Source of the DNA: Actinomycetota bacterium
GTDB taxonomy: Bacteria; Actinomycetota; Thermoleophilia; Gaiellales; Gaiellaceae
NCBI GenBank assembly: GCA_005884575.1
Contig: VAWW01000013.1
Coordinates: forward strand, 1-64,000
DNA: 64,000 nucleotides
Direction of reading: 5' to 3'
Below, piece after piece: positions 1 through 64,000 of the stretch. A program made the translations under genes and the position numbers. The notes below the pieces were generated by a model, which saw only the letters and a list, made by a program, of their open reading frames with translations, ran no database searches and was not told where the DNA came from. The stretch's first letter is position 1; every line of letters begins with the position of its first letter.

Positions 1-1668
1 GCGCGTGATGTCGCCGCCGTAGCACTTCGCGAGCACGTCCTTGCGGCGCGCCTTCACGGTCTCGCGCGCGATCACGCGCGAGCCGATCGCGGCCTGGATC
101 GGGACGTCGAACATCTGGCGCGGGATCTCCTCCCGCAGCTTCTCGACGAGCAGCCGGCCGCGGTCGTAGGCGAAGTCGCGGTGGATGATCAGCGAGAGCG
201 CATCGACCGGCTCGCCGCCGACGAGGACGTCCACGCGCACGAGCTTCCCCGGCCGGAACCCGGACAGGTCGTAGTCGAAGCTCGCGTAACCGCGCGTCCG
301 CGACTTCAGCTGGTCGTAGTAATCGAGCACCACCTCCGCGAGCGGCAGCTCGTACGTCAGGTGCACGCGCTCCGGCGAGAGGTACTCCATGTGGTCGAAC
401 TTGCCGCGCCGCTCGTTATTCAGCTCCATCACCGCGCCGACGAACTCCTTCGGGACGATGATCGACGCCCTGATGTACGGCTCCTCGACCTCCTCGAACT
501 CGTCCGGCATCTCCGCGGGGTTGTGAACCTCGCGCCACTGGCCATTCTTGTCGAGCACGCGGTACGCGACGTTCGGCGCGGTGACGAGCAGATCGAGGTC
601 GAACTCGCGCTCGAGCCGCTCGCGGACGATCTCCATGTGCAGCAGACCGAGGAAGCCGGACCGGAAACCGAAGCCGAGCGCCTGTGACGTCTCGGGCTCG
701 TACATGAGCGCGGCATCGTTCAGCTTCAGCTTCTCGAGTGCGTCGCGTAGCTCCGGATAGTCGTCCGAGTCGGTCGGGAAGAGACCCGCGAAGACCATCG
801 GCTTGACGTCCTTGTAGCCGGGCAGCGGCTCGGCCGCGGGCCGCGATTCCGAGGTGAGCGTGTCGCCGACGCGGAGCTCCGAGACGTCCTTCAGCCCGGT
901 GATCACATAGCCGACCTCGCCGGCCGACAGCGACTCGACAGGCCGCATCGCCGGCGACATGAACCCGATCTCCTGCGCCTCGAAGCGCGTGCCGAGCGCC
1001 ATCGCGCGCAGGCGGTCGCGCGCGTGGAACTCGCCGTCGACGACGCGCACGAACGCAACGACTCCGCGGTACTGGTCGTACGAGGAGTCGAAGATCAGCG
1101 CGCGCGGCGGCGCGGCGGGATCGCCCGCGGGCGGCGGGATCCGCTCGATGATCGCATCGAGCACCTGGTCGACGTTCTGGCCGGTCTTGGCGGAGATGCG
1201 GAGCACATTCTCCGCGTCCTCGCCGATCAGGTCGGCGACCTCCGCGGCGGCGCGGTCCGGGTCGGCCGCCGGGAGATCGATCTTGTTCACGACCGGCACG
1301 ATCTCGAGGTTGTTCTCGATCGCGAGATATGCGTTGGCGAGCGTCTGCGCCTCGATCCCCTGCGCCGCGTCGACGACGAGCAGCGCGCCCTCGCACGCCT
1401 GGAGGGAACGCGACACCTCGTAGGTGAAGTCGACGTGCCCGGGCGTGTCGATCAGGTTGAGCTCGTGGCCCTTCCAGTCGACGCGGACGGCCTGCGCTTT
1501 GATCGTGATCCCGCGCTCGCGCTCGAGGTCCATCGTGTCGAGCACCTGCGCCCGCATGTCCCGCGCCGACACGGCGTCGGTCATCTCGAGGATGCGGTCG
1601 GCCAGCGTCGACTTCCCATGGTCGATATGGGCGATGATCGAGAAGTTGCGGATCTTGCTCTGGTCCAT
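1..1668 (-). CDS. lepA: Elongation factor 4 (LepA), C-terminus cut by window edge
   Basis: Ribosome-associated translational GTPase that back-translocates stalled elongation complexes in the cytosol. The start is the ATG at 1668, giving [20 protein letters not shown]. The G1 loop AHIDHGKST lies near residues 13-21, followed by the G3 motif DTPGHVDF and the G4 motif NKID. EF-G-like domains follow, and the LepA-specific C-terminal region is visible ([15 protein letters not shown] and CYGGDITR at the window edge). 556 codons are present and about 45 more are expected beyond base 1. No clear Shine-Dalgarno precedes the start. murJ lies upstream on the same strand, 103 nt away. Identification is secure. 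Confidence 0.97.
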
Positions 1669-1771
1669 TGGCCGGAGCAGGGAGCCTAGCCGGGAAGCCA
1701 AATCCGCTCACGCGGCCACGAAGTCGTCGGCCTGCCCGGGATTCACGTGCCAGACGCCGTGCGTGTCGGGC

Positions 1772-3598
1772 TCAGCCACTTCGCACGCCGCGGCGGAGGG
1801 CCAGAAGGGTCTCGAGCTCGCGGACCCGGAGGATTCGGCACGCGCCGACGTAGGCCAGGCCGCCGAGCGCGAGCGCGACGCCGAGCGAGAGGACCTGCGC
1901 GGCGAACGTGCGGCCGAGCGCGTGGTCGAGCGGACGCCAGAACCCGTAGGCGACTCCGGCCACGACGGCCGATGCGATCGCGATGCGGAGGACGGCGCTC
2001 GCGGTCTTGCCACCCTCGATCCGGCCGATTCGGCGCCGCAGCAGGGCGAGCAGTGCGGCCGTTCCGGCGACGTTGACAATCGCGGTCGCGAGCGGGATCC
2101 CCCACACGCCGACGCGGTAGAGGATCAGGTCGAGCACGGCGTTCAGCACGAGGTTCGCGAGCGCGATCGCGGTCGGCACCCAGTTCGACTGGAGGCTGAA
2201 GAAAGCGCGGTTCAGCATCAGCATCGCGCCGTTGAAGACGAGGCCGGCGCTGAACGCCGCGAGCGCTCCCGCGACGACGGGCGTCTGAGCCGGCGTGAAC
2301 GCACCGCGTTGAAACAGCAGGCGGATGATCGGCTCGGCGAGCACCGCGCTGACGACTGCTGCGGGTGCGAGCAGAAACGCGATCTGCCGCAGCCCGGTGC
2401 CGACCGTCGCGCGAAAGCCGTCGATGTCCCCACGTGCGGCGAGCCGCGACAGCGTGGGGAAGAGCACCGTCGCGATCGCGACGCTGAACATCCCCTGCGG
2501 CAGCATGTAGACAAGGAACGCCTTCTGAATCGCCGTCGGGGCGAGGTTCGGGTCGAGCAGCCGCGATGCGAAGAACGTGTCGATCACCGCGTTGACGTTG
2601 ATCAGGCCGAGGCCGAGCGTCACCGGCACCATCAGCGCGAAGACGCGCTTGACGGCCGGATCGCGCCAGTCGAGCACGAGCTGCAGCCGTCCGTCGCGAC
2701 CGCGCAGCCACGGCATCGGCAGGAAGACCTGGATGAACGTCGCGACGACGATCGACACGGCGTAGACGTACAGCTTGGTGCTCATCGTCTGCGCCTGCGG
2801 CACGCCGATCACCAGGCCGACGATGATCGCGATGTTCCAGAACACCGGCGACAGCGCGGGCACCGTGAAGTGGTCGTAGGAGTTGAGGATCCCGACGACG
2901 ATCCCGGAGACGCCGAGCAGCGTCACGATCGGGAAGAGCACGCGGGAGAGGCCGACTGCAAGCGCCTTGTCGTGGCCGGGATCGCCGAAGAGTCCGATGA
3001 TCCACGGGGCGACGAGGATGAAGAGCGCGGTCAGTGCACTGAGCCCGAGCAGCATCAGCCAGAAGAGGCTCGACGCGACGCGCCAGGCGCGCTTTCGCTC
3101 GCCCTTCTCGAGCAATTCGCTGAACACCGGGACGAACGCGGACGAGAGCGCCGCGTCGGCGACGAGCGCGCGGACGAGGTTCGGCGCCTGGAAGGCGACC
3201 GTGAAGGCGTTGATCTTGCCCGACGCGCCGAAGTAGTACGCGGCGACGATCTCGCGAACCAGGCCGAGCACGCGCGAGAGCGCGGTCGCGAGCGAGAAGA
3301 TCGCGGTCGAAACCGCGAGGCGCCGATGCTCGACGGCCGCCGCCGACGCCTCGCCGGCGGCGCGTTCGAACGGCGGCTGCTCGACGCGCGCGACCTCCGC
3401 GGCCTCGGCGCGCTCCGCGGACTCGGCCTCGCGGAGCCGGTCGGGCCGGACGATCGTGGTCGGCTGGTCGGCGGCGTCCGTGAGCAGTGGCCAGCCCTCG
3501 AAGGTGGTCGACTTGTCGAAGTAGGTCGGGCGCCCCTGCTCGCGCCGTCTGCGGTCCCGCTCCAGCCGGCGCTGCTCCCGCTCGCGCTCGGTGCTCAC
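1772..3598 (-). CDS. murJ: Lipid II flippase MurJ (MviN family)
   Basis: Integral membrane flippase that moves lipid II across the cytoplasmic membrane for peptidoglycan synthesis. The 608-residue product has a run of hydrophobic helices from about residue 95 to the end, typical of the MOP/MviN fold, with family segments such as LSRVLGLVREIVAAYYFG and SGIVVGILNSYDHFTVPAL. The first 90 or so residues are hydrophilic and Arg/Glu-rich, an N-terminal extension not found in short MurJ proteins. It starts at the ATG at 3598 and is divergent from rpsT, so the 73 nt between them must hold both promoters. lepA follows on the same strand. Confidence 0.93.
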   Translation of the reverse strand: MSTEREREQRRLERDRRRREQGRPTYFDKSTTFEGWPLLTDAADQPTTIVRPDRLREAESAERAEAAEVARVEQPPFERAAGEASAAAVEHRRLAVSTAIFSLATALSRVLGLVREIVAAYYFGASGKINAFTVAFQAPNLVRALVADAALSSAFVPVFSELLEKGERKRAWRVASSLFWLMLLGLSALTALFILVAPWIIGLFGDPGHDKALAVGLSRVLFPIVTLLGVSGIVVGILNSYDHFTVPALSPVFWNIAIIVGLVIGVPQAQTMSTKLYVYAVSIVVATFIQVFLPMPWLRGRDGRLQLVLDWRDPAVKRVFALMVPVTLGLGLINVNAVIDTFFASRLLDPNLAPTAIQKAFLVYMLPQGMFSVAIATVLFPTLSRLAARGDIDGFRATVGTGLRQIAFLLAPAAVVSAVLAEPIIRLLFQRGAFTPAQTPVVAGALAAFSAGLVFNGAMLMLNRAFFSLQSNWVPTAIALANLVLNAVLDLILYRVGVWGIPLATAIVNVAGTAALLALLRRRIGRIEGGKTASAVLRIAIASAVVAGVAYGFWRPLDHALGRTFAAQVLSLGVALALGGLAYVGACRILRVRELETLLALRRGVRSG

Positions 3599-3671
3599 CG
3601 GAGGAGCATAGGCAGCCGGCTGGTCGGGCTTGCTACCATCCCGGCGCCCGCGCAGCGGGCATTTTCACGCG

Positions 3672-3944
3672 ATGCCGAACATCAAGCAGCAGAAGAAGCG
3701 CGTCCGCCAGGCGACCCGGCAGCGGGTCGAGAACCTGCGCTGGCGGTCGACCGCGAAGACGCTGATGCGGCGCCTGCGCGAGGCGGCCGACCAGGACGAC
3801 ACGGCAGCGGTCGGCGAGCGCCACCGCGAACTCGTCCGTTGGCTCGACAAGGCCGCGGCCTCCGGGGCGCTCCACCGGAACACCGCCGCCCGCCGCAAGT
3901 CGCAGGCCGCGCGGATCGCGTCCGGCGACCGCTCTTCCTCCTAG
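3672..3944 (+). CDS. rpsT: 30S ribosomal protein S20
   Basis: Primary-binding ribosomal protein of the small subunit that contacts 16S rRNA. The 90-residue, Lys/Arg-rich product begins MPNIKQQKKRVRQ, the standard S20 N-terminus, which fixes the ATG at 3672 over an in-frame alternative 42 nt upstream. The C-terminal part HRNTAARRKSQAARIAS is typical of the family. It is monocistronic, divergent from murJ and convergent with holA, whose stop is 41 nt away. Identification is secure. Confidence 0.96.
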   Translation: MPNIKQQKKRVRQATRQRVENLRWRSTAKTLMRRLREAADQDDTAAVGERHRELVRWLDKAAASGALHRNTAARRKSQAARIASGDRSSS

Positions 3945-3985
3945 TACAGATCCCAGGCGCGCAGGCTCTGGGCGGAGCGGCCGCG

Positions 3986-4978
3986 CTACGCGGCGCGCGA
4001 CTCGGGGCGCCGCGTCACCTCGACGAGCGCGCGCTCGAACTCGAGATCGGGAGCGAGCCGCGAGCCGCCCTTGATCGCATGGTCGAGCTGTGCGAGCCGG
4101 ACGATTGCGGCGCCGAGCTCGCCCGCGCTGAAGTTCTGCGCCTGAGCGAACGCCTTCTCCGCCGCGAACGGATGCATCTTCAGGCGCGGCGCGGCGTCCC
4201 GCGGACGAACTCCCTCGTCGGCGAGTGCTTGGCACGCGCGGACGCGGCCGACGTGGTTCACGAGCAGGCCGACGAGGCGCGGCAGCTCGACCGAACGCGG
4301 ACGATCGGAGCGCTCCAACCGCGACTCGGCGGCGGCAAGGACCGCGGCGACGTCGCGGCGGCCCCACGCGTCGGTGAGCGCGAAGATCGACGTCTCGGCG
4401 CGGCCGGCGGAGAGCTCCTCGACCTCCTTGACGCCGATCGGATCGCCGTTCGCCCATGTTGCGAACTTCTCGACCTCGGTCGCGAGCTCGTCGAGGCTGT
4501 CGCCCACGAGCTCGACGAGCGCGCGGCAGGCGTCGCGGTCGGCCTTCGCGCCGACCCGCGCGAACTGCTCGGCGACCCATTCGGGGAGCTTCTTCTTCGG
4601 CACGTCGTACGCGAGGATCTCGCCCGCCTTCGCACACGTCTTCGCGAGGGCCGAGTCTAGCTTGATGTCCTCGGCGACGAGCGCAAGGACGGTGTCAGGG
4701 CTCGGACTCGCGAGGTACCCCGCCAGGTCCTTCGCATCCGCAGCCTTCCAGCGCTCGACCTCATCGACGATCACGAGCCGGCCGTCGCCGCCGAAGAGAC
4801 CGAGAGCGTTGCAGGCGGCGGCCGCCTCGGCGCCGGACGCCTCGCGCGCGGAGAGATGCTCGACGGCGTCCTCACCGATCCGCGCCCGCAGCCGGCGCAG
4901 CGCACGGGCGATCTTCGGCCGGTCGCTGCCGGTGAGCAGGTAGACCGGCTTCAGCTCGCTGGGCACGGTGCCAAGCAT
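3986..4978 (-). CDS. holA: DNA polymerase III subunit delta
   Basis: Clamp-loader subunit that opens the beta sliding clamp during DNA replication. The 330-residue length and the segments LKPVYLLTGSDRPKIARAL (residues 9-27) and FALTDAWGRRDVAAVL fit the bacterial HolA family with a degenerate AAA+ fold. The ATG at 4978 lies 107 nt inside the end of comEC, in another frame. A GTG at 4966 (MPSELKPVYLL) is an equally good start and would shorten the overlap little. It is the last gene of leuS-comEA-comEC-holA, an order in which comE and holA are commonly adjacent. Confidence 0.92.
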   Translation of the reverse strand: MLGTVPSELKPVYLLTGSDRPKIARALRRLRARIGEDAVEHLSAREASGAEAAAACNALGLFGGDGRLVIVDEVERWKAADAKDLAGYLASPSPDTVLALVAEDIKLDSALAKTCAKAGEILAYDVPKKKLPEWVAEQFARVGAKADRDACRALVELVGDSLDELATEVEKFATWANGDPIGVKEVEELSAGRAETSIFALTDAWGRRDVAAVLAAAESRLERSDRPRSVELPRLVGLLVNHVGRVRACQALADEGVRPRDAAPRLKMHPFAAEKAFAQAQNFSAGELGAAIVRLAQLDHAIKGGSRLAPDLEFERALVEVTRRPESRAA

Positions 4979-6377
4979 AGGCGGCGGCCAGGAGGACGAC
5001 GGCGAGCAGCGCCAGCGCCGCCCGGCCCGAGCGGATCTGCGCTCCGGGAACGGCGGCCACGAGACGCGCGCAACCCGCGAGATAGGCGGCGACCCAGCCG
5101 TTCACGTGCGCGGCGAGGAGCGACGCGGACGGTGCGACGGCGGACAGGCCGGCGGTCGCGAACGCGAGTCCGAGCAGGGGCATGACGGCCGGCGCTGCCA
5201 GCGCGTTCGCCGGCACGGTCAAGAGCGGGACGGCGTGGAACTGCAGCCACGCGACCGGCGCCGTCGCCAGCCCGCACGCCGTCGAGAGCGCGACCCCGTC
5301 CGCCAGTGCGCCAGGCACCGGATAGCCGTCCAGACCGCGCCGCAGTCGCGGCGCGATCGTGAAGATCGCCCCCACCGCGGCGAAGGACAGCTGGAAGCCC
5401 GGATCGAGCAGGTTGTACGGGCTCCACGCGAGCAGCGCGAACGCCCCGAGCCCGAGTGCGTACCACCGGTCGCGCGTCCGCGCAGCGAGCCACGCCAGCG
5501 AGCCGAGGCCGCCCGCGATTCCAGCGCGGATCACCGACGGCTGCGGCCCGACGGCGAGCACGTACGCAGCCATCGCAGCGAGCGCGGCGAGGTGTCCCGT
5601 GACTCGCGGGAGACCGACGAGCCACACGAGCAGCAGCGCGCCGCCCGCGACGAGCACGACGTTCTGCCCCGAGACCGCGAGCAGGTGGTAGAGCCCGGAC
5701 GCCCGGAAGCTCTGCCGCAGGTTGTCCGAGAGGCCCTGGTCCTCGCCGAGGACCACGCCTTCCACGACGGCGCGCCGTTCTCCGTGCAGGCCGCGGCCGA
5801 CGACGCGCGCGAGCCGGCGATGGAGTGCGTCCGCGATCCCAGCCAGGCCGCCGCGCCGGCCGACGAGCCGCCAGCGGTCGCCGCGCAGCACGACGTGCAC
5901 GCCGTGCCGTCGAAGCCACGTGCGCTCGTCGAAGCCGTTGGAAGGTCCGCGCGGAAGCACGAGCTGACCGATGACCTCGAGTCGTCCGCCGAGCGGCGGC
6001 GCACGGCCGAGCGGGAGCTCGAGTAACACCGGCTCGTGCGGCCGCAGCCGGCCGAAGCGGAGGACGCGCGCGGGAGTCCGGATGTCGAAGCGACCGCGCC
6101 GCGGCGGCGCAGTCACCTCGACGAGGGCCCGCTCGGCAGTCCCGACCTCCGGCAGCAGGGCACTGCGGTCGATCGCATCGAGGCGCGCCCCGCCCCACCA
6201 CCAGCCGCCGAGTGCGAGGAACACGCCGAGCAGCGCGGGCCGCAGCGGCAGGATCGCGACGGCAGCGACCGACGCAACGGCGGCGAGAACCGCCAACGCC
6301 AGAGCGTCCGGACGCGCGGCGTTTGCGGCGGCGAGGCCGAGGCAGAGCGCGGCGAGCAGGGCATGCGGCCGTTTCAC
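4872..6377 (-). CDS. comEC: ComEC/Rec2-family competence membrane protein, without hydrolase domain
   Basis: Putative inner-membrane channel for single-stranded DNA uptake during transformation. The 501-residue product has N-terminal hydrophobic helices (residues 1-65), a soluble domain (DUF4131/OB-like, about 75-175) and the ComEC competence domain with the family signature HLLAVSGQNV at residues 231-240, followed by many helices. It ends after the competence domain, so the C-terminal metallo-beta-lactamase domain of longer ComEC proteins is absent. The last 35 or so residues are basic and overlap holA, so they may be non-conserved tail. The ATG start overlaps the comEA stop by 4 nt, indicating translational coupling. 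Confidence 0.88.
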   Translation of the reverse strand: MKRPHALLAALCLGLAAANAARPDALALAVLAAVASVAAVAILPLRPALLGVFLALGGWWWGGARLDAIDRSALLPEVGTAERALVEVTAPPRRGRFDIRTPARVLRFGRLRPHEPVLLELPLGRAPPLGGRLEVIGQLVLPRGPSNGFDERTWLRRHGVHVVLRGDRWRLVGRRGGLAGIADALHRRLARVVGRGLHGERRAVVEGVVLGEDQGLSDNLRQSFRASGLYHLLAVSGQNVVLVAGGALLLVWLVGLPRVTGHLAALAAMAAYVLAVGPQPSVIRAGIAGGLGSLAWLAARTRDRWYALGLGAFALLAWSPYNLLDPGFQLSFAAVGAIFTIAPRLRRGLDGYPVPGALADGVALSTACGLATAPVAWLQFHAVPLLTVPANALAAPAVMPLLGLAFATAGLSAVAPSASLLAAHVNGWVAAYLAGCARLVAAVPGAQIRSGRAALALLAVVLLAAAYAWHRAQRAEAGLPAHRQRPAEDRPCAAPAAGADR

Positions 6378-6961
6378 GGCGCGACGAGGCCCTTCAGCTG
6401 GTCGAGTCGCGCCGGGCCGATTCCGGGAATCGCGTCGAGTTCGTCCACCGAGCCGAACGCGCCGTGCTTCGCGCGGTAGTCGAGGATCTTCTGGGCCGTG
6501 ACGGGCCCGATGCCCGGCAAGGCATCGAGCTGCTCGAGCGTCGCCGTACTCAGGTGCACGGGGCCGGCAGGTGACGAGGGCGCCGCGGTCGCGACTCCGG
6601 GCGCAGCGGCGATCCGCGCCGGCACGACGACCTGCTCGCCGTCCGCGAGCGGCGCCGCGAGGTTGACCTGCGCGAGGTCCGCGCGCCGCGTCGCTCCGCC
6701 GGCGCGCGCGACCGCGTCCGCGATCCGGCCGCCGCGAGCCAGCCGATAGAGGCCCGGCCGCCGGACGGCGCCGACGACGTCGATGACGACCGGCGGACGG
6801 GCCTGCGCGACCGGCGCCGCCAGGGGAGGGGGAACCGGCGGGCTCGATGTTCCCGCGGGCAGCACGAAGCGCGCCCCGAGCACGAGGGCGACGACGGCCA
6901 GTGCGGCGCCCGCGAGCAGGCGCCGACGCGAGAAGGGCAGGTCGCGCAACATGTCGCCCAT
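6374..6961 (-). CDS. comEA: ComEA-family DNA-binding protein (SLBB plus helix-hairpin-helix)
   Basis: Membrane-anchored DNA receptor expected to bind incoming double-stranded DNA outside the membrane and hand it to ComEC. 195 residues: a short basic N-terminus, one membrane helix (about residues 14-33), a Pro-rich linker, an SLBB domain (about 55-115, starting IDVVGAVRRPGLYRL) and a C-terminal pair of helix-hairpin-helix motifs (LDALPGIGPVTAQKILDYR and ELDAIPGIGPARLDQL). It starts at the ATG at 6961; a second in-frame ATG lies three codons later. It precedes comEC with a 4-nt overlap and follows leuS after a terminator-like palindrome. Confidence 0.92.
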   Translation of the reverse strand: MGDMLRDLPFSRRRLLAGAALAVVALVLGARFVLPAGTSSPPVPPPLAAPVAQARPPVVIDVVGAVRRPGLYRLARGGRIADAVARAGGATRRADLAQVNLAAPLADGEQVVVPARIAAAPGVATAAPSSPAGPVHLSTATLEQLDALPGIGPVTAQKILDYRAKHGAFGSVDELDAIPGIGPARLDQLKGLVAP

Positions 6962-6974
6962 CGTGGCAACAAAA

Positions 6975-6994
6975 TCGTCACGCGTGTGTGACGA
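6975..6994 (-). terminator. Palindrome TCGTCAC-N6-GTGACGA, probable leuS terminator
   Basis: A perfect 7-6-7 inverted repeat lies between the leuS stop (7017) and the comEA start (6961). On the minus strand it is followed by TTTT (6974-6971), which fits a short intrinsic terminator after leuS. The same arms with the same spacing recur at 31601-31620, so a protein-binding site is the alternative. Confidence 0.5.
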
Positions 6995-7016
6995 CTTCGT
7001 GCCGGAAGCGCGACTT

Positions 7017-9467
7017 CTAGTTCACAACGATGTTGACGAGCTTGCGCGGCACGACGACCGTCTTCCGGATCGTCGCCCCGTTCAAATGCGCCTGCACCTT
7101 GGGCGACGCCGTGGCCCGCGCGACGAGCTCTTCCTCGGACAGGCCGACGTCGACCTCGAACCGGTCGCGCACCTTGCCGTTCACCTGGACGACGAGCTCG
7201 AACGTCTCGCGCTGCAGCTGCGTCTCGTCCGCCTCCGGCCAGGGCTGCTCCCACAGCCGCTCGTGGCCGAGCCGCTCCCAGAGCTCCTCCGCGACGTGGG
7301 GCGCGTACGGCTGGATCAGCGAGACCGCGGTTTCGGCGGCGAAGCGGGCGGCCGGGTCCTGTACACCCGCGCGCGCGAGTGCGTTGAGCAGCTCCATCAC
7401 GGCGGAGATCGCGGTGTTGAACGACTGCCGGCGTCCGAGGTCGTCCGTGACGCGCGCGATCGTCTCGTGCGCCTTGCGCGACAGCTCGTTCGCGGGCACG
7501 TCCCCGCGCGGCGAGGACCCGGCCGCCTCGGACACGATCCGCCAGAGCCGGCGGATGAACCGCGTGATCCCCTCGATCCCTCCCTCGGTCCACTCCATGT
7601 CCTGATCGGCCGGTCCGATGAAGAGGATGTAGAGCCGCACCGCGTCCGCGCCGTACGCCTCGATCAGCTCGTCCGGTCCGAGCGCGTTCCCTTTCGACTT
7701 GGACATCTTCGTCGCGCCCAGCTGCACCCAGCCGTTGGAGAAGAGTGCCGCGAACGGCTCGCGGAAGCCGACGAGCCCGAGGTCGTTGAGCGCCTTGATG
7801 AAGAAGCGCGCGTAGATCAGGTGCATCGTCGCGTGGTCGACGCCGCCGACATACTGGTCGACCGGGTTCCAGTAGTCGACGATCGGCCGGTCGAACGGTG
7901 CGCGATCGTTGTGCGGATCGCAGAAGCGGAGGAAATACCAGGACGAATCGACGAAGGTGTCCATCGTCTCGACCTCTCGGCGCGCCGGACCGCCGCAGCG
8001 CGGGCACTCGACGTTCACCCAGTCCTCCGCGCTCGCCAGCGGCGCCTTCCCTTTCGGGAGGTAGTCGTCGATGTCCGGCAGCTCGACGGGGAGCTGATCT
8101 TCGGGCACGGGGACAATCCCGTCCCGGTCGCAGTACACGATCGGGATCGGGCAACCCCAGTAGCGCTGACGCGAGAAGCCCCAGTCACGCAGCCGGAAGC
8201 TGATCGCCGGCCGGCCGCGGCCGCGGTCGCCGAGCCAGTCGACGATCGCCCGCTTCGCCTCCGGGCTCGTCATCCCCGAGAACTGGGCGGAGTTGACGAG
8301 CACCTCGTTCTCGCTGTGCGCAACATAGGCGCCCTCCACGGACGCGTCCTCCGCACCCGCAGGCGCGACGACCTGGACGATCGGCAGCTCGTACTCCTCG
8401 GCGAAGGCATGATCTCGCTCGTCGTGGGCCGGCACGGCCATGATCGCGCCCGTCCCGTAGTCCATCAGGACGTAGTCGGCGACCCAGATCGGAATCCGGT
8501 TCTCGTTGGCCGGATTGGTCGCGAAGTAGCCGGTGAAGACGCCGGTCTTCTCCTCGGCGGCGGCGCGCTCCTCCCCGCGCTTGACCGCCGCGCGGCCGAC
8601 ATAGTCGCGCAACTCGTCCGCATTCGGCGATCCCTCGATCAGCCGCTCGACGAGCGGATGCTCCGGCGCGAGCACGAAGAAGGTCGCTCCGAAGAGCGTG
8701 TCCGGCCGCGTGGTGAAGACAGGGACGTCTTCGTCGAGCTCCTCGATCCGGAACAGCAGCTCGGCGCCCTCGGAGCGGCCGATCCAGTTGCGCTGCATCG
8801 ACTTGATCCGGTCCTGCCAGTCGATCTCCCGCAGGTCGCCGAGCAGCTCGTCGGCGTACGCGGTCGTGCGGAAGAACCACTGCTCGAGATTCCTCGAGAT
8901 GACCTCGGCGCCGCACCGCTCGCAACGGCCGTCCTTGACCTGTTCGTTCGCGACGACGGTCTGGTCGTTCGGGCACCACTTGACCGGCGCCGACTTCCGG
9001 TACGCGAGCCCGGCCTCGTACAGCTTCAGGAAGAGCCACTGTGTCCAGCGGTAGTAGTCGGGCTCGTGGGCGGAGACCTCGCGGTCCCAGTCGATCGCCC
9101 AGCCCATCCGCGTCATCTCCCTGCGGATGTGAGCGATGTTGCGCTCGACGATCTGACGCGGGTGGCCGCCCTCGCGGATCGCGGCGTTCTCGGCCGGGAG
9201 GCCGAAGGAGTCGAAGCCCATCGGGCGCAGGACGTGCCAGCCCGTGCGGCGGCGGAAGCGGGCGAGGACGTCTCCGATCGTGTACACGAGGACGTGCCCC
9301 ATGTGGAGGGTGCCCGAGGGGTACGGCCACATCTCGAGCACGTAGGTCTTCCGCGAGCGGTCGGCATGGGCGGGGTCTGGCGGGTTGTCGACGTGGAACG
9401 CCCGCGCGTCTTCCCAGACGCGTTGCCATCTTTCCTCGATCGGCTTCGGGTCGTACCGGTCGTCCAT
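7017..9467 (-). CDS. leuS: Leucyl-tRNA synthetase
   Basis: Class I aminoacyl-tRNA synthetase that charges tRNA-Leu in the cytosol. 816 residues. The HIGH-type motif is HMGH (residues 55-58), an editing (CP1) insertion domain is present, and the KMSKS motif appears as KMSKSKGN in the C-terminal half. A CxxC pair in KWCPNDQ...CERCGAE and another in VECPRCGGPA are consistent with zinc-binding insertions. The start is the ATG at 9467 (MDDRYDPKPIEERWQ), preceded by the strong Shine-Dalgarno AGGAGG. The frame stays open upstream, but that stretch contains a terminator hairpin and is leader, not coding. It heads the comEA-comEC-holA run. Confidence 0.97.
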   Translation of the reverse strand: MDDRYDPKPIEERWQRVWEDARAFHVDNPPDPAHADRSRKTYVLEMWPYPSGTLHMGHVLVYTIGDVLARFRRRTGWHVLRPMGFDSFGLPAENAAIREGGHPRQIVERNIAHIRREMTRMGWAIDWDREVSAHEPDYYRWTQWLFLKLYEAGLAYRKSAPVKWCPNDQTVVANEQVKDGRCERCGAEVISRNLEQWFFRTTAYADELLGDLREIDWQDRIKSMQRNWIGRSEGAELLFRIEELDEDVPVFTTRPDTLFGATFFVLAPEHPLVERLIEGSPNADELRDYVGRAAVKRGEERAAAEEKTGVFTGYFATNPANENRIPIWVADYVLMDYGTGAIMAVPAHDERDHAFAEEYELPIVQVVAPAGAEDASVEGAYVAHSENEVLVNSAQFSGMTSPEAKRAIVDWLGDRGRGRPAISFRLRDWGFSRQRYWGCPIPIVYCDRDGIVPVPEDQLPVELPDIDDYLPKGKAPLASAEDWVNVECPRCGGPARREVETMDTFVDSSWYFLRFCDPHNDRAPFDRPIVDYWNPVDQYVGGVDHATMHLIYARFFIKALNDLGLVGFREPFAALFSNGWVQLGATKMSKSKGNALGPDELIEAYGADAVRLYILFIGPADQDMEWTEGGIEGITRFIRRLWRIVSEAAGSSPRGDVPANELSRKAHETIARVTDDLGRRQSFNTAISAVMELLNALARAGVQDPAARFAAETAVSLIQPYAPHVAEELWERLGHERLWEQPWPEADETQLQRETFELVVQVNGKVRDRFEVDVGLSEEELVARATASPKVQAHLNGATIRKTVVVPRKLVNIVVN

Positions 9468-9481
9468 CACGCCTCCTGAGA

Positions 9482-9506
9482 CGAAAAAGCCTCTCTTTCG
9501 AGAGGC
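9482..9506 (-). terminator. Intrinsic terminator inside the leuS leader (attenuator candidate)
   Basis: On the minus strand GCCTCTC-GAAA-GAGAGGC forms a perfect 7-bp stem with a GAAA tetraloop, followed directly by TTTTT. It lies 15-39 nt before the leuS ATG. The only gene upstream (lysA) runs the other way, so this terminator cannot end another transcript; it should attenuate leuS. No convincing T-box consensus (UGGN bulge) was found, so the sensing mechanism is unknown. Confidence 0.75.
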
Positions 9507-9778
9507 CGTAGGAAGCTGCCGCGGCGGGCGCCGCGGGCACCTCCCTGCCCTACGCGAGAAGGTGTTCCACTGGTACGGAATGTAGCAACGGCCCGGGCCG
9601 GGCGGGGCCATGGCCCGCGTGCCCACGGTCGGCGGAGCCATGTCCGAACGGGACCACGCCCGCGCCGGCGGGACCATCCCTAACCCCCTCCCACCCGGGG
9701 TTGAGCCAGAGTAGTTGGTGGAGGCGCGCGCAACTGTGCCGAAACTGTGCCGACTTCATGCGTCGGCAGAATCCATCC
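9507..9778. other. Divergent leuS/lysA intergenic region with three spaced repeats
   Basis: The 311 nt between the leuS and lysA starts hold no gene. Besides the attenuator there are three direct copies of GGCGGRRCCAT at 9601-9611, 9631-9641 and 9667-9677, with start-to-start spacings of 30 and 36 nt. They could be binding sites for a shared regulator or leader RNA structure. Promoters for both genes must lie here but no clear -10/-35 pair was resolved. Confidence 0.45.
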
Positions 9779-11029
9779 ATGCTCGAGCTCTTTCCGGAGA
9801 CTGCGCTCGTCGAGGACCGTGTTCTCTCGGTCGGCGGGCTCACGGCCGCCGCGCTCGCCGACCGGTTCGGCACGCCGCTCGTCGTCTTCTGCGAGCGGAC
9901 GATCCGCACGCGGGCGCAGGCCTACCGCGCGGCGGCGCCGGAGGACGCGCTCGTCGTCTACGGGACGAAGGCCTTCCCGAACGTCGCGCTGATGCGCCTC
10001 CTCGCGGAGGAAGGCGTCGGCGCCGACGTCTCGACGCTCGGCGAGCTCGCGTTCGCCCAGGCCGCAGGCATCCCAGGCGAGCGGCTCGTCTTCCACGGGA
10101 ACAACAAGTCGGACGAGGAGCTCCGCGCGGCGGCGCACGCGGGAGCGCTCGTCGCCCTCGACGCGCCCGACGAACCCCAGCGCGCACACGCGGCGGGCGT
10201 ACGCCGAGCGATGGTCCGCCTCACCCCGGGCGTCGACGCGGCCACCCACTCCGCGATCCGCACCGCGCACGTCGAGTCGAAGTTCGGCCTCTCGCCGGAC
10301 GACGCGATCGCCGCGATCCGCGACGCGGAGGAGCTCGGCATCGACGTCGCCGGCGTCCACGTGCACGTCGGCTCGCAGCTCACGCGCGCGGACGAGAGCC
10401 TCCTCTCGGTCGACCTGCTCGCCGCCTTCTGCAAACGCGCGCGCGCCGAGCTGAGCTGGACGCCGGAGCTCGTCGACCTCGGCGGCGGCCTCGGCATCCC
10501 GTACGAGCCGGACGAGAGCCCGCCCGAGATCGACGAGTACGTCCACGCGCTCGTCGACCGCTTTCACGGGGCGTGGGAGGAGCCCGCCCGCCTGATCCTC
10601 GAACCGGGCCGCTCGCTCGTCGGGCCCGCCGGCGTGACGCTCTACCGAATCGGCGCCGTCAAGCGCAGCGGCGGCGTCGTGTACGCCGCGATCGACGGCG
10701 GCATGTCCGACAACCCGCGTCCGCAGTTCTACGGCGCCCGCTACACCGCGCTGCTCGCGAACCGCGCGACCGAGCCAACCGCCGGTGCCTACCGCATCGC
10801 CGGCAAGCACTGCGAGTCGGGCGACGTGCTGATCGACCGCGTCGAGCTGCCCCAGCCGCATCGCGGCGACCTGCTCGCCGTCCCTGCCACCGGCGCCTAC
10901 ACGCTCGGCATGGGCTCGAACTACAACGGCGTCCCCCGCCCCGCAGCCGTCCTCGTCGCCGACGGGAACGCGCGCATCACCCGCCGGCGCGAGACGGTCG
11001 ACGACCTGTTGCGCGTCGAGACGGAATAG
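9779..11029 (+). CDS. lysA: Diaminopimelate decarboxylase
   Basis: PLP-dependent enzyme that decarboxylates meso-diaminopimelate to L-lysine, the last step of lysine synthesis. The PLP-lysine motif is seen as YGTKAFPN, the family HVHVGSQL segment follows, and later motifs include DLGGGLGIPY, EPGRSLVGPAG and the active-site Cys in KHCESGDVL. 416 residues from the ATG at 9779, chosen because LysA proteins typically begin close to an ELFPET-type segment (here MLELFPET). Two earlier in-frame starts exist. Divergent from leuS. The product lacks the usual downstream partners (hom, thrB), so it appears to stand alone. Confidence 0.94.
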   Translation: MLELFPETALVEDRVLSVGGLTAAALADRFGTPLVVFCERTIRTRAQAYRAAAPEDALVVYGTKAFPNVALMRLLAEEGVGADVSTLGELAFAQAAGIPGERLVFHGNNKSDEELRAAAHAGALVALDAPDEPQRAHAAGVRRAMVRLTPGVDAATHSAIRTAHVESKFGLSPDDAIAAIRDAEELGIDVAGVHVHVGSQLTRADESLLSVDLLAAFCKRARAELSWTPELVDLGGGLGIPYEPDESPPEIDEYVHALVDRFHGAWEEPARLILEPGRSLVGPAGVTLYRIGAVKRSGGVVYAAIDGGMSDNPRPQFYGARYTALLANRATEPTAGAYRIAGKHCESGDVLIDRVELPQPHRGDLLAVPATGAYTLGMGSNYNGVPRPAAVLVADGNARITRRRETVDDLLRVETE

Positions 11030-11058
11030 CCGGGCCCCGGGCCCACGTTGTCCTCACC

Positions 11059-11726
11059 ATGCGCGTCGCCGAGCTCTGGCGGTATCCCGTCAAGTCGCTA
11101 CGCGGCGAGCAACTCGACGCGGCCGAGCTCACCGCGGCCGGGATCCCCGGCGACCGGCTCGTGCAGGTGCGACGCCCCGGTGGCCGCTTGGTCACGGCGC
11201 GAACGCATCCGGGACTGCTCGGCCACCAGGGGTCGCTCGACTCCGAGGGCGCCCGACGATCGACGGCGTGCCCTGGGACGATCCGCGTTCCCTCGCCGTC
11301 ATCCGGGCCGCAGCGACGCCGGACGCGGAGCTCGTCTACTACGACGGCACCGGCCCGCAGCGCTTCGACGTGCTGCCGCTCTCCGTCGTGACCGACGGGG
11401 CCGTCGAGGCCGTGGGCGTCGACCGGCGCCGCTTCCGCCCGAACATCCTCCTTGCCGGCGTCCCGGGGATCGAGGAGCGCAACTGGGTCGGCCGCGAGCT
11501 GCGGATCGGCGAGGCCCGCATCGGCGTGCGCCAGGTTCGCCCCCGCTGCGTGATGACGACGTTCGACCCCGACACGCTCGAGCAGGACATCACCGTGCTT
11601 CGGAAGATCGTCTTCGACCTCGACGGCGTCACCGCACTCGACTGCTCCGTGCTCGAGCCCGGACGCGTCGCCGTGGGTGACACGGCCGAGGTTCTCGGGT
11701 ACCGGACAGTCCCGAGGAGCGCCTGA
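11059..11726 (+). pseudogene. MOSC-domain protein, disrupted by a 1-nt frameshift
   Basis: MOSC domains bind sulfur through a conserved Cys and act in molybdenum-cofactor sulfur transfer or detoxifying reductases. The N-terminal beta-barrel part reads MRVAELWRYPVKSLRGEQ and continues to LGHQGSLDSEGA near 11250. The rest, from TIDGVPWDDPRSLAV through VRQVRPRCVMTTFDPDT to the TGA at 11724, is in another frame. Restoring one C in the CCC run at about 11252-11254 joins the halves as EGAPTIDGVPWDDPRS. The proposed sulfur-carrier Cys sits in RPRCVMTTFDP. This is either a real frameshift or a homopolymer error. The stop overlaps the next ATG by 1 nt. Confidence 0.8.
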
Positions 11727-12325
11727 TGCCGCACGAGATCCTGATCTGGTCCGACTACATCTGACCGTTCTGCCGCGTCGGCCAGGCCACGGCCGAGCGC
11801 CTCCGGAGCCGGTACGGCGCCGCGATCACCTGGCTCCCGTTCGACCTCCATCCCGAGTATCCGCCGGAGGGCATTCCGCGCGCCGAGCTGATCGCGCGCT
11901 ACGGGCCGCAGATGGAGCGGCGCGTCGGCGAGATGTTCGCGCGCGCCGGCCATACGTACGCGCCGAACCCGGACGTCGTCCCGAACTCGAAGCTCGCGCT
12001 GCGCGTCACCGAGCTCGCGCGCGACCGCGGCCTCCACGATCCGGTTCACGAACGGTTGATGGACGCGTACTGGGCCGAGGGCAAGAACATCGGCGAGCCG
12101 GACGAGCTCCGCACGCTCGCCGCCGAAGCCGGACTCGACGACATCGAGTCGGCGCTCGCGGACGAGGCGTACGCAGACCGGATCGCGGCCTCCACGTCCG
12201 AAGCGCAATCGATCGGGATCAACGGCATCCCGGCCTTCCTGCTCGACGGCCGCCTGCTCGTGCTCGGCGCCCAGCCGGAGGCGGTCTTCGAGCGCGCATT
12301 CGCCCAGCTGGCGGAGAAGGAGTAG
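11726..12325 (+). CDS. DsbA/FrnE-family oxidoreductase with in-frame UGA at the first catalytic Cys (selenoprotein candidate)
   Basis: Thioredoxin-fold dithiol oxidoreductase of the DsbA/FrnE group, with no signal peptide. Translation from the ATG at 11726 gives MPHEILIWSDYI, then UGA at 11762-11764, then PFCRVGQATAERLRSRYG and an uninterrupted C-terminal domain to 12325. Family members read SDxxCPxC here, so the UGA replaces the first active-site Cys, giving UxxC if decoded as selenocysteine. The cis-Pro loop is visible as INGIPAFLLDGR. Full length would be 199 residues, normal for the family. A hairpin at 11775-11800 resembles a bacterial SECIS element. Alternatives are a Cys-to-stop mutation, a sequencing error, or initiation at ATG 11912 giving a truncated 137-residue product. 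Sel genes are not in this window. Confidence 0.7.
11775..11800 (+). promoter_or_regulatory. SECIS-like hairpin downstream of the in-frame UGA
   Basis: GCGTCGGCC (11775-11783) pairs with GGCCGA-CGC (11791-11800, one bulged G at 11797) to make a 9-bp stem with a 7-nt loop AGGCCAC. The second loop base is G, 20 nt after the UGA. This matches the general bacterial SECIS layout (stem-loop shortly after UGA, G in the first two loop positions). Hairpins are common in high-GC coding DNA, so the match is suggestive only. Confidence 0.45.
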
Positions 12326-12354
12326 ATCGCGCCGGAGCGGGTACCGCGGCGCCC

Positions 12355-12624
12355 ATGCTGGCCATGACCGCGGCGGCGGCGGACGCGATCCAGGATCTCC
12401 TCGTCGACCAGCCCGAGGGAGCCGGTCTGCGCGTCTCGCTCGAGAAGCCGGGAAACGGCACGGAGCCCGAGTTCGCGCTCTGCGTAGTGGAGGCTCCGCA
12501 TGCGGCCGACGACGTCGTCGAGGTCCACGGCGCGCGGCTCTTCATCGAGCCCGCCGCCAGCGGCTACTTCGCCGACAAGGTGCTCGACTCGGACGGCGAC
12601 ACGTTCACGTTCGGGCCGGCCTAG
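12355..12624 (+). CDS. IscA/HesB-like protein lacking the cluster cysteines
   Basis: 89 residues with the A-type iron-sulfur carrier fold pattern: MTAAAADAIQDLL, GLRVSLEK, a VEVHGARLFIEPAAS segment and a C-terminal DTFTFG strand. Classical IscA/HesB proteins carry one Cys in the middle and a CxC near the end. Here only one Cys is visible (FALCVVEAP) and the C-terminal pair is absent, so an ordinary Fe-S carrier role is unlikely. The function of such Cys-poor HesB-like proteins is not established. The start could be 12355 or the ATG at 12364. It follows the DsbA-type gene by 29 nt and overlaps the convergent SDR by 20 nt. Confidence 0.7.
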   Translation: MLAMTAAAADAIQDLLVDQPEGAGLRVSLEKPGNGTEPEFALCVVEAPHAADDVVEVHGARLFIEPAASGYFADKVLDSDGDTFTFGPA

Positions 12625-13432
12625 CGGCCAGCTCCTCGCTCAGCCGCCAGAGCCGGAGGCGTGCGTCCTCGTCGTATGCCTGCTCGCCGGCCCGCGCCTC
12701 GTGCAGCCGATCGAAGTAGCGGCCGCTGACGCCGTCGAGGTCCGGCGAGATTGCGAGCCGCAGCGTCGCCTCGACGCCGTCCTCGACCGTGCTCATCGTG
12801 TAGCCGAAGCTCTCATACACCATCTTCGTGTTCATGAGGGACGCCGGATGGAGCGCGTTCACCGTCACGCCGGCTTCCTCGGCCGCAAGCCGCTCGGCGA
12901 GTGTGAACGTGAACATGATCTGCGCCAGCTTGCTCTGCGAGTACGCACGCATCCCGCTGTACTCGTGCTCGAGCATGACGTCATCGAAGTCGATCGGCGA
13001 TTGGCCGACCGAGGCGACGTTGACGACGCGGGCGGGCGCCGAGCGCCGCAACAAGGACAGCAACAGGTTCGTGAGCAGGAACGGCGCGAGGTAGTTGGCC
13101 GCGAAGCGGAGCTCGTAGCCGTCGGCGCTCTCTTCGCGCCTGCCGTCCTTGCCGCCGCCGATGCCTGCGTTGTTGATCAGCAGATCGAGACGTTCGTGGT
13201 CCCGCTCGACATCGCCGGCGAGCCGGCGCACCTCGTCGAGCGACGCGAAGTCGGCGCGGTACGGCTGGATGCGCTCGCTCCCGACCTCCTCGGCCGTCTC
13301 CTGCAGCCTCTCCTCGCTGCGGCCGTGGACGAGGACGGTGGCGCCTCGCGCGGCGAGCTCGCGCGCGAGAGCGCGGCCGAGGCCGTCGGTGGCGCCGGTG
13401 ACGAGGACCGTCTGCTCGTCGACGGGCCTCAC
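12605..13432 (-). CDS. Short-chain dehydrogenase/reductase (retinol-dehydrogenase-like)
   Basis: NAD(P)-dependent oxidoreductase with a Rossmann fold. The glycine-rich motif TGATDGLGRALA is near residue 12, NNAG is seen as LLINNAGIG, and the catalytic Ser with YSQSK gives the S-Y-K set. The overall pattern (MRAYSQSKLAQIMFTFTLAERL) resembles retinol/protochlorophyllide-type SDRs; the substrate is unknown. 275 residues from a GTG at 13432, whose GTGA overlaps the fbiC stop by 4 nt, so it is translationally coupled to fbiC. An F420-linked role is possible from position alone. Confidence 0.85.
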   Translation of the reverse strand: MRPVDEQTVLVTGATDGLGRALARELAARGATVLVHGRSEERLQETAEEVGSERIQPYRADFASLDEVRRLAGDVERDHERLDLLINNAGIGGGKDGRREESADGYELRFAANYLAPFLLTNLLLSLLRRSAPARVVNVASVGQSPIDFDDVMLEHEYSGMRAYSQSKLAQIMFTFTLAERLAAEEAGVTVNALHPASLMNTKMVYESFGYTMSTVEDGVEATLRLAISPDLDGVSGRYFDRLHEARAGEQAYDEDARLRLWRLSEELAARPART

Positions 13433-15849
13433 GCCGTGGCGGCGAACCCCGGCCGGACGAGGCGCGACGGCGCCTTCAGACCCGCATCCTTGACCGGGGG
13501 GTTGAGCGGCTCCGCGAGCGGCGGCGCGCCGAAGGACGCCGCGACCCGCTCCGGCGGCGCGTCGCAGTACAACGTCGTGCGCTGCCGCGGGATGCGACCG
13601 CTCGCGCGGATCAGCGCCTCCATCGCCTCCGGCGGCATCTCCTGCCCGAACTCCGCGCCGGCGGCGCGCGAGATCGACTCGTTCATCAGCGTCCCGCCCA
13701 GGTCGTTCACGCCCGCCGACAGTGCGGCGGCGACGCCGTCCGGCCCGAGCTTCACCCACGACGCCTGGATGTTCGTGATCTCGGGATGGAGCGCGAGCCG
13801 CGCGACCGCATGCACCAACAAGGTCTCGCCGAAGGTCGGGCCCGTCCGCGCCGCGCCCTTCAGCGCGATCGGCGCTTCCATGTGGATGAACGGCAGCGGC
13901 ACGAACTCGGTGAACCCGCCGCTGCGCCGCTGCTGCTCGCGTGCCCGCAGCAGGTGGCGTGCCCACGACCGCGGTCCTTCGACGTGGCCGAACATGATCG
14001 TCACGTTCGAGCGGAGCCCGGCCCGGTGCGCCGCGTCGTGCACCTGCAGCCACTGGCCGGTCGTGATCTTGTCCGGGCAGATGATCCGCCGCACCTCGTC
14101 GTCGAGGATTTCCGCCGCGGTGCCGGGCAGCGACGAGAGTCCCTCGTCGCGGAGCAGCGGCAGGTACTCGTCGAGCTCGAGCCCGAGCGTCGCCGCGCCC
14201 TGCCATACCTCGAGCGCCGAGAACGCGTGCACATGGATCTTCGGCACCGCCTCCTTGATCGCTCGTACGACCGAGAGGTAGTAGTCGCCGGTGAAGGCGG
14301 GATGGATCCCGCCCTGCAGGCAGACCTCGGTCGCGCCGCGCTCCCACGCCTCCTCGACGCGCCGGACGATCTCCTCGTGCGGAACGAGGTACGGCGCGCC
14401 GCGCAGGTTCGCCGCGAGCCTGCCCTTCGAGAACGCGCAGAACCCGCAGCGGAAGTAGCAGACGTTCGTGTACTGGATATTGCGCGTGACGACGTAGCTC
14501 ACCTCGTCGCCGCAGACCTCGCGCCGCAACCGGTCGGCGGCGGCGAAGACACGCTGTCGCTCGTCGCCGCGCGCGCGGAAGAGGCGGAGGATCTCGTCCT
14601 CGCCGAGCTCGTCGCGTGAATCGATCGGCAGCGCGTCACGCGCGACCGCGAACGGCGCCGCCCGCGACTCGCCGGGATGCCACGTGTCCTCGCGCGCGAG
14701 GCCGAGCGAGTCGGACGCGCGCAGCACGGAGGGCATCACGTTCGGATCGATCCACGCGGCGTCGATCCACTCGGGATAGACCGCGAGGCGCGGCGCAAGC
14801 TCGAGGCCGCGTGACCGCGTCGCGTCTCGCAGCGCGTCGAGCGCCGGCCACGCCGCGTGCGGATTGACGTGGTCGATCGTCACGGGCGAGACGCCGCCCC
14901 AGTCGTCGATGCCTGCGTCGAGCAGCCGCGCGAAGTCGTCCGTCAGGTTCGGCGGCGCTTGCACGTGCGCCTCGGCGCCGAGGACGATCCGCGCCGCCGC
15001 GATCGTCCACAGATGCTCCTCGAGCGGCGGCTCCGGCGCGTCGGCCATCTTCGTCCCGGGCCACGCGCGGAAGTTCTGGACGATCACCTCCTGGATCTGC
15101 GGGCCCGCGTCGCGGATCGCGAGCAGCGCGTCGAGCCGCTCCTCGCGCGTCTCGCCGATCCCGATCAGGATCCCGGTCGTGAACGGAACGCGCGCGTCGC
15201 CCGCGAGGCGCAGTGTCTCGAGCCGCGCGGCCGGCACCTTGTCCGGCGAGCCGAAGTGCGGGCCGCCGCGGACCGAGAGGCGATCCGAGGTCGTCTCGAG
15301 CATGATCCCCATCGACGCGGAGACCGGTCGCAGTGCCGCGAAGTCCTCCGTCGTCAGCACGCCGGGGTTCAGGTGCGGCAGCAGCCCCGTTTCGTCGAGG
15401 ACGGCCTTCGCCGCGCGCGCGAGATACTCGAGCGTCGTCTCGCAGCCGAGCGCCGCGAGCTCGTCGCGCGCGACGCGGTACCGCAGCTCCGGCTTGTCGC
15501 CGAGCGTGAAGAGGGCCTCCCGGCAGCCGGCCGCCGCGCCGGCGCGCGCGATCTCCAGCGCCTCGTCGATCGACATGTACGCGCGCTCCCCGCGCCGCGG
15601 CGGGTGGGCGAACGTGCAGTAGTGGCACACGTCGCGGCAGAGCTTCGTCAGGGGGATAAAAACCTTCGGTGAGAACGTGATCAGCCGCCGGCCGCGCAGC
15701 CGCCGCGCCTCCGCGAGCAGCTCTTCGAGTGGTGTGTCGAGCAACTCGGCCGCCACGGGGAACAGCCTACGCGCGTGGGCTAGGGTCGCGCCGTAACCGA
15801 TCAGCGCGTCGTGCCGGCCCGGCCGGCCAGCACTCCCCCGGTCGTTCAC
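13429..15849 (-). CDS. fbiC: FO synthase FbiC (fused CofG-CofH)
   Basis: Makes 7,8-didemethyl-8-hydroxy-5-deazariboflavin, the chromophore of coenzyme F420, from tyrosine and the riboflavin precursor diaminouracil. 806 residues with two radical-SAM domains in one chain. The N-terminal CofG-like half has CRDVCHYC (Cys 71, 75, 78) and the C-terminal CofH-like half has CYFRCGFC (Cys 464, 468, 471). The two-domain fusion is the actinobacterial form. It lies downstream of a LIV-type binding protein (33-nt gap) and upstream of an SDR with a 4-nt overlap. Its presence fits the F420-type enzymes at 22.6 and 35.0 kb. Confidence 0.96.
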   Translation of the reverse strand: MNDRGSAGRPGRHDALIGYGATLAHARRLFPVAAELLDTPLEELLAEARRLRGRRLITFSPKVFIPLTKLCRDVCHYCTFAHPPRRGERAYMSIDEALEIARAGAAAGCREALFTLGDKPELRYRVARDELAALGCETTLEYLARAAKAVLDETGLLPHLNPGVLTTEDFAALRPVSASMGIMLETTSDRLSVRGGPHFGSPDKVPAARLETLRLAGDARVPFTTGILIGIGETREERLDALLAIRDAGPQIQEVIVQNFRAWPGTKMADAPEPPLEEHLWTIAAARIVLGAEAHVQAPPNLTDDFARLLDAGIDDWGGVSPVTIDHVNPHAAWPALDALRDATRSRGLELAPRLAVYPEWIDAAWIDPNVMPSVLRASDSLGLAREDTWHPGESRAAPFAVARDALPIDSRDELGEDEILRLFRARGDERQRVFAAADRLRREVCGDEVSYVVTRNIQYTNVCYFRCGFCAFSKGRLAANLRGAPYLVPHEEIVRRVEEAWERGATEVCLQGGIHPAFTGDYYLSVVRAIKEAVPKIHVHAFSALEVWQGAATLGLELDEYLPLLRDEGLSSLPGTAAEILDDEVRRIICPDKITTGQWLQVHDAAHRAGLRSNVTIMFGHVEGPRSWARHLLRAREQQRRSGGFTEFVPLPFIHMEAPIALKGAARTGPTFGETLLVHAVARLALHPEITNIQASWVKLGPDGVAAALSAGVNDLGGTLMNESISRAAGAEFGQEMPPEAMEALIRASGRIPRQRTTLYCDAPPERVAASFGAPPLAEPLNPPVKDAGLKAPSRLVRPGFAATA

Positions 15850-15882
15850 GCGGGAAGTGGTGCACCGGCCGAAAGCATCGGC

Positions 15883-17073
15883 TCAGCCTTGCGCGGACTC
15901 GAGCTTCCCGAAGCGCACCCAGCGCCCCGAGGGGGCCCACTGCTCGAGCTGCGCCTGCTCGATCGGGAAGTGGTCGCGCGGCCCGGTCTTCAGGACGACG
16001 CCCTTCAGCAGGAACGGATTGGTCGTCTCCTTCAGGTTGAAGACGGCATTCAAGAGGCTCTTCCGGGTCAGGTTCTTCCCCGCCTTCTTCAGCGCGTCGA
16101 CCGCGGTGTACGCGACCGCCATCCCGTAGACGTTGTAGACGTCGTGCGGATTCGCGCTCGGCTGGTACTTCGCGAGGATCGAGCGGTAGAGCTTGACGCC
16201 CGCGTCGTTCGCCTGCTTCGGATCGTCCGGATCCTTGAAGACGACGGTCGAGATCGAGCCGGGCACCTGCTCCTTCGCGTTCGCGGCCGCGATCTGCATC
16301 GTCGACGCGGCGCTCGACACCTGATTGACGACCATCTTCGGCTTCCAGCCGAGCTTCGCCGCGGCGACATACGCCTGGATCGCGAACGTCGGCGTCGCGA
16401 AGATCATCAGCGTGTCGACACCTGCGCTCTTCAGCGCGGACATCTGCGACGCGACGCCGGACTGCGTCACGTCATACCCCTCCTGCGCCTTGATCAGCCC
16501 CGCCTTCTTGCCGAGCCCGACCTTCAGGCCCCGCATCAGATCTCTCGTGTAGTCGTCGTTCTGGAAGAGGATCCCGATCCTCGCGTGCGGCCACTTCGAC
16601 GCGACGTAGCGGCCGTAGATCTTCCCCTCGGCGATGTAGCTCGGCAGGTAGCCGATCGCGTTCGTGTCGCTGCCCCAGGTGTTCGCGCCGGACGCGACAA
16701 AGAGCTGCGGGACCCCGCGCTCCTTCAGGTAGTCGCGGATCGCGATGTTGGTCTCGGTGCCGAGCGTGTTGAAGATCGCGAAGACCTGGTCCTGCTCAAC
16801 GAGCTTGCGTGTCTGCTGCACGGTCTGCGCCGGGTCGTACGCGTCGTCGAGGTAGCGGTAGTCGATCTTCCGGCCGTTGACGCCGCCGCGGTCGTTGACG
16901 TACTTGAAGTACGCCTCCGCTCCGAGCGCGACGGACTTGTAGCCGGACGCGAGCCCGCTGAGCGGGACCGTCCCACCGAGCAGGATCGAGCCCGAGGAGA
17001 CGCCCGGGTCGGCGGCGGCCGCGCCCGGCACGACTATGAGCGCGGCGAGGACGAGGATCAGGGCGGTGCGCAT
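15883..17073 (-). CDS. Branched-chain-amino-acid-type ABC substrate-binding protein
   Basis: Exported periplasmic-binding-fold protein of the LivJ/LivK (HAAT) family. The ATG at 17073 starts a signal peptide (basic MR, hydrophobic core to about residue 20, AAAADP cleavage region). The mature N-terminus GSILLGGTVPLSG, a VNDRGGVNGRKIDYRYLDD segment and FNTLGTETNIAIRDYL are family typical. 396 residues. No permease or ATPase genes lie beside it; they may be supplied by the paralogous transporter at 23.6-28.2 kb, whose binding protein is clearly related. The ligand is not known. fbiC follows 33 nt downstream. Confidence 0.9.
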   Translation of the reverse strand: MRTALILVLAALIVVPGAAAADPGVSSGSILLGGTVPLSGLASGYKSVALGAEAYFKYVNDRGGVNGRKIDYRYLDDAYDPAQTVQQTRKLVEQDQVFAIFNTLGTETNIAIRDYLKERGVPQLFVASGANTWGSDTNAIGYLPSYIAEGKIYGRYVASKWPHARIGILFQNDDYTRDLMRGLKVGLGKKAGLIKAQEGYDVTQSGVASQMSALKSAGVDTLMIFATPTFAIQAYVAAAKLGWKPKMVVNQVSSAASTMQIAAANAKEQVPGSISTVVFKDPDDPKQANDAGVKLYRSILAKYQPSANPHDVYNVYGMAVAYTAVDALKKAGKNLTRKSLLNAVFNLKETTNPFLLKGVVLKTGPRDHFPIEQAQLEQWAPSGRWVRFGKLESAQG

Positions 17074-17117
17074 CGGCCGATAGGACCGACGGTAGCCGCG
17101 GTTGTTAGATCTGCTGG

Positions 17118-17686
17118 ATGCAGGCGATCGCTCCTCCGCCCTCCGTCCTCGTAGCGTTCGCCGCGGACGGGCCGCCCGAGCCGCTGACCGGCGGGCGCGG
17201 GACGAGCTCGGCGGCCGGCGGTCTCGTGCTGAAGCCGCCCGACCGCTCGCGGCACAGATCGCGTGGGAAGCAGTCGAGCCCGCGGCGCTCGTGCCGGACG
17301 GCTTTCGCGTCGCCGTCCCCATCGACCACGTCACGCTGCTCGCTCCCCTTCGCCGGCGCGTCCGCGCGCGCCCGCAGCTCGTGCACAGCGATCTCGCGGG
17401 CAACGTCCTCCTTGCCGACGGGCTGCCGCCGACGATCATCGACTTCTCGCCGCAGTGGGCGCCGGCCGGCTTCCGGGCGGCGATCCTGGTCGCGGATGCG
17501 CTCATGTGGCACGGAGCCGACGCGAGCGTTCTCGCTGCGGTGCAGCACGTCGCCGAGTTCCCGCAGCTGCTCCTGCGAAGCCTCATCTTCCGCATCGCCG
17601 TCGACCGGCTCCTGCGCGGCGACGAACCGGAAGACGATCCGTTCGGGCCGGCTGTCGAGCTCGCGTGTCGGCTCGCTACGGGATGA
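17118..17686 (+). pseudogene. Aminoglycoside-phosphotransferase-like protein (TIGR02569-like), internally deleted
   Basis: The N-terminal nucleotide-binding segment PPPSVLVAFAADGPPEPLTG and GTSSAAGGLVLKP (17118-17240) is in one frame. The C-terminal catalytic lobe RPQLVHSDLAGNVLLADG and PPTIIDFSPQWAPAGFRA to 17686 is in another. The kinase-like motif HSDLAGN (catalytic Asp) and the metal-binding IDFSP survive. Between the two parts most of the middle lobe, roughly 80-100 residues by comparison with my knowledge of the family, is missing, and the frame changes near 17240-17250. A remnant or misassembled gene. It overlaps the next gene by 4 nt. Confidence 0.65.
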
Positions 17687-18585
17687 TGTCCGTCGTGCGC
17701 GCGGTCGTGATCCACGAGTTCGGCGGCCGGGACAAGCTCCGGCTCGAGGACGTTTCCGAGCCGAAGCTGTTCCCGGACGCCGTCCGCATCCGGATCCGCG
17801 CGGCCGGAGTCAACCCGGTCGACTGCAAGACGCGCGAGGGGCGGCAGGAGCCGCGCTTCCCGCACGTCTTCCCGGTCGTGCTCGGCTGGGACGCCGCCGG
17901 CGTCGTCGAGGAGGTCGGTCCGGCAACGCGCTGGTTCAAGCCCGGCGACGAGGTCTACGCGTACTGTCGCAAGCACTTCGTCGGCGAAGGCACGTACACG
18001 GAGCAGGTCGTCGTCCCCGACGGCTTCGTCGCGCGCTTGCCGCGGAACCTGAACTTCGCCGAGGCGGCCGCCGTGCCGCTCGCGGCGCTGACCGCGTACC
18101 AGTGCCTCGTCGAGCAGCTGCAGATCAAGCCCGGCGAGACTGTGCTCGTCCACGCGGCTGCCGGCGGCGTCGGCCACTTCGCGGTTCAGATCGCACGCGA
18201 GCTCGGCGCGAAGCCGATCGGCACCGCGTCGCCGCGCAACCACGACTTCCTCCGCGAGCTCGGCTGCATCGACGCGATCGACTATCACGAGGGCGACTTC
18301 CCGGGCGTCGACGCAGCGATCGACCCGATCGGCGGCGAGACGCTGGAGAAGACCCTTTCCGTCGCGGGCCGCACGGTGTCGATCGTCCAGCCCGGCGACA
18401 CGCACGGCTACCACTTCGTCCGTCCGAGCGGCGCCGAGCTCTCGGTGCTCACGGGCTGGATCGAGGACGGCCGCGTCCGCGTCCATCTCGACGACACGTT
18501 CCCGCTCGACGAGGCCGCCGCCGCGCACGAGCGGTTGGAGGAAGGGCACGTTCGTGGGAAAATCGCCCTGACGGTGAGCGAGTGA
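17683..18585 (+). CDS. Quinone-oxidoreductase-type MDR dehydrogenase
   Basis: Zinc-independent medium-chain reductase using NADPH. 300 residues with the GroES-like N-terminal domain (IRAAGVNPVDCKTREG), the Rossmann nucleotide motif VHAAAGGVGHFAVQIA and the C-terminal FPLDEAAAAHERLEEGHVRGKI. No structural-zinc Cys cluster is present, as expected for the QOR/YhdH-like branch. Likely reduces activated double bonds or quinones; the substrate is unknown. The start is ATG 17683 or 17686. The stop overlaps the GTG of the following acyl-CoA dehydrogenase, so the gene opens the acyl-CoA operon at 17.7-23.0 kb. Confidence 0.88.
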   Translation: MMSVVRAVVIHEFGGRDKLRLEDVSEPKLFPDAVRIRIRAAGVNPVDCKTREGRQEPRFPHVFPVVLGWDAAGVVEEVGPATRWFKPGDEVYAYCRKHFVGEGTYTEQVVVPDGFVARLPRNLNFAEAAAVPLAALTAYQCLVEQLQIKPGETVLVHAAAGGVGHFAVQIARELGAKPIGTASPRNHDFLRELGCIDAIDYHEGDFPGVDAAIDPIGGETLEKTLSVAGRTVSIVQPGDTHGYHFVRPSGAELSVLTGWIEDGRVRVHLDDTFPLDEAAAAHERLEEGHVRGKIALTVSE

Positions 18586-19696
18586 ACCTCCGCGACACGT
18601 CCGACGAGGCGGCCTTCCGCGCCGAGCTGCGCGCCTGGATCGCCGACAACCTGCCGGACAACGAGCGCGGCGGCCGCGGCGGCGAGCGCCGGTTCGAGGA
18701 CTTCGGCCGCGACTGGAGCCGCAAGCTCTACGACGCCGGCTACTCCGGCCTGACCTGGCCGAAGGAGTACGGCGGCGGCGGCGCGCCGTACAGCCACCAG
18801 GCGATCTTCCTCGAGGAGATGGCGCGCGCCGAGGCGCCGGGGCACATCGGCGTGATCGGCCTCGGCATGGCCGGCCCGACGATCATGGTGCACGGAACGG
18901 ACGCGCAGAAGGAGAAGCACCTGCGCAAGATCCTCAGCGCCGAGGACGTCTGGGCGCGGGCTCCGATCTCGCCGCGGTGCGGACGCGCGCCGAGCGGCGC
19001 GACGGGCACTACGTCGTCAACGGCCAGAAGGTCTGGTCGTCGTTCGCGCACATCGCCGACTTCTGCATCCTCGTCACGCTCAGCGACCCCGATGCGCCGC
19101 GCTACCAGGGGCTCACGTACCTGATCGTCGACATGCACAGCCCGGGCGTCGAGGTGCGGCCGTTGCGGCAGATCACCGGCGAGGCGGAGTTCAACGAGAT
19201 CTTCTTCACCGACGTCGAGGTGCCGGTCGAGAACCGGCTCGGCGAGGAAGGCGAGGGCTGGCAGGTCGCGATGACGACGCTGCTGCACGAGCGCGGGACG
19301 CTCGGCTTCGCGTTGACCGCGGTGCTCGAGGTCAGCGTCCGCAAGCTGCTCGTGCTCGCCGAAGGAGTCGAGGACGCGGATCTGCGCCAGCGGATCGCAC
19401 GCGAGTGGATCGAGCTGCAGGCGCTCCGCTTCACGAACTACCGCTCGCTGACGACGCTGATGAAGACCGGCATTCCCGGGCCCGAGGGCTCGATCGCGAA
19501 GCTCCAGTGGTCACTGGCGAACCAGCGGCTGACGAAGCTCGCGCGCGAGCTGCTCGGCCACGACGGGATCGTCGACGACGGCTGGTGGAACTACCAGCAG
19601 CTGCGCAGCCGCGGCAACACGATCGAGGCCGGAACGTCTGAAGTGTTGAGGAACATCGTCGCCGAGCGCGTGCTCGGCCTGCCCAGGAGCCGCTAG
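18582..19696 (+). pseudogene. Acyl-CoA dehydrogenase, frameshifted at the FAD/substrate motif
   Basis: FAD-dependent alpha,beta-desaturase of acyl-CoA thioesters. The first part (GTG 18582) reads through SGLTWPKEYGGGGAPYSHQA to LRKILSAEDVW. The second part, in another frame, resumes at AGSDLAAVRTRAERRDG and runs to the family C-terminus GTSEVLRNIVAERVLGLPR at 19696. The conserved CQGFSEPG segment expected between W and AGSDL is missing; about 22 nt would restore both the residues and the frame. Everything else is well conserved, so the lesion is recent or an assembly error. It is paired with a second, shorter acyl-CoA dehydrogenase, as in the two-subunit FadE/ChsE enzymes. Confidence 0.8.
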
Positions 19697-20622
19697 TGGA
19701 CTTTTCGTTGACGGAGGAACAGCTCGAGCTGAAGGCGGAGGCGCGGCGGTGGCTGGACGCGCACTTCCCGCTCGACCGCGACTGGGAAGCGCCGTGGGAT
19801 CCCGCCGGCTGGCGCGAGCTCGCGGAGCTCGGCTGGCTCGGCGTCTCGGTCCCGGAGGAGCACGGCGGCGCCGGGCTCGGCTTCCTCGAGGAGGCCGTGC
19901 TGCTCGAGGAGCTCGGCTACGCGCTCTACCCCGGGCCGTACTTCTCGACCGTGGCGCTCGCGCTGCCCCAGCTCAGCGGCGAGCAGCAGGCCAAGGTCGC
20001 GGCCGGCGGGCGGCGCTGGTCGGCCGAGGTCGACGGGCTCGTCCCGGACTGGGGCCGCGTCGATGCCGTGCTGACCGACGACGGCGAGGTCGCGCCCGAG
20101 GGCGAGGCACTGGAGTCGATCGACCCGACGCGGCCGCTCGGGCGGCTCGCGAGTCCCCGCGGTGGAGAGGCGTCGCCGCGGGCACTCGCCGCGCTCGCGG
20201 CGGAGGCCGTCGGCGTTGCGCAGCGTGCCCTCGACCTGGCGCTCCGGCACGCGGGCACGCGCGAGCAGTTCGGCAAGCCGATCGGCACGTACCAGGCCGT
20301 CTCGCATCCGCTCGCCGACACGTACATGGAGACCGAGCTCGCGCGCTCGCTCGCGTACTGGGCCGCGTGGTGCGTCGCCGAGGACGACGAGCAGGCGCCC
20401 GTCGCCGCCGCGGCGGCGAAGTCGCAGGCGTCCGAGGCGGCCGTCGCGGCGTGCGAACGGTCGATCCAGATCCACGGCGGCATCGGCTTCACCTGGGAGC
20501 ACCCGCTGCACCGCTACTACAGGCGGGCGCAGTGGATCGAGCACTTCGGCGGCTCGCCCGCGCAGCTGCGCGCGCGCGTCGCGGACGCCATCCTCACGAA
20601 AGAGGCCGCATGGACGGCCTGA
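19696..20622 (+). CDS. Acyl-CoA dehydrogenase, short partner subunit
   Basis: 308 residues starting at GTG 19696 (MDFSLTEEQLELKAEAR), shorter than the usual 370-400. It keeps the N-terminal helical domain (LGVSVPEEHGGAG) and the C-terminal domain (FGKPIGTYQAVSHPLAD, then IHGGIGFTWEHPLHRYYRRA). The middle beta-domain is reduced and lacks a clear FAD-contacting SEPxAGSD-type motif. Such short subunits are known to form heterotetramers with a neighbouring full-length dehydrogenase in actinobacterial steroid side-chain and fatty-acid oxidation. Adjacent placement after the full-length gene, sharing one base, supports that role here. Substrate unknown. Confidence 0.88.
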   Translation: MDFSLTEEQLELKAEARRWLDAHFPLDRDWEAPWDPAGWRELAELGWLGVSVPEEHGGAGLGFLEEAVLLEELGYALYPGPYFSTVALALPQLSGEQQAKVAAGGRRWSAEVDGLVPDWGRVDAVLTDDGEVAPEGEALESIDPTRPLGRLASPRGGEASPRALAALAAEAVGVAQRALDLALRHAGTREQFGKPIGTYQAVSHPLADTYMETELARSLAYWAAWCVAEDDEQAPVAAAAAKSQASEAAVAACERSIQIHGGIGFTWEHPLHRYYRRAQWIEHFGGSPAQLRARVADAILTKEAAWTA

Positions 20623-22211
20623 TGATGGACTTTTCGCTCACGCTCCCGGCACTGCTGCGCCGCGCGGAGACCTTCTTCGGCAATGCCGTGATCGCGACGC
20701 GCCTACCCGACAAGAGCTTCCACCACTACACGTACGCCGACATGACGAGCCGCGCGCGGCAGCTCGCGGTCGCGCTGCAGCGCGCCGGTCTCGAGCGCGG
20801 TGACCGCGTCGCGACGCTCTGCTGGAACCACTACCAGCATCTCGAGGCGTACCTCGGCATTCCCAGCGGCGGCTTCGTCCTGCATACCCTGAACCTCCGG
20901 CTGCACCCGGACGACCTCGCATACATCGCCTCGCACGCCGGCGACCGGGCGGTGATCGTCGACCGCAGCCTCGTGCCGCTGCTCGAGCGGTTCCGCGAGC
21001 GCACGCCGATCGAGAACGTTTTCGTCGTCGAGGACTCGTACGAGGAGTTGCTTGCCGGCGCCGACCCGGCCGAGTGGCGCGACCCCGAGCTGCACGAGAA
21101 CGAGGCCGCGGCGATGTGCTACACGAGCGGCACGACCGGCCGGCCGAAGGGCGTCGTCTACTCGCACCGCTCGACGTGGCTGCACACGCTCGGCGTCGCG
21201 GCGGTCGGCCCGCTCGACTTCAACATCTCGCAGCGCGACGTGATCCTTCCCGTCGTGCCGATGTTCCACGCGAACGCGTGGGGCTATCCCTACATCGCGA
21301 CGATGCTCGGCGCGAAGCAGGTCTACCCCGGCCCGCACCTCGACCCGGAGAGCCTGCTCGACGACTTCGAGCAGGAAGGCGTCACGGTCACAGCGGGCGT
21401 GCCCACGATCTGGATGGGAATCCTGCAGCTGCTCGACGCCAATCCGGGTCGCTGGGATCTCTCGGCGCTGCGCGCGATGCTCGTCGGCGGCTCGGCGGCG
21501 CCGCGCGCGATGATCGCCGGCTTCAAGCAACGGCACGGGCTGCACATCTGCCACGGCTGGGGCATGACGGAGAGCTCGCCGGTCGCGAGCCTTTCCGACC
21601 TGCACCCCGACCTCGCGTCCGGCGACATCGACATCCGCTTCGACTTCCAGGCGAAGCAGGGGATTCCGCTGCCGCTGATCGAGTGGCGCGTCCGCGACGA
21701 CGCGGGCAACGAGGTGCCGTGGGACGGCGTCTCGATGGGCGAGCTCGAGATGCGCGGGCCGTGGGTCGCGGCGGGCTACTACGACACGCCCGAGCAGGCC
21801 GACCGGTGGACGCCCGACGGCTGGTTCAAGACCGGCGACATCGTCTCCATGCACCCGCGCGGCTACATGCAGATCCAGGACCGCTCGAAGGACGTGATCA
21901 AGTCCGGCGGCGAGTGGATCTCGTCGGTCGCGCTCGAGAACCAGCTGATGGCGCATCCCGCCGTCGCGGAGGCCGCGGTGATCGCGATCCCCGACGACAA
22001 GTGGTTCGAGCGGCCGCTCGCGGCGATCGTCCTCAAGGAGGGCGCGACGGCGACGGGCGAGGAGCTCCGGGAGTTCCTCGAGCCCCACTTCGCCAAGTGG
22101 TGGCTTCCGGACCGCTACGAGTTCGTCGCGGAGATTCCCAAGACGGGAGTCGGCAAGTTCCGCAAGACGGCGCTGCGCGAACAGTTCGTCCAGGAACAGC
22201 AGCCAGCGTGA
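20610..22211 (+). CDS. Long-chain acyl-CoA synthetase (AMP-forming)
   Basis: Adenylate-forming ligase that activates a carboxylic acid to its CoA thioester. 533 residues. The P-loop-like motif is YTSGTTGRPKGVVYSH, motif GWGMTESSPVAS follows, and the hinge/catalytic region is GWFKTGDIVSMHPRGYMQI with the C-terminal lysine motif IPKTGVGKFRKTALR. It resembles medium/long-chain FadD-type and fatty-acyl-CoA synthetases; chain length is not predictable from the sequence. It overlaps the preceding acyl-CoA dehydrogenase by 13 nt and the following thioesterase by 4 nt. Probably activates the substrate of the tandem dehydrogenase. Confidence 0.92.
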   Translation: MDGLMMDFSLTLPALLRRAETFFGNAVIATRLPDKSFHHYTYADMTSRARQLAVALQRAGLERGDRVATLCWNHYQHLEAYLGIPSGGFVLHTLNLRLHPDDLAYIASHAGDRAVIVDRSLVPLLERFRERTPIENVFVVEDSYEELLAGADPAEWRDPELHENEAAAMCYTSGTTGRPKGVVYSHRSTWLHTLGVAAVGPLDFNISQRDVILPVVPMFHANAWGYPYIATMLGAKQVYPGPHLDPESLLDDFEQEGVTVTAGVPTIWMGILQLLDANPGRWDLSALRAMLVGGSAAPRAMIAGFKQRHGLHICHGWGMTESSPVASLSDLHPDLASGDIDIRFDFQAKQGIPLPLIEWRVRDDAGNEVPWDGVSMGELEMRGPWVAAGYYDTPEQADRWTPDGWFKTGDIVSMHPRGYMQIQDRSKDVIKSGGEWISSVALENQLMAHPAVAEAAVIAIPDDKWFERPLAAIVLKEGATATGEELREFLEPHFAKWWLPDRYEFVAEIPKTGVGKFRKTALREQFVQEQQPA

Positions 22212-22624
22212 CACGGCGCCATCCGAGCTGGACAGAGGCGCCGCCGCCCGCGCCGCACGTGTGGCTGACGCTCGGCTATCGCTCCGTCGAGCAACACGGC
22301 GGGCGGTCGGTGATCGAGTGGGACGCGACGCCCGAGTTCTGCTTCCACGACTCGTCGGGGCCGATCGTCCACGGCGGCATGGTCGCGACGCTGCTCGACA
22401 CGGCGATGGGCGGCGCGTGCTGGTCGGTGATGAAGGACGGCGAGAGCTTCCTGACCGCCGACCTCCGCGTCGAGTTCATGCGGGCCGCGCGACCGGGGAC
22501 GCTGCGCGCCGAGGCTCGCGTCGTCGAGCGGACGCGACGCGTCGCCTTCTGCTCAGGCGATCTCTACGATGACGAGGGAACGCTGCTCGCTTCGTCCCGC
22601 TGCACCCAGATCGTCCGCGCATGA
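22208..22624 (+). CDS. PaaI-type hotdog thioesterase
   Basis: Acyl-CoA thioesterase of the 4HBT/PaaI hotdog family, 138 residues from a GTG at 22208. The signature GPIVHGGMVATLLDTAMG is clear, with the catalytic acid position in LLDTAMGGA and later strands FLTADLRVEFMRAARPGTL. It likely hydrolyses CoA thioesters to relieve CoA trapping in the pathway. It overlaps the upstream synthetase and the downstream PPOX gene by 4 nt each, so the block 17.7-23.0 kb is one tightly coupled operon. Confidence 0.9.
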   Translation: MTRRHPSWTEAPPPAPHVWLTLGYRSVEQHGGRSVIEWDATPEFCFHDSSGPIVHGGMVATLLDTAMGGACWSVMKDGESFLTADLRVEFMRAARPGTLRAEARVVERTRRVAFCSGDLYDDEGTLLASSRCTQIVRA

Positions 22625-23025
22625 CACTCGAGCCACAAGTCAGAGAGCTGTTCGAGGGCGCGAACTTCGCACACCTCGCGACGACGCTGCCCGACGGCGG
22701 CCCGCACACGGTGCCGATCTGGGCGGACGTCGAGGACGGCCGGATCGTCTTCTTCACGCAGGAGTCGAGCCGCAAAGCGCGGAACATCGCGCGCGATCCG
22801 AGGGTCGCGATCTCCATTTGCGACCTCGAGAATCCGTACCGCTCGGCGTGGGTGCGCGGGCGGATCGTCGCGACGCGCGAGGGGGACGCGGCGCTCGAGG
22901 TGATCGACCGGCTCTCGCACAAGTACACCGGTGAGCCGTTCCCGATGCGCAGCGGCACGGTTTACGAGATCGAGCCCGAGCGGCAGCGGCTCGTCGACCT
23001 GCCGTTCACGCATTCGCCCGGCTGA
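22621..23025 (+). CDS. PPOX-class F420-dependent (FDOR) protein
   Basis: 134-residue split-beta-barrel flavin/deazaflavin-binding protein. The pattern FAHLATTLPDGGPHTVPIWAD, RIVFFTQESSRKARNIARDP and SAWVRGRIVATR is typical of the F420H2-dependent FDOR-B/PPOX group of actinobacteria. Likely a cytosolic F420-dependent reductase or F420-binding protein; FMN cannot be excluded from sequence alone. It is the last gene of the acyl-CoA operon and its end overlaps the convergent acetyltransferase by 20 nt. fbiC in the same window shows that F420 is made. Confidence 0.88.
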   Translation: MTLEPQVRELFEGANFAHLATTLPDGGPHTVPIWADVEDGRIVFFTQESSRKARNIARDPRVAISICDLENPYRSAWVRGRIVATREGDAALEVIDRLSHKYTGEPFPMRSGTVYEIEPERQRLVDLPFTHSPG

Positions 23026-23557
23026 GCTTCGCCTCCAGGGCCGCCTTCACGGCGGGCCACTCGTCGTCGATGACGGCGTACCACGCCGAGTCGCGCCGCT
23101 CGCCGCCGCGGACGAGCATGTGCTTGCGGAAGATCCCCTCGAACGTCGCACCGATGCCGAGGAGCGCGGCCCGCGCGCGTTCGTTGTTCGCGTCGGTCTT
23201 GAACTCGACGCGGAGCATGCCCGACCGCTCGAACGCGTGCTCCATCAACAGGAGCTTCGCCTCGGTGTTCGCCCCGGTCCCCCACGCCGACGGCGCGAGC
23301 CACGTGTGGCCGATCTCGACGACGCGATCGGCAGGACGCAGGTTGAGATAGCTCGTCGCCCCGAGCGGCACACCATGGACGAGCGTCGCGAACGGGATGA
23401 CGTCGCTGAGCGACTCGAGCCACGCGTCGAAGGCCTCGCGACTCTCGTCGCCGCGGACGCGCATGTACCGCCACACGCGCGGGTCCTGGGCCGCCTCCCA
23501 GAGCGGCTGCTCGTGCCGCGGCTCGAGCGGCTCGAGGCGGACGACTCGCCCGCTCAG
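23006..23557 (-). CDS. GNAT-family N-acetyltransferase (RimJ/RimL-like)
   Basis: Acetyl-CoA-dependent N-acyltransferase. The conserved N-terminal segment GRVVRLEPLEPRHEQPLWEA and the acetyl-CoA site IGHTWLAPSAWGTGANTEAK are present, as is LRVEFKTDANNERAR. The conserved N-terminus begins upstream of the first GTG (23476). The only codon that could start it is a CTG at 23557, which lies in the loop of a 12-bp hairpin (23542-23572). So either CTG is used, the shorter GTG protein (156 residues) is made, or the true start was lost. It sits 28 nt after the LIV-type binding protein. Confidence 0.75.
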   Translation of the reverse strand: MSGRVVRLEPLEPRHEQPLWEAAQDPRVWRYMRVRGDESREAFDAWLESLSDVIPFATLVHGVPLGATSYLNLRPADRVVEIGHTWLAPSAWGTGANTEAKLLLMEHAFERSGMLRVEFKTDANNERARAALLGIGATFEGIFRKHMLVRGGERRDSAWYAVIDDEWPAVKAALEAKLSRANA

Positions 23558-23572
23558 CGGGCGGGCGAGTCG
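23542..23572 (-). terminator. 12-bp perfect inverted repeat after the LIV-type binding protein
   Basis: CGACTCGCCCGC (23542-23553) and GCGGGCGAGTCG (23561-23572) form a 12-bp stem with a 7-nt loop. It lies 14 nt past the stop of the binding-protein gene. No T-run follows, so it is an actinobacterial-style terminator or an mRNA 3'-end stabiliser. The candidate CTG start of the acetyltransferase is in its loop. Confidence 0.5.
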
Positions 23573-23585
23573 CCCTGCAGCAGCG

Positions 23586-24818
23586 TTATCGAGCGTGGTG
23601 GTAGAAGGAGCCGAACGCGTTCCAGTGGCCGTTCGCCCACTTGGTCAGCGTCAGGTCCTCGATGAAGAAGTGATCCGTCTTCGAGGTCTGTAGCCTGACC
23701 CCCTTGAGCAGGAACGGATTCGCAGCCGTGTTCGTCGACGTCAGCGCGTTCATGAAGCCTTGCCGCGTCGGCGTCTTGCCCGCCCGCTGGAGCGCGTTCA
23801 CGGCGGTCCATGCGACCGACATCGCGTAGATCAGGTTCGCGTCGGCGATGTTCCCCTTGGGGTAGTACTTCGCCATGATCTGCTCGAAGAGCTTCACGCC
23901 GGGATCGTTCTGCTCGCCCGGATTCGTCGCGTCCTTGACGTAGCTCGTCGTGATCGTCCCGTCGACCGCGGCGGCACCCGCGGCCTTCGCGATCGCGCCC
24001 ATGAAGAGCGGGGACGCGGAGACGTAGGACACGTAGATCTGCGGATGCCAGTTGATCTTCGCCGCCGTGACGAACGCCTTGATCGAGGGGCTCGGCGTCG
24101 TGAAGATGATCAAGGTGTCCGCTCCGGATGCCTTCAGCTTCAGCAGCTGCTGGCTGACGTCGGGAGCGGTGACGTCGACCGGCTCGACGTCGACGATCCG
24201 CGACTTCGAGTTGGGAGCGAAGCCGCGACGCAACCCAGCGAGGAGCTGCTGGCCGAACGGGTCGTTCTGCATCAGGACGCCGACCTTCGCCTGCGGCGTC
24301 TTCGAGAGGATGTGCTTCGCGAAGATCGTCCCCTCGCCCGGATAGCTCGGGTTGTAGCCGATCGTCCACGGATACTTCTTGTACTGGAAGCCCCAGAACG
24401 AGTCGCCCGTCGCGAGCAGGACCTGCGGCACCTTGCGCTCGTTGAGATAGTCCCGGACGGCGAGGCCCGGCGCTGTTCCGAGTGCGTTGACGATCGCGAA
24501 GACCTTGTCCTGCTCGACGAGCTGGCGGATCGCCGGCACGGTCTGGGACGCGTCGTAGCCGTCATCGACGTACTTGAAGTTGATCTTCCGCCCGTTCACG
24601 CCGCCGCGCGTGTCGTTGACGTAGTCGAAGTAGGCCTTCTCCGCAACCGGAATCGCCCCGTAGAGCGAGGCCGACCCGCTGAGCGGGAAGGTGCCGCCGA
24701 TCAGGATCGAGTCGTTCGTGATCCCGGGATCGGCCGCGGTGCGCGCCGTCGCTCCCGTGACCGTCGCAGCGAGCGCGACCAGCGCCGCAGCGAGCACGAT
24801 CCATGCCCTCCTACGCAT
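23586..24818 (-). CDS. LIV-type ABC transporter substrate-binding protein
   Basis: Exported ligand-binding component of a branched-chain-amino-acid-type (HAAT) importer. 410 residues with a signal peptide (MRRRAWIVLAAALVALAA, cleavage near TARTAADPG), then NDSILIGGTFPLSGSAS and VNGRKINFKYVDDGYD. It resembles the protein at 15.9-17.1 kb along its length (both carry VNDxRGGVNGRKI, LVEQDxVFAI, NPFLLKGV). It is the last cistron after livM, separated by 48 nt with a strong hairpin, an arrangement that usually lets the binding protein be made in excess. Ligand unknown; the catabolic neighbourhood suggests an acid or amide rather than only amino acids. Confidence 0.9.
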   Translation of the reverse strand: MRRRAWIVLAAALVALAATVTGATARTAADPGITNDSILIGGTFPLSGSASLYGAIPVAEKAYFDYVNDTRGGVNGRKINFKYVDDGYDASQTVPAIRQLVEQDKVFAIVNALGTAPGLAVRDYLNERKVPQVLLATGDSFWGFQYKKYPWTIGYNPSYPGEGTIFAKHILSKTPQAKVGVLMQNDPFGQQLLAGLRRGFAPNSKSRIVDVEPVDVTAPDVSQQLLKLKASGADTLIIFTTPSPSIKAFVTAAKINWHPQIYVSYVSASPLFMGAIAKAAGAAAVDGTITTSYVKDATNPGEQNDPGVKLFEQIMAKYYPKGNIADANLIYAMSVAWTAVNALQRAGKTPTRQGFMNALTSTNTAANPFLLKGVRLQTSKTDHFFIEDLTLTKWANGHWNAFGSFYHHAR

Positions 24819-24842
24819 CTGCTCTCCCTCCGATCGTCAGTC

Positions 24843-24861
24843 AGCCCCCGGACCGGGGGCT
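24843..24861 (-). terminator. GC hairpin between livM and its binding-protein gene
   Basis: AGCCCCCGG-A-CCGGGGGCT is a 19-nt near-continuous palindrome (8-bp stem with a 3-nt loop when folded). It begins 6 nt after the livM stop and 25 nt before the binding-protein ATG. No T-run follows. A partial terminator or RNase barrier is likely. Confidence 0.45.
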
Positions 24862-24866
24862 GTCGA

Positions 24867-25802
24867 TTATGACGCGTTTCGGATCCGATTTGATAGGGGC
24901 GCGACGACACGGCGCAGCAGGCCGGCGAAGCCCGTCGGCAGCAGGAACATGACGAGGATCACGGCGAGCCCCTGGATCACCGCGGGCGCCTGCTTCGAGA
25001 TCCCCTGCGCCCAGACGGGCAGCATCTGGACGAAGACAGCGCCGACGACGACGCCCCAGAGCGAGCCGAGGCCGCCGACTGCGGCGCCGATCAGCAGGCG
25101 GATCGAGAGCAGCAGGCCGAACTCGTCCGGCTGCGCATAGGCCGCGGAGAGGACGAACAGGGATCCGGCGGCCCCGGCGAACGCGGCCGAGATCGCGAAC
25201 GCGAGCGTCTTCGTCAGCGTCGGGTTGATGCCGGAGGAGACCGCGGCGACGTCGCTGTCGCGTACCGCACGGAACGACCGGCCGAGCCGGCCCCGCAGGA
25301 TCAACCACGCGAGCACGAGGAAGATCGCGGCCGTCGTCCAGCTGACGACGTAGAGCCAGTGCCCGGAGTGGAACGGGATCAGGATCCCGGAGTTGCCGCC
25401 TGTGAAGTGGTCGAACTTCCGGACGAGCGCCGGCACGACGAGGGCGACGGCGAACGTCGCCAAGGCGAGGTACGCGCCGCTGAGACGCGTCGCAGGCAGT
25501 CCGACGAGCGCGCCGGCCACGAAAGCGATGACCGTGGCGACCGGGATCGTCGCGAACAGGTTCCAGCCGTGGTCGTGCGTGAGGATCGCCGTCGTGTAGC
25601 CGCCGATCGCCATGAACGCGCCGTGGCCGAGCGAGATCTGCCCCGTGTACCCGGTGAGGATGTTGAGCCCCACGATCGCGACGAAGAACGTCGCGACGCC
25701 CGCCGCCTGTAACTGACGGTAGTCGCTGATCGCGAGTGGCAGCAGTACGACGACGGCGACGGCGGCTGCGAGGACGGCCGCGAGGGCAAGCCGCTGCCTC
25801 AT
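24867..25802 (-). CDS. livM: LIV-type ABC transporter permease (LivM)
   Basis: Inner-membrane permease, 311 residues from the ATG at 25802. Many hydrophobic helices. The LivM loop LNILTGYTGQISLGHGAFM is clear, and SFRAVRDSDVAA (EAA-like coupling loop) precedes GINPTLTKTLAFAISAAFAG. It pairs with LivH to form the channel. The ATGA overlap with the livH stop indicates coupling. Confidence 0.92.
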   Translation of the reverse strand: MRQRLALAAVLAAAVAVVVLLPLAISDYRQLQAAGVATFFVAIVGLNILTGYTGQISLGHGAFMAIGGYTTAILTHDHGWNLFATIPVATVIAFVAGALVGLPATRLSGAYLALATFAVALVVPALVRKFDHFTGGNSGILIPFHSGHWLYVVSWTTAAIFLVLAWLILRGRLGRSFRAVRDSDVAAVSSGINPTLTKTLAFAISAAFAGAAGSLFVLSAAYAQPDEFGLLLSIRLLIGAAVGGLGSLWGVVVGAVFVQMLPVWAQGISKQAPAVIQGLAVILVMFLLPTGFAGLLRRVVAPLSNRIRNAS

Positions 25803-26839
25803 ACCTTCCGCACCACCCGGTGGCCGAAGAGTCCCGTCGGCTTGATCAGCAACACGATCAGCAGCATCCCGAGCGCGACAGGCAGCCGCAGCTCGGACGT
25901 GACGAAGTGGACGTACGTGCCCAGCAGGTTGAGCACGACCCCCAGTGCGAGGCCCCCGACGACGGCGCCGGCGGGACTCTCGATTCCGCCGAGCACCGCT
26001 GCTGCGAACGCGTAGATCAGGATCGTGTCCATCATCGTGGGCTGCAGGAAGATCGTCGGCGCGATCATCAGGCCCGCGATCGCGCCGAGCACGGCAGCGA
26101 GACCCCAGCCGAGCGCGAGCATCGCGTTGACGCGCACTCCGACGAGACGCGCCGCGAACGGCCGCAGTGCGGCGGCGCGCATCGCGAGGCCGACCTTCGT
26201 GAACTGGAAGAACACCCAGAGCACCACGACGCTCCCGAGGGCGACGCCGATCGTCCCGAGGTCCTGGATGGAGAACGCGACGCCGCCGACGCGGATCGGC
26301 CGCGTCGGGAACGCGCTCGGAAACGACTTGATCTCCGGCGACCAGATCCACGCCGCCGCGCCCTCGAGCAGGATCAGCATCCCGATCGTCACGATCACGA
26401 CGGCGATGACGCCGCCGCCCGCCTGCTTGATCCCCATGCGTTCGAACGTCCAGTCGCGGACGAACACGGCGCCGAGCGCGAACGCGAGCAGCGCCACGCC
26501 GCCGGCGAACGCGATCCCGAGCGTCAGCACGAACGCGCCCCAGTAGCCGATCCCCCACTGCATCAGCTGCCACGCGATGTACGTCGTGAACATCGCCATC
26601 TGGCCCTGCGCGAAGTTGATCACCTCGGTCGCGCGGTAGATGAGGACGAGCGCGAGGGCGAGACTGCCGAAGATTCCCCCGGTGGCGAGACCTGCGACTG
26701 TCTGTTCCGCGAACTGATCGCTGACGAGGCTTCCGATTACGAGGGCCACGCAGGCGGCCGCGAGCAGCAAGACCACCGGCGGCGGCGCGGGAGCGCGGAG
26801 GATGCGAAGGGCCGGGCGAGTGGCGGAGGCGGCTTCCAC
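25799..26839 (-). CDS. livH: LIV-type ABC transporter permease (LivH)
   Basis: Inner-membrane permease, 346 residues from a GTG at 26839 that shares one base with the livF stop. The family segment LVLIYRATEVINFAQGQMAM is followed by about eight hydrophobic helices. The coupling region GLAMRAAALRPFAARLVGV is visible before the C-terminal half, and PAGAVVGGLALGVVLNLLG near the end is family typical. It works with LivM and the ATPases LivF/LivG of the same operon. Confidence 0.92.
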   Translation of the reverse strand: MEAASATRPALRILRAPAPPPVVLLLAAACVALVIGSLVSDQFAEQTVAGLATGGIFGSLALALVLIYRATEVINFAQGQMAMFTTYIAWQLMQWGIGYWGAFVLTLGIAFAGGVALLAFALGAVFVRDWTFERMGIKQAGGGVIAVVIVTIGMLILLEGAAAWIWSPEIKSFPSAFPTRPIRVGGVAFSIQDLGTIGVALGSVVVLWVFFQFTKVGLAMRAAALRPFAARLVGVRVNAMLALGWGLAAVLGAIAGLMIAPTIFLQPTMMDTILIYAFAAAVLGGIESPAGAVVGGLALGVVLNLLGTYVHFVTSELRLPVALGMLLIVLLIKPTGLFGHRVVRKV

Positions 26840-27509
26840 TAGTAGCCGAGGTAGCTCTTGCGGACGGACTCGTGCTCGCGCAACTCGGCGCTCGGGCCGG
26901 AGAGCACGACCTTGCCGACCTCGAGGACGTACGCCTCGTCCGCCGCCTGCAGCGCGATGTTCGCGTTCTGCTCGACGACGAGCACCGTCATCCCCTCCTC
27001 GTTCAGCTCCTTGACGATGCGGAAGATCTCCGAGACCACGAGCGGCGCGAGGCCGAGCGACGGCTCGTCGAGCAAGAGCAGCCGCGGCCGCTGCATGAAG
27101 GCGCGGGCGAGCGCGAGCATCTGCTGCTCCCCGCCGCTCAGAGTGCCGGCCTGCTGGTCGGCGCGCTCGTCGATCCACGGGAAGTACGCACGCACGCGGT
27201 CGATGTCGCCCCTGATCGATCCGTGGCGCGTATAGCCACCGAGCCGCAGGTTCTCCATCACCGTCAGCTCTGCGAACGTGCCGCGGCCCTCGGGCACATG
27301 CGCGATGCCCAGCTTCGCCACGGACTCGGGAGCGCGGCGGCCGAGCGGTTTCCCGGCGAAGCGGATGTCGCCGCTGCGCTTGACGGTGTTCGAGACCGCG
27401 CGAAGCGTCGTCGTCTTCCCCGCTCCGTTCGCTTCAGCGAGACGCCGTGCAACGCCTTGATCGGTCCGTAGCGCGCCTCGACGTTCTCGAGCTCAAGCAG
27501 CGGGGGCAT
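26839..27509 (-). pseudogene. livF: LIV-type ABC ATPase (LivF), frameshifted just before Walker A
   Basis: Cytosolic ATPase subunit. The N-terminus (ATG 27509) reads MPPLLELENVEARYGPIKAL and HGVSL. In another frame it resumes at ANGAGKTTTLRAV (most of Walker A) and continues to GTLSGGEQQMLALARAF (signature), LLLLDEPSLGLAPL (Walker B) and the stop at 26839. About 11 codons plus one base expected between HGVSL and ANGAGK (the strand ending in the first Gly of Walker A) are missing. If real, the subunit could not be made full length; initiation at GTG 27321 would lack Walker A. The rest of the operon is intact, so an assembly deletion is quite possible. The start overlaps livG by 17 nt. Confidence 0.8.
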
Positions 27510-28233
27510 CGATCTCCCCGCCGAGGTATGCCTCGATCACCGTCGGGTCGCGCTGCACCTCCGCGGGCGTGCCGCTCGCGATAGTCCGGCCGAAGTTGAG
27601 CACGTGCACCCAGTCGGAGACCTTCATCACGAGGCTCATGTGGTGCTCGACGAGCAGCACCGTCAGCTTCAGCTCGTCGCGGAGGCGCCGGATGAAGCCT
27701 CCGAGCTCCTCGACCTCTTCGTGGTTGAGGCCGCCCGCCGGCTCGTCGAGCAGCAGCAGGCGCGGCTGTGACGCGAGCGCGCGGGCGAGCTCGACGCGCT
27801 TCAGGGTGCCGAACGGAAGCCCTACGGCGGGCCGCTCGGCGAGTGCGCGCAGGCCGACGAGCTCGAGCGTCTCCTCCGCACGCGTGCGCACGCGGTGCTC
27901 CGGTTCGAAGCGCGAGCTCGCGTGCGCGCCGACCAGGACGTTCTCGAGCACGGTCATCGTGGGGAAGACCTCGACGTTCTGGAAGGTGCGCGCGATCCCG
28001 TGCTTGACGATTCGATACGGCGGCGTCCGCAGGAGTGACTTCCCGTCGAACTCGACCTCGCCCTCGTCCGGCCGGTAGAGGCGGGTGATGACGTTGAACG
28101 CGGTCGTCTTCCCGGCGCCGTTCGGGCCGATCAGGCCGACGATCCTGCCCTCGTCGACCTCGAGCGACACGTTGTCGAGGGCGACGATGCCGCCGAATCG
28201 GAGCCGAACCTCCCGCATCGAAAGGAGCCCCAT
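27493..28233 (-). CDS. livG: LIV-type ABC ATPase (LivG)
   Basis: Cytosolic ATPase subunit of the HAAT importer. 246 residues with Walker A GPNGAGKTTAFNVI, the LivG-type segment GIARTFQNVEVFPTMTV, a divergent signature LPFGTLKRVELARAL, Walker B LLLLDEPAGGLNHEE and the switch His in LLVEHHMSLV. The start is the ATG at 28233 or the second Met at 28218. It is the first cistron of livG-livF-livH-livM-binding protein, divergent from an SDR 31 nt away, so the operon promoter must overlap the divergent gene's. Confidence 0.92.
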   Translation of the reverse strand: MGLLSMREVRLRFGGIVALDNVSLEVDEGRIVGLIGPNGAGKTTAFNVITRLYRPDEGEVEFDGKSLLRTPPYRIVKHGIARTFQNVEVFPTMTVLENVLVGAHASSRFEPEHRVRTRAEETLELVGLRALAERPAVGLPFGTLKRVELARALASQPRLLLLDEPAGGLNHEEVEELGGFIRRLRDELKLTVLLVEHHMSLVMKVSDWVHVLNFGRTIASGTPAEVQRDPTVIEAYLGGEIDAPAA

Positions 28234-28264
28234 GTGACGCGCAAGCCTAATATGGTCGTCCGCG

Positions 28265-29200
28265 ATGCCCAAGCTGGAAGGCAAGGTGGCGATCGTCACC
28301 GGGGCGGGCCGCGGGATCGGGCGGGAGCATGCGCTCGCGCTCGCCCGGGCGGGAGCGAAGGTGCTCGTGAACGACCTCGGCGCCTCGCTCGGCGGCGAGG
28401 GCGCCGACGTGACGCCCGCGCAGGGGATCGTCGCGGAGATCAGGGCGCTCGGCTGCCAGGCCTCGGTGAATGCGGACGATGTCGCCGACTTCGCCGGGGC
28501 GAAGCGGCTGGTCGGCCAGGCGATCGAGGAGCTCGGCGGCCTCGACATCCTCGTCAACAACGCCGGCATCCTCCGCGATCGCATGCTCGTGAACATGGAG
28601 GAGGACGAGTGGGACGCGGTGATCGGCGTCCACCTGAAGGGGCACTTCGCGCCGACCCGGCACGCGGCCGCGTACTGGCGCGAGCGCTCGAAGGCGGGCG
28701 AGCAGGTGCGCGCGCGTGTGATCAACACGTCGAGCCCGTCCGGAGTCTTCGGCAACGTCGGCCAGGCGAATTACGGCGCGGCGAAGGCGGGGATCGCGGC
28801 GTTCACGGTGATCGCGGCGCAAGAGCTGGGACGCTACGGCGTCACGGTCAACTGTCTTGCGCCGAATGCGCGGACGCGGATGACGGAGTCCGCGTTCGGC
28901 GAGTTGCCGCCGCCCGACGGCGGCTACGACCCGCTCGATCCCAAGCACAACTCCCCGATCGTCGTCGCGCTCTGCGCGGACGAGGCACAGGGCATCACGG
29001 GCCAGGTGTTCTTCGTGTACGGGGGTGCCGTCAACGCGCTGCGCGGGTGGGAGGCCGGCGAGCTGTTCCTGGCCGAGGAGGGCTGGGAGCCGGACGCGTT
29101 GCTCGCCGAGCTGCTGGCGCGGTTCCCGGACGGCGCCGAGCCCACGGGGATGCTCGAAGGGATGCGGCGTGCCGGCGGCCGCTCGATCCGCGATACCTAG
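28265..29200 (+). CDS. SDR family 3-hydroxyacyl-CoA dehydrogenase-like protein
   Basis: NAD(P)-dependent Rossmann-fold oxidoreductase, 311 residues. TGAGRGIGREHALALA, NDLGASLGGEG, LVNNAGILRDRM, the catalytic Ser in NTSSPSGVFGN and Tyr-Lys in NYGAAKAG are all visible. The NDLG loop and the insert resemble the dehydrogenase domain of peroxisomal-type multifunctional enzyme 2, so oxidation of 3-hydroxyacyl-CoA in beta-oxidation is the likely role. It is followed by a MaoC hydratase and a thiolase, giving a complete hydration-dehydrogenation-thiolysis set. Confidence 0.88.
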   Translation: MPKLEGKVAIVTGAGRGIGREHALALARAGAKVLVNDLGASLGGEGADVTPAQGIVAEIRALGCQASVNADDVADFAGAKRLVGQAIEELGGLDILVNNAGILRDRMLVNMEEDEWDAVIGVHLKGHFAPTRHAAAYWRERSKAGEQVRARVINTSSPSGVFGNVGQANYGAAKAGIAAFTVIAAQELGRYGVTVNCLAPNARTRMTESAFGELPPPDGGYDPLDPKHNSPIVVALCADEAQGITGQVFFVYGGAVNALRGWEAGELFLAEEGWEPDALLAELLARFPDGAEPTGMLEGMRRAGGRSIRDT

Positions 29201-29210
29201 AATCCACGGC

Positions 29211-29663
29211 GTGCCGACGACGCTGACGCTGGCAGAGCTCGAGCAGTCGGGCGAGCGGGAGCTCGGGACGAGCGACTGGCACACGATCGGCCAGCGGCAG
29301 ATCGATCTGTTCGCCGAGGCGACCGGGGACCGTCAGTGGATCCACACCAATCCGGAGCGGGCGGCAGCCGGGCCGTTCGGGACGACGGTCGCCCACGGCT
29401 ACCTGACGCTGTCGCTCCTGCCGATGCTGCTCGCCGAGGTGATCTCGGTCAGCGACGCGCAGATGGGCGTCAACTACGGGACGGAGAAGCTACGGTTCAC
29501 GGCGCCGGTGCCTTCGGGCTCGCGCGTGCGGCTGCACGCGAAGCTGTTGCGCGCCGAGCGGCGCGGGCCGGGTGTCGTGTACACCGTCGGCGTGCAGATC
29601 CAGGTCGAGGATCAGGAGAAGCCGGCGCTCGTCGGAGAGGTGGTCTACCTCGCCGCCGGGTGA
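29211..29663 (+). CDS. MaoC-family enoyl-CoA hydratase (hotdog)
   Basis: 150 residues from a GTG at 29211. The hydratase-2-type motif is QIDLFAEATGDRQWIHTNPE (catalytic Asp and His), followed by GTTVAHGYLTLSLLP and VNYGTEKLRFTAPVPSG. Likely adds water to trans-2-enoyl-CoA to give the (R)-3-hydroxyacyl-CoA, which the adjacent MFE-2-like SDR could oxidise. It starts 10 nt after the SDR stop; the thiolase frame begins right at its stop. Confidence 0.92.
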   Translation: MPTTLTLAELEQSGERELGTSDWHTIGQRQIDLFAEATGDRQWIHTNPERAAAGPFGTTVAHGYLTLSLLPMLLAEVISVSDAQMGVNYGTEKLRFTAPVPSGSRVRLHAKLLRAERRGPGVVYTVGVQIQVEDQEKPALVGEVVYLAAG

Positions 29664-30804
29664 CGCGGTCATCGTTGCCGCCGCTCGGACGCCGATCGGT
29701 CGGGCGCGGAAGGGATCGCTCGTCGACGCGCGCCCGGACGATCTGGCCGCGTTCGCGATCTCGGCGGCGCTCGACAAGGTGCGGGAGCTGCCGCGCGAAG
29801 AGATCCTCGACGTGATGGTCGGGTGCGGATTCCCGCAGGACCGGCAGGGGATGAACCTCGCGCGCCGGGCCGCGCTGCTGGCCGGCCTGCCGGAGACCGT
29901 GCCCGGCACGACGGTCAACCGCTTCTGCGCCTCGAGCCTACAGACGATCCGCATGGCCTTCCACGCGGTGCGAGCGGGCGAGGGCGACGCGTTCGTCGCG
30001 GCGGGCGTCGAGTCGATCTCGCAGGTCAACGGCTATCCGAAGGACGCCGAGGAGCTGCATCCGAAGCTGTTCGGCGACGACGCGCCGATCGCGAACGTCT
30101 ACATCCCGATGGGTCTCACGGCGGAGAACGTCGCGGAGCGCTGGAACGTCTCGCGCGAGGACATGGACCGCTACGCGCAGCGCTCGCAGGAGCGCGCCGT
30201 CGCGGCGCAGGAGAGCGGCTTCTTCGACCGCGAGGTGACGCCGTACGACGGCGTCTTGCGCGACGACGGGCCGCGGGCGAGCTCGACACTGGAGAAGCTC
30301 GCCGAGCTCGAGCCCGCGTTCAAGCCGGACGGCAAGGTGACGGCGGGGAACTCGTGTCCGCTCAACGACGGCGCGGCGGCGGTCGTCGTCATGTCGGCGT
30401 CGCGCGCGGCGGAGCTCGGCCTGCGGCCGCGCGCGCGGATCGTCGCGTCGTCGGTGTCCGGTGTCGCGCCCGAGATCATGGGCGTCGGCCCGATCGAGGC
30501 GGTACGGCGTGTCCTGAAACAGGCGCGGATGACGATCGACGACGTCGACGTGGTGGAGCTGAACGAGGCGTTCGCCGCGCAGGTGCTCCCCGTGTGCCGC
30601 GAGATCGGCGTCGACCCCTTCGGCGACAAGCTCAATCCGCACGGCGGAGCGATCGCGCTCGGCCACCCGTACGGAATGACGGGCGCGCGGATCATGAACA
30701 CGCTGCTGAACGACCTCGATACGCTCGATGGGACGATCGGCCTGGAGACGATGTGCGTCGGCGGCGGCCAGGGGATGGCGATGATCGTGGAGCGGCTGAG
30801 CTGA
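29659..30804 (+). CDS. Acetyl-CoA C-acyltransferase (thiolase), start codon unclear
   Basis: Cleaves 3-ketoacyl-CoA with CoA to close a beta-oxidation round. The active-site Cys is in NRFCASSLQT, the His in GGAIALGHPYGMTGAR and the second Cys in CVGGGQGMAM. The conserved N-terminus DAVIVAAARTPIGRARKGS begins at 29662, but no ATG, GTG or TTG lies in frame close before it; the nearest upstream GTG (29572) would add 30 non-thiolase residues overlapping MaoC. A sequence such as GTGACCGAC before GCGGTC would give a normal MTDAVIV start, so about 4 nt may be missing. Otherwise full length. Confidence 0.88.
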   Translation, partial: GDAVIVAAARTPIGRARKGSLVDARPDDLAAFAISAALDKVRELPREEILDVMVGCGFPQDRQGMNLARRAALLAGLPETVPGTTVNRFCASSLQTIRMAFHAVRAGEGDAFVAAGVESISQVNGYPKDAEELHPKLFGDDAPIANVYIPMGLTAENVAERWNVSREDMDRYAQRSQERAVAAQESGFFDREVTPYDGVLRDDGPRASSTLEKLAELEPAFKPDGKVTAGNSCPLNDGAAAVVVMSASRAAELGLRPRARIVASSVSGVAPEIMGVGPIEAVRRVLKQARMTIDDVDVVELNEAFAAQVLPVCREIGVDPFGDKLNPHGGAIALGHPYGMTGARIMNTLLNDLDTLDGTIGLETMCVGGGQGMAMIVERLS

Positions 30805-31586
30805 GTGACCGGTCGCTGCGCGAGACCTTCGACGCGTTTCCCGAGGCGTACGACCGTGCGCGGCCGACGTACCCGGCGGCGGTCTTCGACGATCTCGCGT
30901 CGCTCGCGCGGCTGGGCCCGGGCGCGCGGGTCCTCGAGATCGGGCCCGGGACCGGCCAGGCGACGCAGCCGCTCGCAGAGCGCGGCTTCCGCGTCACCGG
31001 CATCGAGCTCGGCGCCGGCCTCGCCGCGGTCGCGCGGCGCAAGCTGGCCGCATTCCCGGAGGTGGAGATCGTCAATGCGGACTTCGAGACGTGGGAGGCG
31101 GCCGAGGCCGGTTTCGACGCTGTCGTCGCGTTCACGGCGTTCCACTGGATCGACCCGGAGCTCGCGTTCGAGAAGTCGGCGCGCCTCCTGCGCCGTGGCG
31201 GCGCGCTCGCCGTCGTCGCGACGAGTCACGTGTTGCCGGAGGAGGGCGATCCGTTCTTCGTCGAGGTCCAGGAGGAGTACGAGGCAATTGCGCCGAGCGA
31301 GGCCAACGTGCCGCCGCCGCGTCCCGAGGACGCGTCCGACCTGCGCGCGGAGATCCTCGCGAGCGGATTCTTCGGCGCCGTCGAAGTCAGGCGTCACAGC
31401 TGGGACGTGACGTACACGGCGGACGAGTACATCGCCGTCCTCGAGACGTACTCGGGTCACCACGCGTACGGCGACAAGGCGCGGGAGCTGCTCAATGAGC
31501 GCATCCACCGCCGCATCTCGGCGCGCCCCGCCGGCACCGTCCGGAAGTCGTATCTCGCAACGCTGCACGTCGCGCCGCGGCTGTAG
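30801..31586 (+). CDS. Class I SAM-dependent methyltransferase
   Basis: About 261 residues. SAM-binding motif I is RVLEIGPGTGQATQPLAE, followed by FRVTGIELGAGLA (motif II acidic) and FDAVVAFTAFHWIDPE. The family N-terminus SLRETFDAFPEAYDRARPTY is intact, but the only codon in position to start it is a CTG at 30801 overlapping the thiolase stop. A GTG at 30805 is out of frame. The methyl acceptor is unknown; it may not belong to the beta-oxidation pathway. A 7-6-7 palindrome follows 15 nt after the stop. Confidence 0.8.
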   Translation: MSDRSLRETFDAFPEAYDRARPTYPAAVFDDLASLARLGPGARVLEIGPGTGQATQPLAERGFRVTGIELGAGLAAVARRKLAAFPEVEIVNADFETWEAAEAGFDAVVAFTAFHWIDPELAFEKSARLLRRGGALAVVATSHVLPEEGDPFFVEVQEEYEAIAPSEANVPPPRPEDASDLRAEILASGFFGAVEVRRHSWDVTYTADEYIAVLETYSGHHAYGDKARELLNERIHRRISARPAGTVRKSYLATLHVAPRL

Positions 31587-31600
31587 GCCCTGTGGACGAA

Positions 31601-31620
31601 TCGTCACACTTTCGTGACGA
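31601..31620. terminator. Palindrome TCGTCAC-N6-GTGACGA between convergent genes
   Basis: A perfect 7-6-7 inverted repeat with the same arms and spacing as 6975-6994. It lies between the ends of the methyltransferase (+) and the histidine phosphatase (-), where a bidirectional terminator is expected. No T-run flanks it. Confidence 0.45.
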
Positions 31621-31709
31621 AGGACATCTGGCGAGCGGCTGCACGCTCGGGTTACGCTCATGCGTGAGCAGGGGGAGGGTCGGGACCCGAGTTAACTCGC
31701 GTGTACCAT

Positions 31710-32363
31710 CTAAGGCGCGGGCCGGTACTGGGCCCAGTACTCCTCCATCGTCGTCGTGCGCGCCGGCGCGAGTGGGTCGTACGGGACGTAGTTCACGGTT
31801 CGCACGACCCAGCCGTCGTCGCCGAGGTCGAGCACGTTGATGCAGCACGGCGCCTGCTCGAAGCCGCCGAAGTACGCGCGGCCGCCGGCCAGCGCCCGCG
31901 ACAGGATCACTCGGTTCACCGCGCCGTGGAGCACGGCAAGCGCCGTCTCCCAGTCCTCTGCGACCAGCCGCTCCAACGCAGGCAGCACCCGGTCGAGCAG
32001 CTCCTGCAGCGTCTCGCCGCCGAGGAAGCGCGCCGCTTCGTCGCGCACGCGGAGCGCGCCGACGAACGCCTGCTCGACCTCGTCCTCGGCGAGATCGGCA
32101 AGCCGGCCGCCCTCCCACTCCCGGAGCTCCGCCCACGACTCCGCTCCGAGGCCGGGCGCGACAATCCGCGCTGTCTCGATCGTCCGCGGCAACCCGCTCG
32201 TGACGACACGGTCGAGCTCGATCCCGGCGAGCGCGGCCCGGGCGGCCTCCGCCTGCTGCCGGCCGCGATTCGTGAGCGCGACCTCCTGCTGGCGAAACGG
32301 CATTCCGTCGTCGGCGAAGTACGACACCTCCGCGTGGCGCATCAGGTAGAGACGACGGCGCAT
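31710..32363 (-). CDS. Histidine phosphatase (phosphoglycerate-mutase-like)
   Basis: 217 residues with the RHG-type phospho-histidine motif LMRHAEVSYF at residues 7-16 (RHA in place of RHG), SGLPRTIETARIV and the second catalytic His in VLHGAVNRVILS. A phosphatase or mutase for a small phosphate ester or phosphoprotein; the substrate cannot be read from the sequence. Convergent with the methyltransferase and divergent (20 nt) from the acyl-CoA dehydrogenase at 32384. It might remove a phosphate made by the kinase-like domain at 35.9 kb, but no motif proves it. Confidence 0.88.
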   Translation of the reverse strand: MRRRLYLMRHAEVSYFADDGMPFRQQEVALTNRGRQQAEAARAALAGIELDRVVTSGLPRTIETARIVAPGLGAESWAELREWEGGRLADLAEDEVEQAFVGALRVRDEAARFLGGETLQELLDRVLPALERLVAEDWETALAVLHGAVNRVILSRALAGGRAYFGGFEQAPCCINVLDLGDDGWVVRTVNYVPYDPLAPARTTTMEEYWAQYRPAP

Positions 32364-32383
32364 GAGCGTGCGATGCTACGTGC

Positions 32384-33589
32384 ATGGCGGCGACCGATCT
32401 CGCTTCGACGGACTTCGCCGCGCTGCGCGCCGAGTACCGCACCTTCATGGACGAGCACGTCTACCCGAACGAACAGGTGCTCGCGCGCGAGGACGACGCC
32501 GCAGACGCCCTGATCGCGGAGCTCCGCGGACGCGCCAAGGAGGCCGGCCTCTGGGCGCCGCACCTGCCGCCCGACGCCGGCGGCACCGGCCACGGCTTCC
32601 TCGCCTACGCCCACCTGAACGAGGAGATCGGACGCGTGACGTGGGCGCAGCTCGTCTTCAACTGCCAGGCGCCCGACGCGGGCAACGGGGAGATCCTCCA
32701 CCTGTTCGGCACAGAGGAGCAGAAGGAGCGCTTCCTGCGTCCGCTCGTCGAAGGCGAGACACGGTCGTTTTTCTCGATGACCGAGCCGGAGGTCTCCGGT
32801 GCCGACCCGACCGGTTTGCGCACAACTGCCGTGCTCGACGGTGACGAGTGGGTGATCAACGGACACAAGTGGTTCTCGTCCGGCGCGGAAGGCGCGGGCT
32901 TCGGGATCGTCATGGCCGCGACCGAACCCGACGCGGGGCCGTACGAACGAATGAGCCAGATCCTCGTTCCCGCCGAGACCAAGGGGATCGAGATCAGGCC
33001 GGTGCCGATCCTCGGCCACCCCGGCCGCGGCTGGTCGACGCACTGCGAGGTGTGGTACCGCGACGTGCGCGTCCCGGCCGAGAACGTCCTCGGCGGCCGC
33101 GGCGCGGGCTTCCTGATCGCCCAGAAGCGGCTCGGCCCCGGCCGGATCCACCACGTCATGCGCTGGCTCGGCCAGATGCAGCGGGCGTTCGACCTGATGT
33201 GCACGCGCGCGCTCGAGCGCGAGGCGTTCGGCGGCAAGCTCGCGGACAAGCAGACGATCCAGAACTGGATCGCCGACTCAGCGGCGGAGATCCAGGCCTG
33301 CCGGCTGCTCACGCTCGACGCCGCCCACAAGATCGACGCCGGCGACGAGGCGCGCGTCGAGATCTCGCTGATCAAATTCTACGCGGCGAAGGTGCTGACC
33401 GACGTGATCGACCGCGCCCTCCAGGTGCACGGCGCCCTCGGACTGACGGACAGGTCGCCGCTGGGCCACATGTATCAGATGGCCCGCGGCGCACACATCT
33501 ACGACGGCCCCGATGAGGTGCATCGCATGGTTGTCTCGCGGCGGATCCTCAAGGCCTTCGCCGACGGCGAGGGCTGGCAGTTCAACTAG
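32384..33589 (+). CDS. Acyl-CoA dehydrogenase (ACAD10/11-like)
   Basis: 401-residue FAD enzyme. The flavin/substrate motif is FFSMTEPEVSGADPTGL, then VINGHKWFSSGAEGAGF, and the C-terminal part contains ALQVHGALGLTDRSPLGHMYQ. The TEPEVSGAD(P/T) form and the GRIHHVMRWLGQMQRAFD segment are typical of the ACAD10/11 branch. Human ACAD11 uses a fused kinase domain to process 4-hydroxy acids. Here a phosphotransferase domain of that general type is encoded 2.3 kb downstream. Substrate unproven. Its end overlaps the convergent acetyltransferase by 8 nt. Confidence 0.9.
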   Translation: MAATDLASTDFAALRAEYRTFMDEHVYPNEQVLAREDDAADALIAELRGRAKEAGLWAPHLPPDAGGTGHGFLAYAHLNEEIGRVTWAQLVFNCQAPDAGNGEILHLFGTEEQKERFLRPLVEGETRSFFSMTEPEVSGADPTGLRTTAVLDGDEWVINGHKWFSSGAEGAGFGIVMAATEPDAGPYERMSQILVPAETKGIEIRPVPILGHPGRGWSTHCEVWYRDVRVPAENVLGGRGAGFLIAQKRLGPGRIHHVMRWLGQMQRAFDLMCTRALEREAFGGKLADKQTIQNWIADSAAEIQACRLLTLDAAHKIDAGDEARVEISLIKFYAAKVLTDVIDRALQVHGALGLTDRSPLGHMYQMARGAHIYDGPDEVHRMVVSRRILKAFADGEGWQFN

Positions 33590-34307
33590 GCCGCTGCCAC
33601 TGGCGGAGCGCACCCACTTGCTCGAAGCCAAGCCTCCGGTAGAGGTTCTCCGCCTCGGGACTGGGGCTCAGCGACGCCGGAACCACAGGATCGATGAGAG
33701 CGCGAGTCAACGCCGACCCATAGCCGCGTCCCCGAGCGGATGCAACCGTCGTCACGCCGTAGATGCCGACGACCGCGTCGGTGCGGTAGCTCATTGCCGC
33801 GGCGACGGCGTCCCCGCCGACCCGGCCGGTCAGCATCGTCATGCGCGGGTCGTCCAGAATCGAGGCGGGATGAAGCGATCCCGTTTCGACGGCCGCGTCG
33901 TCGCCTCCGAAGCCGCGCACGCTGACGCGCTCGAACTCGGCGACCTCGGCAGGTGTCGACACGCGCACGACCTCGAGCTCCGGCGGGACCGCCCCGGCTG
34001 GAATCGGTCCGGCGGGACGCACGAACCACGGCTCGCGTGCCGTCGCGGCTCTACCGTCGCGATCGCGCTCGACGAAGCCGAACGGCTCCAGGTCGAGCGT
34101 CGACCAGGAGTCGCACACCGTTCCCTGTGTCTCGCTGACGGCTGTCGCGGAGACATCCGGCGCGAGCGCGATCGCACCGAAGTAGATGAACGGCGGCGCA
34201 TCGACCGCGCGCCACACGGAGTCGCTGCGCTCCGACCGCAGCCCGAGCGCGGCGAGCCACGACGCGTGCCACGCTGCGACGACGTCCGCGCAGAACGCGA
34301 CGGTCAT
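33582..34307 (-). CDS. GNAT-family N-acetyltransferase
   Basis: 241 residues from the ATG at 34307. The C-terminal half is a clear GNAT domain: GIYGVTTVASARGRGYGSAL (acetyl-CoA pyrophosphate loop RGRGYG) and LSPSPEAENLYRRLGFEQVG. The N-terminal half is a weakly conserved GNAT-like lobe (CADVVAAWHASWLAALGLRS). Substrate unknown. The ATGA overlap with the SDR stop couples it to that gene. Confidence 0.85.
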   Translation of the reverse strand: MTVAFCADVVAAWHASWLAALGLRSERSDSVWRAVDAPPFIYFGAIALAPDVSATAVSETQGTVCDSWSTLDLEPFGFVERDRDGRAATAREPWFVRPAGPIPAGAVPPELEVVRVSTPAEVAEFERVSVRGFGGDDAAVETGSLHPASILDDPRMTMLTGRVGGDAVAAAMSYRTDAVVGIYGVTTVASARGRGYGSALTRALIDPVVPASLSPSPEAENLYRRLGFEQVGALRQWQRPS

Positions 34308-34996
34308 CCGGGGGGCGGACCGACACGCGCTCCCGCCGGATCGCGCGGCCCCGGGATGTTCGGGAACCGGAACTGCAGCGGCTCGCGGCCCGGCTGCACG
34401 ACGAAGACCTGTCCCGTTTCCGCGCTCCGCGCCGCCAGCAGCACCGCGCGCGCGACGTCGTCCGGGCGCAGCAACGGGAAGCCGGCTTCGTCGAAGCGCT
34501 CCTTCGCGTCCCCGATCATCGGCGTGTCGACGAAGCCGGGCGCGACGGCGTTGATCCGGATCCCGAGCGCTTCCAGCTGCGGCGCAGCGCTCCGGACGAA
34601 GCCGACGACCGCGTGCTTCGTCAGCGTGTAGACCGGATCCTCGGGTGCGGGGATCAGCCCCGCCAGCGACGCCGTCGCCACGATCGCGCCGCCCGGTTGC
34701 ATGACGCGGCTGAGGCGCCGCGTGCCGAGGACGACGCCGTCGACGTTTGCGCCGAGGATCCGCCGGTACTGCGCGTCCGTCAGCGCCGCCATGTTGCCCT
34801 CGCCGGTGACGACGCCGGCGTTCAGGCAGGCGAGCTCGACCGGCCCGACCTCCTCCCACGCTGCCGGATCGGAGACGTCGAAGCCGTCGCTCAGATCGAG
34901 CGCGCGCACCTCGGCGCCCTCGTCGCGCAGAAGTCCCACGATCGCTGCGCCGATCCCGGATGCGCCGCCGGTGACGAGAGCCGTGCGCGGAAACAT
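34304..34996 (-). CDS. Short-chain dehydrogenase/reductase
   Basis: 230 residues, classical SDR: TGGASGIGAAIVGLL, a CLNAGVV in place of the usual NNAG, catalytic Ser in ATASLAGLIP and Tyr-Lys in YTLTKHA. The C-terminal tail is Pro/Gly-rich. Short for the class and without a clear substrate clue. It is divergent from the F420 luciferase-like gene (14 nt between starts) and coupled to a GNAT gene downstream. Confidence 0.85.
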   Translation of the reverse strand: MFPRTALVTGGASGIGAAIVGLLRDEGAEVRALDLSDGFDVSDPAAWEEVGPVELACLNAGVVTGEGNMAALTDAQYRRILGANVDGVVLGTRRLSRVMQPGGAIVATASLAGLIPAPEDPVYTLTKHAVVGFVRSAAPQLEALGIRINAVAPGFVDTPMIGDAKERFDEAGFPLLRPDDVARAVLLAARSAETGQVFVVQPGREPLQFRFPNIPGPRDPAGARVGPPPG

Positions 34997-35010
34997 GGAA
35001 ACATCGTCTC

Positions 35011-35928
35011 ATGCGCATGGCCCTGACGGTTCCGATCCGCGACGTGCCGCTCGTGGACGTGCCCGCGATCGTCCGCCGCGCGGAATCGGCCGGCTACGAC
35101 AGCATCTGGTCGGAGGAGTCGACGAACTACGACGGATTTTCGCCACTCGTCGTCGCCGCCCAGCACACCGAGCGGATGCGGCTCGCGACCGGCATCGTCA
35201 ACGTCTACACGCGCGGCCCCGCGCTGCTTGCGCAGTCGGCTGCGGCGCTCGCCGATCTCTCCGGGGGCCGCTTCATCCTCGGTCTCGGTGCCTCCTCGAA
35301 CGTCATCGTGGAGCAGTGGAACCGCATTCCGTTCGAGCGGCCGCTCACGAAGGTGCGCGAGACCGTCGAGATCCTCCGCGCCGTCCTCGCAGGCGAACGC
35401 GGGCCCGGCGGCTTCAGGCTCTCCCAGGTGCCGCCGCCGGTGCCGATCGTGCTCGCCGCACTGCGGGAGCGGATGCTCCGCCTCGCCGGCGAGATCGCCG
35501 ACGGCGCCTTCGCGAACTTCCTTCCGCTGAGCGGCGCGCCGCGAGTCGTCGACGCATTCGGCGCGCCGGAGAAGGAGCTCGCCTGCCGCTTCTTCTCGAT
35601 CGACGGGCCCGAGGACGAGGCGCTCGCAGCGGCGAAGCGGATCTTCGTCGCGTACGCGACCGTGCCGGTGTACACGGAGTTCTTCTGCTGGCTCGGCTTC
35701 GGCGAGGAGCTCGATCCCGTGGTCGGCGCGTGGACGGCAGGTGACCGAAAGCGCGCCGTCGAGCTCGCGCCGGACCGGCTCGTCCGCGAGATCTTCCTGC
35801 TCGGTCCCGTCGAAGCGCAGCGCGAGCGGCTCGCCGCATTCGCCGAGGCCGGGATCGACACCGCGGTTCTCCTTCCCTTCTGCCCGCCGGACCGGCTCGC
35901 AGCGACGATCGACGCGTTCGGCGCATGA
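35011..35928 (+). CDS. LLM-class F420-dependent oxidoreductase
   Basis: 305-residue TIM-barrel of the bacterial-luciferase-like family: IVRRAESAGYDSIWSEEST, MRLATGIVNVYTRGPALLAQ and the FILGLGASS segment are characteristic of F420-dependent members such as methylene-H4MPT-reductase-like and actinobacterial LLM enzymes. Likely oxidises or reduces an alcohol/imine with F420; the substrate is unknown. It starts at the ATG at 35011 and overlaps the next gene by 4 nt, so it is the head of a short operon reaching to 39.9 kb. Confidence 0.9.
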   Translation: MRMALTVPIRDVPLVDVPAIVRRAESAGYDSIWSEESTNYDGFSPLVVAAQHTERMRLATGIVNVYTRGPALLAQSAAALADLSGGRFILGLGASSNVIVEQWNRIPFERPLTKVRETVEILRAVLAGERGPGGFRLSQVPPPVPIVLAALRERMLRLAGEIADGAFANFLPLSGAPRVVDAFGAPEKELACRFFSIDGPEDEALAAAKRIFVAYATVPVYTEFFCWLGFGEELDPVVGAWTAGDRKRAVELAPDRLVREIFLLGPVEAQRERLAAFAEAGIDTAVLLPFCPPDRLAATIDAFGA

Positions 35929-37550
35929 CGGACCAGCCGATGAGCGACGAGGAGCTGCACGAGATCTGGGTCGGCGACGTCCCACAGCTCTCCGGACCGG
36001 TCGAGCTCGTCGAGTACGACCCCGACTGGCCGCGCCTCTACGAGCGCGAGGCCGCGCGCATCCGCGCAGCACTCGGGGACGCGGTCGTGCAGCTCGAGCA
36101 CACCGGTTCGACGGCGGTCCCCGGTCTCGTCGCGAAGCCGCGCATCGACATGCTGCTCGTCGTCCCCGACTCGGCGGACGAGCCCGCGTACGTGCCGGGG
36201 CTCGAGGCCGCCGGCTACACCCTGGTCATTCGCGAGCCCGAGTGGTACGAGCATCGGATCTTCAAGGGCCCGGACACCGACGTGAACCTGCACGTCTTCT
36301 CGCCGGAGTCGCCGGAGATCGAGCGCGTCCTGTTCTTCCGCGACCGGCTGCGAACGAACGATGCCGATCGCGGGCTCTACGCCCGCACCAAGCGCGAGCT
36401 CGCGCAGCGGAGCTGGAAGTACGTCCAGAACTATGCCGACGCGAAGTCGGAGGTGGTCGAGGAGATCATTGCGCGGGCACGGCAGGGAGCGGACGTCGTC
36501 GAGACCCCAAAGGAGGCGGAGGGCCTCGACCGGCCGCCGCTGCTCGTCCTCGACCGCGTTCGCGGCTTCCTCGACGAGCACGGGCTCGGCTCCGGCCCGA
36601 TTCGCGCGCGGCGGATCGGCGAGGGCGGCGGCTCGAACTTCACCTTCCTGCTCGAGCGCGACGACGGCCGTTTCGTGCTGCGGCGCCCGCCGCGTCCGCC
36701 GCTGCCGCCGTCCGCGCACGACATGGTGCGCGAGGCACGGCTGCAGCTCGCGCTCGCGCCGCACGGGATCCGCCTGCCGCCGATCCTCGCCGTCGGCGAC
36801 GACGAAGGCGTGATCGGCGTCCCGTTCTATGTCATGGGCTACCTCGAGGGCTTCGTCGTCGCGAACGAGCTTCCGCCGGGTCTCGACGAGGCGGGGCGCC
36901 GGCGCCTCGGCGAGGATCTCGTCGACACCCTCGTCGAGATCCACGCAGCGGACGTGCGCGAGCCGGCGCTCGCCGCGTTCGTCCGCCCGGGCAGCTATCT
37001 CGAGCGGCAGGTGCGCCGGTTCACGCAGCTCTGGGAGCTGAACCAGACGCGCGAGCTGCCGCAGGTCGTCGCCGTGGGCCGCTGGCTCGCCGAGCACCTG
37101 CCGGAGCCGCTGCCGCCGACCGTCGTTCACGGCGACTACCGGCTCGGGAACGTGATGGTCGACCGCGAGCGACCCGACCGGATCGTCGCCGTCCTCGACT
37201 GGGAGATGGGCGCGATCGGCGACCCGCGCGCGGACGTCGGCTACCTGCTGGCGACGTACAGCGAGCCCGGCGGCGAGCCCAGCCCGCTTGGAACGTCCCC
37301 GGTCACCGCGACGGCCGGGTTCCCGTCGAAGGCCGAGCTCGTCGAGCGGTACATCGCGGCGAGCGGCCGAGACGTCGAGCCGCTCGCCTGGTTCGAGGCG
37401 CTCGCCCTCTGGAAGGCCGCGGTCTTCTGCGAGGCGATCTACGGACGCTACGTCCGGGGCGAGCTCGGCGCGGAGGACACCCGCGCGGCGCGCTTCGAGC
37501 TCGGCGTGCCCTACCTCGCCGAGACCGCAGCGAGCATCATCTCGGCATGA
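35925..37550 (+). CDS. GrpB-domain / aminoglycoside-phosphotransferase-domain fusion
   Basis: 541 residues in two domains. Residues about 20-185 are a GrpB (UPF0157, nucleotidyltransferase-fold) domain: VELVEYDPDWPRLYEREAAR, QLEHTGSTAVPGLVAKPRID (the GST and KPxID acidic motifs) and DVNLHVFSPES. Residues about 205-541 are a choline/APH-type kinase domain with RIGEGGGSNFTFLLE, VVHGDYRLGNVMV (catalytic Asp) and VLDWEMGAIGDP (Mg-binding). The kinase part resembles the ACAD10/11-associated phosphotransferases. Fusion of these two is unusual. It is coupled to the F420 enzyme (4-nt overlap) and to the next gene. Confidence 0.88.
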   Translation: MTDQPMSDEELHEIWVGDVPQLSGPVELVEYDPDWPRLYEREAARIRAALGDAVVQLEHTGSTAVPGLVAKPRIDMLLVVPDSADEPAYVPGLEAAGYTLVIREPEWYEHRIFKGPDTDVNLHVFSPESPEIERVLFFRDRLRTNDADRGLYARTKRELAQRSWKYVQNYADAKSEVVEEIIARARQGADVVETPKEAEGLDRPPLLVLDRVRGFLDEHGLGSGPIRARRIGEGGGSNFTFLLERDDGRFVLRRPPRPPLPPSAHDMVREARLQLALAPHGIRLPPILAVGDDEGVIGVPFYVMGYLEGFVVANELPPGLDEAGRRRLGEDLVDTLVEIHAADVREPALAAFVRPGSYLERQVRRFTQLWELNQTRELPQVVAVGRWLAEHLPEPLPPTVVHGDYRLGNVMVDRERPDRIVAVLDWEMGAIGDPRADVGYLLATYSEPGGEPSPLGTSPVTATAGFPSKAELVERYIAASGRDVEPLAWFEALALWKAAVFCEAIYGRYVRGELGAEDTRAARFELGVPYLAETAASIISA

Positions 37551-38188
37551 GCTTCTTCGAGCCGCCGCCTCCGCCGCCGCAGCCGCCAGAGCAGCGGCGC
37601 CGGCCGGAGTGGCTGGGCCCGCCCGACAACATCCTCGGCGTCGCGCTTCCGTGGCGCATCGTCCTCGCGCGCACCGACAACGTCGCAGTCGTCGTCGAGG
37701 GCGCGACCGCATATCCGAACGGAATCCAGCTGCGGATCGACGTGCGGCGCCGCCCGACTCCCGGCGACGAGGACGGCGAGCCGTTCTTCCCGCTCGGCCA
37801 TCCGGGATCGCGTCAGCGCGGGCACACGGGCGAGCTGCCGCCGGAGCTGCTGCGCGTCGGGATCGAGCTCGCGGACGGGCCCAAGGCGACGACACTCGAC
37901 CCGCACCCGTTCATGCTCGGGCCCGACGCGACCCCGGAGGGTCCGCTCCTGACACAGAACGGCGGCCACGGCGGCGGCAGCGTGTGGCGGCTCGAGTTCT
38001 GGCTGAGGCTGCAGCCGCCGCCGGGGCCGCTCGTCTTCGCGTGCGAGTGGCCCTCCGAAGGCGTCGAGCTGACGCGGATCAAAGTCGATGCGTCGGCCGC
38101 GATCGAGGCGGCGAGCCGCGCCGAGGTGCTGTGGCCCGAGGAGGGCGGCGGACCCGGAGGTTCGGCCGGGTCGTACCAAATCCGATGA
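37547..38188 (+). CDS. Conserved hypothetical protein with proline-rich N-terminus
   Basis: 213 residues; no family recognised with confidence. The first 20 residues are a proline tract (PPPPPPQPPE), then LGVALPWRIVLARTDNVAVV, a histidine-containing DPHPFMLGPDATP, an NGGHGGGSVWRLEFWL strand pattern and an acidic C-terminus. It looks like a beta-rich soluble domain of about 170 residues; no signal peptide. ATG 37547 overlaps the upstream stop and its own stop overlaps the deacetylase start, so it belongs to the same operon. Confidence 0.75.
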   Translation: MSFFEPPPPPPQPPEQRRRPEWLGPPDNILGVALPWRIVLARTDNVAVVVEGATAYPNGIQLRIDVRRRPTPGDEDGEPFFPLGHPGSRQRGHTGELPPELLRVGIELADGPKATTLDPHPFMLGPDATPEGPLLTQNGGHGGGSVWRLEFWLRLQPPPGPLVFACEWPSEGVELTRIKVDASAAIEAASRAEVLWPEEGGGPGGSAGSYQIR

Positions 38189-38913
38189 CGCTTCGCGGCG
38201 GCCTGGTCCTCGCGCTCGTGCTCGCCGCGACTGGTGCCGCCGCGGTACGGCCACCGGGCGACGCGCCGACGCAGCTGCAGCAGCTCGTCTGGAAGGGGAC
38301 GCCGGTGTTCTGCGGCGGCGACAGCAGGCGCCTCGTCGCGCTCACGTTCGACGACGGGCCCGGCCCGTGGACGCTGCCGCTCGTGGCCGCGCTGCGGCAC
38401 GCGCAGACGCCGGCGACGTTCTTCCTCGTCGGCAACCGGATTCCGTTCTGGCCGACAGGCGCGCGCGCGGCTGCGCTCGCCGGGACGCTCGGGAACCACA
38501 CGTGGAGTCACCCGCACCTGCGCCGCCTGAAGCCGAGGGGGGTGCAGCACCAGCTGCAGACGACGCAGATGCAGATCCTCGAGACGACGCGGCAGCTGCC
38601 GGCGGTGTTCCGGCCGCCGTACGAGGAGTCGACCCGGCGGATCGACCGGATCGCGCAGACCCTCGGCCTCGTCGACGTGCGCTGGAGCGTCGACTCCGGT
38701 GACCGGACCGGCGCGCGTCCCGCCGCGATCGTCCGCAACGTGCTCGCGGCCGTCCGGCCGGGCTCGATCGTGCTGCTCCACGACGCGCACCCGTGGAACC
38801 CGGGAGTCGTCCGGGCAATCGTCCGCGGCCTGCACGCGCGCCGGCTGCGCGCGGTCACGCTGCCGACGCTGTTCGAACTCGACCCGCCGACCACGCGCGG
38901 CCGCTGCCGTTGA
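38185..38913 (+). CDS. Exported polysaccharide deacetylase (NodB domain)
   Basis: 242 residues. An N-terminal signal/anchor (LVLALVLAATGAAA, residues 7-20) precedes the NodB fold. Motif 1 is VALTFDDGPG (catalytic/metal Asp pair, residues 52-60), motif 2 is GNHTWSHP (metal His pair), motif 3 is VFRPPYEES and the later motif is VLLHDAHP. Zn-dependent hydrolase acting on N-acetylated cell-surface sugars such as peptidoglycan or chitin-type polymers. The ATG at 38185 overlaps the previous stop. Confidence 0.93.
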   Translation: MTLRGGLVLALVLAATGAAAVRPPGDAPTQLQQLVWKGTPVFCGGDSRRLVALTFDDGPGPWTLPLVAALRHAQTPATFFLVGNRIPFWPTGARAAALAGTLGNHTWSHPHLRRLKPRGVQHQLQTTQMQILETTRQLPAVFRPPYEESTRRIDRIAQTLGLVDVRWSVDSGDRTGARPAAIVRNVLAAVRPGSIVLLHDAHPWNPGVVRAIVRGLHARRLRAVTLPTLFELDPPTTRGRCR

Positions 38914-39955
38914 CCGAGACCTCGGAGGTCGTGATCGTCGGCGGCGGTGCGATGGGCGCCGCGACGGCGTTCCACCTCGCACGGCTGGGGATCACCGATG
39001 TTCTGCTGCTCGAGCGCGACGCACTCGCGTCCGGGTCGACGAGTAAGGCCGCGGGCGGAATCCGCGCGCAGTTCGCCGACGAGCTGAACGTTCGAATTGC
39101 GTTGCGCTCGCTCGACGAGTTCGAGCGCTTCGAGGAGCTGACCGGCGCCGAGATCTCCTTCCGTCGCCACGGCTATCTGTTCCTGCTCGACAACGAGACC
39201 GACGCGGCGGCGTTCCGGCAGGCGCTCGAGCTGCAGCAGTCGCTCGGCGTGCGTTCTCGCGAGCTCTCGCCCGCGGAGGCCGGCGAGCTCGTCCCGCAGC
39301 TCGTCGTCGACGACCTCGTCGCCGCAACGTACTGTCCGCGCGACGGCTACGCGACGCCGGAGGCGGTCGTCCAGGGATACGCCGCCGCGTCGGGCGTGCG
39401 CATCCGCCAGAGCTGCGCGCTCACGGGGATCGACGTTCGCGGCGGCCGGATCGCCGGCGTCGAGACTGCGCAGGGGCGAATCGCGACCGGGACGGTGATC
39501 TGCACGGCCGGAATCTGGTCGCGCGAGATCGCGGCGATGGCGGGCCTCGACCTGCCCGTCGACCGTGAGCGCCGCTGGATGTGGTTCACTCCCGAGGACG
39601 CGGGCCTGCCGCAGCGGCTGCCGCTGACGATCGACTTCTCGAGCGGCTTCTACCTCCACCGCGAGGGACCTGGTCTGGCGTTCGGCGGCCGCGAAGAGCA
39701 TCTCGAGGGGCTCGCGCCGCACGTCGAACGACGGCTGCCCGTGCTCGCCGGAACGCGATCGTCGGCGAGGCCGCCGAGCCCACGCGCTTCCTCTACGCGA
39801 CCGGCTTCTCGGGCCACGGTTTTCAGCAGGCGCCCGCGGTGGGCGAGCATCTCGCCGAGCTCGTCGCCGGCCGCGAGCCGACGCTCGACCTCTCGGCGTT
39901 CGCGCTGGACCGTTTCGCCGCCGGCGCCGAGCGTCCCGAGACGTTCGTCGTCTAA
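38910..39955 (+). pseudogene. DAO-type FAD oxidoreductase (sarcosine-oxidase-like), frameshifted
   Basis: FAD-dependent amine/amino-acid oxidase fold. From a TTG at 38910: VVIVGGGAMGAATAFHLARL (dinucleotide motif), SGSTSKAAGGIRAQF and YCPRDGYATPEAVVQG, reaching RRLPVLA at 39750. Then, in another frame, RNAIVGEAAEPTRFLYATG and FSGHGFQQAPAVGEHL (FAD C-terminal motif) run to 39955. About 18 residues plus one base, including the usual GWAGLYEMTPD-type loop, are missing at about 39750-39755. Otherwise nearly complete. Substrate unknown. Confidence 0.8.
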
Positions 39956-40155
39956 CGGCGCGGGCGGTCGCCCGACCAGGTCTCCACGCCGCTGCGATAT
40001 CGGCTCGTCCACTGCGCCGGGTCGCTCGTGCCCGGCGCGAGCGCGCGGAGCCGGCCGCAGCGTGTGCACCTCAGCACGGGGTACGACTCGTGGACGTCGT
40101 CCGCCTCGCGCCAGCGGTGACGAAGGAAGACGCAGAGGACTCCGCGCGGGTTCAC
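39952..40155 (-). CDS. Small CxxC zinc-ribbon-like protein
   Basis: 67 residues, basic, with LRHRWREADDVHESYPVLRC followed by CTRCGRLR: two Cys spaced CxxC plus an early Cys/His (LCVFLRHRW) that could complete a zinc site. It resembles small DUF1660-like proteins. It overlaps the end of the oxidoreductase on the other strand by 4 nt. Function unknown. Confidence 0.55.
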   Translation of the reverse strand: MNPRGVLCVFLRHRWREADDVHESYPVLRCTRCGRLRALAPGTSDPAQWTSRYRSGVETWSGDRPRR

Positions 40156-40170
40156 TCCGCCCAGCTTACG

Positions 40171-40806
40171 TCAGCTCGGCCAGGCCGAGGACTTCGGCCG
40201 CAGGTCGAGCTTGCCGCCGTTGCGGCACTCGGCCGACCAGTACTCCGGGTGCGCGCTCGTGCGCCGCGATGGATACATCTGGTTCGCGTAGAGCGACCCG
40301 AGGGTCTCGCCGAGCTGCGCCGACGCGCCGAGCCGAACGGCCGAGTACCAGAGCGACTGCAGGCCGTAGCACTCGGCGGTCGCCTCGTCGCGGTAGCCGA
40401 GCAGGTGGTACGACTCGTGCGAGATCGTCTCGAGCGCCATCGCGACCTGCGCCACTCTGTTCAGGCACGCCGTGTCGGTGCACGCCTCCGGGTCGTACGC
40501 GTTCGGGTTCGCGCGGAACGCCGCCAGCAGCCCGCACGTCTCGGGCGCCATCAGGAAGTAGCCGGCCGGCCTGTCGTTCACAAACGGCGTCACACCCAGC
40601 TCACCGGGCTTCAGGTGGCCTGCCGCGCAGCGGACGACGGCGGCCTTCCGGGTCAGGCGCTGGGCGACCGACTCGGCGATCTGCTCGTACGGCGTCGCCG
40701 CGCGGGCGAGCAGCGGCGCATCGTACGGGCGGACGGGATAGACGACGGCCGCCGCAGGAGCGGCGAGGGCCAGGCCCACGGCGAGGGCGAGGAGCAGGCG
40801 GCGCAC
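40171..40806 (-). CDS. Secreted protein with HExxH zincin-like motif
   Basis: 211 residues. A signal peptide (LLLALAVGLALAAPAAA, residues 4-20) leads to a mature domain with six Cys (disulfides likely). HESYH at residues 130-134 matches HExxH, and a DEATAECYG follows six residues later, with Glu145 as a possible third ligand. So a secreted zinc metallopeptidase is suggested, but I do not recognise a named family. It is the last gene after the DUF255 gene, 31 nt downstream of that stop. Confidence 0.75.
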   Translation of the reverse strand: MRRLLLALAVGLALAAPAAAVVYPVRPYDAPLLARAATPYEQIAESVAQRLTRKAAVVRCAAGHLKPGELGVTPFVNDRPAGYFLMAPETCGLLAAFRANPNAYDPEACTDTACLNRVAQVAMALETISHESYHLLGYRDEATAECYGLQSLWYSAVRLGASAQLGETLGSLYANQMYPSRRTSAHPEYWSAECRNGGKLDLRPKSSAWPS

Positions 40807-40837
40807 ACGGGCTCCATCGGCAGCGAGCGCCTCCGAC

Positions 40838-42724
<1,887 letters not shown>

Positions 42725-42763
42725 CGTGTTGACGTTACCGCCGGACGGGGAAGAGATGCCTTC

Positions 42764-43183
42764 GTGGCGGGCTGGCTGCTGCTCATCCTCCTCGGCGCCC
42801 TGTTCGGCTTCGGCGGCGGCGGCTCGGGCGCCTTCGGGCCATCTGAACCCCCGCCGCGCCCCACGCCGATCGTCCTGACGTCGGGTGGCCAGCGCTTCGT
42901 CGCGACGCGCACACTGCCGCCCGAGGGGAACGTCGACCTGGAGCTGGACGTCGGCGATCCCGTCGACGTGTCGGTCCACGGGTCGCACGCGACCCGGCGC
43001 GTCGTCACCTTCTCGAGCTGGGCGTGTACGGCGCCGGGCGCGCGCATCGTGCTCCGTCCGGGACAGCGCGGCTTCCGCGTGCCGCGGCTGATGGAGTCGC
43101 CGTACGAGATCACCGTCACCAGCGGAACGATGCGCGGAAAGCTGATGGCGGCGGTCTTCGGCGGCCCGCAGGGCGCCTGCTGA
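42764..43183 (+). CDS. Membrane-anchored or exported hypothetical protein
   Basis: 139 residues from a GTG at 42764, divergent from the DUF255 gene. One N-terminal hydrophobic helix ([17 protein letters not shown]) and a Pro/Gly linker lead to an extracytoplasmic beta-rich domain with [20 protein letters not shown] and Cys at [15 protein letters not shown] and GAC-end. Not recognised. It is followed 34 nt later by another small exported protein that may be functionally related. Confidence 0.65.
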
Positions 43184-43217
43184 GACGCCCGCGCGGAGGT
43201 CTGTCACACTCGCGTGC

Positions 43218-43610
43218 GTGGTCGCACTCCTCGCAGCCGCCGCGTTCTGCACGGGCCCGCAGCTCCGCGCGACGCTCGAGCTGCAGAGCGCGACCGGCAG
43301 CCTGCGCGGCGGCGCGCTCGTGCACAACGCCGGCCGGACGTGCACGCTCGCGACGACGGGAGCGACGATCGAGCGGCCCGGCTCGGGCACCGACCTCTCG
43401 TGGGAGCCGGGGTTCCACGCCGTGCTTCCGCACGCCCGGACGGCCTGGATCCCGATCGTCTGGCGGAACTGGTGCGGTGCACCGCCGACGCGCTTCGCGC
43501 TCCAGCTCCGCGGCGGCGCCGTGATCGCGATGCGGACAACGGGTGCACCGCGCTGCGACGCGGCGGGGCGGCCGACCGACCTGAATGTCGGACGGCCCGC
43601 AATCAGGTGA
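43218..43610 (+). CDS. Small exported protein (DUF4232-like pattern)
   Basis: 130 residues. The hydrophobic start ([12 protein letters not shown]) resembles a lipoprotein or signal peptide. The mature part has four Cys in the order [18 protein letters not shown] and PRCDAAGR, with GALVHNAG and [13 protein letters not shown], resembling the actinobacterial DUF4232 domain. The start is uncertain; the frame is open a little further upstream without ATG. The stop overlaps the MaoC GTG by 4 nt. Confidence 0.65.
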
Positions 43611-44047
43611 GTCGCTACTACGAGGACATGGAGGTCGGCGAGGTCTACCGCAGCCGCTTCGGCCGGACGATCCTCGACGCGGACAACGTCTGGTTCACGC
43701 TGCTGACGCTGAATACGAATCCGCTCCACTTCGACGCGGAGTTCGCGGCGCAGACCGAATTCGGCAAGCTGCTCGTCGACTCGACGTTCACGCTCGCGCT
43801 CGTCACCGGGCTCTCCGTCGCGGACGTCTCCGAGCACGCGGTCAACCTCGGCTGGAAGGAAGTGACGCTGCCGGCGCCCGTCTACGCCGGCGACACGCTC
43901 CGCGCCGTGACCGAGGTGCTCGCGAAGCGCGAGTCGAGATCGCGGCCGGACCGCGGCATCGTCACGGTCCGCACGCGCGGGCTGAACCAGCGGGAGGAGG
44001 TCGTGATCGAGTTCGAGCGCACGATCATGGTCGCGCGCCGCCCGTGA
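43607..44047 (+). CDS. MaoC-family dehydratase
   Basis: 146 residues from a GTG at 43607. Hotdog fold with [20 protein letters not shown], the hydratase motif [19 protein letters not shown] (Asn and His at the catalytic positions), [14 protein letters not shown] and [17 protein letters not shown]. The N-x-N-x-x-H form resembles mesaconyl-CoA-hydratase-like MaoC proteins. Substrate unknown. Overlaps the previous and the next genes by 4 nt. Confidence 0.9.
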
Positions 44048-44549
44048 AGCTGGAGACGGAGCGGCTGCTTCTGCGCCGGCCGGCGGACGACGATCTCGAC
44101 GCAATCGCCGACATCCACGGCGACCCGGAGGTGATGCGCTACATCGGGCCGGGCGAGCCGTGGTCGCTGGAGCGCGCCGTCCTCGGACTCTCCCGTTGGA
44201 GGGCTTTCTGGGTCGCCGACGGCTTCGGCATGTTCGTGGTCGAGCGGCGCGAGGGCGGGCGCGTGCTCGGACACGTCGGCCTGCTCGCCTGGGATCCGGA
44301 GACCTGGAGGCCCGGCATGCGCGCCGCGATCGGCCCGGACGCGGAGATCGAGATCGGCTGGACGCTCGCCCGCGACGCGTGGGGCAACGGCTACGCGACC
44401 GAGGCCACGGGTTCGACCGGCTCATCTCGCTGATCCATCCGAACAACCGGGCCTCGATGCGTGTCGCCGAGAAGCTCGGCGCGCGGTACGAGAGGGACGT
44501 CGAGGTCGCAGGCCGTCCCGCGCGGTTGTACGCCACCGTGCTTGCTTGA
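44044..44549 (+). pseudogene. GNAT-family acetyltransferase, frameshifted
   Basis: From a GTG at 44044: [20 protein letters not shown] through [20 protein letters not shown] (acetyl-CoA loop [10 protein letters not shown]). In another frame: [20 protein letters not shown] and [12 protein letters not shown] to 44549. The helix of about 12 residues that usually separates GYATEA from the IHPNNxxS motif is missing at about 44406-44411. Both halves are otherwise well conserved, so the lesion is recent or an assembly error. Confidence 0.8.
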
Positions 44550-44578
44550 CGCTCGTCCGCGGCGCCTCGTACAGTGGC

Positions 44579-44590
44579 GCAAACGTTTTC
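44579..44590 (+). promoter_or_regulatory. LacI-type operator, GCAAACGTTTTC
   Basis: A CG-centred palindrome with one mismatch to GCAAACGTTTGC. Its centre is 18 nt upstream of the SDR start at 44603, just before the AGGAGG ribosome-binding site. Same core as three other sites near the lacI gene at 60.6-61.6 kb. Confidence 0.65.
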
Positions 44591-44602
44591 CCAGGAGGGT
44601 CG

Positions 44603-45369
44603 GTGGCTCGGTTCACGGGAAAGAGGGCGCTCGTCGCTGGGGGAGGCCGCGGGATCGGCGAGGCGACGGCGAGGCGGCTCGCGGACGAGGGCGCGGACGT
44701 CCTGCTCGTCGCTCGTACCCCCGCCGAGATCGAGAGCGTCGCCGACTCGATCGTCGCCGGCGGCGGCAACGCGTGCGCGCACGCGGCCGACGTCGCCTCG
44801 CCGGTCGACGTCGACGCCGCGGTCGCCGCCGCCGAGGAGCGCTGGGGCGGAGTCGACGTCCTCGTCAACTGCGCGGGGATCGACCACGACTGCGAGTTCC
44901 TCGACTTTCCCGACGACGACTGGGACCGCGTGCTACGCGTCAACCTCACGGGCGCGTTCCTCATGTCGAAGCGCGTCGCGCGCGTGATGGCGCGCGGCGG
45001 CGGCGGGTCGATCGTGCACGTCTCGTCGATCGACGCGTACGGCGCGGACGGGAACCAGGTCGCCTACAACGCGTCGAAGGCCGGCATGCTCGGCCTGTCG
45101 CGGACGATGGCGATGGAGCTCGCGCGCCACGGAATCAGGTCGAACGTCGTCGCGCCCGGGTACACCGCGACGCCGCTGACGCGCCAGTACGTCGGCGAGG
45201 AGATGTACGCGCGGATGATGGGCGACTTCGACCGGATCCCGCAGCGGCGGATGGCGACGCCGGAGGAGATCGCGGCGGCCATCTGCTTCCGGCGATCACG
45301 GGCTCCGAGCTGACGGCCGACGGCGGCACGACGGCGAACCTGTACATCGTCGAGACGCTTCCCGGGTAG
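44603..45369 (+). pseudogene. Short-chain dehydrogenase/reductase, frameshifted near the C-terminus
   Basis: From a GTG at 44603 with AGGAGG 6-11 nt upstream. Classical SDR motifs: [26 protein letters not shown], catalytic Ser-Ser in VHVSSIDAYG and YNASKAG. The frame breaks after EEIAAAICF (about 45289) and resumes as AITGSELTADGGTTANLYIV to 45369. The expected LASDES-type loop (about 19 nt) is missing between them. The first part alone ends with a random tail at 45313. It heads the operator-linked operon of the sugar-acid island. Substrate unknown. Confidence 0.8.
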
Positions 45370-46412
45370 TGCTGCGCGCGCTCGGTTGGGACCATCCGCG
45401 CTGCCGGGCGCCGATGACGGCCTGTGCCGCGCGCTGGAGCGAAACGCATCCCGACGCGTCCGTCGCGTGGTCGTTTCGCTCGCTCCAGGCGTTCGGCGAC
45501 GAGCCGGTCGAGGCGGCGGCGCGCGACTTCGACCTCGTCGTGATCGACCATCCGTTCTGCGGCCGCGCGGCCGAGACGGGTTGCCTCGTCCCGCCCGACG
45601 GGCTGGTTCCGCCGGAGACGCTGGACGAGCTCGCCGCGGACACCGTCGGCGCGAGCCACGAGTCGTACCGGTACGGCGGTCGTCAGTGGGGGCTTGCGAC
45701 CGACGCGGCGTGTCAGCTCTCGGCGCTCCGGCCGGGGGTCGACGCGCCCCGGACGTGGGCGGAGGCCGTCGAGTTCGCGCGCGGCAGCCGGAGCGCGCTG
45801 CCGCCCTCCCCGCCCCACGCGATCTCGTCGTTCCTGTCGCTCTCGGCGGGAACCGCACTCGAGGACGAGGAAGCGGCCGGTCGCGCGTGGGCGATGCTCG
45901 CCGAGCTGTACGCGGCGGGTCCGCCGGAAGCGCTCGAGTGGGAGCCGCCGGAGGTGCTCGCGCAGCTCGCGGCGGGCGAGCTCGACTACGTGCCGCTGAC
46001 GTACGGCTACGTCACGTACGCGGACCGCTGCAGCTTCGCCCCGGTGCCGGGCGTGCGCGGCGGCGTGCTCGGCGGCGCCGGGCTCGCCGTCTCGAGCGCG
46101 TCCGACCAGGCGGACGAGGCCGCGGAGTTCGCCGTCTGGGCGAGCGGCGCCGAGGCGCAGCGGACGATCGTTGCCCCGGCCGGCGGCCAGCCGGGCAGCC
46201 GCTCCGCGTGGCTCGACAACGAGATCGACCAGAGCGTCAACGGGTTCTATTCGGCGACCCTCGTCGCGCACGAGCAGGCGTGGGTGCGGCCGCGCGACGC
46301 GTGGTGGCCTGCGTTCCAGCTTGCGTCGGGACGCCTGCTCGTCGACGCGCTGGCCGAAGACGGCGAGCCGCTCGCAAACCTCAACGGTCTCTATCAAGGG
46401 TCGCGCGGGTGA
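45369..46412 (+). CDS. Solute-binding-protein-like protein without signal peptide
   Basis: 347 residues from a GTG at 45369 that shares a base with the SDR stop. The fold pattern is that of family-1 extracellular solute-binding proteins (WDHPRCRAPMTACAARWSET, DFDLVVIDHPFCG, PRTWAEAVEFARG, ASDQADEAAEFAVWASGAEA), yet no signal peptide or lipobox is present, so it should stay in the cytosol. It may be a ligand sensor or an enzyme that borrowed the fold. It lies between the SDR and an enolase-superfamily gene with 1- and 4-nt overlaps, so it is coexpressed with them. Confidence 0.8.
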   Translation: MLRALGWDHPRCRAPMTACAARWSETHPDASVAWSFRSLQAFGDEPVEAAARDFDLVVIDHPFCGRAAETGCLVPPDGLVPPETLDELAADTVGASHESYRYGGRQWGLATDAACQLSALRPGVDAPRTWAEAVEFARGSRSALPPSPPHAISSFLSLSAGTALEDEEAAGRAWAMLAELYAAGPPEALEWEPPEVLAQLAAGELDYVPLTYGYVTYADRCSFAPVPGVRGGVLGGAGLAVSSASDQADEAAEFAVWASGAEAQRTIVAPAGGQPGSRSAWLDNEIDQSVNGFYSATLVAHEQAWVRPRDAWWPAFQLASGRLLVDALAEDGEPLANLNGLYQGSRG

Positions 46413-47605
46413 AGATCGTCGACGTCCGTTGCCACGTCTTGCTCGACCCGGGCTACGAGCGCGAGGCAACGAGCTCGAACCAGGACACGATCGTCGTCGA
46501 GATCGTGACGGACGAAGGCGTCACCGGCTACGGCGAGACCGACCTCAACGCCTGGGTCGCGCGCGCGTGCATCGAGGCGCCGGGGATGCACACGATGGAT
46601 CGCGGTTTGCGCGAGTTGCTGCTCGGCCGCGACCCGCGCGATCCCGCTGCGCTCTGGGACGAGCTCTACGTCGGCACCGCGATGACCGGCCGGCGCGGCG
46701 CGCTCGTTCACGCGCTCGGCGCGCTCGACATCGCACTGTGGGACATCTGCGGCAAGGCCGCCGGCGTGCCGGCGTGGCGTCTCCTCGGGGAGCAGGCGCA
46801 TGACCGGCTCGTCCCGTACGCCTCGCTCCTGCCGAAGTCCGGGGGGTCGGCCGACGAGTTCGCGCAGACGCTCGTCGACCAGGCGGTCTGGGCGAAGGGC
46901 TTCGGCTACCGCGCGGCGAAGCTCGAGATCCTTACGCGGGGACCGTACGCCCACGAGGGCCTATCCGCCTCCGACGACCTGATGCTCGAGGTGATCGCCG
47001 CGGCGCGCCGCGCCGTCGGCCCGGACTTCGCGCTGATGGTCGACGTCGCGTACGGCTGGAAGACCGCCGCCGAGGCGCTGCGCGTGATCGAGCCGTGGGC
47101 CGAGCACGACGTCTTCTTCCTCGAGACGCCGCTGTGGGCCGACGACCTCGACGAGTACGCGAAGCTCGCGGAACGCTCGCCGATTCCGCTCGCCGCCGGC
47201 GAGTGGCTGGCAACGCGCTGGGAGTTCCTCGATCTGATGGACCGCGGCCGCGTGCACTTCGTCCAGCCGGACGTCGGCCGCGTCGGTGGTCTGACCGAGG
47301 CGCTGCGCGTCTGCCGCCTCGCGGACGAGCGCGGACTGCGCGTCGTGCCGCACGGATGGAAGACGGGCCTCACCGTCGCGGCGACCGCGCATCTCGCAGC
47401 GGTCACGCCGAATCTCGTCTTCTTCGAGTTCGTCCCGCCGGAGGTCGCGGAGTCGCCGCTGCGCCGCGAGCTGGTGATCGACGAGCTGCAGTTCGAGGAC
47501 GGAACGCTGGGGCTCCCGCTGCGACCGGGACTCGGAGTCGACCTCGACGGCGACGCGTTCGAGCGCTTCTCCGCCGCCGCGCGCGCGAGAGAGCAACTCC
47601 GGTAG
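46409..47605 (+). CDS. Enolase-superfamily dehydratase/racemase (MR/MLE type), copy 1
   Basis: 398 residues from a GTG at 46409. Likely abstracts the alpha-proton of a carboxylate (sugar acid or similar) with Mg2+. Metal ligands fit D in LMVDVAYGW, E in FFLETPLW and E in LAAGEWLAT; VQPDVGRVGG and the catalytic His-type motif PHGWKTGL follow. At the barrel strand-2 position the sequence is AAKLEI, a KxE in place of the usual KxK of mandelate-racemase members. The substrate is not predictable. A close paralogue lies convergently at 48275-49483. Confidence 0.88.
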   Translation: MKIVDVRCHVLLDPGYEREATSSNQDTIVVEIVTDEGVTGYGETDLNAWVARACIEAPGMHTMDRGLRELLLGRDPRDPAALWDELYVGTAMTGRRGALVHALGALDIALWDICGKAAGVPAWRLLGEQAHDRLVPYASLLPKSGGSADEFAQTLVDQAVWAKGFGYRAAKLEILTRGPYAHEGLSASDDLMLEVIAAARRAVGPDFALMVDVAYGWKTAAEALRVIEPWAEHDVFFLETPLWADDLDEYAKLAERSPIPLAAGEWLATRWEFLDLMDRGRVHFVQPDVGRVGGLTEALRVCRLADERGLRVVPHGWKTGLTVAATAHLAAVTPNLVFFEFVPPEVAESPLRRELVIDELQFEDGTLGLPLRPGLGVDLDGDAFERFSAAARAREQLR

Positions 47606-47629
47606 AGCGGATATGATAGTTTCACATCA

Positions 47630-47866
47630 ATGGCGAAGATCCTCTCGGTGTCGATCCCTGACGAGCTGATGCGCGAGGCCGAGGCTGTCGCGCGCGCGCA
47701 GGGGAAGACGAAGAGCGAGCTCGTCCGCGAGGCGCTCCGGCGGCAAGTCCAGCTCGAGCGACTCCGCGCGCTTCAGCGATACGCGCGCGACCGAGCGGAG
47801 GAGCGCGGGATCGGACCCGAGGACGGAGAGGCGTGCGTCGACGAGGTCCGCGGCGGTCGCGCCTGA
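47630..47866 (+). CDS. Ribbon-helix-helix antitoxin (VapB-like)
   Basis: 78 residues. The N-terminal RHH DNA-binding motif is ILSVSIPDELMREAEAVARA, then GKTKSELVREALRRQ, with an acidic C-terminus for toxin binding. Expected to neutralise the adjacent PIN protein and repress the pair. The AT-richer stretch GATATGATAGTTTCACATCA directly before the ATG could hold its promoter/operator. The PIN frame begins inside its last 34 nt. Confidence 0.82.
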   Translation: MAKILSVSIPDELMREAEAVARAQGKTKSELVREALRRQVQLERLRALQRYARDRAEERGIGPEDGEACVDEVRGGRA

Positions 47867-48282
47867 AGGTTCGGATCGTCTGCGACACGAACGTTCTCGT
47901 CTCGGCGCTGATCGCCGACGGGCCGCCGAACCGGTTGCTCGAGGAGGCGATCGACGGTCGGATCGACCTTCTCCTTCCGGAACTTGTTCTCACGGAGCTG
48001 GAGCGCGTGCTCACGGAGAAGCTCGGGTTCGACGCACCACGCGCCGGCGAAGCGATCGATCTGCTCAGCAGCCTCGCTGCCGATCTGCTCGCGGCTCCCG
48101 CATCGGTCGAGCGGGTCACCGGCGATCCGTCGGACGACTCGATCCTGGCCTGCGCCGCCGCAGCCGGCGCAGACGTCCTCGCCACAGGGGACAGGAAGCA
48201 TCTGCTTCCGGTCGGCGAGCACCGTAGCGTGCGATTGCTGACGCCGCAGGCGGTACTTGCCGAGCTGCGGTCGGTTAGGTGA
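47833..48282 (+). CDS. PIN-domain ribonuclease toxin (VapC-like)
   Basis: 149 residues if the GTG at 47833 is used; the conserved domain starts at VRIVCDTNVLVSALIADG (first catalytic Asp). The acidic set continues with LVLTELERVL (Glu) and GDPSDDSILACAAAAGAD (Asp pair), ending VLATGDRKHLLPV. Mg-dependent RNase, probably cleaving tRNA or rRNA. Overlaps the antitoxin gene; ends inside the convergent enolase by 8 nt. The subgroup with SALI and DDSILA is the COG1569-like PIN family. Confidence 0.82.
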   Translation: MRRRGPRRSRLKVRIVCDTNVLVSALIADGPPNRLLEEAIDGRIDLLLPELVLTELERVLTEKLGFDAPRAGEAIDLLSSLAADLLAAPASVERVTGDPSDDSILACAAAAGADVLATGDRKHLLPVGEHRSVRLLTPQAVLAELRSVR

Positions 48283-49483
48283 CCTTGGCGTACCGATCAC
48301 GCACAAGCTGCTCTGCAGCCTCGGCGAAGCGCGCCAGCGCATCGGCATCGATCTCGACACCCAGCCCCGGGCGCTCCGGCGGACGCAGAACCCCGTCGGC
48401 AAAGACGAGCTCGTCCTGCACGAGCTCCTTGCGCAGGCTCGACTCGCACAGCTCGGCGGGCAGGAACTCGAAGAACGGCATCTCGGGCGTGACCATCGCG
48501 AGGTGAGCGGCGGCGGCGACGGAGATTCCCGTCTTCCACGCGTGCGGCACGATGACGAGCCCGGCACGCCGCGCGAAGTCGCAGACGCGCAGCGCCTCGG
48601 TGAACCCGCCGACCCGGCCGATGTCCGGCTGGACGACGTCGACGCACTCTCCGCTGATGAGCGACTCAAACTCGAACCTCGTTGACAGCCATTCGCCCTG
48701 CGCGATCCGCACCGGCGATCGGCGGCGCAGCTCCGCGTAACCCGCGAGGTCGTCCACCCAGAGCGGCGTCTCGAGGAAGAAGACGTCGTGTGGGGCGAGC
48801 GCCTCGGCGACCGCGAGCGCGCGCTCGACGGAGTCGAACGCGTACTGCACGTCGACCATGATCGCGAGCTCCGGACCGACCGCCCCCCGAACGGCCGCCG
48901 CGACCTCAACGACCTGCTCGTCGGGGCCGTACAGGCCCTTGTGGACGTACGGCCCCGAGAACGTCGCCTCGCACTTGACCGCGCGGAAGCCGAGCTCCTG
49001 CGCGCGCACGCCCCACGCGACCATCGACTCGACATAGGCGTCGTACGACGTCACCTCCGGTTGGAGCGAGGCGTACGGCGTCAGTGAGTCGCGCGCCGTG
49101 TCGCCCCACTGCTTCCAGCACGGAACGCCGGCCGCCTTGCCGCAGATGTCCCACAGCGCGATGTCGATCGCCCCGAGCGCGTGAACGAGCGCGCCCCGCC
49201 GGCCCGTCATCGCGGTGCCGACGTAGAGCTCGTCCCAGAGCGCGCGCGGGTCGAGCGGATCGCGACCGAGCAGCATCTCCCTCAGCCCGCGATCCATCGT
49301 GTGCATGCCCGGCGCCTCGATGCACGCGCGCGCGATCCACGCATTGAGGTCCGTCTCGCCGATCCCGACGATGCCCTCGTCGGTGACGACCTCGACGACG
49401 ATCGTGTCCTGCGCCGAGCTCGTCGCGCCCGGGTCGTACGCGGGGTCGAGGAGGACGTGCGTGCGGACGTCGACGACCCGCAT
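48275..49483 (-). CDS. Enolase-superfamily dehydratase/racemase (MR/MLE type), copy 2
   Basis: 402 residues from the ATG at 49483. Closely related to copy 1 along its length (both carry NAWxARACIEAPGMHTMDRG, DELYVGTAMTGRRGALVHAL and IALWDICGKAAGVP). Metal ligands D in AIMVDVQYAF, E in FFLETPLW and E in AQGEWLST; PHAWKTGI follows. The strand-2 motif is VKCEAT, again KxE. It is the last gene of the minus-strand operon 53674-48275 and faces copy 1 across the VapBC-like pair. Possibly acts on the other epimer of the same substrate. Confidence 0.88.
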   Translation of the reverse strand: MRVVDVRTHVLLDPAYDPGATSSAQDTIVVEVVTDEGIVGIGETDLNAWIARACIEAPGMHTMDRGLREMLLGRDPLDPRALWDELYVGTAMTGRRGALVHALGAIDIALWDICGKAAGVPCWKQWGDTARDSLTPYASLQPEVTSYDAYVESMVAWGVRAQELGFRAVKCEATFSGPYVHKGLYGPDEQVVEVAAAVRGAVGPELAIMVDVQYAFDSVERALAVAEALAPHDVFFLETPLWVDDLAGYAELRRRSPVRIAQGEWLSTRFEFESLISGECVDVVQPDIGRVGGFTEALRVCDFARRAGLVIVPHAWKTGISVAAAAHLAMVTPEMPFFEFLPAELCESSLRKELVQDELVFADGVLRPPERPGLGVEIDADALARFAEAAEQLVRDRYAKVT

Positions 49484-50247
49484 TACACGCGGCTGTAGCC
49501 GCCGTCGATCGAGATGTTCGCGCCGGTCATGAACCGTGCCTCGTCGGAGCAGAGGAAGACGCACGCGTCTGCGACCTCTGCCACGTCGCCGAAGCGCCCG
49601 ATCGGATGGCGCTCGCGCAGCTCGGCCTCCAGCTCGGCGCCGTTCGGCAACGCGTCCATGACCGACCGATGCAGCTCTGTCTCGATCACCCCTGGCATCA
49701 GCGTGTTCGACCGGATCCCTTGCGGCCCGTACTCGACGGCGATGTGGTCGGAGAGCATGTTCAGTCCCGCCTTCGAGACGTCGTACGCACAGTCGCCCTC
49801 CCAGACCGTGACGGCACAGACCGAGCTCATGTGCACGATCGAGCCGCCGCCCGCGGCGAGCAGGTGCGGGATCGCGAACTTGGCGACGAGGAACGGGCCG
49901 CGCAGGTTGACGGCGAGGATGTGGTCGAACTCCGCGATCTCCCACTCGTGCAGCTTGGGCCACTCCGTCGCGTCGACGCCCGCGTTCGAGACGACCGCGT
50001 CGAGGCCGCCGAGCGCTCGCGCCGCGCCCTCGACGACGCCGAGCGCGCCCTCCTCGGTGCTGACGTCGCCGAGCAGCGGCACGCCGGCATCGCCGATCTC
50101 GTCGACGGTCCGCTGCGTCCGATCGGCGTCGCGGCCGGCGACGGCGACACGCGCTCCCTCGCGCGCAAACCGGTTCGCGACCGCGCGGCCGATCCCGCTC
50201 GACGCGCCGGTGACGAGCGCGCGTTTCCCGTCCAGCCGTCCCATCAA
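49483..50247 (-). CDS. Short-chain dehydrogenase/reductase
   Basis: 254 residues, classical SDR: TGASSGIGRAVANRFA, VSNAGVDATEW in the NNAG position, Ser in VHMSSVCAVTV, Tyr-Lys in YDVSKAG and the C-terminal FLCSDEARFMTGANISIDGG. Likely oxidises a secondary hydroxyl of a sugar acid or lactone. The start overlaps the neighbouring SDR stop by 4 nt and its stop shares a base with the enolase ATG. Confidence 0.9.
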   Translation of the reverse strand: MMGRLDGKRALVTGASSGIGRAVANRFAREGARVAVAGRDADRTQRTVDEIGDAGVPLLGDVSTEEGALGVVEGAARALGGLDAVVSNAGVDATEWPKLHEWEIAEFDHILAVNLRGPFLVAKFAIPHLLAAGGGSIVHMSSVCAVTVWEGDCAYDVSKAGLNMLSDHIAVEYGPQGIRSNTLMPGVIETELHRSVMDALPNGAELEAELRERHPIGRFGDVAEVADACVFLCSDEARFMTGANISIDGGYSRV

Positions 50248-51011
50248 CCCACCTCCAGCGGCGGATACCCGAAGATCCGGGCGGTCGCGCCGCCGTCCAC
50301 CGGCACCTCCGCCCCGTTCACGTACGAAGCCCGGTCGGAAAGGAGGAACGCGACGACCTCGGCGATCTCCTCCGGCTGGCCGACGCGCAGCATCGGCGCG
50401 AGCAGACCCTCGCGGCGCAGGCCTTCCTCACGGTCGAGCTCGGGCGGCAGCGTCGCATACGTCATCGGCGTCTCGATGCACCCGGGCAGGATCGCGTTGC
50501 ATCGGATGCCGTGCGCGCCGTAGTCGACGGCGACGCTCTTCGTCGTCATGATCACCCCGGCCTTCGCCGCGTCGTAGACGAGATAGCGCGGAAACGCACC
50601 GACGCCCTGGACGGACGAGATGTTGACGATCGAGCCCGCCCGGCGCGGAAGCATCCGCCGAACCGCCACGGCGCACCCGTAGATCGCACCATGCAGCAGC
50701 ACGCGCAGACCGCGGTCGACGTGCTCGGCGTCGAGTTCGTGTGCCGCCCCGACCCAGTCGATTCCCGCATTGTTCACCCACCAGCGCAGCTCGCCGGCCC
50801 GTTCCGCTGCGTCGGCCGCGCGCTCGTGCGCAGACCAGTCGCCGACGTCGCCCACGACGGGCTCGAGCGCGTCGCCGAGCTCGCCGCGCGTCCGCTCGAG
50901 AGCGGTCCCGTCGACGTCGAGCCCGACAACGTGCGCGCCGTCGGCGATCAGCCGCACAGCGATCGCGCGGCCGATCCCCATGGCGGCCCCGGTGACGACG
51001 GCGGAGATCAC
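50244..51011 (-). CDS. Short-chain dehydrogenase/reductase
   Basis: 255 residues: TGAAMGIGRAIAVRL, WWVNNAGIDWVG, Ser in VNISSVQGVGA, Tyr in YLVYDAAKAG and FLLSDRASYVNGAEVPVDGG. Similar in class to the adjacent SDR but diverged; the two may act in sequence or on different epimers. It directly follows the APC permease stop (51012), so it is cotranscribed with it. Confidence 0.9.
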   Translation of the reverse strand: MISAVVTGAAMGIGRAIAVRLIADGAHVVGLDVDGTALERTRGELGDALEPVVGDVGDWSAHERAADAAERAGELRWWVNNAGIDWVGAAHELDAEHVDRGLRVLLHGAIYGCAVAVRRMLPRRAGSIVNISSVQGVGAFPRYLVYDAAKAGVIMTTKSVAVDYGAHGIRCNAILPGCIETPMTYATLPPELDREEGLRREGLLAPMLRVGQPEEIAEVVAFLLSDRASYVNGAEVPVDGGATARIFGYPPLEVG

Positions 51012-52655
51012 CTACTCCGGCGGGATCTCCTTGTAGACGAGCGTGACGTCCGTCCCGCGGCTGCGCTTCACCGCGGCGACGACGAAGTAGAGGATGAAGC
51101 CGGCCACCGCAGGCCCGATCGTCCAGGCGAACAGCTTGCCGAGGTTCGCGTTCGCGCCGAGCTGGTCGTAGTGGAGGTACGCCCACCAGACGAACGCGGC
51201 GGTGAGGATCGCGACGGCGCCGGCGATCTGCACGAGCGGGATCCCAGCGAGCGACTTTTGCGACGTCGACGCCCGATAGAGCTCGGGCCGCAAGATCGGC
51301 GCGAGCACGCCCGTGAGACCGACGAGTCCCATCGCGATCAGCTGAACGAGCAGCGCGTACGCGAGCACGATGAAGAAGCCCGTCTGGTCGAACACGGACC
51401 AGATGAAGACGGCCGCCGACATCAGGAGCGCAATCAGCAGTGCGAGCCACGGGCAGCCGTAGCGGTTGACGCGCGTGACCTGCTTCGGCAGCACGCCGTC
51501 GAACGACATCGCGAAGATCGCCCTCGTCTGCTGGAGCGTCGAGATGTACGTGATCAACGGCCAGAAGACGATGTAGAGGGCGAAGATGATCAGCGTGTAC
51601 GCGGCGCTCCCGACGCTGATGCCGCTGAGATAGAAGAACGTCGTTCCCGGAGTGTTGATCTCGGCCGGCAGCCCTCCGCCGTTCGCGGCGCGGAGGAAGT
51701 CGCTCCCGAACGTCTTGAAGAAGATGGCCGTGCAGATCGCGACGAGGATCAGCGGGACGACCCCGCCGAGCGCCATGTTGTTCGCCGTCCGGATCGTCGA
51801 CGCCTGCCGCAGTTCGCCGCCGACGAACGACGACCAGTAGCTGAAGATCGCGGTCGTCGCGAAGACGGCGACGATCGGAATCGTCGAGCCGAACGAGAAC
51901 GCGGGATGCACGGCGACGCCGGCCTTTGCCGCCGTCGAGATCGTCGACGCATAGGCGTCGCTCTTGTGCGTGATCCCTTCGGCGAAGCCGTTGAACTTCG
52001 AGACGAAGTGGTGCTTCGACTGGAACAGCGTGATCAGGGTGACGACCCCGAGCGACGTCGTGACCATCCAGAAGAAGATGTTCTGGAGGCGCAGGATCCA
52101 GCGCCAGCCCCACAGCTGGATGATCCCGGCGAACGCGAAGTTCACCAGGCCGAAGAAGATCAGCCAGCCCTTGCTCGCTCCCGCATGCTGACCCCAGCTG
52201 ACGAGCCCGGGCCAGTCCGCGATCAGCCCGACCGAGACACAGAGCGGCGTCAGACCCGCGGTGACGACCGCGAGTCCGAAGAACGCGTTCGAGAGCAGCC
52301 CCGCCATGGTCATGCAGAAGACCGAGATCCAGCCGACCGCCGGATGGATGACGCGGCTGACGAGCATGTAGTCGCCGCCGGAGCGCGGGATCATCTGCGT
52401 CAGCAGACCGAACGAGTAGGCAAACGCGAGGCTCATCGGGACGACGAGCGCGAGCGCGAGGAACGGGTTGCCGCCGGGACCGACGGCGAGCGCGAACAGA
52501 AGCACCGCGACCATCGTCTGCGTCGGGTGTCCCGGGATGAAGTTGATGATCAGCGACGACCGCGGTGGGACGCCGCGCACGAGGCCCGTCGCCGCACGGG
52601 TGAACAGTCCACCCTGGGACACTGCGGGCGCTGCCGAACCGATATCGCTAGCCAC
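51012..52655 (-). CDS. APC-superfamily permease
   Basis: 547 residues from a GTG at 52655 with GGAGGTT at 52660-52666 as ribosome-binding site. About 12-14 membrane helices of the amino-acid-polyamine-organocation family, with FGLLTQMIPRSGGDYMLVSR (TM1-2 region), an extended loop after TM5 and FAMSFDGVLPKQVTRVNRYG between later helices. Cation-coupled uptake of an amino acid, polyamine or organic acid; the specificity is not evident. The neighbouring enzymes suggest the substrate of the enolases. A truncated paralogue is at the window end. Confidence 0.88.
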   Translation of the reverse strand: MASDIGSAAPAVSQGGLFTRAATGLVRGVPPRSSLIINFIPGHPTQTMVAVLLFALAVGPGGNPFLALALVVPMSLAFAYSFGLLTQMIPRSGGDYMLVSRVIHPAVGWISVFCMTMAGLLSNAFFGLAVVTAGLTPLCVSVGLIADWPGLVSWGQHAGASKGWLIFFGLVNFAFAGIIQLWGWRWILRLQNIFFWMVTTSLGVVTLITLFQSKHHFVSKFNGFAEGITHKSDAYASTISTAAKAGVAVHPAFSFGSTIPIVAVFATTAIFSYWSSFVGGELRQASTIRTANNMALGGVVPLILVAICTAIFFKTFGSDFLRAANGGGLPAEINTPGTTFFYLSGISVGSAAYTLIIFALYIVFWPLITYISTLQQTRAIFAMSFDGVLPKQVTRVNRYGCPWLALLIALLMSAAVFIWSVFDQTGFFIVLAYALLVQLIAMGLVGLTGVLAPILRPELYRASTSQKSLAGIPLVQIAGAVAILTAAFVWWAYLHYDQLGANANLGKLFAWTIGPAVAGFILYFVVAAVKRSRGTDVTLVYKEIPPE

Positions 52656-52675
52656 GAGGAACCTCCGTTGTCCTC

Positions 52676-53674
52676 TCAACCGATGACGAGCTGATGCTTC
52701 AGCACCGACTCGGGCCCGAGCGTGGCCACGACACCGTGGATGTGGCCGCTGTTGTACTCGGACCCGGAGTTGATCGCGAGCGTCCTGCCGATCTGCACCT
52801 CCCCTCGCGACTCGTGGATGTGCCCGTGCAACGCGAGCAGCGGCTGCACCTCTTCGATGATCTGCCTCACGGCGGTCGAGCCGACCGGAACGGGATTGGG
52901 CTGGCCGCCGACGTACCGCAGCGTCAGGTCGGGATTCATCTCGTTGGCCGTGTCGAGGCCCGAATCGTACGGCGGCACGTGCAGATTGAAGATCGCCTGC
53001 TCGGGCACGTCGAGCCGGTCGGCGAGCGCGCGAAGCTTCGCGTAGAGCGCGTCCTCGTCCAGCTCGCGCGGGCTGTCCCACGGCGTCGGGTTCGCGTACG
53101 CGCACGAGATCATCTCGTGCGGCCCGACGCGGACAACGCGCCCGTCGCAGGCCTGCACGTGCGTCGCGGCCTCGAGCACGGGGTCGCAGCTCCACGGATC
53201 GTCGTTCCCGGGCATCACGAACGCGTCGATGCCGTACTCGGCCAGACGCTCGTCAGCGAGCGCGATCCAGCGCCCGAGCTCGTCGACGAGCACGCGCTCG
53301 AACAGCCGCGCCCGTCCCTCGGGGTCGTCGAGGTATGACTCGATCTCGGCCGCCGCCGCGCGCCACGGATACATCCCGTTGAAGCGGATCGCCGCCTCGA
53401 GCTCGGCGAGCGCTTCGTCGCCGCGGCCGGCGCGCTCCTCGCCGATGAACGTCGTCCGGAAGGAGCCGTCCTCGGCGACGGCGATCGGGACGATCGCCTT
53501 GCCCGTCAGGTCGCCGCCCATGATCAGCGCGTCGACCCCGTAGAAGCGGCCGGCGCCGAGGAACTTGCGCCAGCAGACGTCGGAGCCGTGCACGTCGGAG
53601 GCGTAGTAGAGCGAGACCGTCTTGGCCGCGGTCGCGTCGCCCCGCCCGCGCCGCCTTCGTGTCAGCAGCTCCAC
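52676..53674 (-). CDS. Calcineurin-like metallophosphoesterase
   Basis: 332 residues from a GTG at 53674 with GGGAGG upstream. The five-part motif set is visible: SDVHGSD (DxH), MGGDLTG (GD), PGNDDPWS (GNH-equivalent GND), the His in FNLHVPPYD, and LHGHIHES with the last GHxH. Two-metal phosphoesterase for a small cytosolic phosphate ester or nucleotide. It is the head gene of the minus-strand island operon; a perfect GCAAACGTTTGC operator lies 14 nt upstream. Confidence 0.88.
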   Translation of the reverse strand: MELLTRRRRGRGDATAAKTVSLYYASDVHGSDVCWRKFLGAGRFYGVDALIMGGDLTGKAIVPIAVAEDGSFRTTFIGEERAGRGDEALAELEAAIRFNGMYPWRAAAAEIESYLDDPEGRARLFERVLVDELGRWIALADERLAEYGIDAFVMPGNDDPWSCDPVLEAATHVQACDGRVVRVGPHEMISCAYANPTPWDSPRELDEDALYAKLRALADRLDVPEQAIFNLHVPPYDSGLDTANEMNPDLTLRYVGGQPNPVPVGSTAVRQIIEEVQPLLALHGHIHESRGEVQIGRTLAINSGSEYNSGHIHGVVATLGPESVLKHQLVIG

Positions 53675-53687
53675 CGCCCTCCCTTCA

Positions 53688-53699
53688 GCAAACGTTTGC
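53688..53699 (-). promoter_or_regulatory. LacI-type operator, perfect palindrome GCAAACGTTTGC
   Basis: A 12-bp perfect palindrome centred 19 nt upstream of the metallophosphoesterase GTG. It is the best copy of four; the LacI-family gene at 60.6-61.6 kb is the likely binder. It would control the operon metallophosphoesterase-permease-SDR-SDR-enolase. Confidence 0.75.
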
Positions 53700-53975
53700 G
53701 CGACGGTAGAACGTCGGTCGGACGGCGTCAAGCCGAGTCCCGGAGCGGCACCCGGTGAACCGCTTACTGCTCGAGGGGTGCGCTGTCGATGATTGCTGGA
53801 TCCGATCGTGCACGAGCGCGGCACGAGCCTGGCTTGCTCGATCAGGAAGAAGCGCGCCGGAGATACCACTGTCGAACCCGAAGTCCTCTTGCATCCTGCT
53901 GAACTCCGCGGAGAGGTGCCGCCGCAGCCGTTCTTGACGGTTCACCCAACCTCGACAATGACATCGTCCTCAAAC
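53700..53975. other. Non-coding gap upstream of the metallophosphoesterase operon
   Basis: About 276 nt without a supported gene, visibly less GC-rich than the surroundings. One 86-codon frame (53945-53685, minus, beginning MNRQERLRRHLSAEFSRM) runs through it and over the operator; it has no family match that I recognise and no good ribosome-binding site. The -35/-10 of the minus-strand operon should be here. It may be the remnant of a lost gene. Confidence 0.4.
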
Positions 53976-56012
53976 CTACTCTCGGGCAGGCGGCCAGACC
54001 GCCTTGGATCGCAGCTCGTCGAGCGGGATGTGGCAGCGGATCGCGTGTGTCGCGCTCGTCGCCCGCCACGGCGGCGGCTCGACGTCGCAGACCGGCCCCA
54101 CCTTCACCGGGCAGCGGTCGGCGAACGGACACGCCGTCGCCGCGGGGCCGGCGGCCGTCTCGGTGTCGACCTTCGGCGTCGGCGCGCGGCGGGCGGCCGG
54201 ATCGATCTCCGGCACCGCAAGGAGGAGCTCCTGCGTGTACGGATGGAACGGCGGCGCGTAGACCTCGTCGACGGTGCCGACCTCGCAGAGCTCGCCGCGG
54301 TACAGAACGCCGACGCGGTGCGAGAGCGACCGGACGACGGCGAGGTCGTGCGAGATGAAGAGGTACGCGATGCCGTGCTCCTCCTGGAGCGACCGCAACA
54401 GCTCGAGCACCGTCGCCTGCACGGAGACGTCGAGCGCCGAGAGCACCTCGTCGCAGAGCATCAGGCGCGGCTCCGCGGCGAGCGCGCGCGCGATCGCCAC
54501 CCGCTGGCGCTCGCCGCCGGACAGCTCGTGCGGGAAGCGGCGCATGAAGCTCGGGTCGAGGCGCACGTCCTCGAGCAGCCGGCGAATCCGCGCGGCGAGC
54601 TCCTTCCCGCCGAGGCCGAAGAAGAGCTCGACCGGACGCCCGACGATCCGGCCGACGCGCTGGCGCGGGTTGAGCGACGCGTCGGGGTTCTGGAAGACGA
54701 GCTGGATCCGTCGGCGGAGCTCGCGGTCGCGGCTCTCGACCGTCCGCGCGATGTTCCGGCCCTCGAAGGTGATCTCGCCGTCGAGCGGCCGAAGCAGGCC
54801 GCCGACCGTCCGTGCGATCGTCGACTTGCCGCTCCCGGACTCGCCGACCAGCGAGAACGTCTCGCCCGGCCGGATGTCGAACGTCACGTCGCGGACGACG
54901 AGCTCCGGCTCGCGCCGTGCGAGCAGGAGCCCGCGCGACCGCCCGTACGTGACGTCGAGTTCGCGGATGCCGAGCAACGCACCGTTCCCGTCCCGAGTGT
55001 CGGCCGGCTCGATCCGCTCCTCCCCGGGCGCGGTCTCGGCGAGAGGCGGGATCTCGCGCCAGTGCCAGCACGCGACGCGATGGCCGGGCTCGACCTCCTC
55101 GAGCACCGGCTGCTCCGCGAACGACTGCTCGTCCGCGAAGACGCACCGCGGCGCGAAGCGGCAGCCCGGCGGCAGCTCGCCGCGCTCGAGCAGCCCGTGC
55201 AGGACGGCCCGCGTCCGCTCGGGCCGGACGACCGAGGGCACCGACGCGATCAGGCCGCGCGTGTACGGGTGCCGCGGTCGTTCGAAGAGCCGCTCGGTCG
55301 GCCCCTCCTCGACGAGCTCGCCCGCGTACATGACGCCGACCCGGTCGCAGATCTCGGCGACGACGCCGAGGTTGTGCGTGACGTACAGGATCGCGACCCC
55401 GGTTTCCGCGCGGAGGCGCGCGAGCAGGTCGATGATCTGCGCCTGCGTCGTCACGTCGAGACCGGTCGTCGGTTCGTCGAGCACGAGCACCTTCGGCTCG
55501 CATGCGAGCGCCATCGCGATCGTCACGCGCTGCTGCTGGCCGCCGGAGAGCTGGTGCGGATACTTCCGGGCCGTCGCCGACGCGTCGGGCAGCCGCACCT
55601 GGCGGATCAGCTCGAGCACGCGCCTCGCGCGCTGCGACCGGGAGCCGCCGAGGCCGTGCACCTGCAGCGCTTCCTCGACCTGGTCGCCGATGCGCATGTT
55701 CGGCGTCAGCGCTGTCGTCGGGTTCTGCGGGACGAGCGCCGCCTCGCGCCCGCGGACGCGCCGCAGCTCGGCGGGCCGAAGGGTCAGCAGGTCTCGGCCC
55801 TGGAACCGAACCGACCCCGCACGCACGCGGCTGCCCGGCCGCCTGAAGCCGAGCAGCGCGCCGGCGGTCGTCGTCTTGCCCGAGCCCGACTCGCCGACGA
55901 GTCCGTACGACTCGCCCGGCCGCACCTGGAAGGTGACCTCGTTGACGACGTTCGCCCAGCCGTCGCCGGTCCAGAAGTCGACGGTGAGGTCCTCGACCTC
56001 GACGAGGCTCAC
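53976..56012 (-). CDS. Fused dipeptide/oligopeptide-type ABC ATPase (DppD-DppF-like)
   Basis: 678 residues containing two ATPase domains in one chain. Domain 1: Walker A VGESGSGKTTTAGALL, signature HQLSGGQQQRVTIAMAL, Walker B VLVLDEPTTGLDVTTQ and the Opp-type Cys-rich tail PPGCRFAPRCVFAD. Domain 2: VGESGSGKSTIARTVG, HELSGGERQRVAIARAL, LMLCDEVLSALDVS and tail TACPFADRCPVKVGP. The Cys clusters fit the Fe-S/zinc site of OppD/F-type proteins. Starts at a GTG (56012) overlapping the DppC-like stop. Powers the two permeases upstream. Last gene of the importer operon. Confidence 0.92.
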   Translation of the reverse strand: MSLVEVEDLTVDFWTGDGWANVVNEVTFQVRPGESYGLVGESGSGKTTTAGALLGFRRPGSRVRAGSVRFQGRDLLTLRPAELRRVRGREAALVPQNPTTALTPNMRIGDQVEEALQVHGLGGSRSQRARRVLELIRQVRLPDASATARKYPHQLSGGQQQRVTIAMALACEPKVLVLDEPTTGLDVTTQAQIIDLLARLRAETGVAILYVTHNLGVVAEICDRVGVMYAGELVEEGPTERLFERPRHPYTRGLIASVPSVVRPERTRAVLHGLLERGELPPGCRFAPRCVFADEQSFAEQPVLEEVEPGHRVACWHWREIPPLAETAPGEERIEPADTRDGNGALLGIRELDVTYGRSRGLLLARREPELVVRDVTFDIRPGETFSLVGESGSGKSTIARTVGGLLRPLDGEITFEGRNIARTVESRDRELRRRIQLVFQNPDASLNPRQRVGRIVGRPVELFFGLGGKELAARIRRLLEDVRLDPSFMRRFPHELSGGERQRVAIARALAAEPRLMLCDEVLSALDVSVQATVLELLRSLQEEHGIAYLFISHDLAVVRSLSHRVGVLYRGELCEVGTVDEVYAPPFHPYTQELLLAVPEIDPAARRAPTPKVDTETAAGPAATACPFADRCPVKVGPVCDVEPPPWRATSATHAIRCHIPLDELRSKAVWPPARE

Positions 56013-56902
56013 GGCGTTCGCACCGCCTGCCGCCCGAGGTAGCGCGCAAGCCCGTCGGCGCACAGGTTCAGCGCGATGACGAGCACCGCGAGCGAGAGCG
56101 CCGGCGCGAGCACGATCACCGGCGCCGCGAGCAGGCCGTCGCGGTTCTCGCTGATCATCAGCCCCCACTCGGGCGACGGCGGCCGCGCGCCGAACCCGAG
56201 GAAGCCGAGCGACCCGATCAGGATCGGCGTGTACCCGGCGCGGACGCCGAACTCGACGAGGAGCACGCCCGTCGCGTTCGGCAACAGCTCACGCCGCACG
56301 ATCGACCGCACCGACTCGCCGCGCAGCCTGGCCGCGAGCACGAAGTCGCGCGTCACGAGGTCGACGGCGATCGACCGCGCCATCCGGGCGACACGCGGCG
56401 CGTACACGAGCACGACGACGCCGATCAGGAGCAGCCAGCTCCCGCTCCGCTCCGGCCCGGCGGCGGCGATCGCGAGTAGCGCGAGGACGAGCAGCGGGAT
56501 GGAGATCACCGCCTCGAACACGCGCATCAACAGCTCGTCGAGCCAGCCGCCGACGTAGCCGGAGACGAGGCCGACGATCCCGCCCACGACGACGGCGACG
56601 AGCGTCGAGACGATCGAGAGGAAGAGGTCGTCGCGGGCGCCGTTGACGACGCGGCTGAAGACGTCGCGGCCGAGCACGTCGGTTCCGAACGGGTGCGCCC
56701 AGCTCATCCCCATGAGCGGCGTGTCCACCGTCTCCGCGACGCCGTGCGGCGCCCACCACGGGGCCGTGACGGAGACGATCAGAAACACGACGAGGAGACC
56801 GCTCCCGACGAGCATCCCGGGCGGCAGCCCTCGCGCCCGTGCTCCCAGCCGTGCGCCGCGTCCCGCGCGAAGCTCGAGCTGCTCGCGGAAGGTCGTCGTC
56901 AC
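56009..56902 (-). CDS. Dipeptide-type ABC permease (DppC-like)
   Basis: 297 residues from a GTG at 56902 (4-nt overlap with the DppB-like stop). Six hydrophobic helices, the N-terminal HPFGTDVLGRDVFSRVVNGA motif and the EAA-type loop DFVLAARLRGESVRSIVRRE, then GALGFLGFGARPPSPEWG-like sequence (LGFLGFGARPPSPEWGLM). Second channel subunit of the importer. Confidence 0.92.
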   Translation of the reverse strand: MTTTFREQLELRAGRGARLGARARGLPPGMLVGSGLLVVFLIVSVTAPWWAPHGVAETVDTPLMGMSWAHPFGTDVLGRDVFSRVVNGARDDLFLSIVSTLVAVVVGGIVGLVSGYVGGWLDELLMRVFEAVISIPLLVLALLAIAAAGPERSGSWLLLIGVVVLVYAPRVARMARSIAVDLVTRDFVLAARLRGESVRSIVRRELLPNATGVLLVEFGVRAGYTPILIGSLGFLGFGARPPSPEWGLMISENRDGLLAAPVIVLAPALSLAVLVIALNLCADGLARYLGRQAVRTP

Positions 56903-57846
56903 GACGTCCGGAGCCGCGGGTTGAGGAGCAGTGCGAGCACGTCGGCTAGGAGGTTCGCCGCGATGTAGACGGCGGAGCCGAGCAGGACGATCGCCTCGAT
57001 CAGCGGCGTGTCGCGATTCGTGATCGCGTCCACGAGCGACCAGCCCAGCCCCTTGTAGTCGAAGACGCGCTCGACCACGACGACGCCGCCGATCAGATAC
57101 GTCAGGTTCAGAGCGGTCACGTTCAGCGCTGGCCCGAGCGCACTCGGCAGGGCGTGGCGGAGAACGACGCGCCGCCGCGGCACGCCTTTCAGCGTCGCCA
57201 TGCGCACGTACTCGGAGTCGAGCACCTCGATCAGGTTGTCGCGCAGCATGCGGATCGCGTAGACGGACATCGCGACCATCAGCGTCACCGCAGGCAGGAA
57301 CGTCGACTGCAACCGGTCGAGGAAGCCGCCGCCCGCGCCGATGACCGACAGCGCCGGGAACCAGCCGAGCTGCAGCGCGAACACGTAGATCAGCAGCAGG
57401 CCCAGCACGAACTCGGGCAGCGAGAGCCCGACGAGCGTGAGTACCGACGTCACGTGATCGACCGCCCTCCCCCGGAAGGCGGCGCCGAGCGTCGCCGCGA
57501 GCAGCGTCACCGGGACGTAGAGCACGAACGCGAACGCCGCGAGGAAGAGGGTGTCTCGCGCCTTCGGGGCGACGATCGCGGTGACGCTCTGGTCGCTGAC
57601 GAGCGAGCGGCCGAAGTCGGCCTGCACCGCGTTCTTCAGCCAGATCCCGTAGCGCTCGTAGACCGGCCGGTCGAGATGGAGCCGATCGCGGAAGATCTGG
57701 CGCTGCTCGGCGGTCGACTCGCGGCCGAGGACGCGGGCGGCGATGTCGCCCGGGAGGATCTCGGTGAAGAGGAAGACGGCTGCGGAGACCGCGACGAGCG
57801 TGACTGCGGCGAGCGCGATCCGCGAGGCGACGAGTCTGACGATCAC
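56899..57846 (-). CDS. Dipeptide-type ABC permease (DppB-like)
   Basis: 315 residues from the ATG at 57846. The DppB features are an N-terminal helix (IALAAVTLVAVSAAVFLFTE), a large extracytoplasmic loop with LDRPVYERYGIWLKN and ADFGRSLVSDQSV, and the EAA-type loop SEYVRMATLKGVPRRRVVLR. First channel subunit of the importer; it follows the binding protein after a strong hairpin. Confidence 0.92.
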   Translation of the reverse strand: MIVRLVASRIALAAVTLVAVSAAVFLFTEILPGDIAARVLGRESTAEQRQIFRDRLHLDRPVYERYGIWLKNAVQADFGRSLVSDQSVTAIVAPKARDTLFLAAFAFVLYVPVTLLAATLGAAFRGRAVDHVTSVLTLVGLSLPEFVLGLLLIYVFALQLGWFPALSVIGAGGGFLDRLQSTFLPAVTLMVAMSVYAIRMLRDNLIEVLDSEYVRMATLKGVPRRRVVLRHALPSALGPALNVTALNLTYLIGGVVVVERVFDYKGLGWSLVDAITNRDTPLIEAIVLLGSAVYIAANLLADVLALLLNPRLRTS

Positions 57847-57859
57847 CGGGTCGGAAGAG

Positions 57860-57900
57860 TGCGGCCGCCCGGGCGGCGGTGTGCAGCCCGGGCGGTCGCA
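57860..57900 (-). terminator. 15-bp hairpin between binding-protein and permease genes
   Basis: TGCGGCCGCCCGGGC (57860-57874) pairs with GCCCGGGCGGTCGCA (57886-57900) over 15 bp with one G-T pair and an 11-nt loop. It lies 13-53 nt after the binding-protein stop. With no T-run it is probably a partial terminator or 3'-end stabiliser that keeps the binding protein in excess over the permeases. Confidence 0.55.
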
Positions 57901-57913
57901 TGGTCGAGCGCTC

Positions 57914-59452
57914 TTACTTGCAGGACACCGTCCGGAAGTCCGCGCGGACGATCTCGATCCGGGGCTGGTACCCCGAGCAGTTCGACCGGACGCCGGCGAC
58001 GGTCTTCACGAAGACGGGGATCAGCTCGCCGCCCTCGTTCGTCAGCATCTTCATCGCCTGCCGGTAGAGGGCCAGCCGCTGCGCCGGATTGACGGTCGTG
58101 TTCGCCTTGTCGAGCAGCGCGTCGTAGTCGGGCCGCTTCCAGTGCGTCTCCGGGTACGGCGCGTTCTGGCGGTACGCGATCGCGAGCGCCTCGCCGGGTG
58201 GGCGGGCCGACCAGCCGGAGACCTGGAACGGGTGCTTCAGCCAGACGTTGTCCCAGTACTCGCTCGCGGGGCCGACGATGACGTTGATCTGGATGCCCGC
58301 CTTCGCCTCCTGCTGCTTGACGAGCTGCGTCAGGTTGACCATCCCCGGGATGACCTCCGACGAGTAGAGATCGACCTTCAGGGGATTCGAGTCGGTGTAG
58401 CCGGCCTGGGCGAGCAGCGCCTTCGCGCCCGCGATGTCCGGGCCCGGGACCGTCTTGCGCCACGCGAACGCCGACGTCGGCGGAACCGGATTGTCGTCGC
58501 CGACCACGCCGTAACCGAGCAGCACCGTCTTCACGATCGCATCGCGGTCGAGCGCCTTCTTGATCGCCATCCGCACCTTGTTGTCGTCGAACGGCTTCGT
58601 GTCGACCCACATCGGCAGCGTCATCGACGTCGATGCGCCGGTCGCGACGAGCTTGACGTTGCTGTCCTTCTGGAGGACCGGGATCGAGCTGAAGTCGACC
58701 TGCTGCGCGACGTCGATCTGCCCGGTGCGCAGCGCGGCGAGGCGCGATGTCGCCTCCTGGATCACGAAGAGCTCGATGCACGGCGCCTTCGGCATCCCCT
58801 TCTGCCAGTAGTTCGGATTGCGGACGAACGTGTTCGGCTCCTTCGTAGCGCCGAAGCCCTGCGCGGTGAACGGGCCGGTGCCGGCGCCCTTCGTCCTCAG
58901 CGTGTCCGTGCTCGCGCCCTTCGCGACGATGTACGTGTTCTTGTTCGTGATCAGCAGCGGCAGCTCGGCGACGGGCTTCGCCGTCACGAACTTGACTGCG
59001 TACTTCCCCGCGGCGCGCACGCTGTTGGAGCTCAGGAACGCCATCGTCGCGCGGGCCTCGGAGCCCGTCTTCGGATCGAGGATCCGCTTGAACGTGTAGA
59101 CGACGTCCGCCGACGTGAGCTCATGGCCGTCGGAGAACTTGACGCCGTGGCGCAGCTTGAACGTCCAGACGGTGCCTTTCGCGTTCGACTTCCAGGAGGT
59201 CGCGAGCTCCGGCATGACCTTCCAGTTCTCGTCGCGGTCCGTCAACCGGTTGTAGACGAGCGCGGCGTTGAGCGAGTTCTGGCTCGAGGGCTGGATCGCC
59301 GGATCGAGCGAGTTCTTCTCGCCGCTCGACTCGACGCCCCCGACCTTGACGCAGTTGGATGCGCGCCCCCCGCCACCGGCCACCGTCGCGAGCACAAGGG
59401 CTCCGGCGACAGCGGAAACGGCGACGAGCGCGGCTAGCGCGCGTCTCCTCAT
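57914..59452 (-). CDS. Dipeptide/oligopeptide-type ABC substrate-binding protein
   Basis: 512 residues, SBP_bac_5 family. The signal sequence (MRRRALAALVAVSAVAGALV) leads to a Gly/Ala linker without a clear lipobox. Family segments are LVYNRLTDRDENWKVMPELA, WTFKLRHGVKFSDGHELTSA (the SBP_bac_5 signature) and NNPxY-type NPNYWQKG. ATG at 59452 directly after the alcohol dehydrogenase stop, with a strong GGAGGTGA ribosome-binding site. In an island without peptidases, a non-peptide ligand (sugar, sugar acid, opine) is as likely as a peptide. Confidence 0.92.
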   Translation of the reverse strand: MRRRALAALVAVSAVAGALVLATVAGGGGRASNCVKVGGVESSGEKNSLDPAIQPSSQNSLNAALVYNRLTDRDENWKVMPELATSWKSNAKGTVWTFKLRHGVKFSDGHELTSADVVYTFKRILDPKTGSEARATMAFLSSNSVRAAGKYAVKFVTAKPVAELPLLITNKNTYIVAKGASTDTLRTKGAGTGPFTAQGFGATKEPNTFVRNPNYWQKGMPKAPCIELFVIQEATSRLAALRTGQIDVAQQVDFSSIPVLQKDSNVKLVATGASTSMTLPMWVDTKPFDDNKVRMAIKKALDRDAIVKTVLLGYGVVGDDNPVPPTSAFAWRKTVPGPDIAGAKALLAQAGYTDSNPLKVDLYSSEVIPGMVNLTQLVKQQEAKAGIQINVIVGPASEYWDNVWLKHPFQVSGWSARPPGEALAIAYRQNAPYPETHWKRPDYDALLDKANTTVNPAQRLALYRQAMKMLTNEGGELIPVFVKTVAGVRSNCSGYQPRIEIVRADFRTVSCK

Positions 59453-60586
59453 CTACGGCTCACCTCCGTCTTGATTTCGAACGAGACGAACGTTTGCACC
59501 CTCCCTCCACGCGTTACCGGTGTCAAGCACCACGCGCCCGGCCAGACCCGAGACCGCGACGGCGATCGCCTCGTCGATCTCGTCGAGCCGAAACCGGTGC
59601 GTGACGAGCGGGCCGAGGTCGAGCCGCCCGGCCTGCAGCAAGCGCGCGATCGTCGGAATGTCGAGCGCCGGAACGGCGCCGCCGATGTGCGTCCCGAGCA
59701 CGTCGTGCTCGAACTGCGTCAGCTCGTAGATCGGGAACGAGGCGTGGACGCCGAGCGCCGGCTGGCCGATCAGAACGGTCTTGCCGCCCGTGCGCGTCGC
59801 ACGGAACGCCTGCTCCGCGACGGCCGCGATTCCCGCCGCCTCGAAGGCGATGTCGACCGGGCCGATCTCGTCGACCGGATCCACGGCGTGGGTCGCGCCG
59901 AGCCGCAGCGCGAGCTCGCGCTTCTCCGGCAGCGGGTCAACGGCGACGATCGGATACGCGGAGACGAGGCGAGCCGCCGCGATCGTCGCGAGCCCCACGC
60001 CGCCGCAACCGAAGACGGCGACCGAGTCTCCCGGGCTGACCGCGGCGCGACGGGTCACGGCTGCGAAGCCCGTGAGGACGCCGCAGCCGAGCAGGCACGC
60101 GATCTCCGGGTCGAGGTCGCGCGGGACCGGGATCGCGGCGGCCGCCGGGACGACGGCGTGCGTCGCGAACGAGGAGACGAGCGCCAGGTGATGAACGGCC
60201 TGTCCGTTCAGCGAGAGCCGGGTCGTGCCGTCCTCGAGCACGCCGTCGTCCATGGAGCGCGCCGCGCTCGTGCACAGGTTGATCCGCCCCTCGAGGCAGA
60301 AGCGGCAGCGGCCGCAGCCGGGCGTGAACGTGAGGACGACGCTCTCGCCGACGCGCGTCTCGTCCACGCCGGGTCCGACGGCTTCGACGACGCCCGCACC
60401 CTCGTGGCCGAGCACCATCGGCAGCGGCGCCGGCCACTTTCCCTCCATCAGCGAGAGATCGCTGTGGCAGATACCCGACGCGAGCAGCCGCACGAGCACC
60501 TCGCCGTGTCGCGGCGGTTCGAGGTCGAGAGCGCGGAGGACGAGTGGCTCGCCGACCCGCTCGAGCACCGCCGCCGTGATTTCCAC
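59453..60586 (-). CDS. Zinc-dependent alcohol dehydrogenase (MDR, class III-like)
   Basis: 377 residues from a GTG at 60586 that shares one base with the lacI stop. Catalytic zinc ligands are in SGICHSDLSLMEG (Cys) and GHEGAGVVEAVG (His); the structural-zinc Cys set is GCGRCRFCLEGRINLC. The Rossmann motif is VAVFGCGGVGLATIAAA. NAD-dependent oxidation of an alcohol or aldehyde. The C-terminal 20 or so residues run over the operator at 59486-59497 and may not be conserved. Second gene of lacI-adh-binding protein-permeases-ATPase. Confidence 0.92.
   Translation of the reverse strand: MEITAAVLERVGEPLVLRALDLEPPRHGEVLVRLLASGICHSDLSLMEGKWPAPLPMVLGHEGAGVVEAVGPGVDETRVGESVVLTFTPGCGRCRFCLEGRINLCTSAARSMDDGVLEDGTTRLSLNGQAVHHLALVSSFATHAVVPAAAAIPVPRDLDPEIACLLGCGVLTGFAAVTRRAAVSPGDSVAVFGCGGVGLATIAAARLVSAYPIVAVDPLPEKRELALRLGATHAVDPVDEIGPVDIAFEAAGIAAVAEQAFRATRTGGKTVLIGQPALGVHASFPIYELTQFEHDVLGTHIGGAVPALDIPTIARLLQAGRLDLGPLVTHRFRLDEIDEAIAVAVSGLAGRVVLDTGNAWREGANVRLVRNQDGGEP
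59486..59497 (-). promoter_or_regulatory. LacI-type operator half-matched, ACGAACGTTTGC
   Basis: The right half GTTTGC is perfect and the left half ACGAAC differs at two positions from GCAAAC. It lies within the end of the alcohol-dehydrogenase frame, centred 39 nt upstream of the binding-protein ATG (59452), where it could control an internal promoter for the ABC importer. Confidence 0.55.
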
Positions 60587-61596
60587 TACCGGGCCTGCGC
60601 CGTCGAGCGCCGCTCGACGATCGCGGGCGGAGTCTCGAGGACGACGTCTCTCGCGGGCTCGCCCTCGATCTGGCCGATCAGCGCATCGACACCGGCGACG
60701 CCGAGCTCGACCAGCGGCATCTCGATCGCCGTCAGCGGCGGGTCGAGGAACTCGCAGATCGGATCGTCGTCGTGGCAGAGGACCGAGATGTCCTCCGGCA
60801 CGCGCAGGCCCGCCTCGCGCAACGCAGCGAGTGCCCCGACGGCCTGGCTGATGTTCGCGACGAACACCGCGGTCGGCTGCTTCGGCCCGCCGACGAGCCG
60901 CGTCATCGCCTCGAAGCCTCCGCGCTCCGTCAGCCCGGCCTCCTCGACCGCGACGGTGTCGCCGGCCCGCTCGAGGAAGCCCGCCTTGCGGCGGCTCACG
61001 GTGTCCAGCTCCGGAGGCCCGCCGAGCAGCGCGAGCCGCTCGTGCCCGAGAGCGAGGAAGTGTTCCGCGGCGAGGCAGCCGGCATCGCCGTCGCGCATGA
61101 ACACGTTCCGCCCGCTCCCGGGATGGCGCCGGTCGAGGAAGACGCACGGCACGATGCCGGCCGCGAAGTCGTCGAGCAGCGGATTGCCGAGCCGCGCGCT
61201 CTGGATCAGCAGCCCGTCGATGCGGCCCTCGTGGACGAGGCGCCCGTACGCGTCCTCGGCCGCGTGGTCGTCGCCGGGATCCTCGGCAAGCACGAGCACG
61301 AAGCCGCGCGCCCAGGCGCGGTCGAATGCGCCGCGGACGATCGGCGAGTTGACCGGGTTGCGCAGTGACGGCACGAGCAGTCCGAGCGAGCCGGTCGTCG
61401 CGAGCTTGAGGCCGCGGCCCATCGCGTTCGGGCGGTACCCGAGCCGCCGCGCGGTCTCGAGGATCCGCGTCCGCGTCTCCGGCCGGACAGAGACGTCGTC
61501 GGAGCCGTTCAGCACGCGCGAGACCGTGGACACGTGCACGCCCGCCTCGCTCGCGACGTCGCCGAGTCGGGCGGGACGGGCCGGACGCGTCGTCAT
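60586..61596 (-). CDS. LacI/GalR-family transcriptional regulator
   Basis: 336 residues from the ATG at 61596. The N-terminal HTH with hinge reads RLGDVASEAGVHVSTVSRVL (residues 10-29) and RILETARRLGYRPNAMGRGL; the effector-binding periplasmic-protein-like domain has LGLLVPSLRNPVNSPIVRGA, IDGLLIQSARLGN and GVAGVDALIGQIEGEPAR. Expected to bind CG-centred palindromes as a dimer and to respond to a pathway metabolite. An operator-like site lies 37 nt (centre) upstream of its own start, suggesting autoregulation. Cotranscribed with the alcohol dehydrogenase. Confidence 0.93.
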   Translation of the reverse strand: MTTRPARPARLGDVASEAGVHVSTVSRVLNGSDDVSVRPETRTRILETARRLGYRPNAMGRGLKLATTGSLGLLVPSLRNPVNSPIVRGAFDRAWARGFVLVLAEDPGDDHAAEDAYGRLVHEGRIDGLLIQSARLGNPLLDDFAAGIVPCVFLDRRHPGSGRNVFMRDGDAGCLAAEHFLALGHERLALLGGPPELDTVSRRKAGFLERAGDTVAVEEAGLTERGGFEAMTRLVGGPKQPTAVFVANISQAVGALAALREAGLRVPEDISVLCHDDDPICEFLDPPLTAIEMPLVELGVAGVDALIGQIEGEPARDVVLETPPAIVERRSTAQAR

Positions 61597-61613
61597 CGGC
61601 CGATCATAGAACC

Positions 61614-62402
61614 GTGTCGGCGGCTGCGATAACGTTTGCGTTCTTGCAGTCAGCGATCCTGCCCGACGTCGTCGCGGAAGCGCGTCGGCTGGCCGACCAC
61701 GCGGGCGAGCGCGGGCTCGAGCTGCGCGCGATCGGTGGCGTCGCCGTCGCACTGCACGCACCGGGCGGCATCCCTCCCCCGCTCGCGCGGACGTACGGGG
61801 ACATCGATCTCGTCAGCGGGCGCAAGTCCGGACGCGGCGCGGCGCAGCTCCTCGCCGACGCGGGCTACGAGCCGAACGAGCGCTTCAACGCGATGAACGG
61901 CTCGACGCGCCTCGTCTTCTACGACGCGGACAACGGCAGGCAGGTCGACGTCTTCGTCGGCGAGTTCCGGATGTGCCACGTCGTGCCCGTCGCGCAGCGC
62001 CTGCACGTCGACCCGACGACGGTGCCGCTCGCCGAGCTGCTCCTGACGAAGCTCCAGATCGTGCAGCTGAACGAGAAGGACCTGAAGGACATCTGGGCGC
62101 TCGTCCTCGAGCACGAGGTCGCCGACCACGACGACGACACGATCAACGGCGGCGTCGTGGCGCGCGTGCTCGCGGGAGACTGGGGCTTCTGGCGAACGAG
62201 CCGCGAGAGCGTCGAGGTCGCCCGCGAGCGGCTCGGCGACAGCGGCCTCGACAGCGAGCAGCGGCAGGTGATCGACGACCGGCTACGACGACTCTGGGAG
62301 CGCGTGGAGCAGGAGCCGAAGTCTCTTCGCTGGCGCAGCCGCGCCAAGATCGGCGACCGGTCGCGCTGGTACGAGCAGCCCGAGGAGGTTGCGCACCGCT
62401 AG
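61614..62402 (+). CDS. Nucleotidyltransferase-fold protein (AbiEii/MNT-like)
   Basis: 262 residues if GTG 61614 is used; a TTG at 61644 is an in-frame alternative that would leave the lacI operator outside the gene. The nucleotidyltransferase pattern is visible: LRAIGGVAVALHAPGG, then TYGDIDLVSGR (DxD), QVDVFVGEF (third Asp) and LLLTKLQIVQLNEKDLKDI. It resembles the AbiEii-like toxin or putative nucleotidyltransferases acting on small molecules or tRNA. No cognate antitoxin gene is adjacent. Divergent from lacI, convergent with the lyase gene 3 nt away. Confidence 0.78.
   Translation: MSAAAITFAFLQSAILPDVVAEARRLADHAGERGLELRAIGGVAVALHAPGGIPPPLARTYGDIDLVSGRKSGRGAAQLLADAGYEPNERFNAMNGSTRLVFYDADNGRQVDVFVGEFRMCHVVPVAQRLHVDPTTVPLAELLLTKLQIVQLNEKDLKDIWALVLEHEVADHDDDTINGGVVARVLAGDWGFWRTSRESVEVARERLGDSGLDSEQRQVIDDRLRRLWERVEQEPKSLRWRSRAKIGDRSRWYEQPEEVAHR
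61628..61639. promoter_or_regulatory. LacI-type operator half-matched, GATAACGTTTGC
   Basis: GTTTGC half perfect, left half GATAAC with two mismatches. Centred 37 nt upstream of the lacI ATG and inside the start region of the divergent gene. Likely autoregulatory site. Confidence 0.6.
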
Positions 62403-62404
62403 GG

Positions 62405-63262
62405 CTAGGGCCAGCGGCCGGCGCGGTACACGTAGCCCTCGAGCCTGCGGCCGAGCACCTCCTCCAGCCACTGCGACACCGCGATCAGCGCGTCGAGATC
62501 GATGCCCGTCGCGATGCCCTCGCCCTCGAGCAGGTAGACGAGATCCTCGGTGGCGATGTTGCCGGTCGCACGCGGCGCGTACGGGCAGCCGCCGAGGCCG
62601 CCGATCGACGCGTCGAGAACATTCGCACCCGCCTCGAGCGCGGCGAGCGCATTCGCGTAGCCGGTATTGCGCGTGTTGTGGCCGTGGAATCCCTGCGCGC
62701 GCGTCCGCTCGACGAGCGCGCGCACCTGCGACGGCGTCGCGACGCCGATCGTGTCGGCGAGGACGACCTCCGCCGCTGCGAAGCGCGTGGCCAGCTCTGC
62801 GACCGCGCCCGGATCGACGCGGCCCTCGAACGGACAGCCGAACGCGACGCTGATCGTGACCGTCGCCGGCACGTCGGCGAGGACGAGGATCGCCTCCACC
62901 CGCGCAACGGCCTCCTCGAGCGACGCGTTCCCGTTCCGCCGGTTGAACGTCTCCGTCGCGCCGAGCGTGCAGTTGACCCGGTCGAGCCCGCTCGCGCGAA
63001 ACCGCTCCCACCCGCGCTCATTCAGGACGAGTCCCGAGTACTCGGTGCCCGGACGCCGCTCGAGCGCCGAGACGACCTCTTCCGCCCCGGCCATCTGCGG
63101 CACGCGGTCGTCTCGCACGAAGCTGACCGCCTCGACTCGCGGCAGCCCGGCCGCCGCAAGCCGCCCCACGAGCTCGGCGCGCATCGCCGGCGGCAGCGTC
63201 TCCGGCTCGTTCTGGAGCCCGTCGCGCGGCCCGACGTCGCAGACCGTTACGGCACGTTCCAC
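62405..63262 (-). CDS. Hydroxymethylglutaryl-CoA lyase-like enzyme
   Basis: 285-residue DRE-TIM barrel. The signature VCDVGPRDGLQNEPETLP (DxGPRDGLQ) at residues 7-24 and the active-site region LADTIGVATPSQV and GFHGHNTRNTGYANAL (metal HxN) plus GGLGGCPYAPRATGN (catalytic Cys loop) are all present. Cleaves HMG-CoA to acetoacetate and acetyl-CoA, last step of leucine catabolism, or a related 3-hydroxy-3-methyl acyl-CoA. The start directly abuts the stop of the APC permease upstream, so both are cotranscribed. Confidence 0.92.
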   Translation of the reverse strand: MERAVTVCDVGPRDGLQNEPETLPPAMRAELVGRLAAAGLPRVEAVSFVRDDRVPQMAGAEEVVSALERRPGTEYSGLVLNERGWERFRASGLDRVNCTLGATETFNRRNGNASLEEAVARVEAILVLADVPATVTISVAFGCPFEGRVDPGAVAELATRFAAAEVVLADTIGVATPSQVRALVERTRAQGFHGHNTRNTGYANALAALEAGANVLDASIGGLGGCPYAPRATGNIATEDLVYLLEGEGIATGIDLDALIAVSQWLEEVLGRRLEGYVYRAGRWP

Positions 63263-64000
63263 TCAGGCGGGATACGCGGCCGGCGGCGACTCCGGCTGCT
63301 CGAGCGGCACGGTCGCGATCTGCCGTCGCGTCTCGGCGCCGCGGAGATAGCCGAGGATCCCGATCACGAGGATGGCCGCGAGCGTGCCGAGCGTCAGCGC
63401 CTCGTACGTCCCCTGGCCGACACCCCACTCTTCCTTGAACTTGTACCCGACGCCGAACAGGCGCTCGAGCACGTTCGGGAAGACCGCAGCGAACGAGCCG
63501 AGCGCGATCCAGAACGTCACGAGGATCGTCGACACCCAGAGTCCGGGCATCCCGAACGGGTGCACGTACGGTCGGTGCACGTTCGGATGGCTGTAGCGCA
63601 GCTTCAGCACCGTCGGGAAGATCCAGAGGTAGGAGATCAGCGTCGTCGAGATCGCGATCGTCAGGACGACCTGGAACTTCGCATTCTCGCCGCCGTTGAA
63701 CGCAGCGATCGCGAGCACGCAGAAGATCGTCGAGACGATCCCGGAGAGCACGTTGACGCGCACCGGCGTACCGAGCTTCCGGTTGAAGATGCCGAAGAAC
63801 GGCTCGAACGCGCCGTCGTAGGCGGCCACGGCCTGGATCCGGTCGGAGCCGATCATCCACACGGCTCCCGACGTGACGAGCGCGCCGACGAACGCGATCG
63901 TCATCAGCACGAGAAGCGTGTGCGCGGCGCCGCCGTAGACACCGTTGAACGTGAGCGTGACGGCGTCGATGAAGCCGCCGATGCCGGTGACCTGCTTGAG
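63263..64000 (-). CDS. APC-superfamily permease, N-terminal part beyond window
   Basis: About 245 C-terminal residues of an amino-acid-polyamine-organocation permease; the frame is open to base 64000. Helices include FVGALVTSGAVWMIGSDRIQ, an intracellular loop with GIFNRKLGTPVRVNVLSG and several more before the polar tail TVPLEQPESPPAAYPA. It differs from the permease at 51.0-52.7 kb but is of the same superfamily. It precedes the HMG-CoA-lyase-like gene and may import an amino acid that is degraded through it. Confidence 0.88.
   Translation of the reverse strand, partial: LKQVTGIGGFIDAVTLTFNGVYGGAAHTLLVLMTIAFVGALVTSGAVWMIGSDRIQAVAAYDGAFEPFFGIFNRKLGTPVRVNVLSGIVSTIFCVLAIAAFNGGENAKFQVVLTIAISTTLISYLWIFPTVLKLRYSHPNVHRPYVHPFGMPGLWVSTILVTFWIALGSFAAVFPNVLERLFGVGYKFKEEWGVGQGTYEALTLGTLAAILVIGILGYLRGAETRRQIATVPLEQPESPPAAYPA

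Follow-up and report, generated by a model that had tools for sequence, protein, structure and literature searches.

A gene in the genome of a Gaiellaceae bacterium encodes a GrpB domain and a kinase of the APH fold in a single polypeptide. This is a new architecture built from known parts, and it was found in one genome only. On balance, and with moderate confidence, we read its product as a 4-hydroxyacyl-CoA kinase that carries a tethered, independently working GrpB, the two having been joined in this lineage by insertion of a GrpB gene. What we observed directly are both domains and the residues they keep, the surrounding gene cluster, the same cluster without GrpB in relatives, and trees that differ between the two halves.

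Architecture of the fusion gene

The gene lies in a 64,000-nucleotide stretch of DNA, referred to here as the window (positions 1-64,000 of contig VAWW01000013.1, assembly GCA_005884575.1), from an Actinomycetota bacterium of the order Gaiellales, family Gaiellaceae. The assembly consists of 130 contigs and is 91% complete. A first-pass annotation of the DNA had called a fusion of GrpB and an APH-type kinase, and the call was borne out: the open reading frame agrees exactly, and both Pfam matches lie far above their cut-offs (for GrpB, 168.2 bits against 25.5). The motifs quoted in that annotation are also all present, with GST inside HTGST (residues 59-63), KPxID formed by K71 and PRID (72-75), HGDYRLGN at 402-409, and DWE at 425-427. 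Coordinates of the gene, its parts and its neighbors are given in Table 1.

Table 1. The fusion gene, its parts, and neighboring genes (positions in the window)
Feature	Position	Strand	Remarks
Thiolase	29707..30804	+	Cluster member in part of the relatives
Histidine phosphatase superfamily protein	31710..32363	-	Relative adjoins the kinase in some relatives
ACAD11/LvaC-type acyl-CoA dehydrogenase (ACAD)	32384..33589	+	R249, R254, H257, R260, D374 correspond to ACAD11 R626, R631, H634, R637, D753
Short-chain dehydrogenase (SDR)	34304..34996	-	Conserved cluster member
LLM-class F420-dependent oxidoreductase	35011..35928	+	Stop overlaps the fusion ATG; directly 5' of the kinase in GrpB-free relatives
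GrpB-kinase fusion gene	35925..37550	+	541 aa; single ORF without internal stop
GrpB domain (PF04229), residues 25-183	35997..36473	+	Pfam E 2e-49; nucleotidyltransferase fold
Junction, residues 184-192 (RARQGADVV)	36474..36500	+	About where lone GrpBs stop and lone kinases start
APH-fold kinase (PF01636), residues 233-485	36621..37379	+	Pfam E 1.6e-45; LvaA/ACAD11 type

The LLM oxidoreductase gene lies just upstream, and its stop codon and the start codon of the fusion overlap in an ATGA. In fusion numbering, lone GrpBs finish at about residue 185-190, and the nearest GrpB-free kinases (about 71-77% identity) start at about residue 187-190. A complete GrpB is therefore joined to a complete kinase, with a linker only about three residues long between them. 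No in-frame start codon was found in the junction. No second GrpB was found in the source genome.

Distribution and origin of the fusion

We surveyed the family of the window using thresholds of E <= 1e-30 and at least 55% identity, and the fusion was present in one of 103 genomes. Relatives of the kinase occurred in 21 of the 102 other family genomes and relatives of GrpB in 9; three genomes (G035, G038, and G039) have both, on different contigs. Beyond this survey, none of 109 other loci collected at E 1e-8, some of them gene duplicates and some short or cut, carried both halves. Among the matches listed for a class-level sample of 399 genomes, only that of the window spans both halves. None of 72,556 plasmid records contained a single region matching 80% of the query, and the GrpB-APH architecture was absent from the 88 other extended GrpB frames. 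One candidate, in G273 (match 155-540, two TGA codons), was rejected because its extension in locus L112 reads through stops into an LLM gene and holds no GrpB. The first-pass annotation had proposed looking for the same architecture; among the genomes surveyed, only the source genome has it. Of the two signs of a spurious fusion that it named, absence from relatives holds among those examined, while nothing points to the other, a stop or misassembly between the domains. The combination is not among the five architectures listed for the GrpB family in the available portion of a 2009 paper (PMC2765170), and no paper on GrpB-APH was found within the limited part of the literature searched.

To place the kinase half in its genomic setting, we counted neighbors at 15 loci with a kinase of at least 65% identity and 5 kb of sequence on at least one side, accepting neighbor relatives at 55% identity or more. 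The ACAD was present at 12 of the 15 loci, the SDR at 10, the thiolase at 7, the histidine phosphatase at 6, and the LLM oxidoreductase at 4. An ACAD relative was not found at L039, L041, and L092; L039 and L092 each have a short flank, but L041 extends 8 kb to either side of the kinase. Loci L032, L037, and L038 have the order thiolase-ACAD-SDR-LLM-kinase and L046 has ACAD-SDR-LLM-kinase, which is the order of the window minus GrpB. The gap between the LLM and kinase matches is about 30-40 bases in L032, L038, and L046 and about 1.1 kb in L037.

Two further features of these loci were observed. The gap in L037 (6917-8004) contains an open frame on the opposite strand with an APH-like motif, VVTHGEPHGGNVM. 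More broadly, positions 29707-37550 of the window form a split cluster of the ACAD11/LvaA-LvaC type. Gaiellaceae-like genomes have this cluster in two gene orders, and in one of them the histidine phosphatase and kinase genes are divergent.

The two halves have different neighbors in trees built with FastTree. The GrpB half shares a clade of support 0.87, itself below an unsupported node, with L133 and three Amycolatopsis GrpBs (L062, L074, and L086), apart from the family GrpBs L016, L018, L020, and L220, in a tree that includes about four of the nine family genomes with a close GrpB. The kinase half falls in a 13-tip clade (support 0.96) whose other 12 tips are all from the family of the window. 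Taken with the GrpB-free cluster in relatives, the differing trees suggest that a GrpB gene was probably inserted between the LLM and kinase genes and then lost its stop codon. The inserted gene was probably acquired horizontally.

A recent loss of a stop codon could also have joined two unrelated enzymes neutrally, with no functional coupling, and we give this explanation appreciable, though minority, weight. The presence of the fusion in a single family genome, the very short linker between two complete halves, and the differing trees are all consistent with it. So is the model of the 541-aa protein, whose pTM of 0.65 indicates no confident interface; for this reason, nothing is drawn from the relative placement of the domains. 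However, both halves keep nearly all of their conserved columns (71 of 71 in the kinase and, in GrpB, 43 of the 44 that are 95% conserved in 60 relatives), and the fused GrpB sequence bears no sign of decay. Root-to-tip distances are not elongated either (0.60 against a median of 0.65 for the GrpB half and 0.58 against 0.74 for the kinase half), although the GrpB tip branch, at 0.295, is above the median tip of 0.164. Since the fusion may have occurred anywhere along that branch, conservation and branch length argue only weakly against neutrality.

The kinase half and its likely substrate

When compared with the PDB by sequence, the kinase half best matched 9o56 (E 5e-61), which is labeled only "aminoglycoside phosphotransferase," followed by 3dxp (E 1.5e-42) and ACAD11 (8v3v; E 3e-39). 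A fold search with the whole 541-aa model placed 3dxp first and the 25-hydroxysteroid kinase 9fsg second (E 1.6e-16), and neither ACAD11 nor 9o56 was among the best 50 matches listed. The kinase half failed as an aminoglycoside resistance enzyme, scoring 21.2 bits against 205 for NCBIfam APH(3') and 19.2 against 400 for viomycin phosphotransferase.

According to the available text of two studies, ACAD10/11 and LvaA/LvaC turn over 4-hydroxyacyl-CoA via a 4-phospho intermediate (PMC12440821, PMC11342911). The first of these describes the roles of ACAD11 residues D220 (catalytic), N225, and R176 (CoA-side), and all three have counterparts in the fusion, D404, N409, and R361. This matching covers those three residues, and ACAD11 R86 has no numbered match in the row count.

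The ACAD of the cluster is related to the same system. Its best three PDB matches are ACAD11 chains (E 4e-90, 2e-89, and 4e-85), followed by 4hr3 (E 9e-81) and then a gap to 5e-55. The text available links ACAD11 R626, H634, and R637 with the 4-phospho group and identifies the base as the Asp D753 (PMC12440821). The ACAD of the window has the HxMR motif (HVMR where ACAD11 has HCMR), the upstream Arg, and the Asp base, represented by R249, H257, R260, and D374. Because the neighboring ACAD, an ACAD11-type enzyme, keeps the phosphate-handling residues, the kinase half most likely phosphorylates the 4-hydroxyl group of 4-hydroxyacyl-CoAs. The first-pass annotation had listed 4-hydroxyacyl-CoAs among several candidate substrates, and action on a (4-hydroxy)acyl-CoA gains support, at the level of sequence, from the relatedness to the ACAD11 kinase domain, the three matching residues, and the conserved ACAD11-type cluster.

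The locus resembles the lva and ACAD10/11 systems in its kinase type and catalytic residues, lva in having separate kinase and ACAD genes within one cluster, and ACAD11 in the Asp base and phosphate-binding Arg and His of its ACAD. The likeness was established by comparison with ACAD11. Unlike LvaA and ACAD11, the kinase of the window bears an N-terminal GrpB, and its cluster differs from lva in adding an LLM F420-type oxidoreductase and a histidine phosphatase. Another hydroxylated compound, such as a hydroxysteroid side chain, is an unlikely substrate. The fold match to 9fsg, which also matches by sequence (E 7e-12), speaks for it, but ACAD11 is much closer by sequence and the adjoining ACAD is of the ACAD11 type, phosphate-handling residues included.

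Fold and conserved site of the GrpB domain

A review, in the part available, places GrpB among the nucleotidyltransferase folds (PMC7288161). The model of the fused domain (pLDDT 94.6) aligned with E. faecalis GrpB (2nrk; Z 18.6, 159 residues, 2.5 A) and with the GrpB part of M. paratuberculosis CoaE (6n39, residues 210-402; Z 16.8, 166 residues, 2.7 A). Foldseek matched the model to CCA-adding enzymes and URT1 (E 2e-4 to 9e-4) and also to Cid1, and VIA-align matched it to CD-NTases and uridylyltransferases with Z scores of 7-8, a middling value. By these matches, the domain has a nucleotidyltransferase fold. The fused copy shares this fold and its conserved residues with the lone GrpB 2nrk, but it belongs to a subfamily with an invariant WKYVQNYAD (43 aligned members). 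A 20-row alignment was used in preference to a mixed one, in which the GrpB rows had low identities and seemed misaligned.

Active nucleotidyltransferases carry a GS motif followed by DhD, a metal-binding pair of carboxylates. We examined conservation in 211 distinct GrpB rows, about 199 of which are lettered at each site. Residues kept in at least 90% of these rows are H59, G61, S62, T63, K71, D75, H123, R139, Y152, K156, Y170, and K174, and the fused copy has H59, G61, S62, T63, D75, Y152, K156, Y170, and K174. A second carboxylate beside D75 was sought across the family: position 73 is acidic in 0 of 199 rows and position 77 in 3%, while position 72, acidic in 12%, is out of register with DhD. 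By sequence, then, GS and D75 are kept and the pair is incomplete across the family, which makes canonical two-metal nucleotidyl transfer doubtful. The catalytic role that the earlier description gave to KPxID is accordingly putative: the motif, though conserved family-wide, supplies a single carboxylate of the DhD pair.

GrpB as a fusion partner in other genomes

In a 2009 count, 201 of 244 GrpB sequences were single-domain, and the fusions listed in the available text included those with CoaE, acetyltransferases, and a deaminase (PMC2765170). The statement that GrpB is usually single-domain therefore holds for the majority, though many fusions exist. A script applied to 291 loci yielded 225 open frames with GrpB, of which 95 extend at least 100 aa beyond that domain; because these frames run from stop to stop, one may be long and still lack a further domain. 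We submitted 89 distinct extended frames to Pfam. Five frames that their equal length and score marked as second copies of a gene (in one case the gene in the window) were excluded, as was L218, a weak 22-bit match; no row was contained in another.

At E <= 1e-4, and counting from the best 25 of 39 Pfam families, the partners were CoaE (12 of the 89 frames), peptidase C26 (8), GNAT (Acetyltransf_1; 5), AAA_33 (5; some may be CoaE frames, but L085 has AAA_33 without CoaE), MsrA (3), PurK-type ATP-grasp (2), Sir2 (2), class I methyltransferase (2), dCMP deaminase (2), and GH3, LCM, TsaE, and APH (1 each, the last being the window). A second domain was present in 21 of 40 extended frames scanned singly, and these scans add glyoxalase, phosphodiesterase, 2OG oxygenase, alpha/beta hydrolase, and an aminoglycoside-adenylyltransferase-like domain. 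Besides APH, there are at least 17 kinds of partner. GrpB is a promiscuous fusion partner, and because it is joined to so many unrelated enzymes, no single fusion reveals its function.

Within the family of the window, GrpB is fused to GH3 (L018, G023), 2OG oxygenase (L220, G239), Sir2 (L025, G034), and TsaE (L026, G046). Loci L018, L220, L025, L026, L239, L279, and L284 carry unusual fusions, with GH3, 2OG-Fe(II) oxygenase, Sir2, TsaE, MsrA, phosphodiesterase, and the aminoglycoside-adenylyltransferase-like domain as partners. Some GrpB fusions are lineage-bound; eight similar N-terminal stretches, including that of the C26 frame L149, come from eight genomes of one family (f19). The extended frames L135, L174, L066, L071, L179, and L289 have N-terminal stretches that are alike in pairs. 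Single scans of L135, L066, and L179 found no Pfam domain besides GrpB, and the paired stretches may represent either partner domains without a name or read-through of non-coding sequence.

A close known system is CoaE-GrpB (M. tuberculosis Rv1631; 6n39), in which GrpB is likewise joined to a kinase of CoA metabolism. There, however, GrpB is C-terminal and its partner is a P-loop dephospho-CoA kinase, whereas here GrpB is N-terminal and its partner has the APH fold. Pfam found no CoaE domain in the fusion, and the match to NCBIfam PRK03333 was confined to residues 24-191, with 84 bits against a cut-off of 215. For M. tuberculosis CoaE, the available text reports that the GrpB domain is required for soluble folding of the kinase and that regulatory, methyltransferase, and phosphopantetheinyl-transferase roles of GrpB were tested and ruled out (PMC2765170).

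Relationship between the two halves

The CoaE precedent, the GrpB-free kinases of relatives, and the breadth of partners lead us to favor a tethered GrpB that acts independently. From the observations given above, we infer the substrate, the independence of the halves, and the order of events. The kinase half would phosphorylate the 4-hydroxyl group of 4-hydroxyacyl-CoA with ATP, and the ACAD11-type dehydrogenase would then eliminate phosphate to give 2-enoyl-CoA for beta-oxidation, with the thiolase and SDR of the same cluster beside this route. The GrpB half, its family site intact, would play no part in the kinase reaction; its gene would have landed between the LLM and kinase genes and lost its stop. 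GrpB may aid folding or solubility, as in M. tuberculosis CoaE, or perform its own chemistry. Since GrpB is C-terminal in CoaE and N-terminal here, the folding role need not carry over, and a mere folding tag would not need the conserved site that the fusion keeps.

The first-pass annotation had instead proposed that a single small molecule or CoA ester is the target of both domains, with nucleotidyl transfer by one and phosphoryl transfer by the other. We consider this improbable. The nucleotidyltransferase fold with GS and D75 kept is compatible with it, as is the fact that CoaE and acetyltransferases, known as partners since 2009, handle CoA. Yet CoaE and GNAT are presumably the only CoA-handling kinds among the 17 or more other partners, which also include peptidase C26, MsrA, PurK, and Sir2, and we rejected CoA as a common theme. 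Moreover, the 21 other family genomes with the kinase all have it without a fused GrpB, relatives of the kinase, ACAD, thiolase, SDR, or LLM gene lay near GrpB in 0 of 38 loci (5 kb on a side), and the DhD pair is incomplete across the GrpB family. With mostly unrelated partners, a fusion in one genome, and a missing carboxylate, nucleotide transfer by GrpB to the substrate of the kinase is not supported; successive action of the two halves on one CoA ester is conceivable, but proximity is all that speaks for it.

A broader idea, to which we likewise give little credence, is that GrpB is a group-transfer enzyme for small molecules or cofactors with a non-canonical metal site, tethered to similar enzymes (acetyltransferases, the adenylyltransferase-like domain, methyltransferases, P-loop kinases, and the 4-hydroxyacyl-CoA kinase) so that each pair would modify the same or successive metabolites. 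Finally, a GrpB fragment mis-joined into the contig during assembly, as a single occurrence in a 130-contig assembly might suggest, is very unlikely, given an in-frame 3' junction, a 5' junction that forms the ATGA overlap with the LLM gene, flanks that both match the cluster of relatives, similar GC3 in the LLM (0.905), GrpB (0.920), and kinase (0.941) parts, and no second GrpB found in the genome.

For the widespread and poorly understood GrpB family, the tethered arrangement that we favor is a caution, in that a fusion is a weak clue to GrpB function. It is also a tool, offering an assayable kinase partner for measuring mutants of the GrpB site. For the organism, whose actinobacterial family has received little study, the locus is a pointer to an ACAD11-type system in split form.
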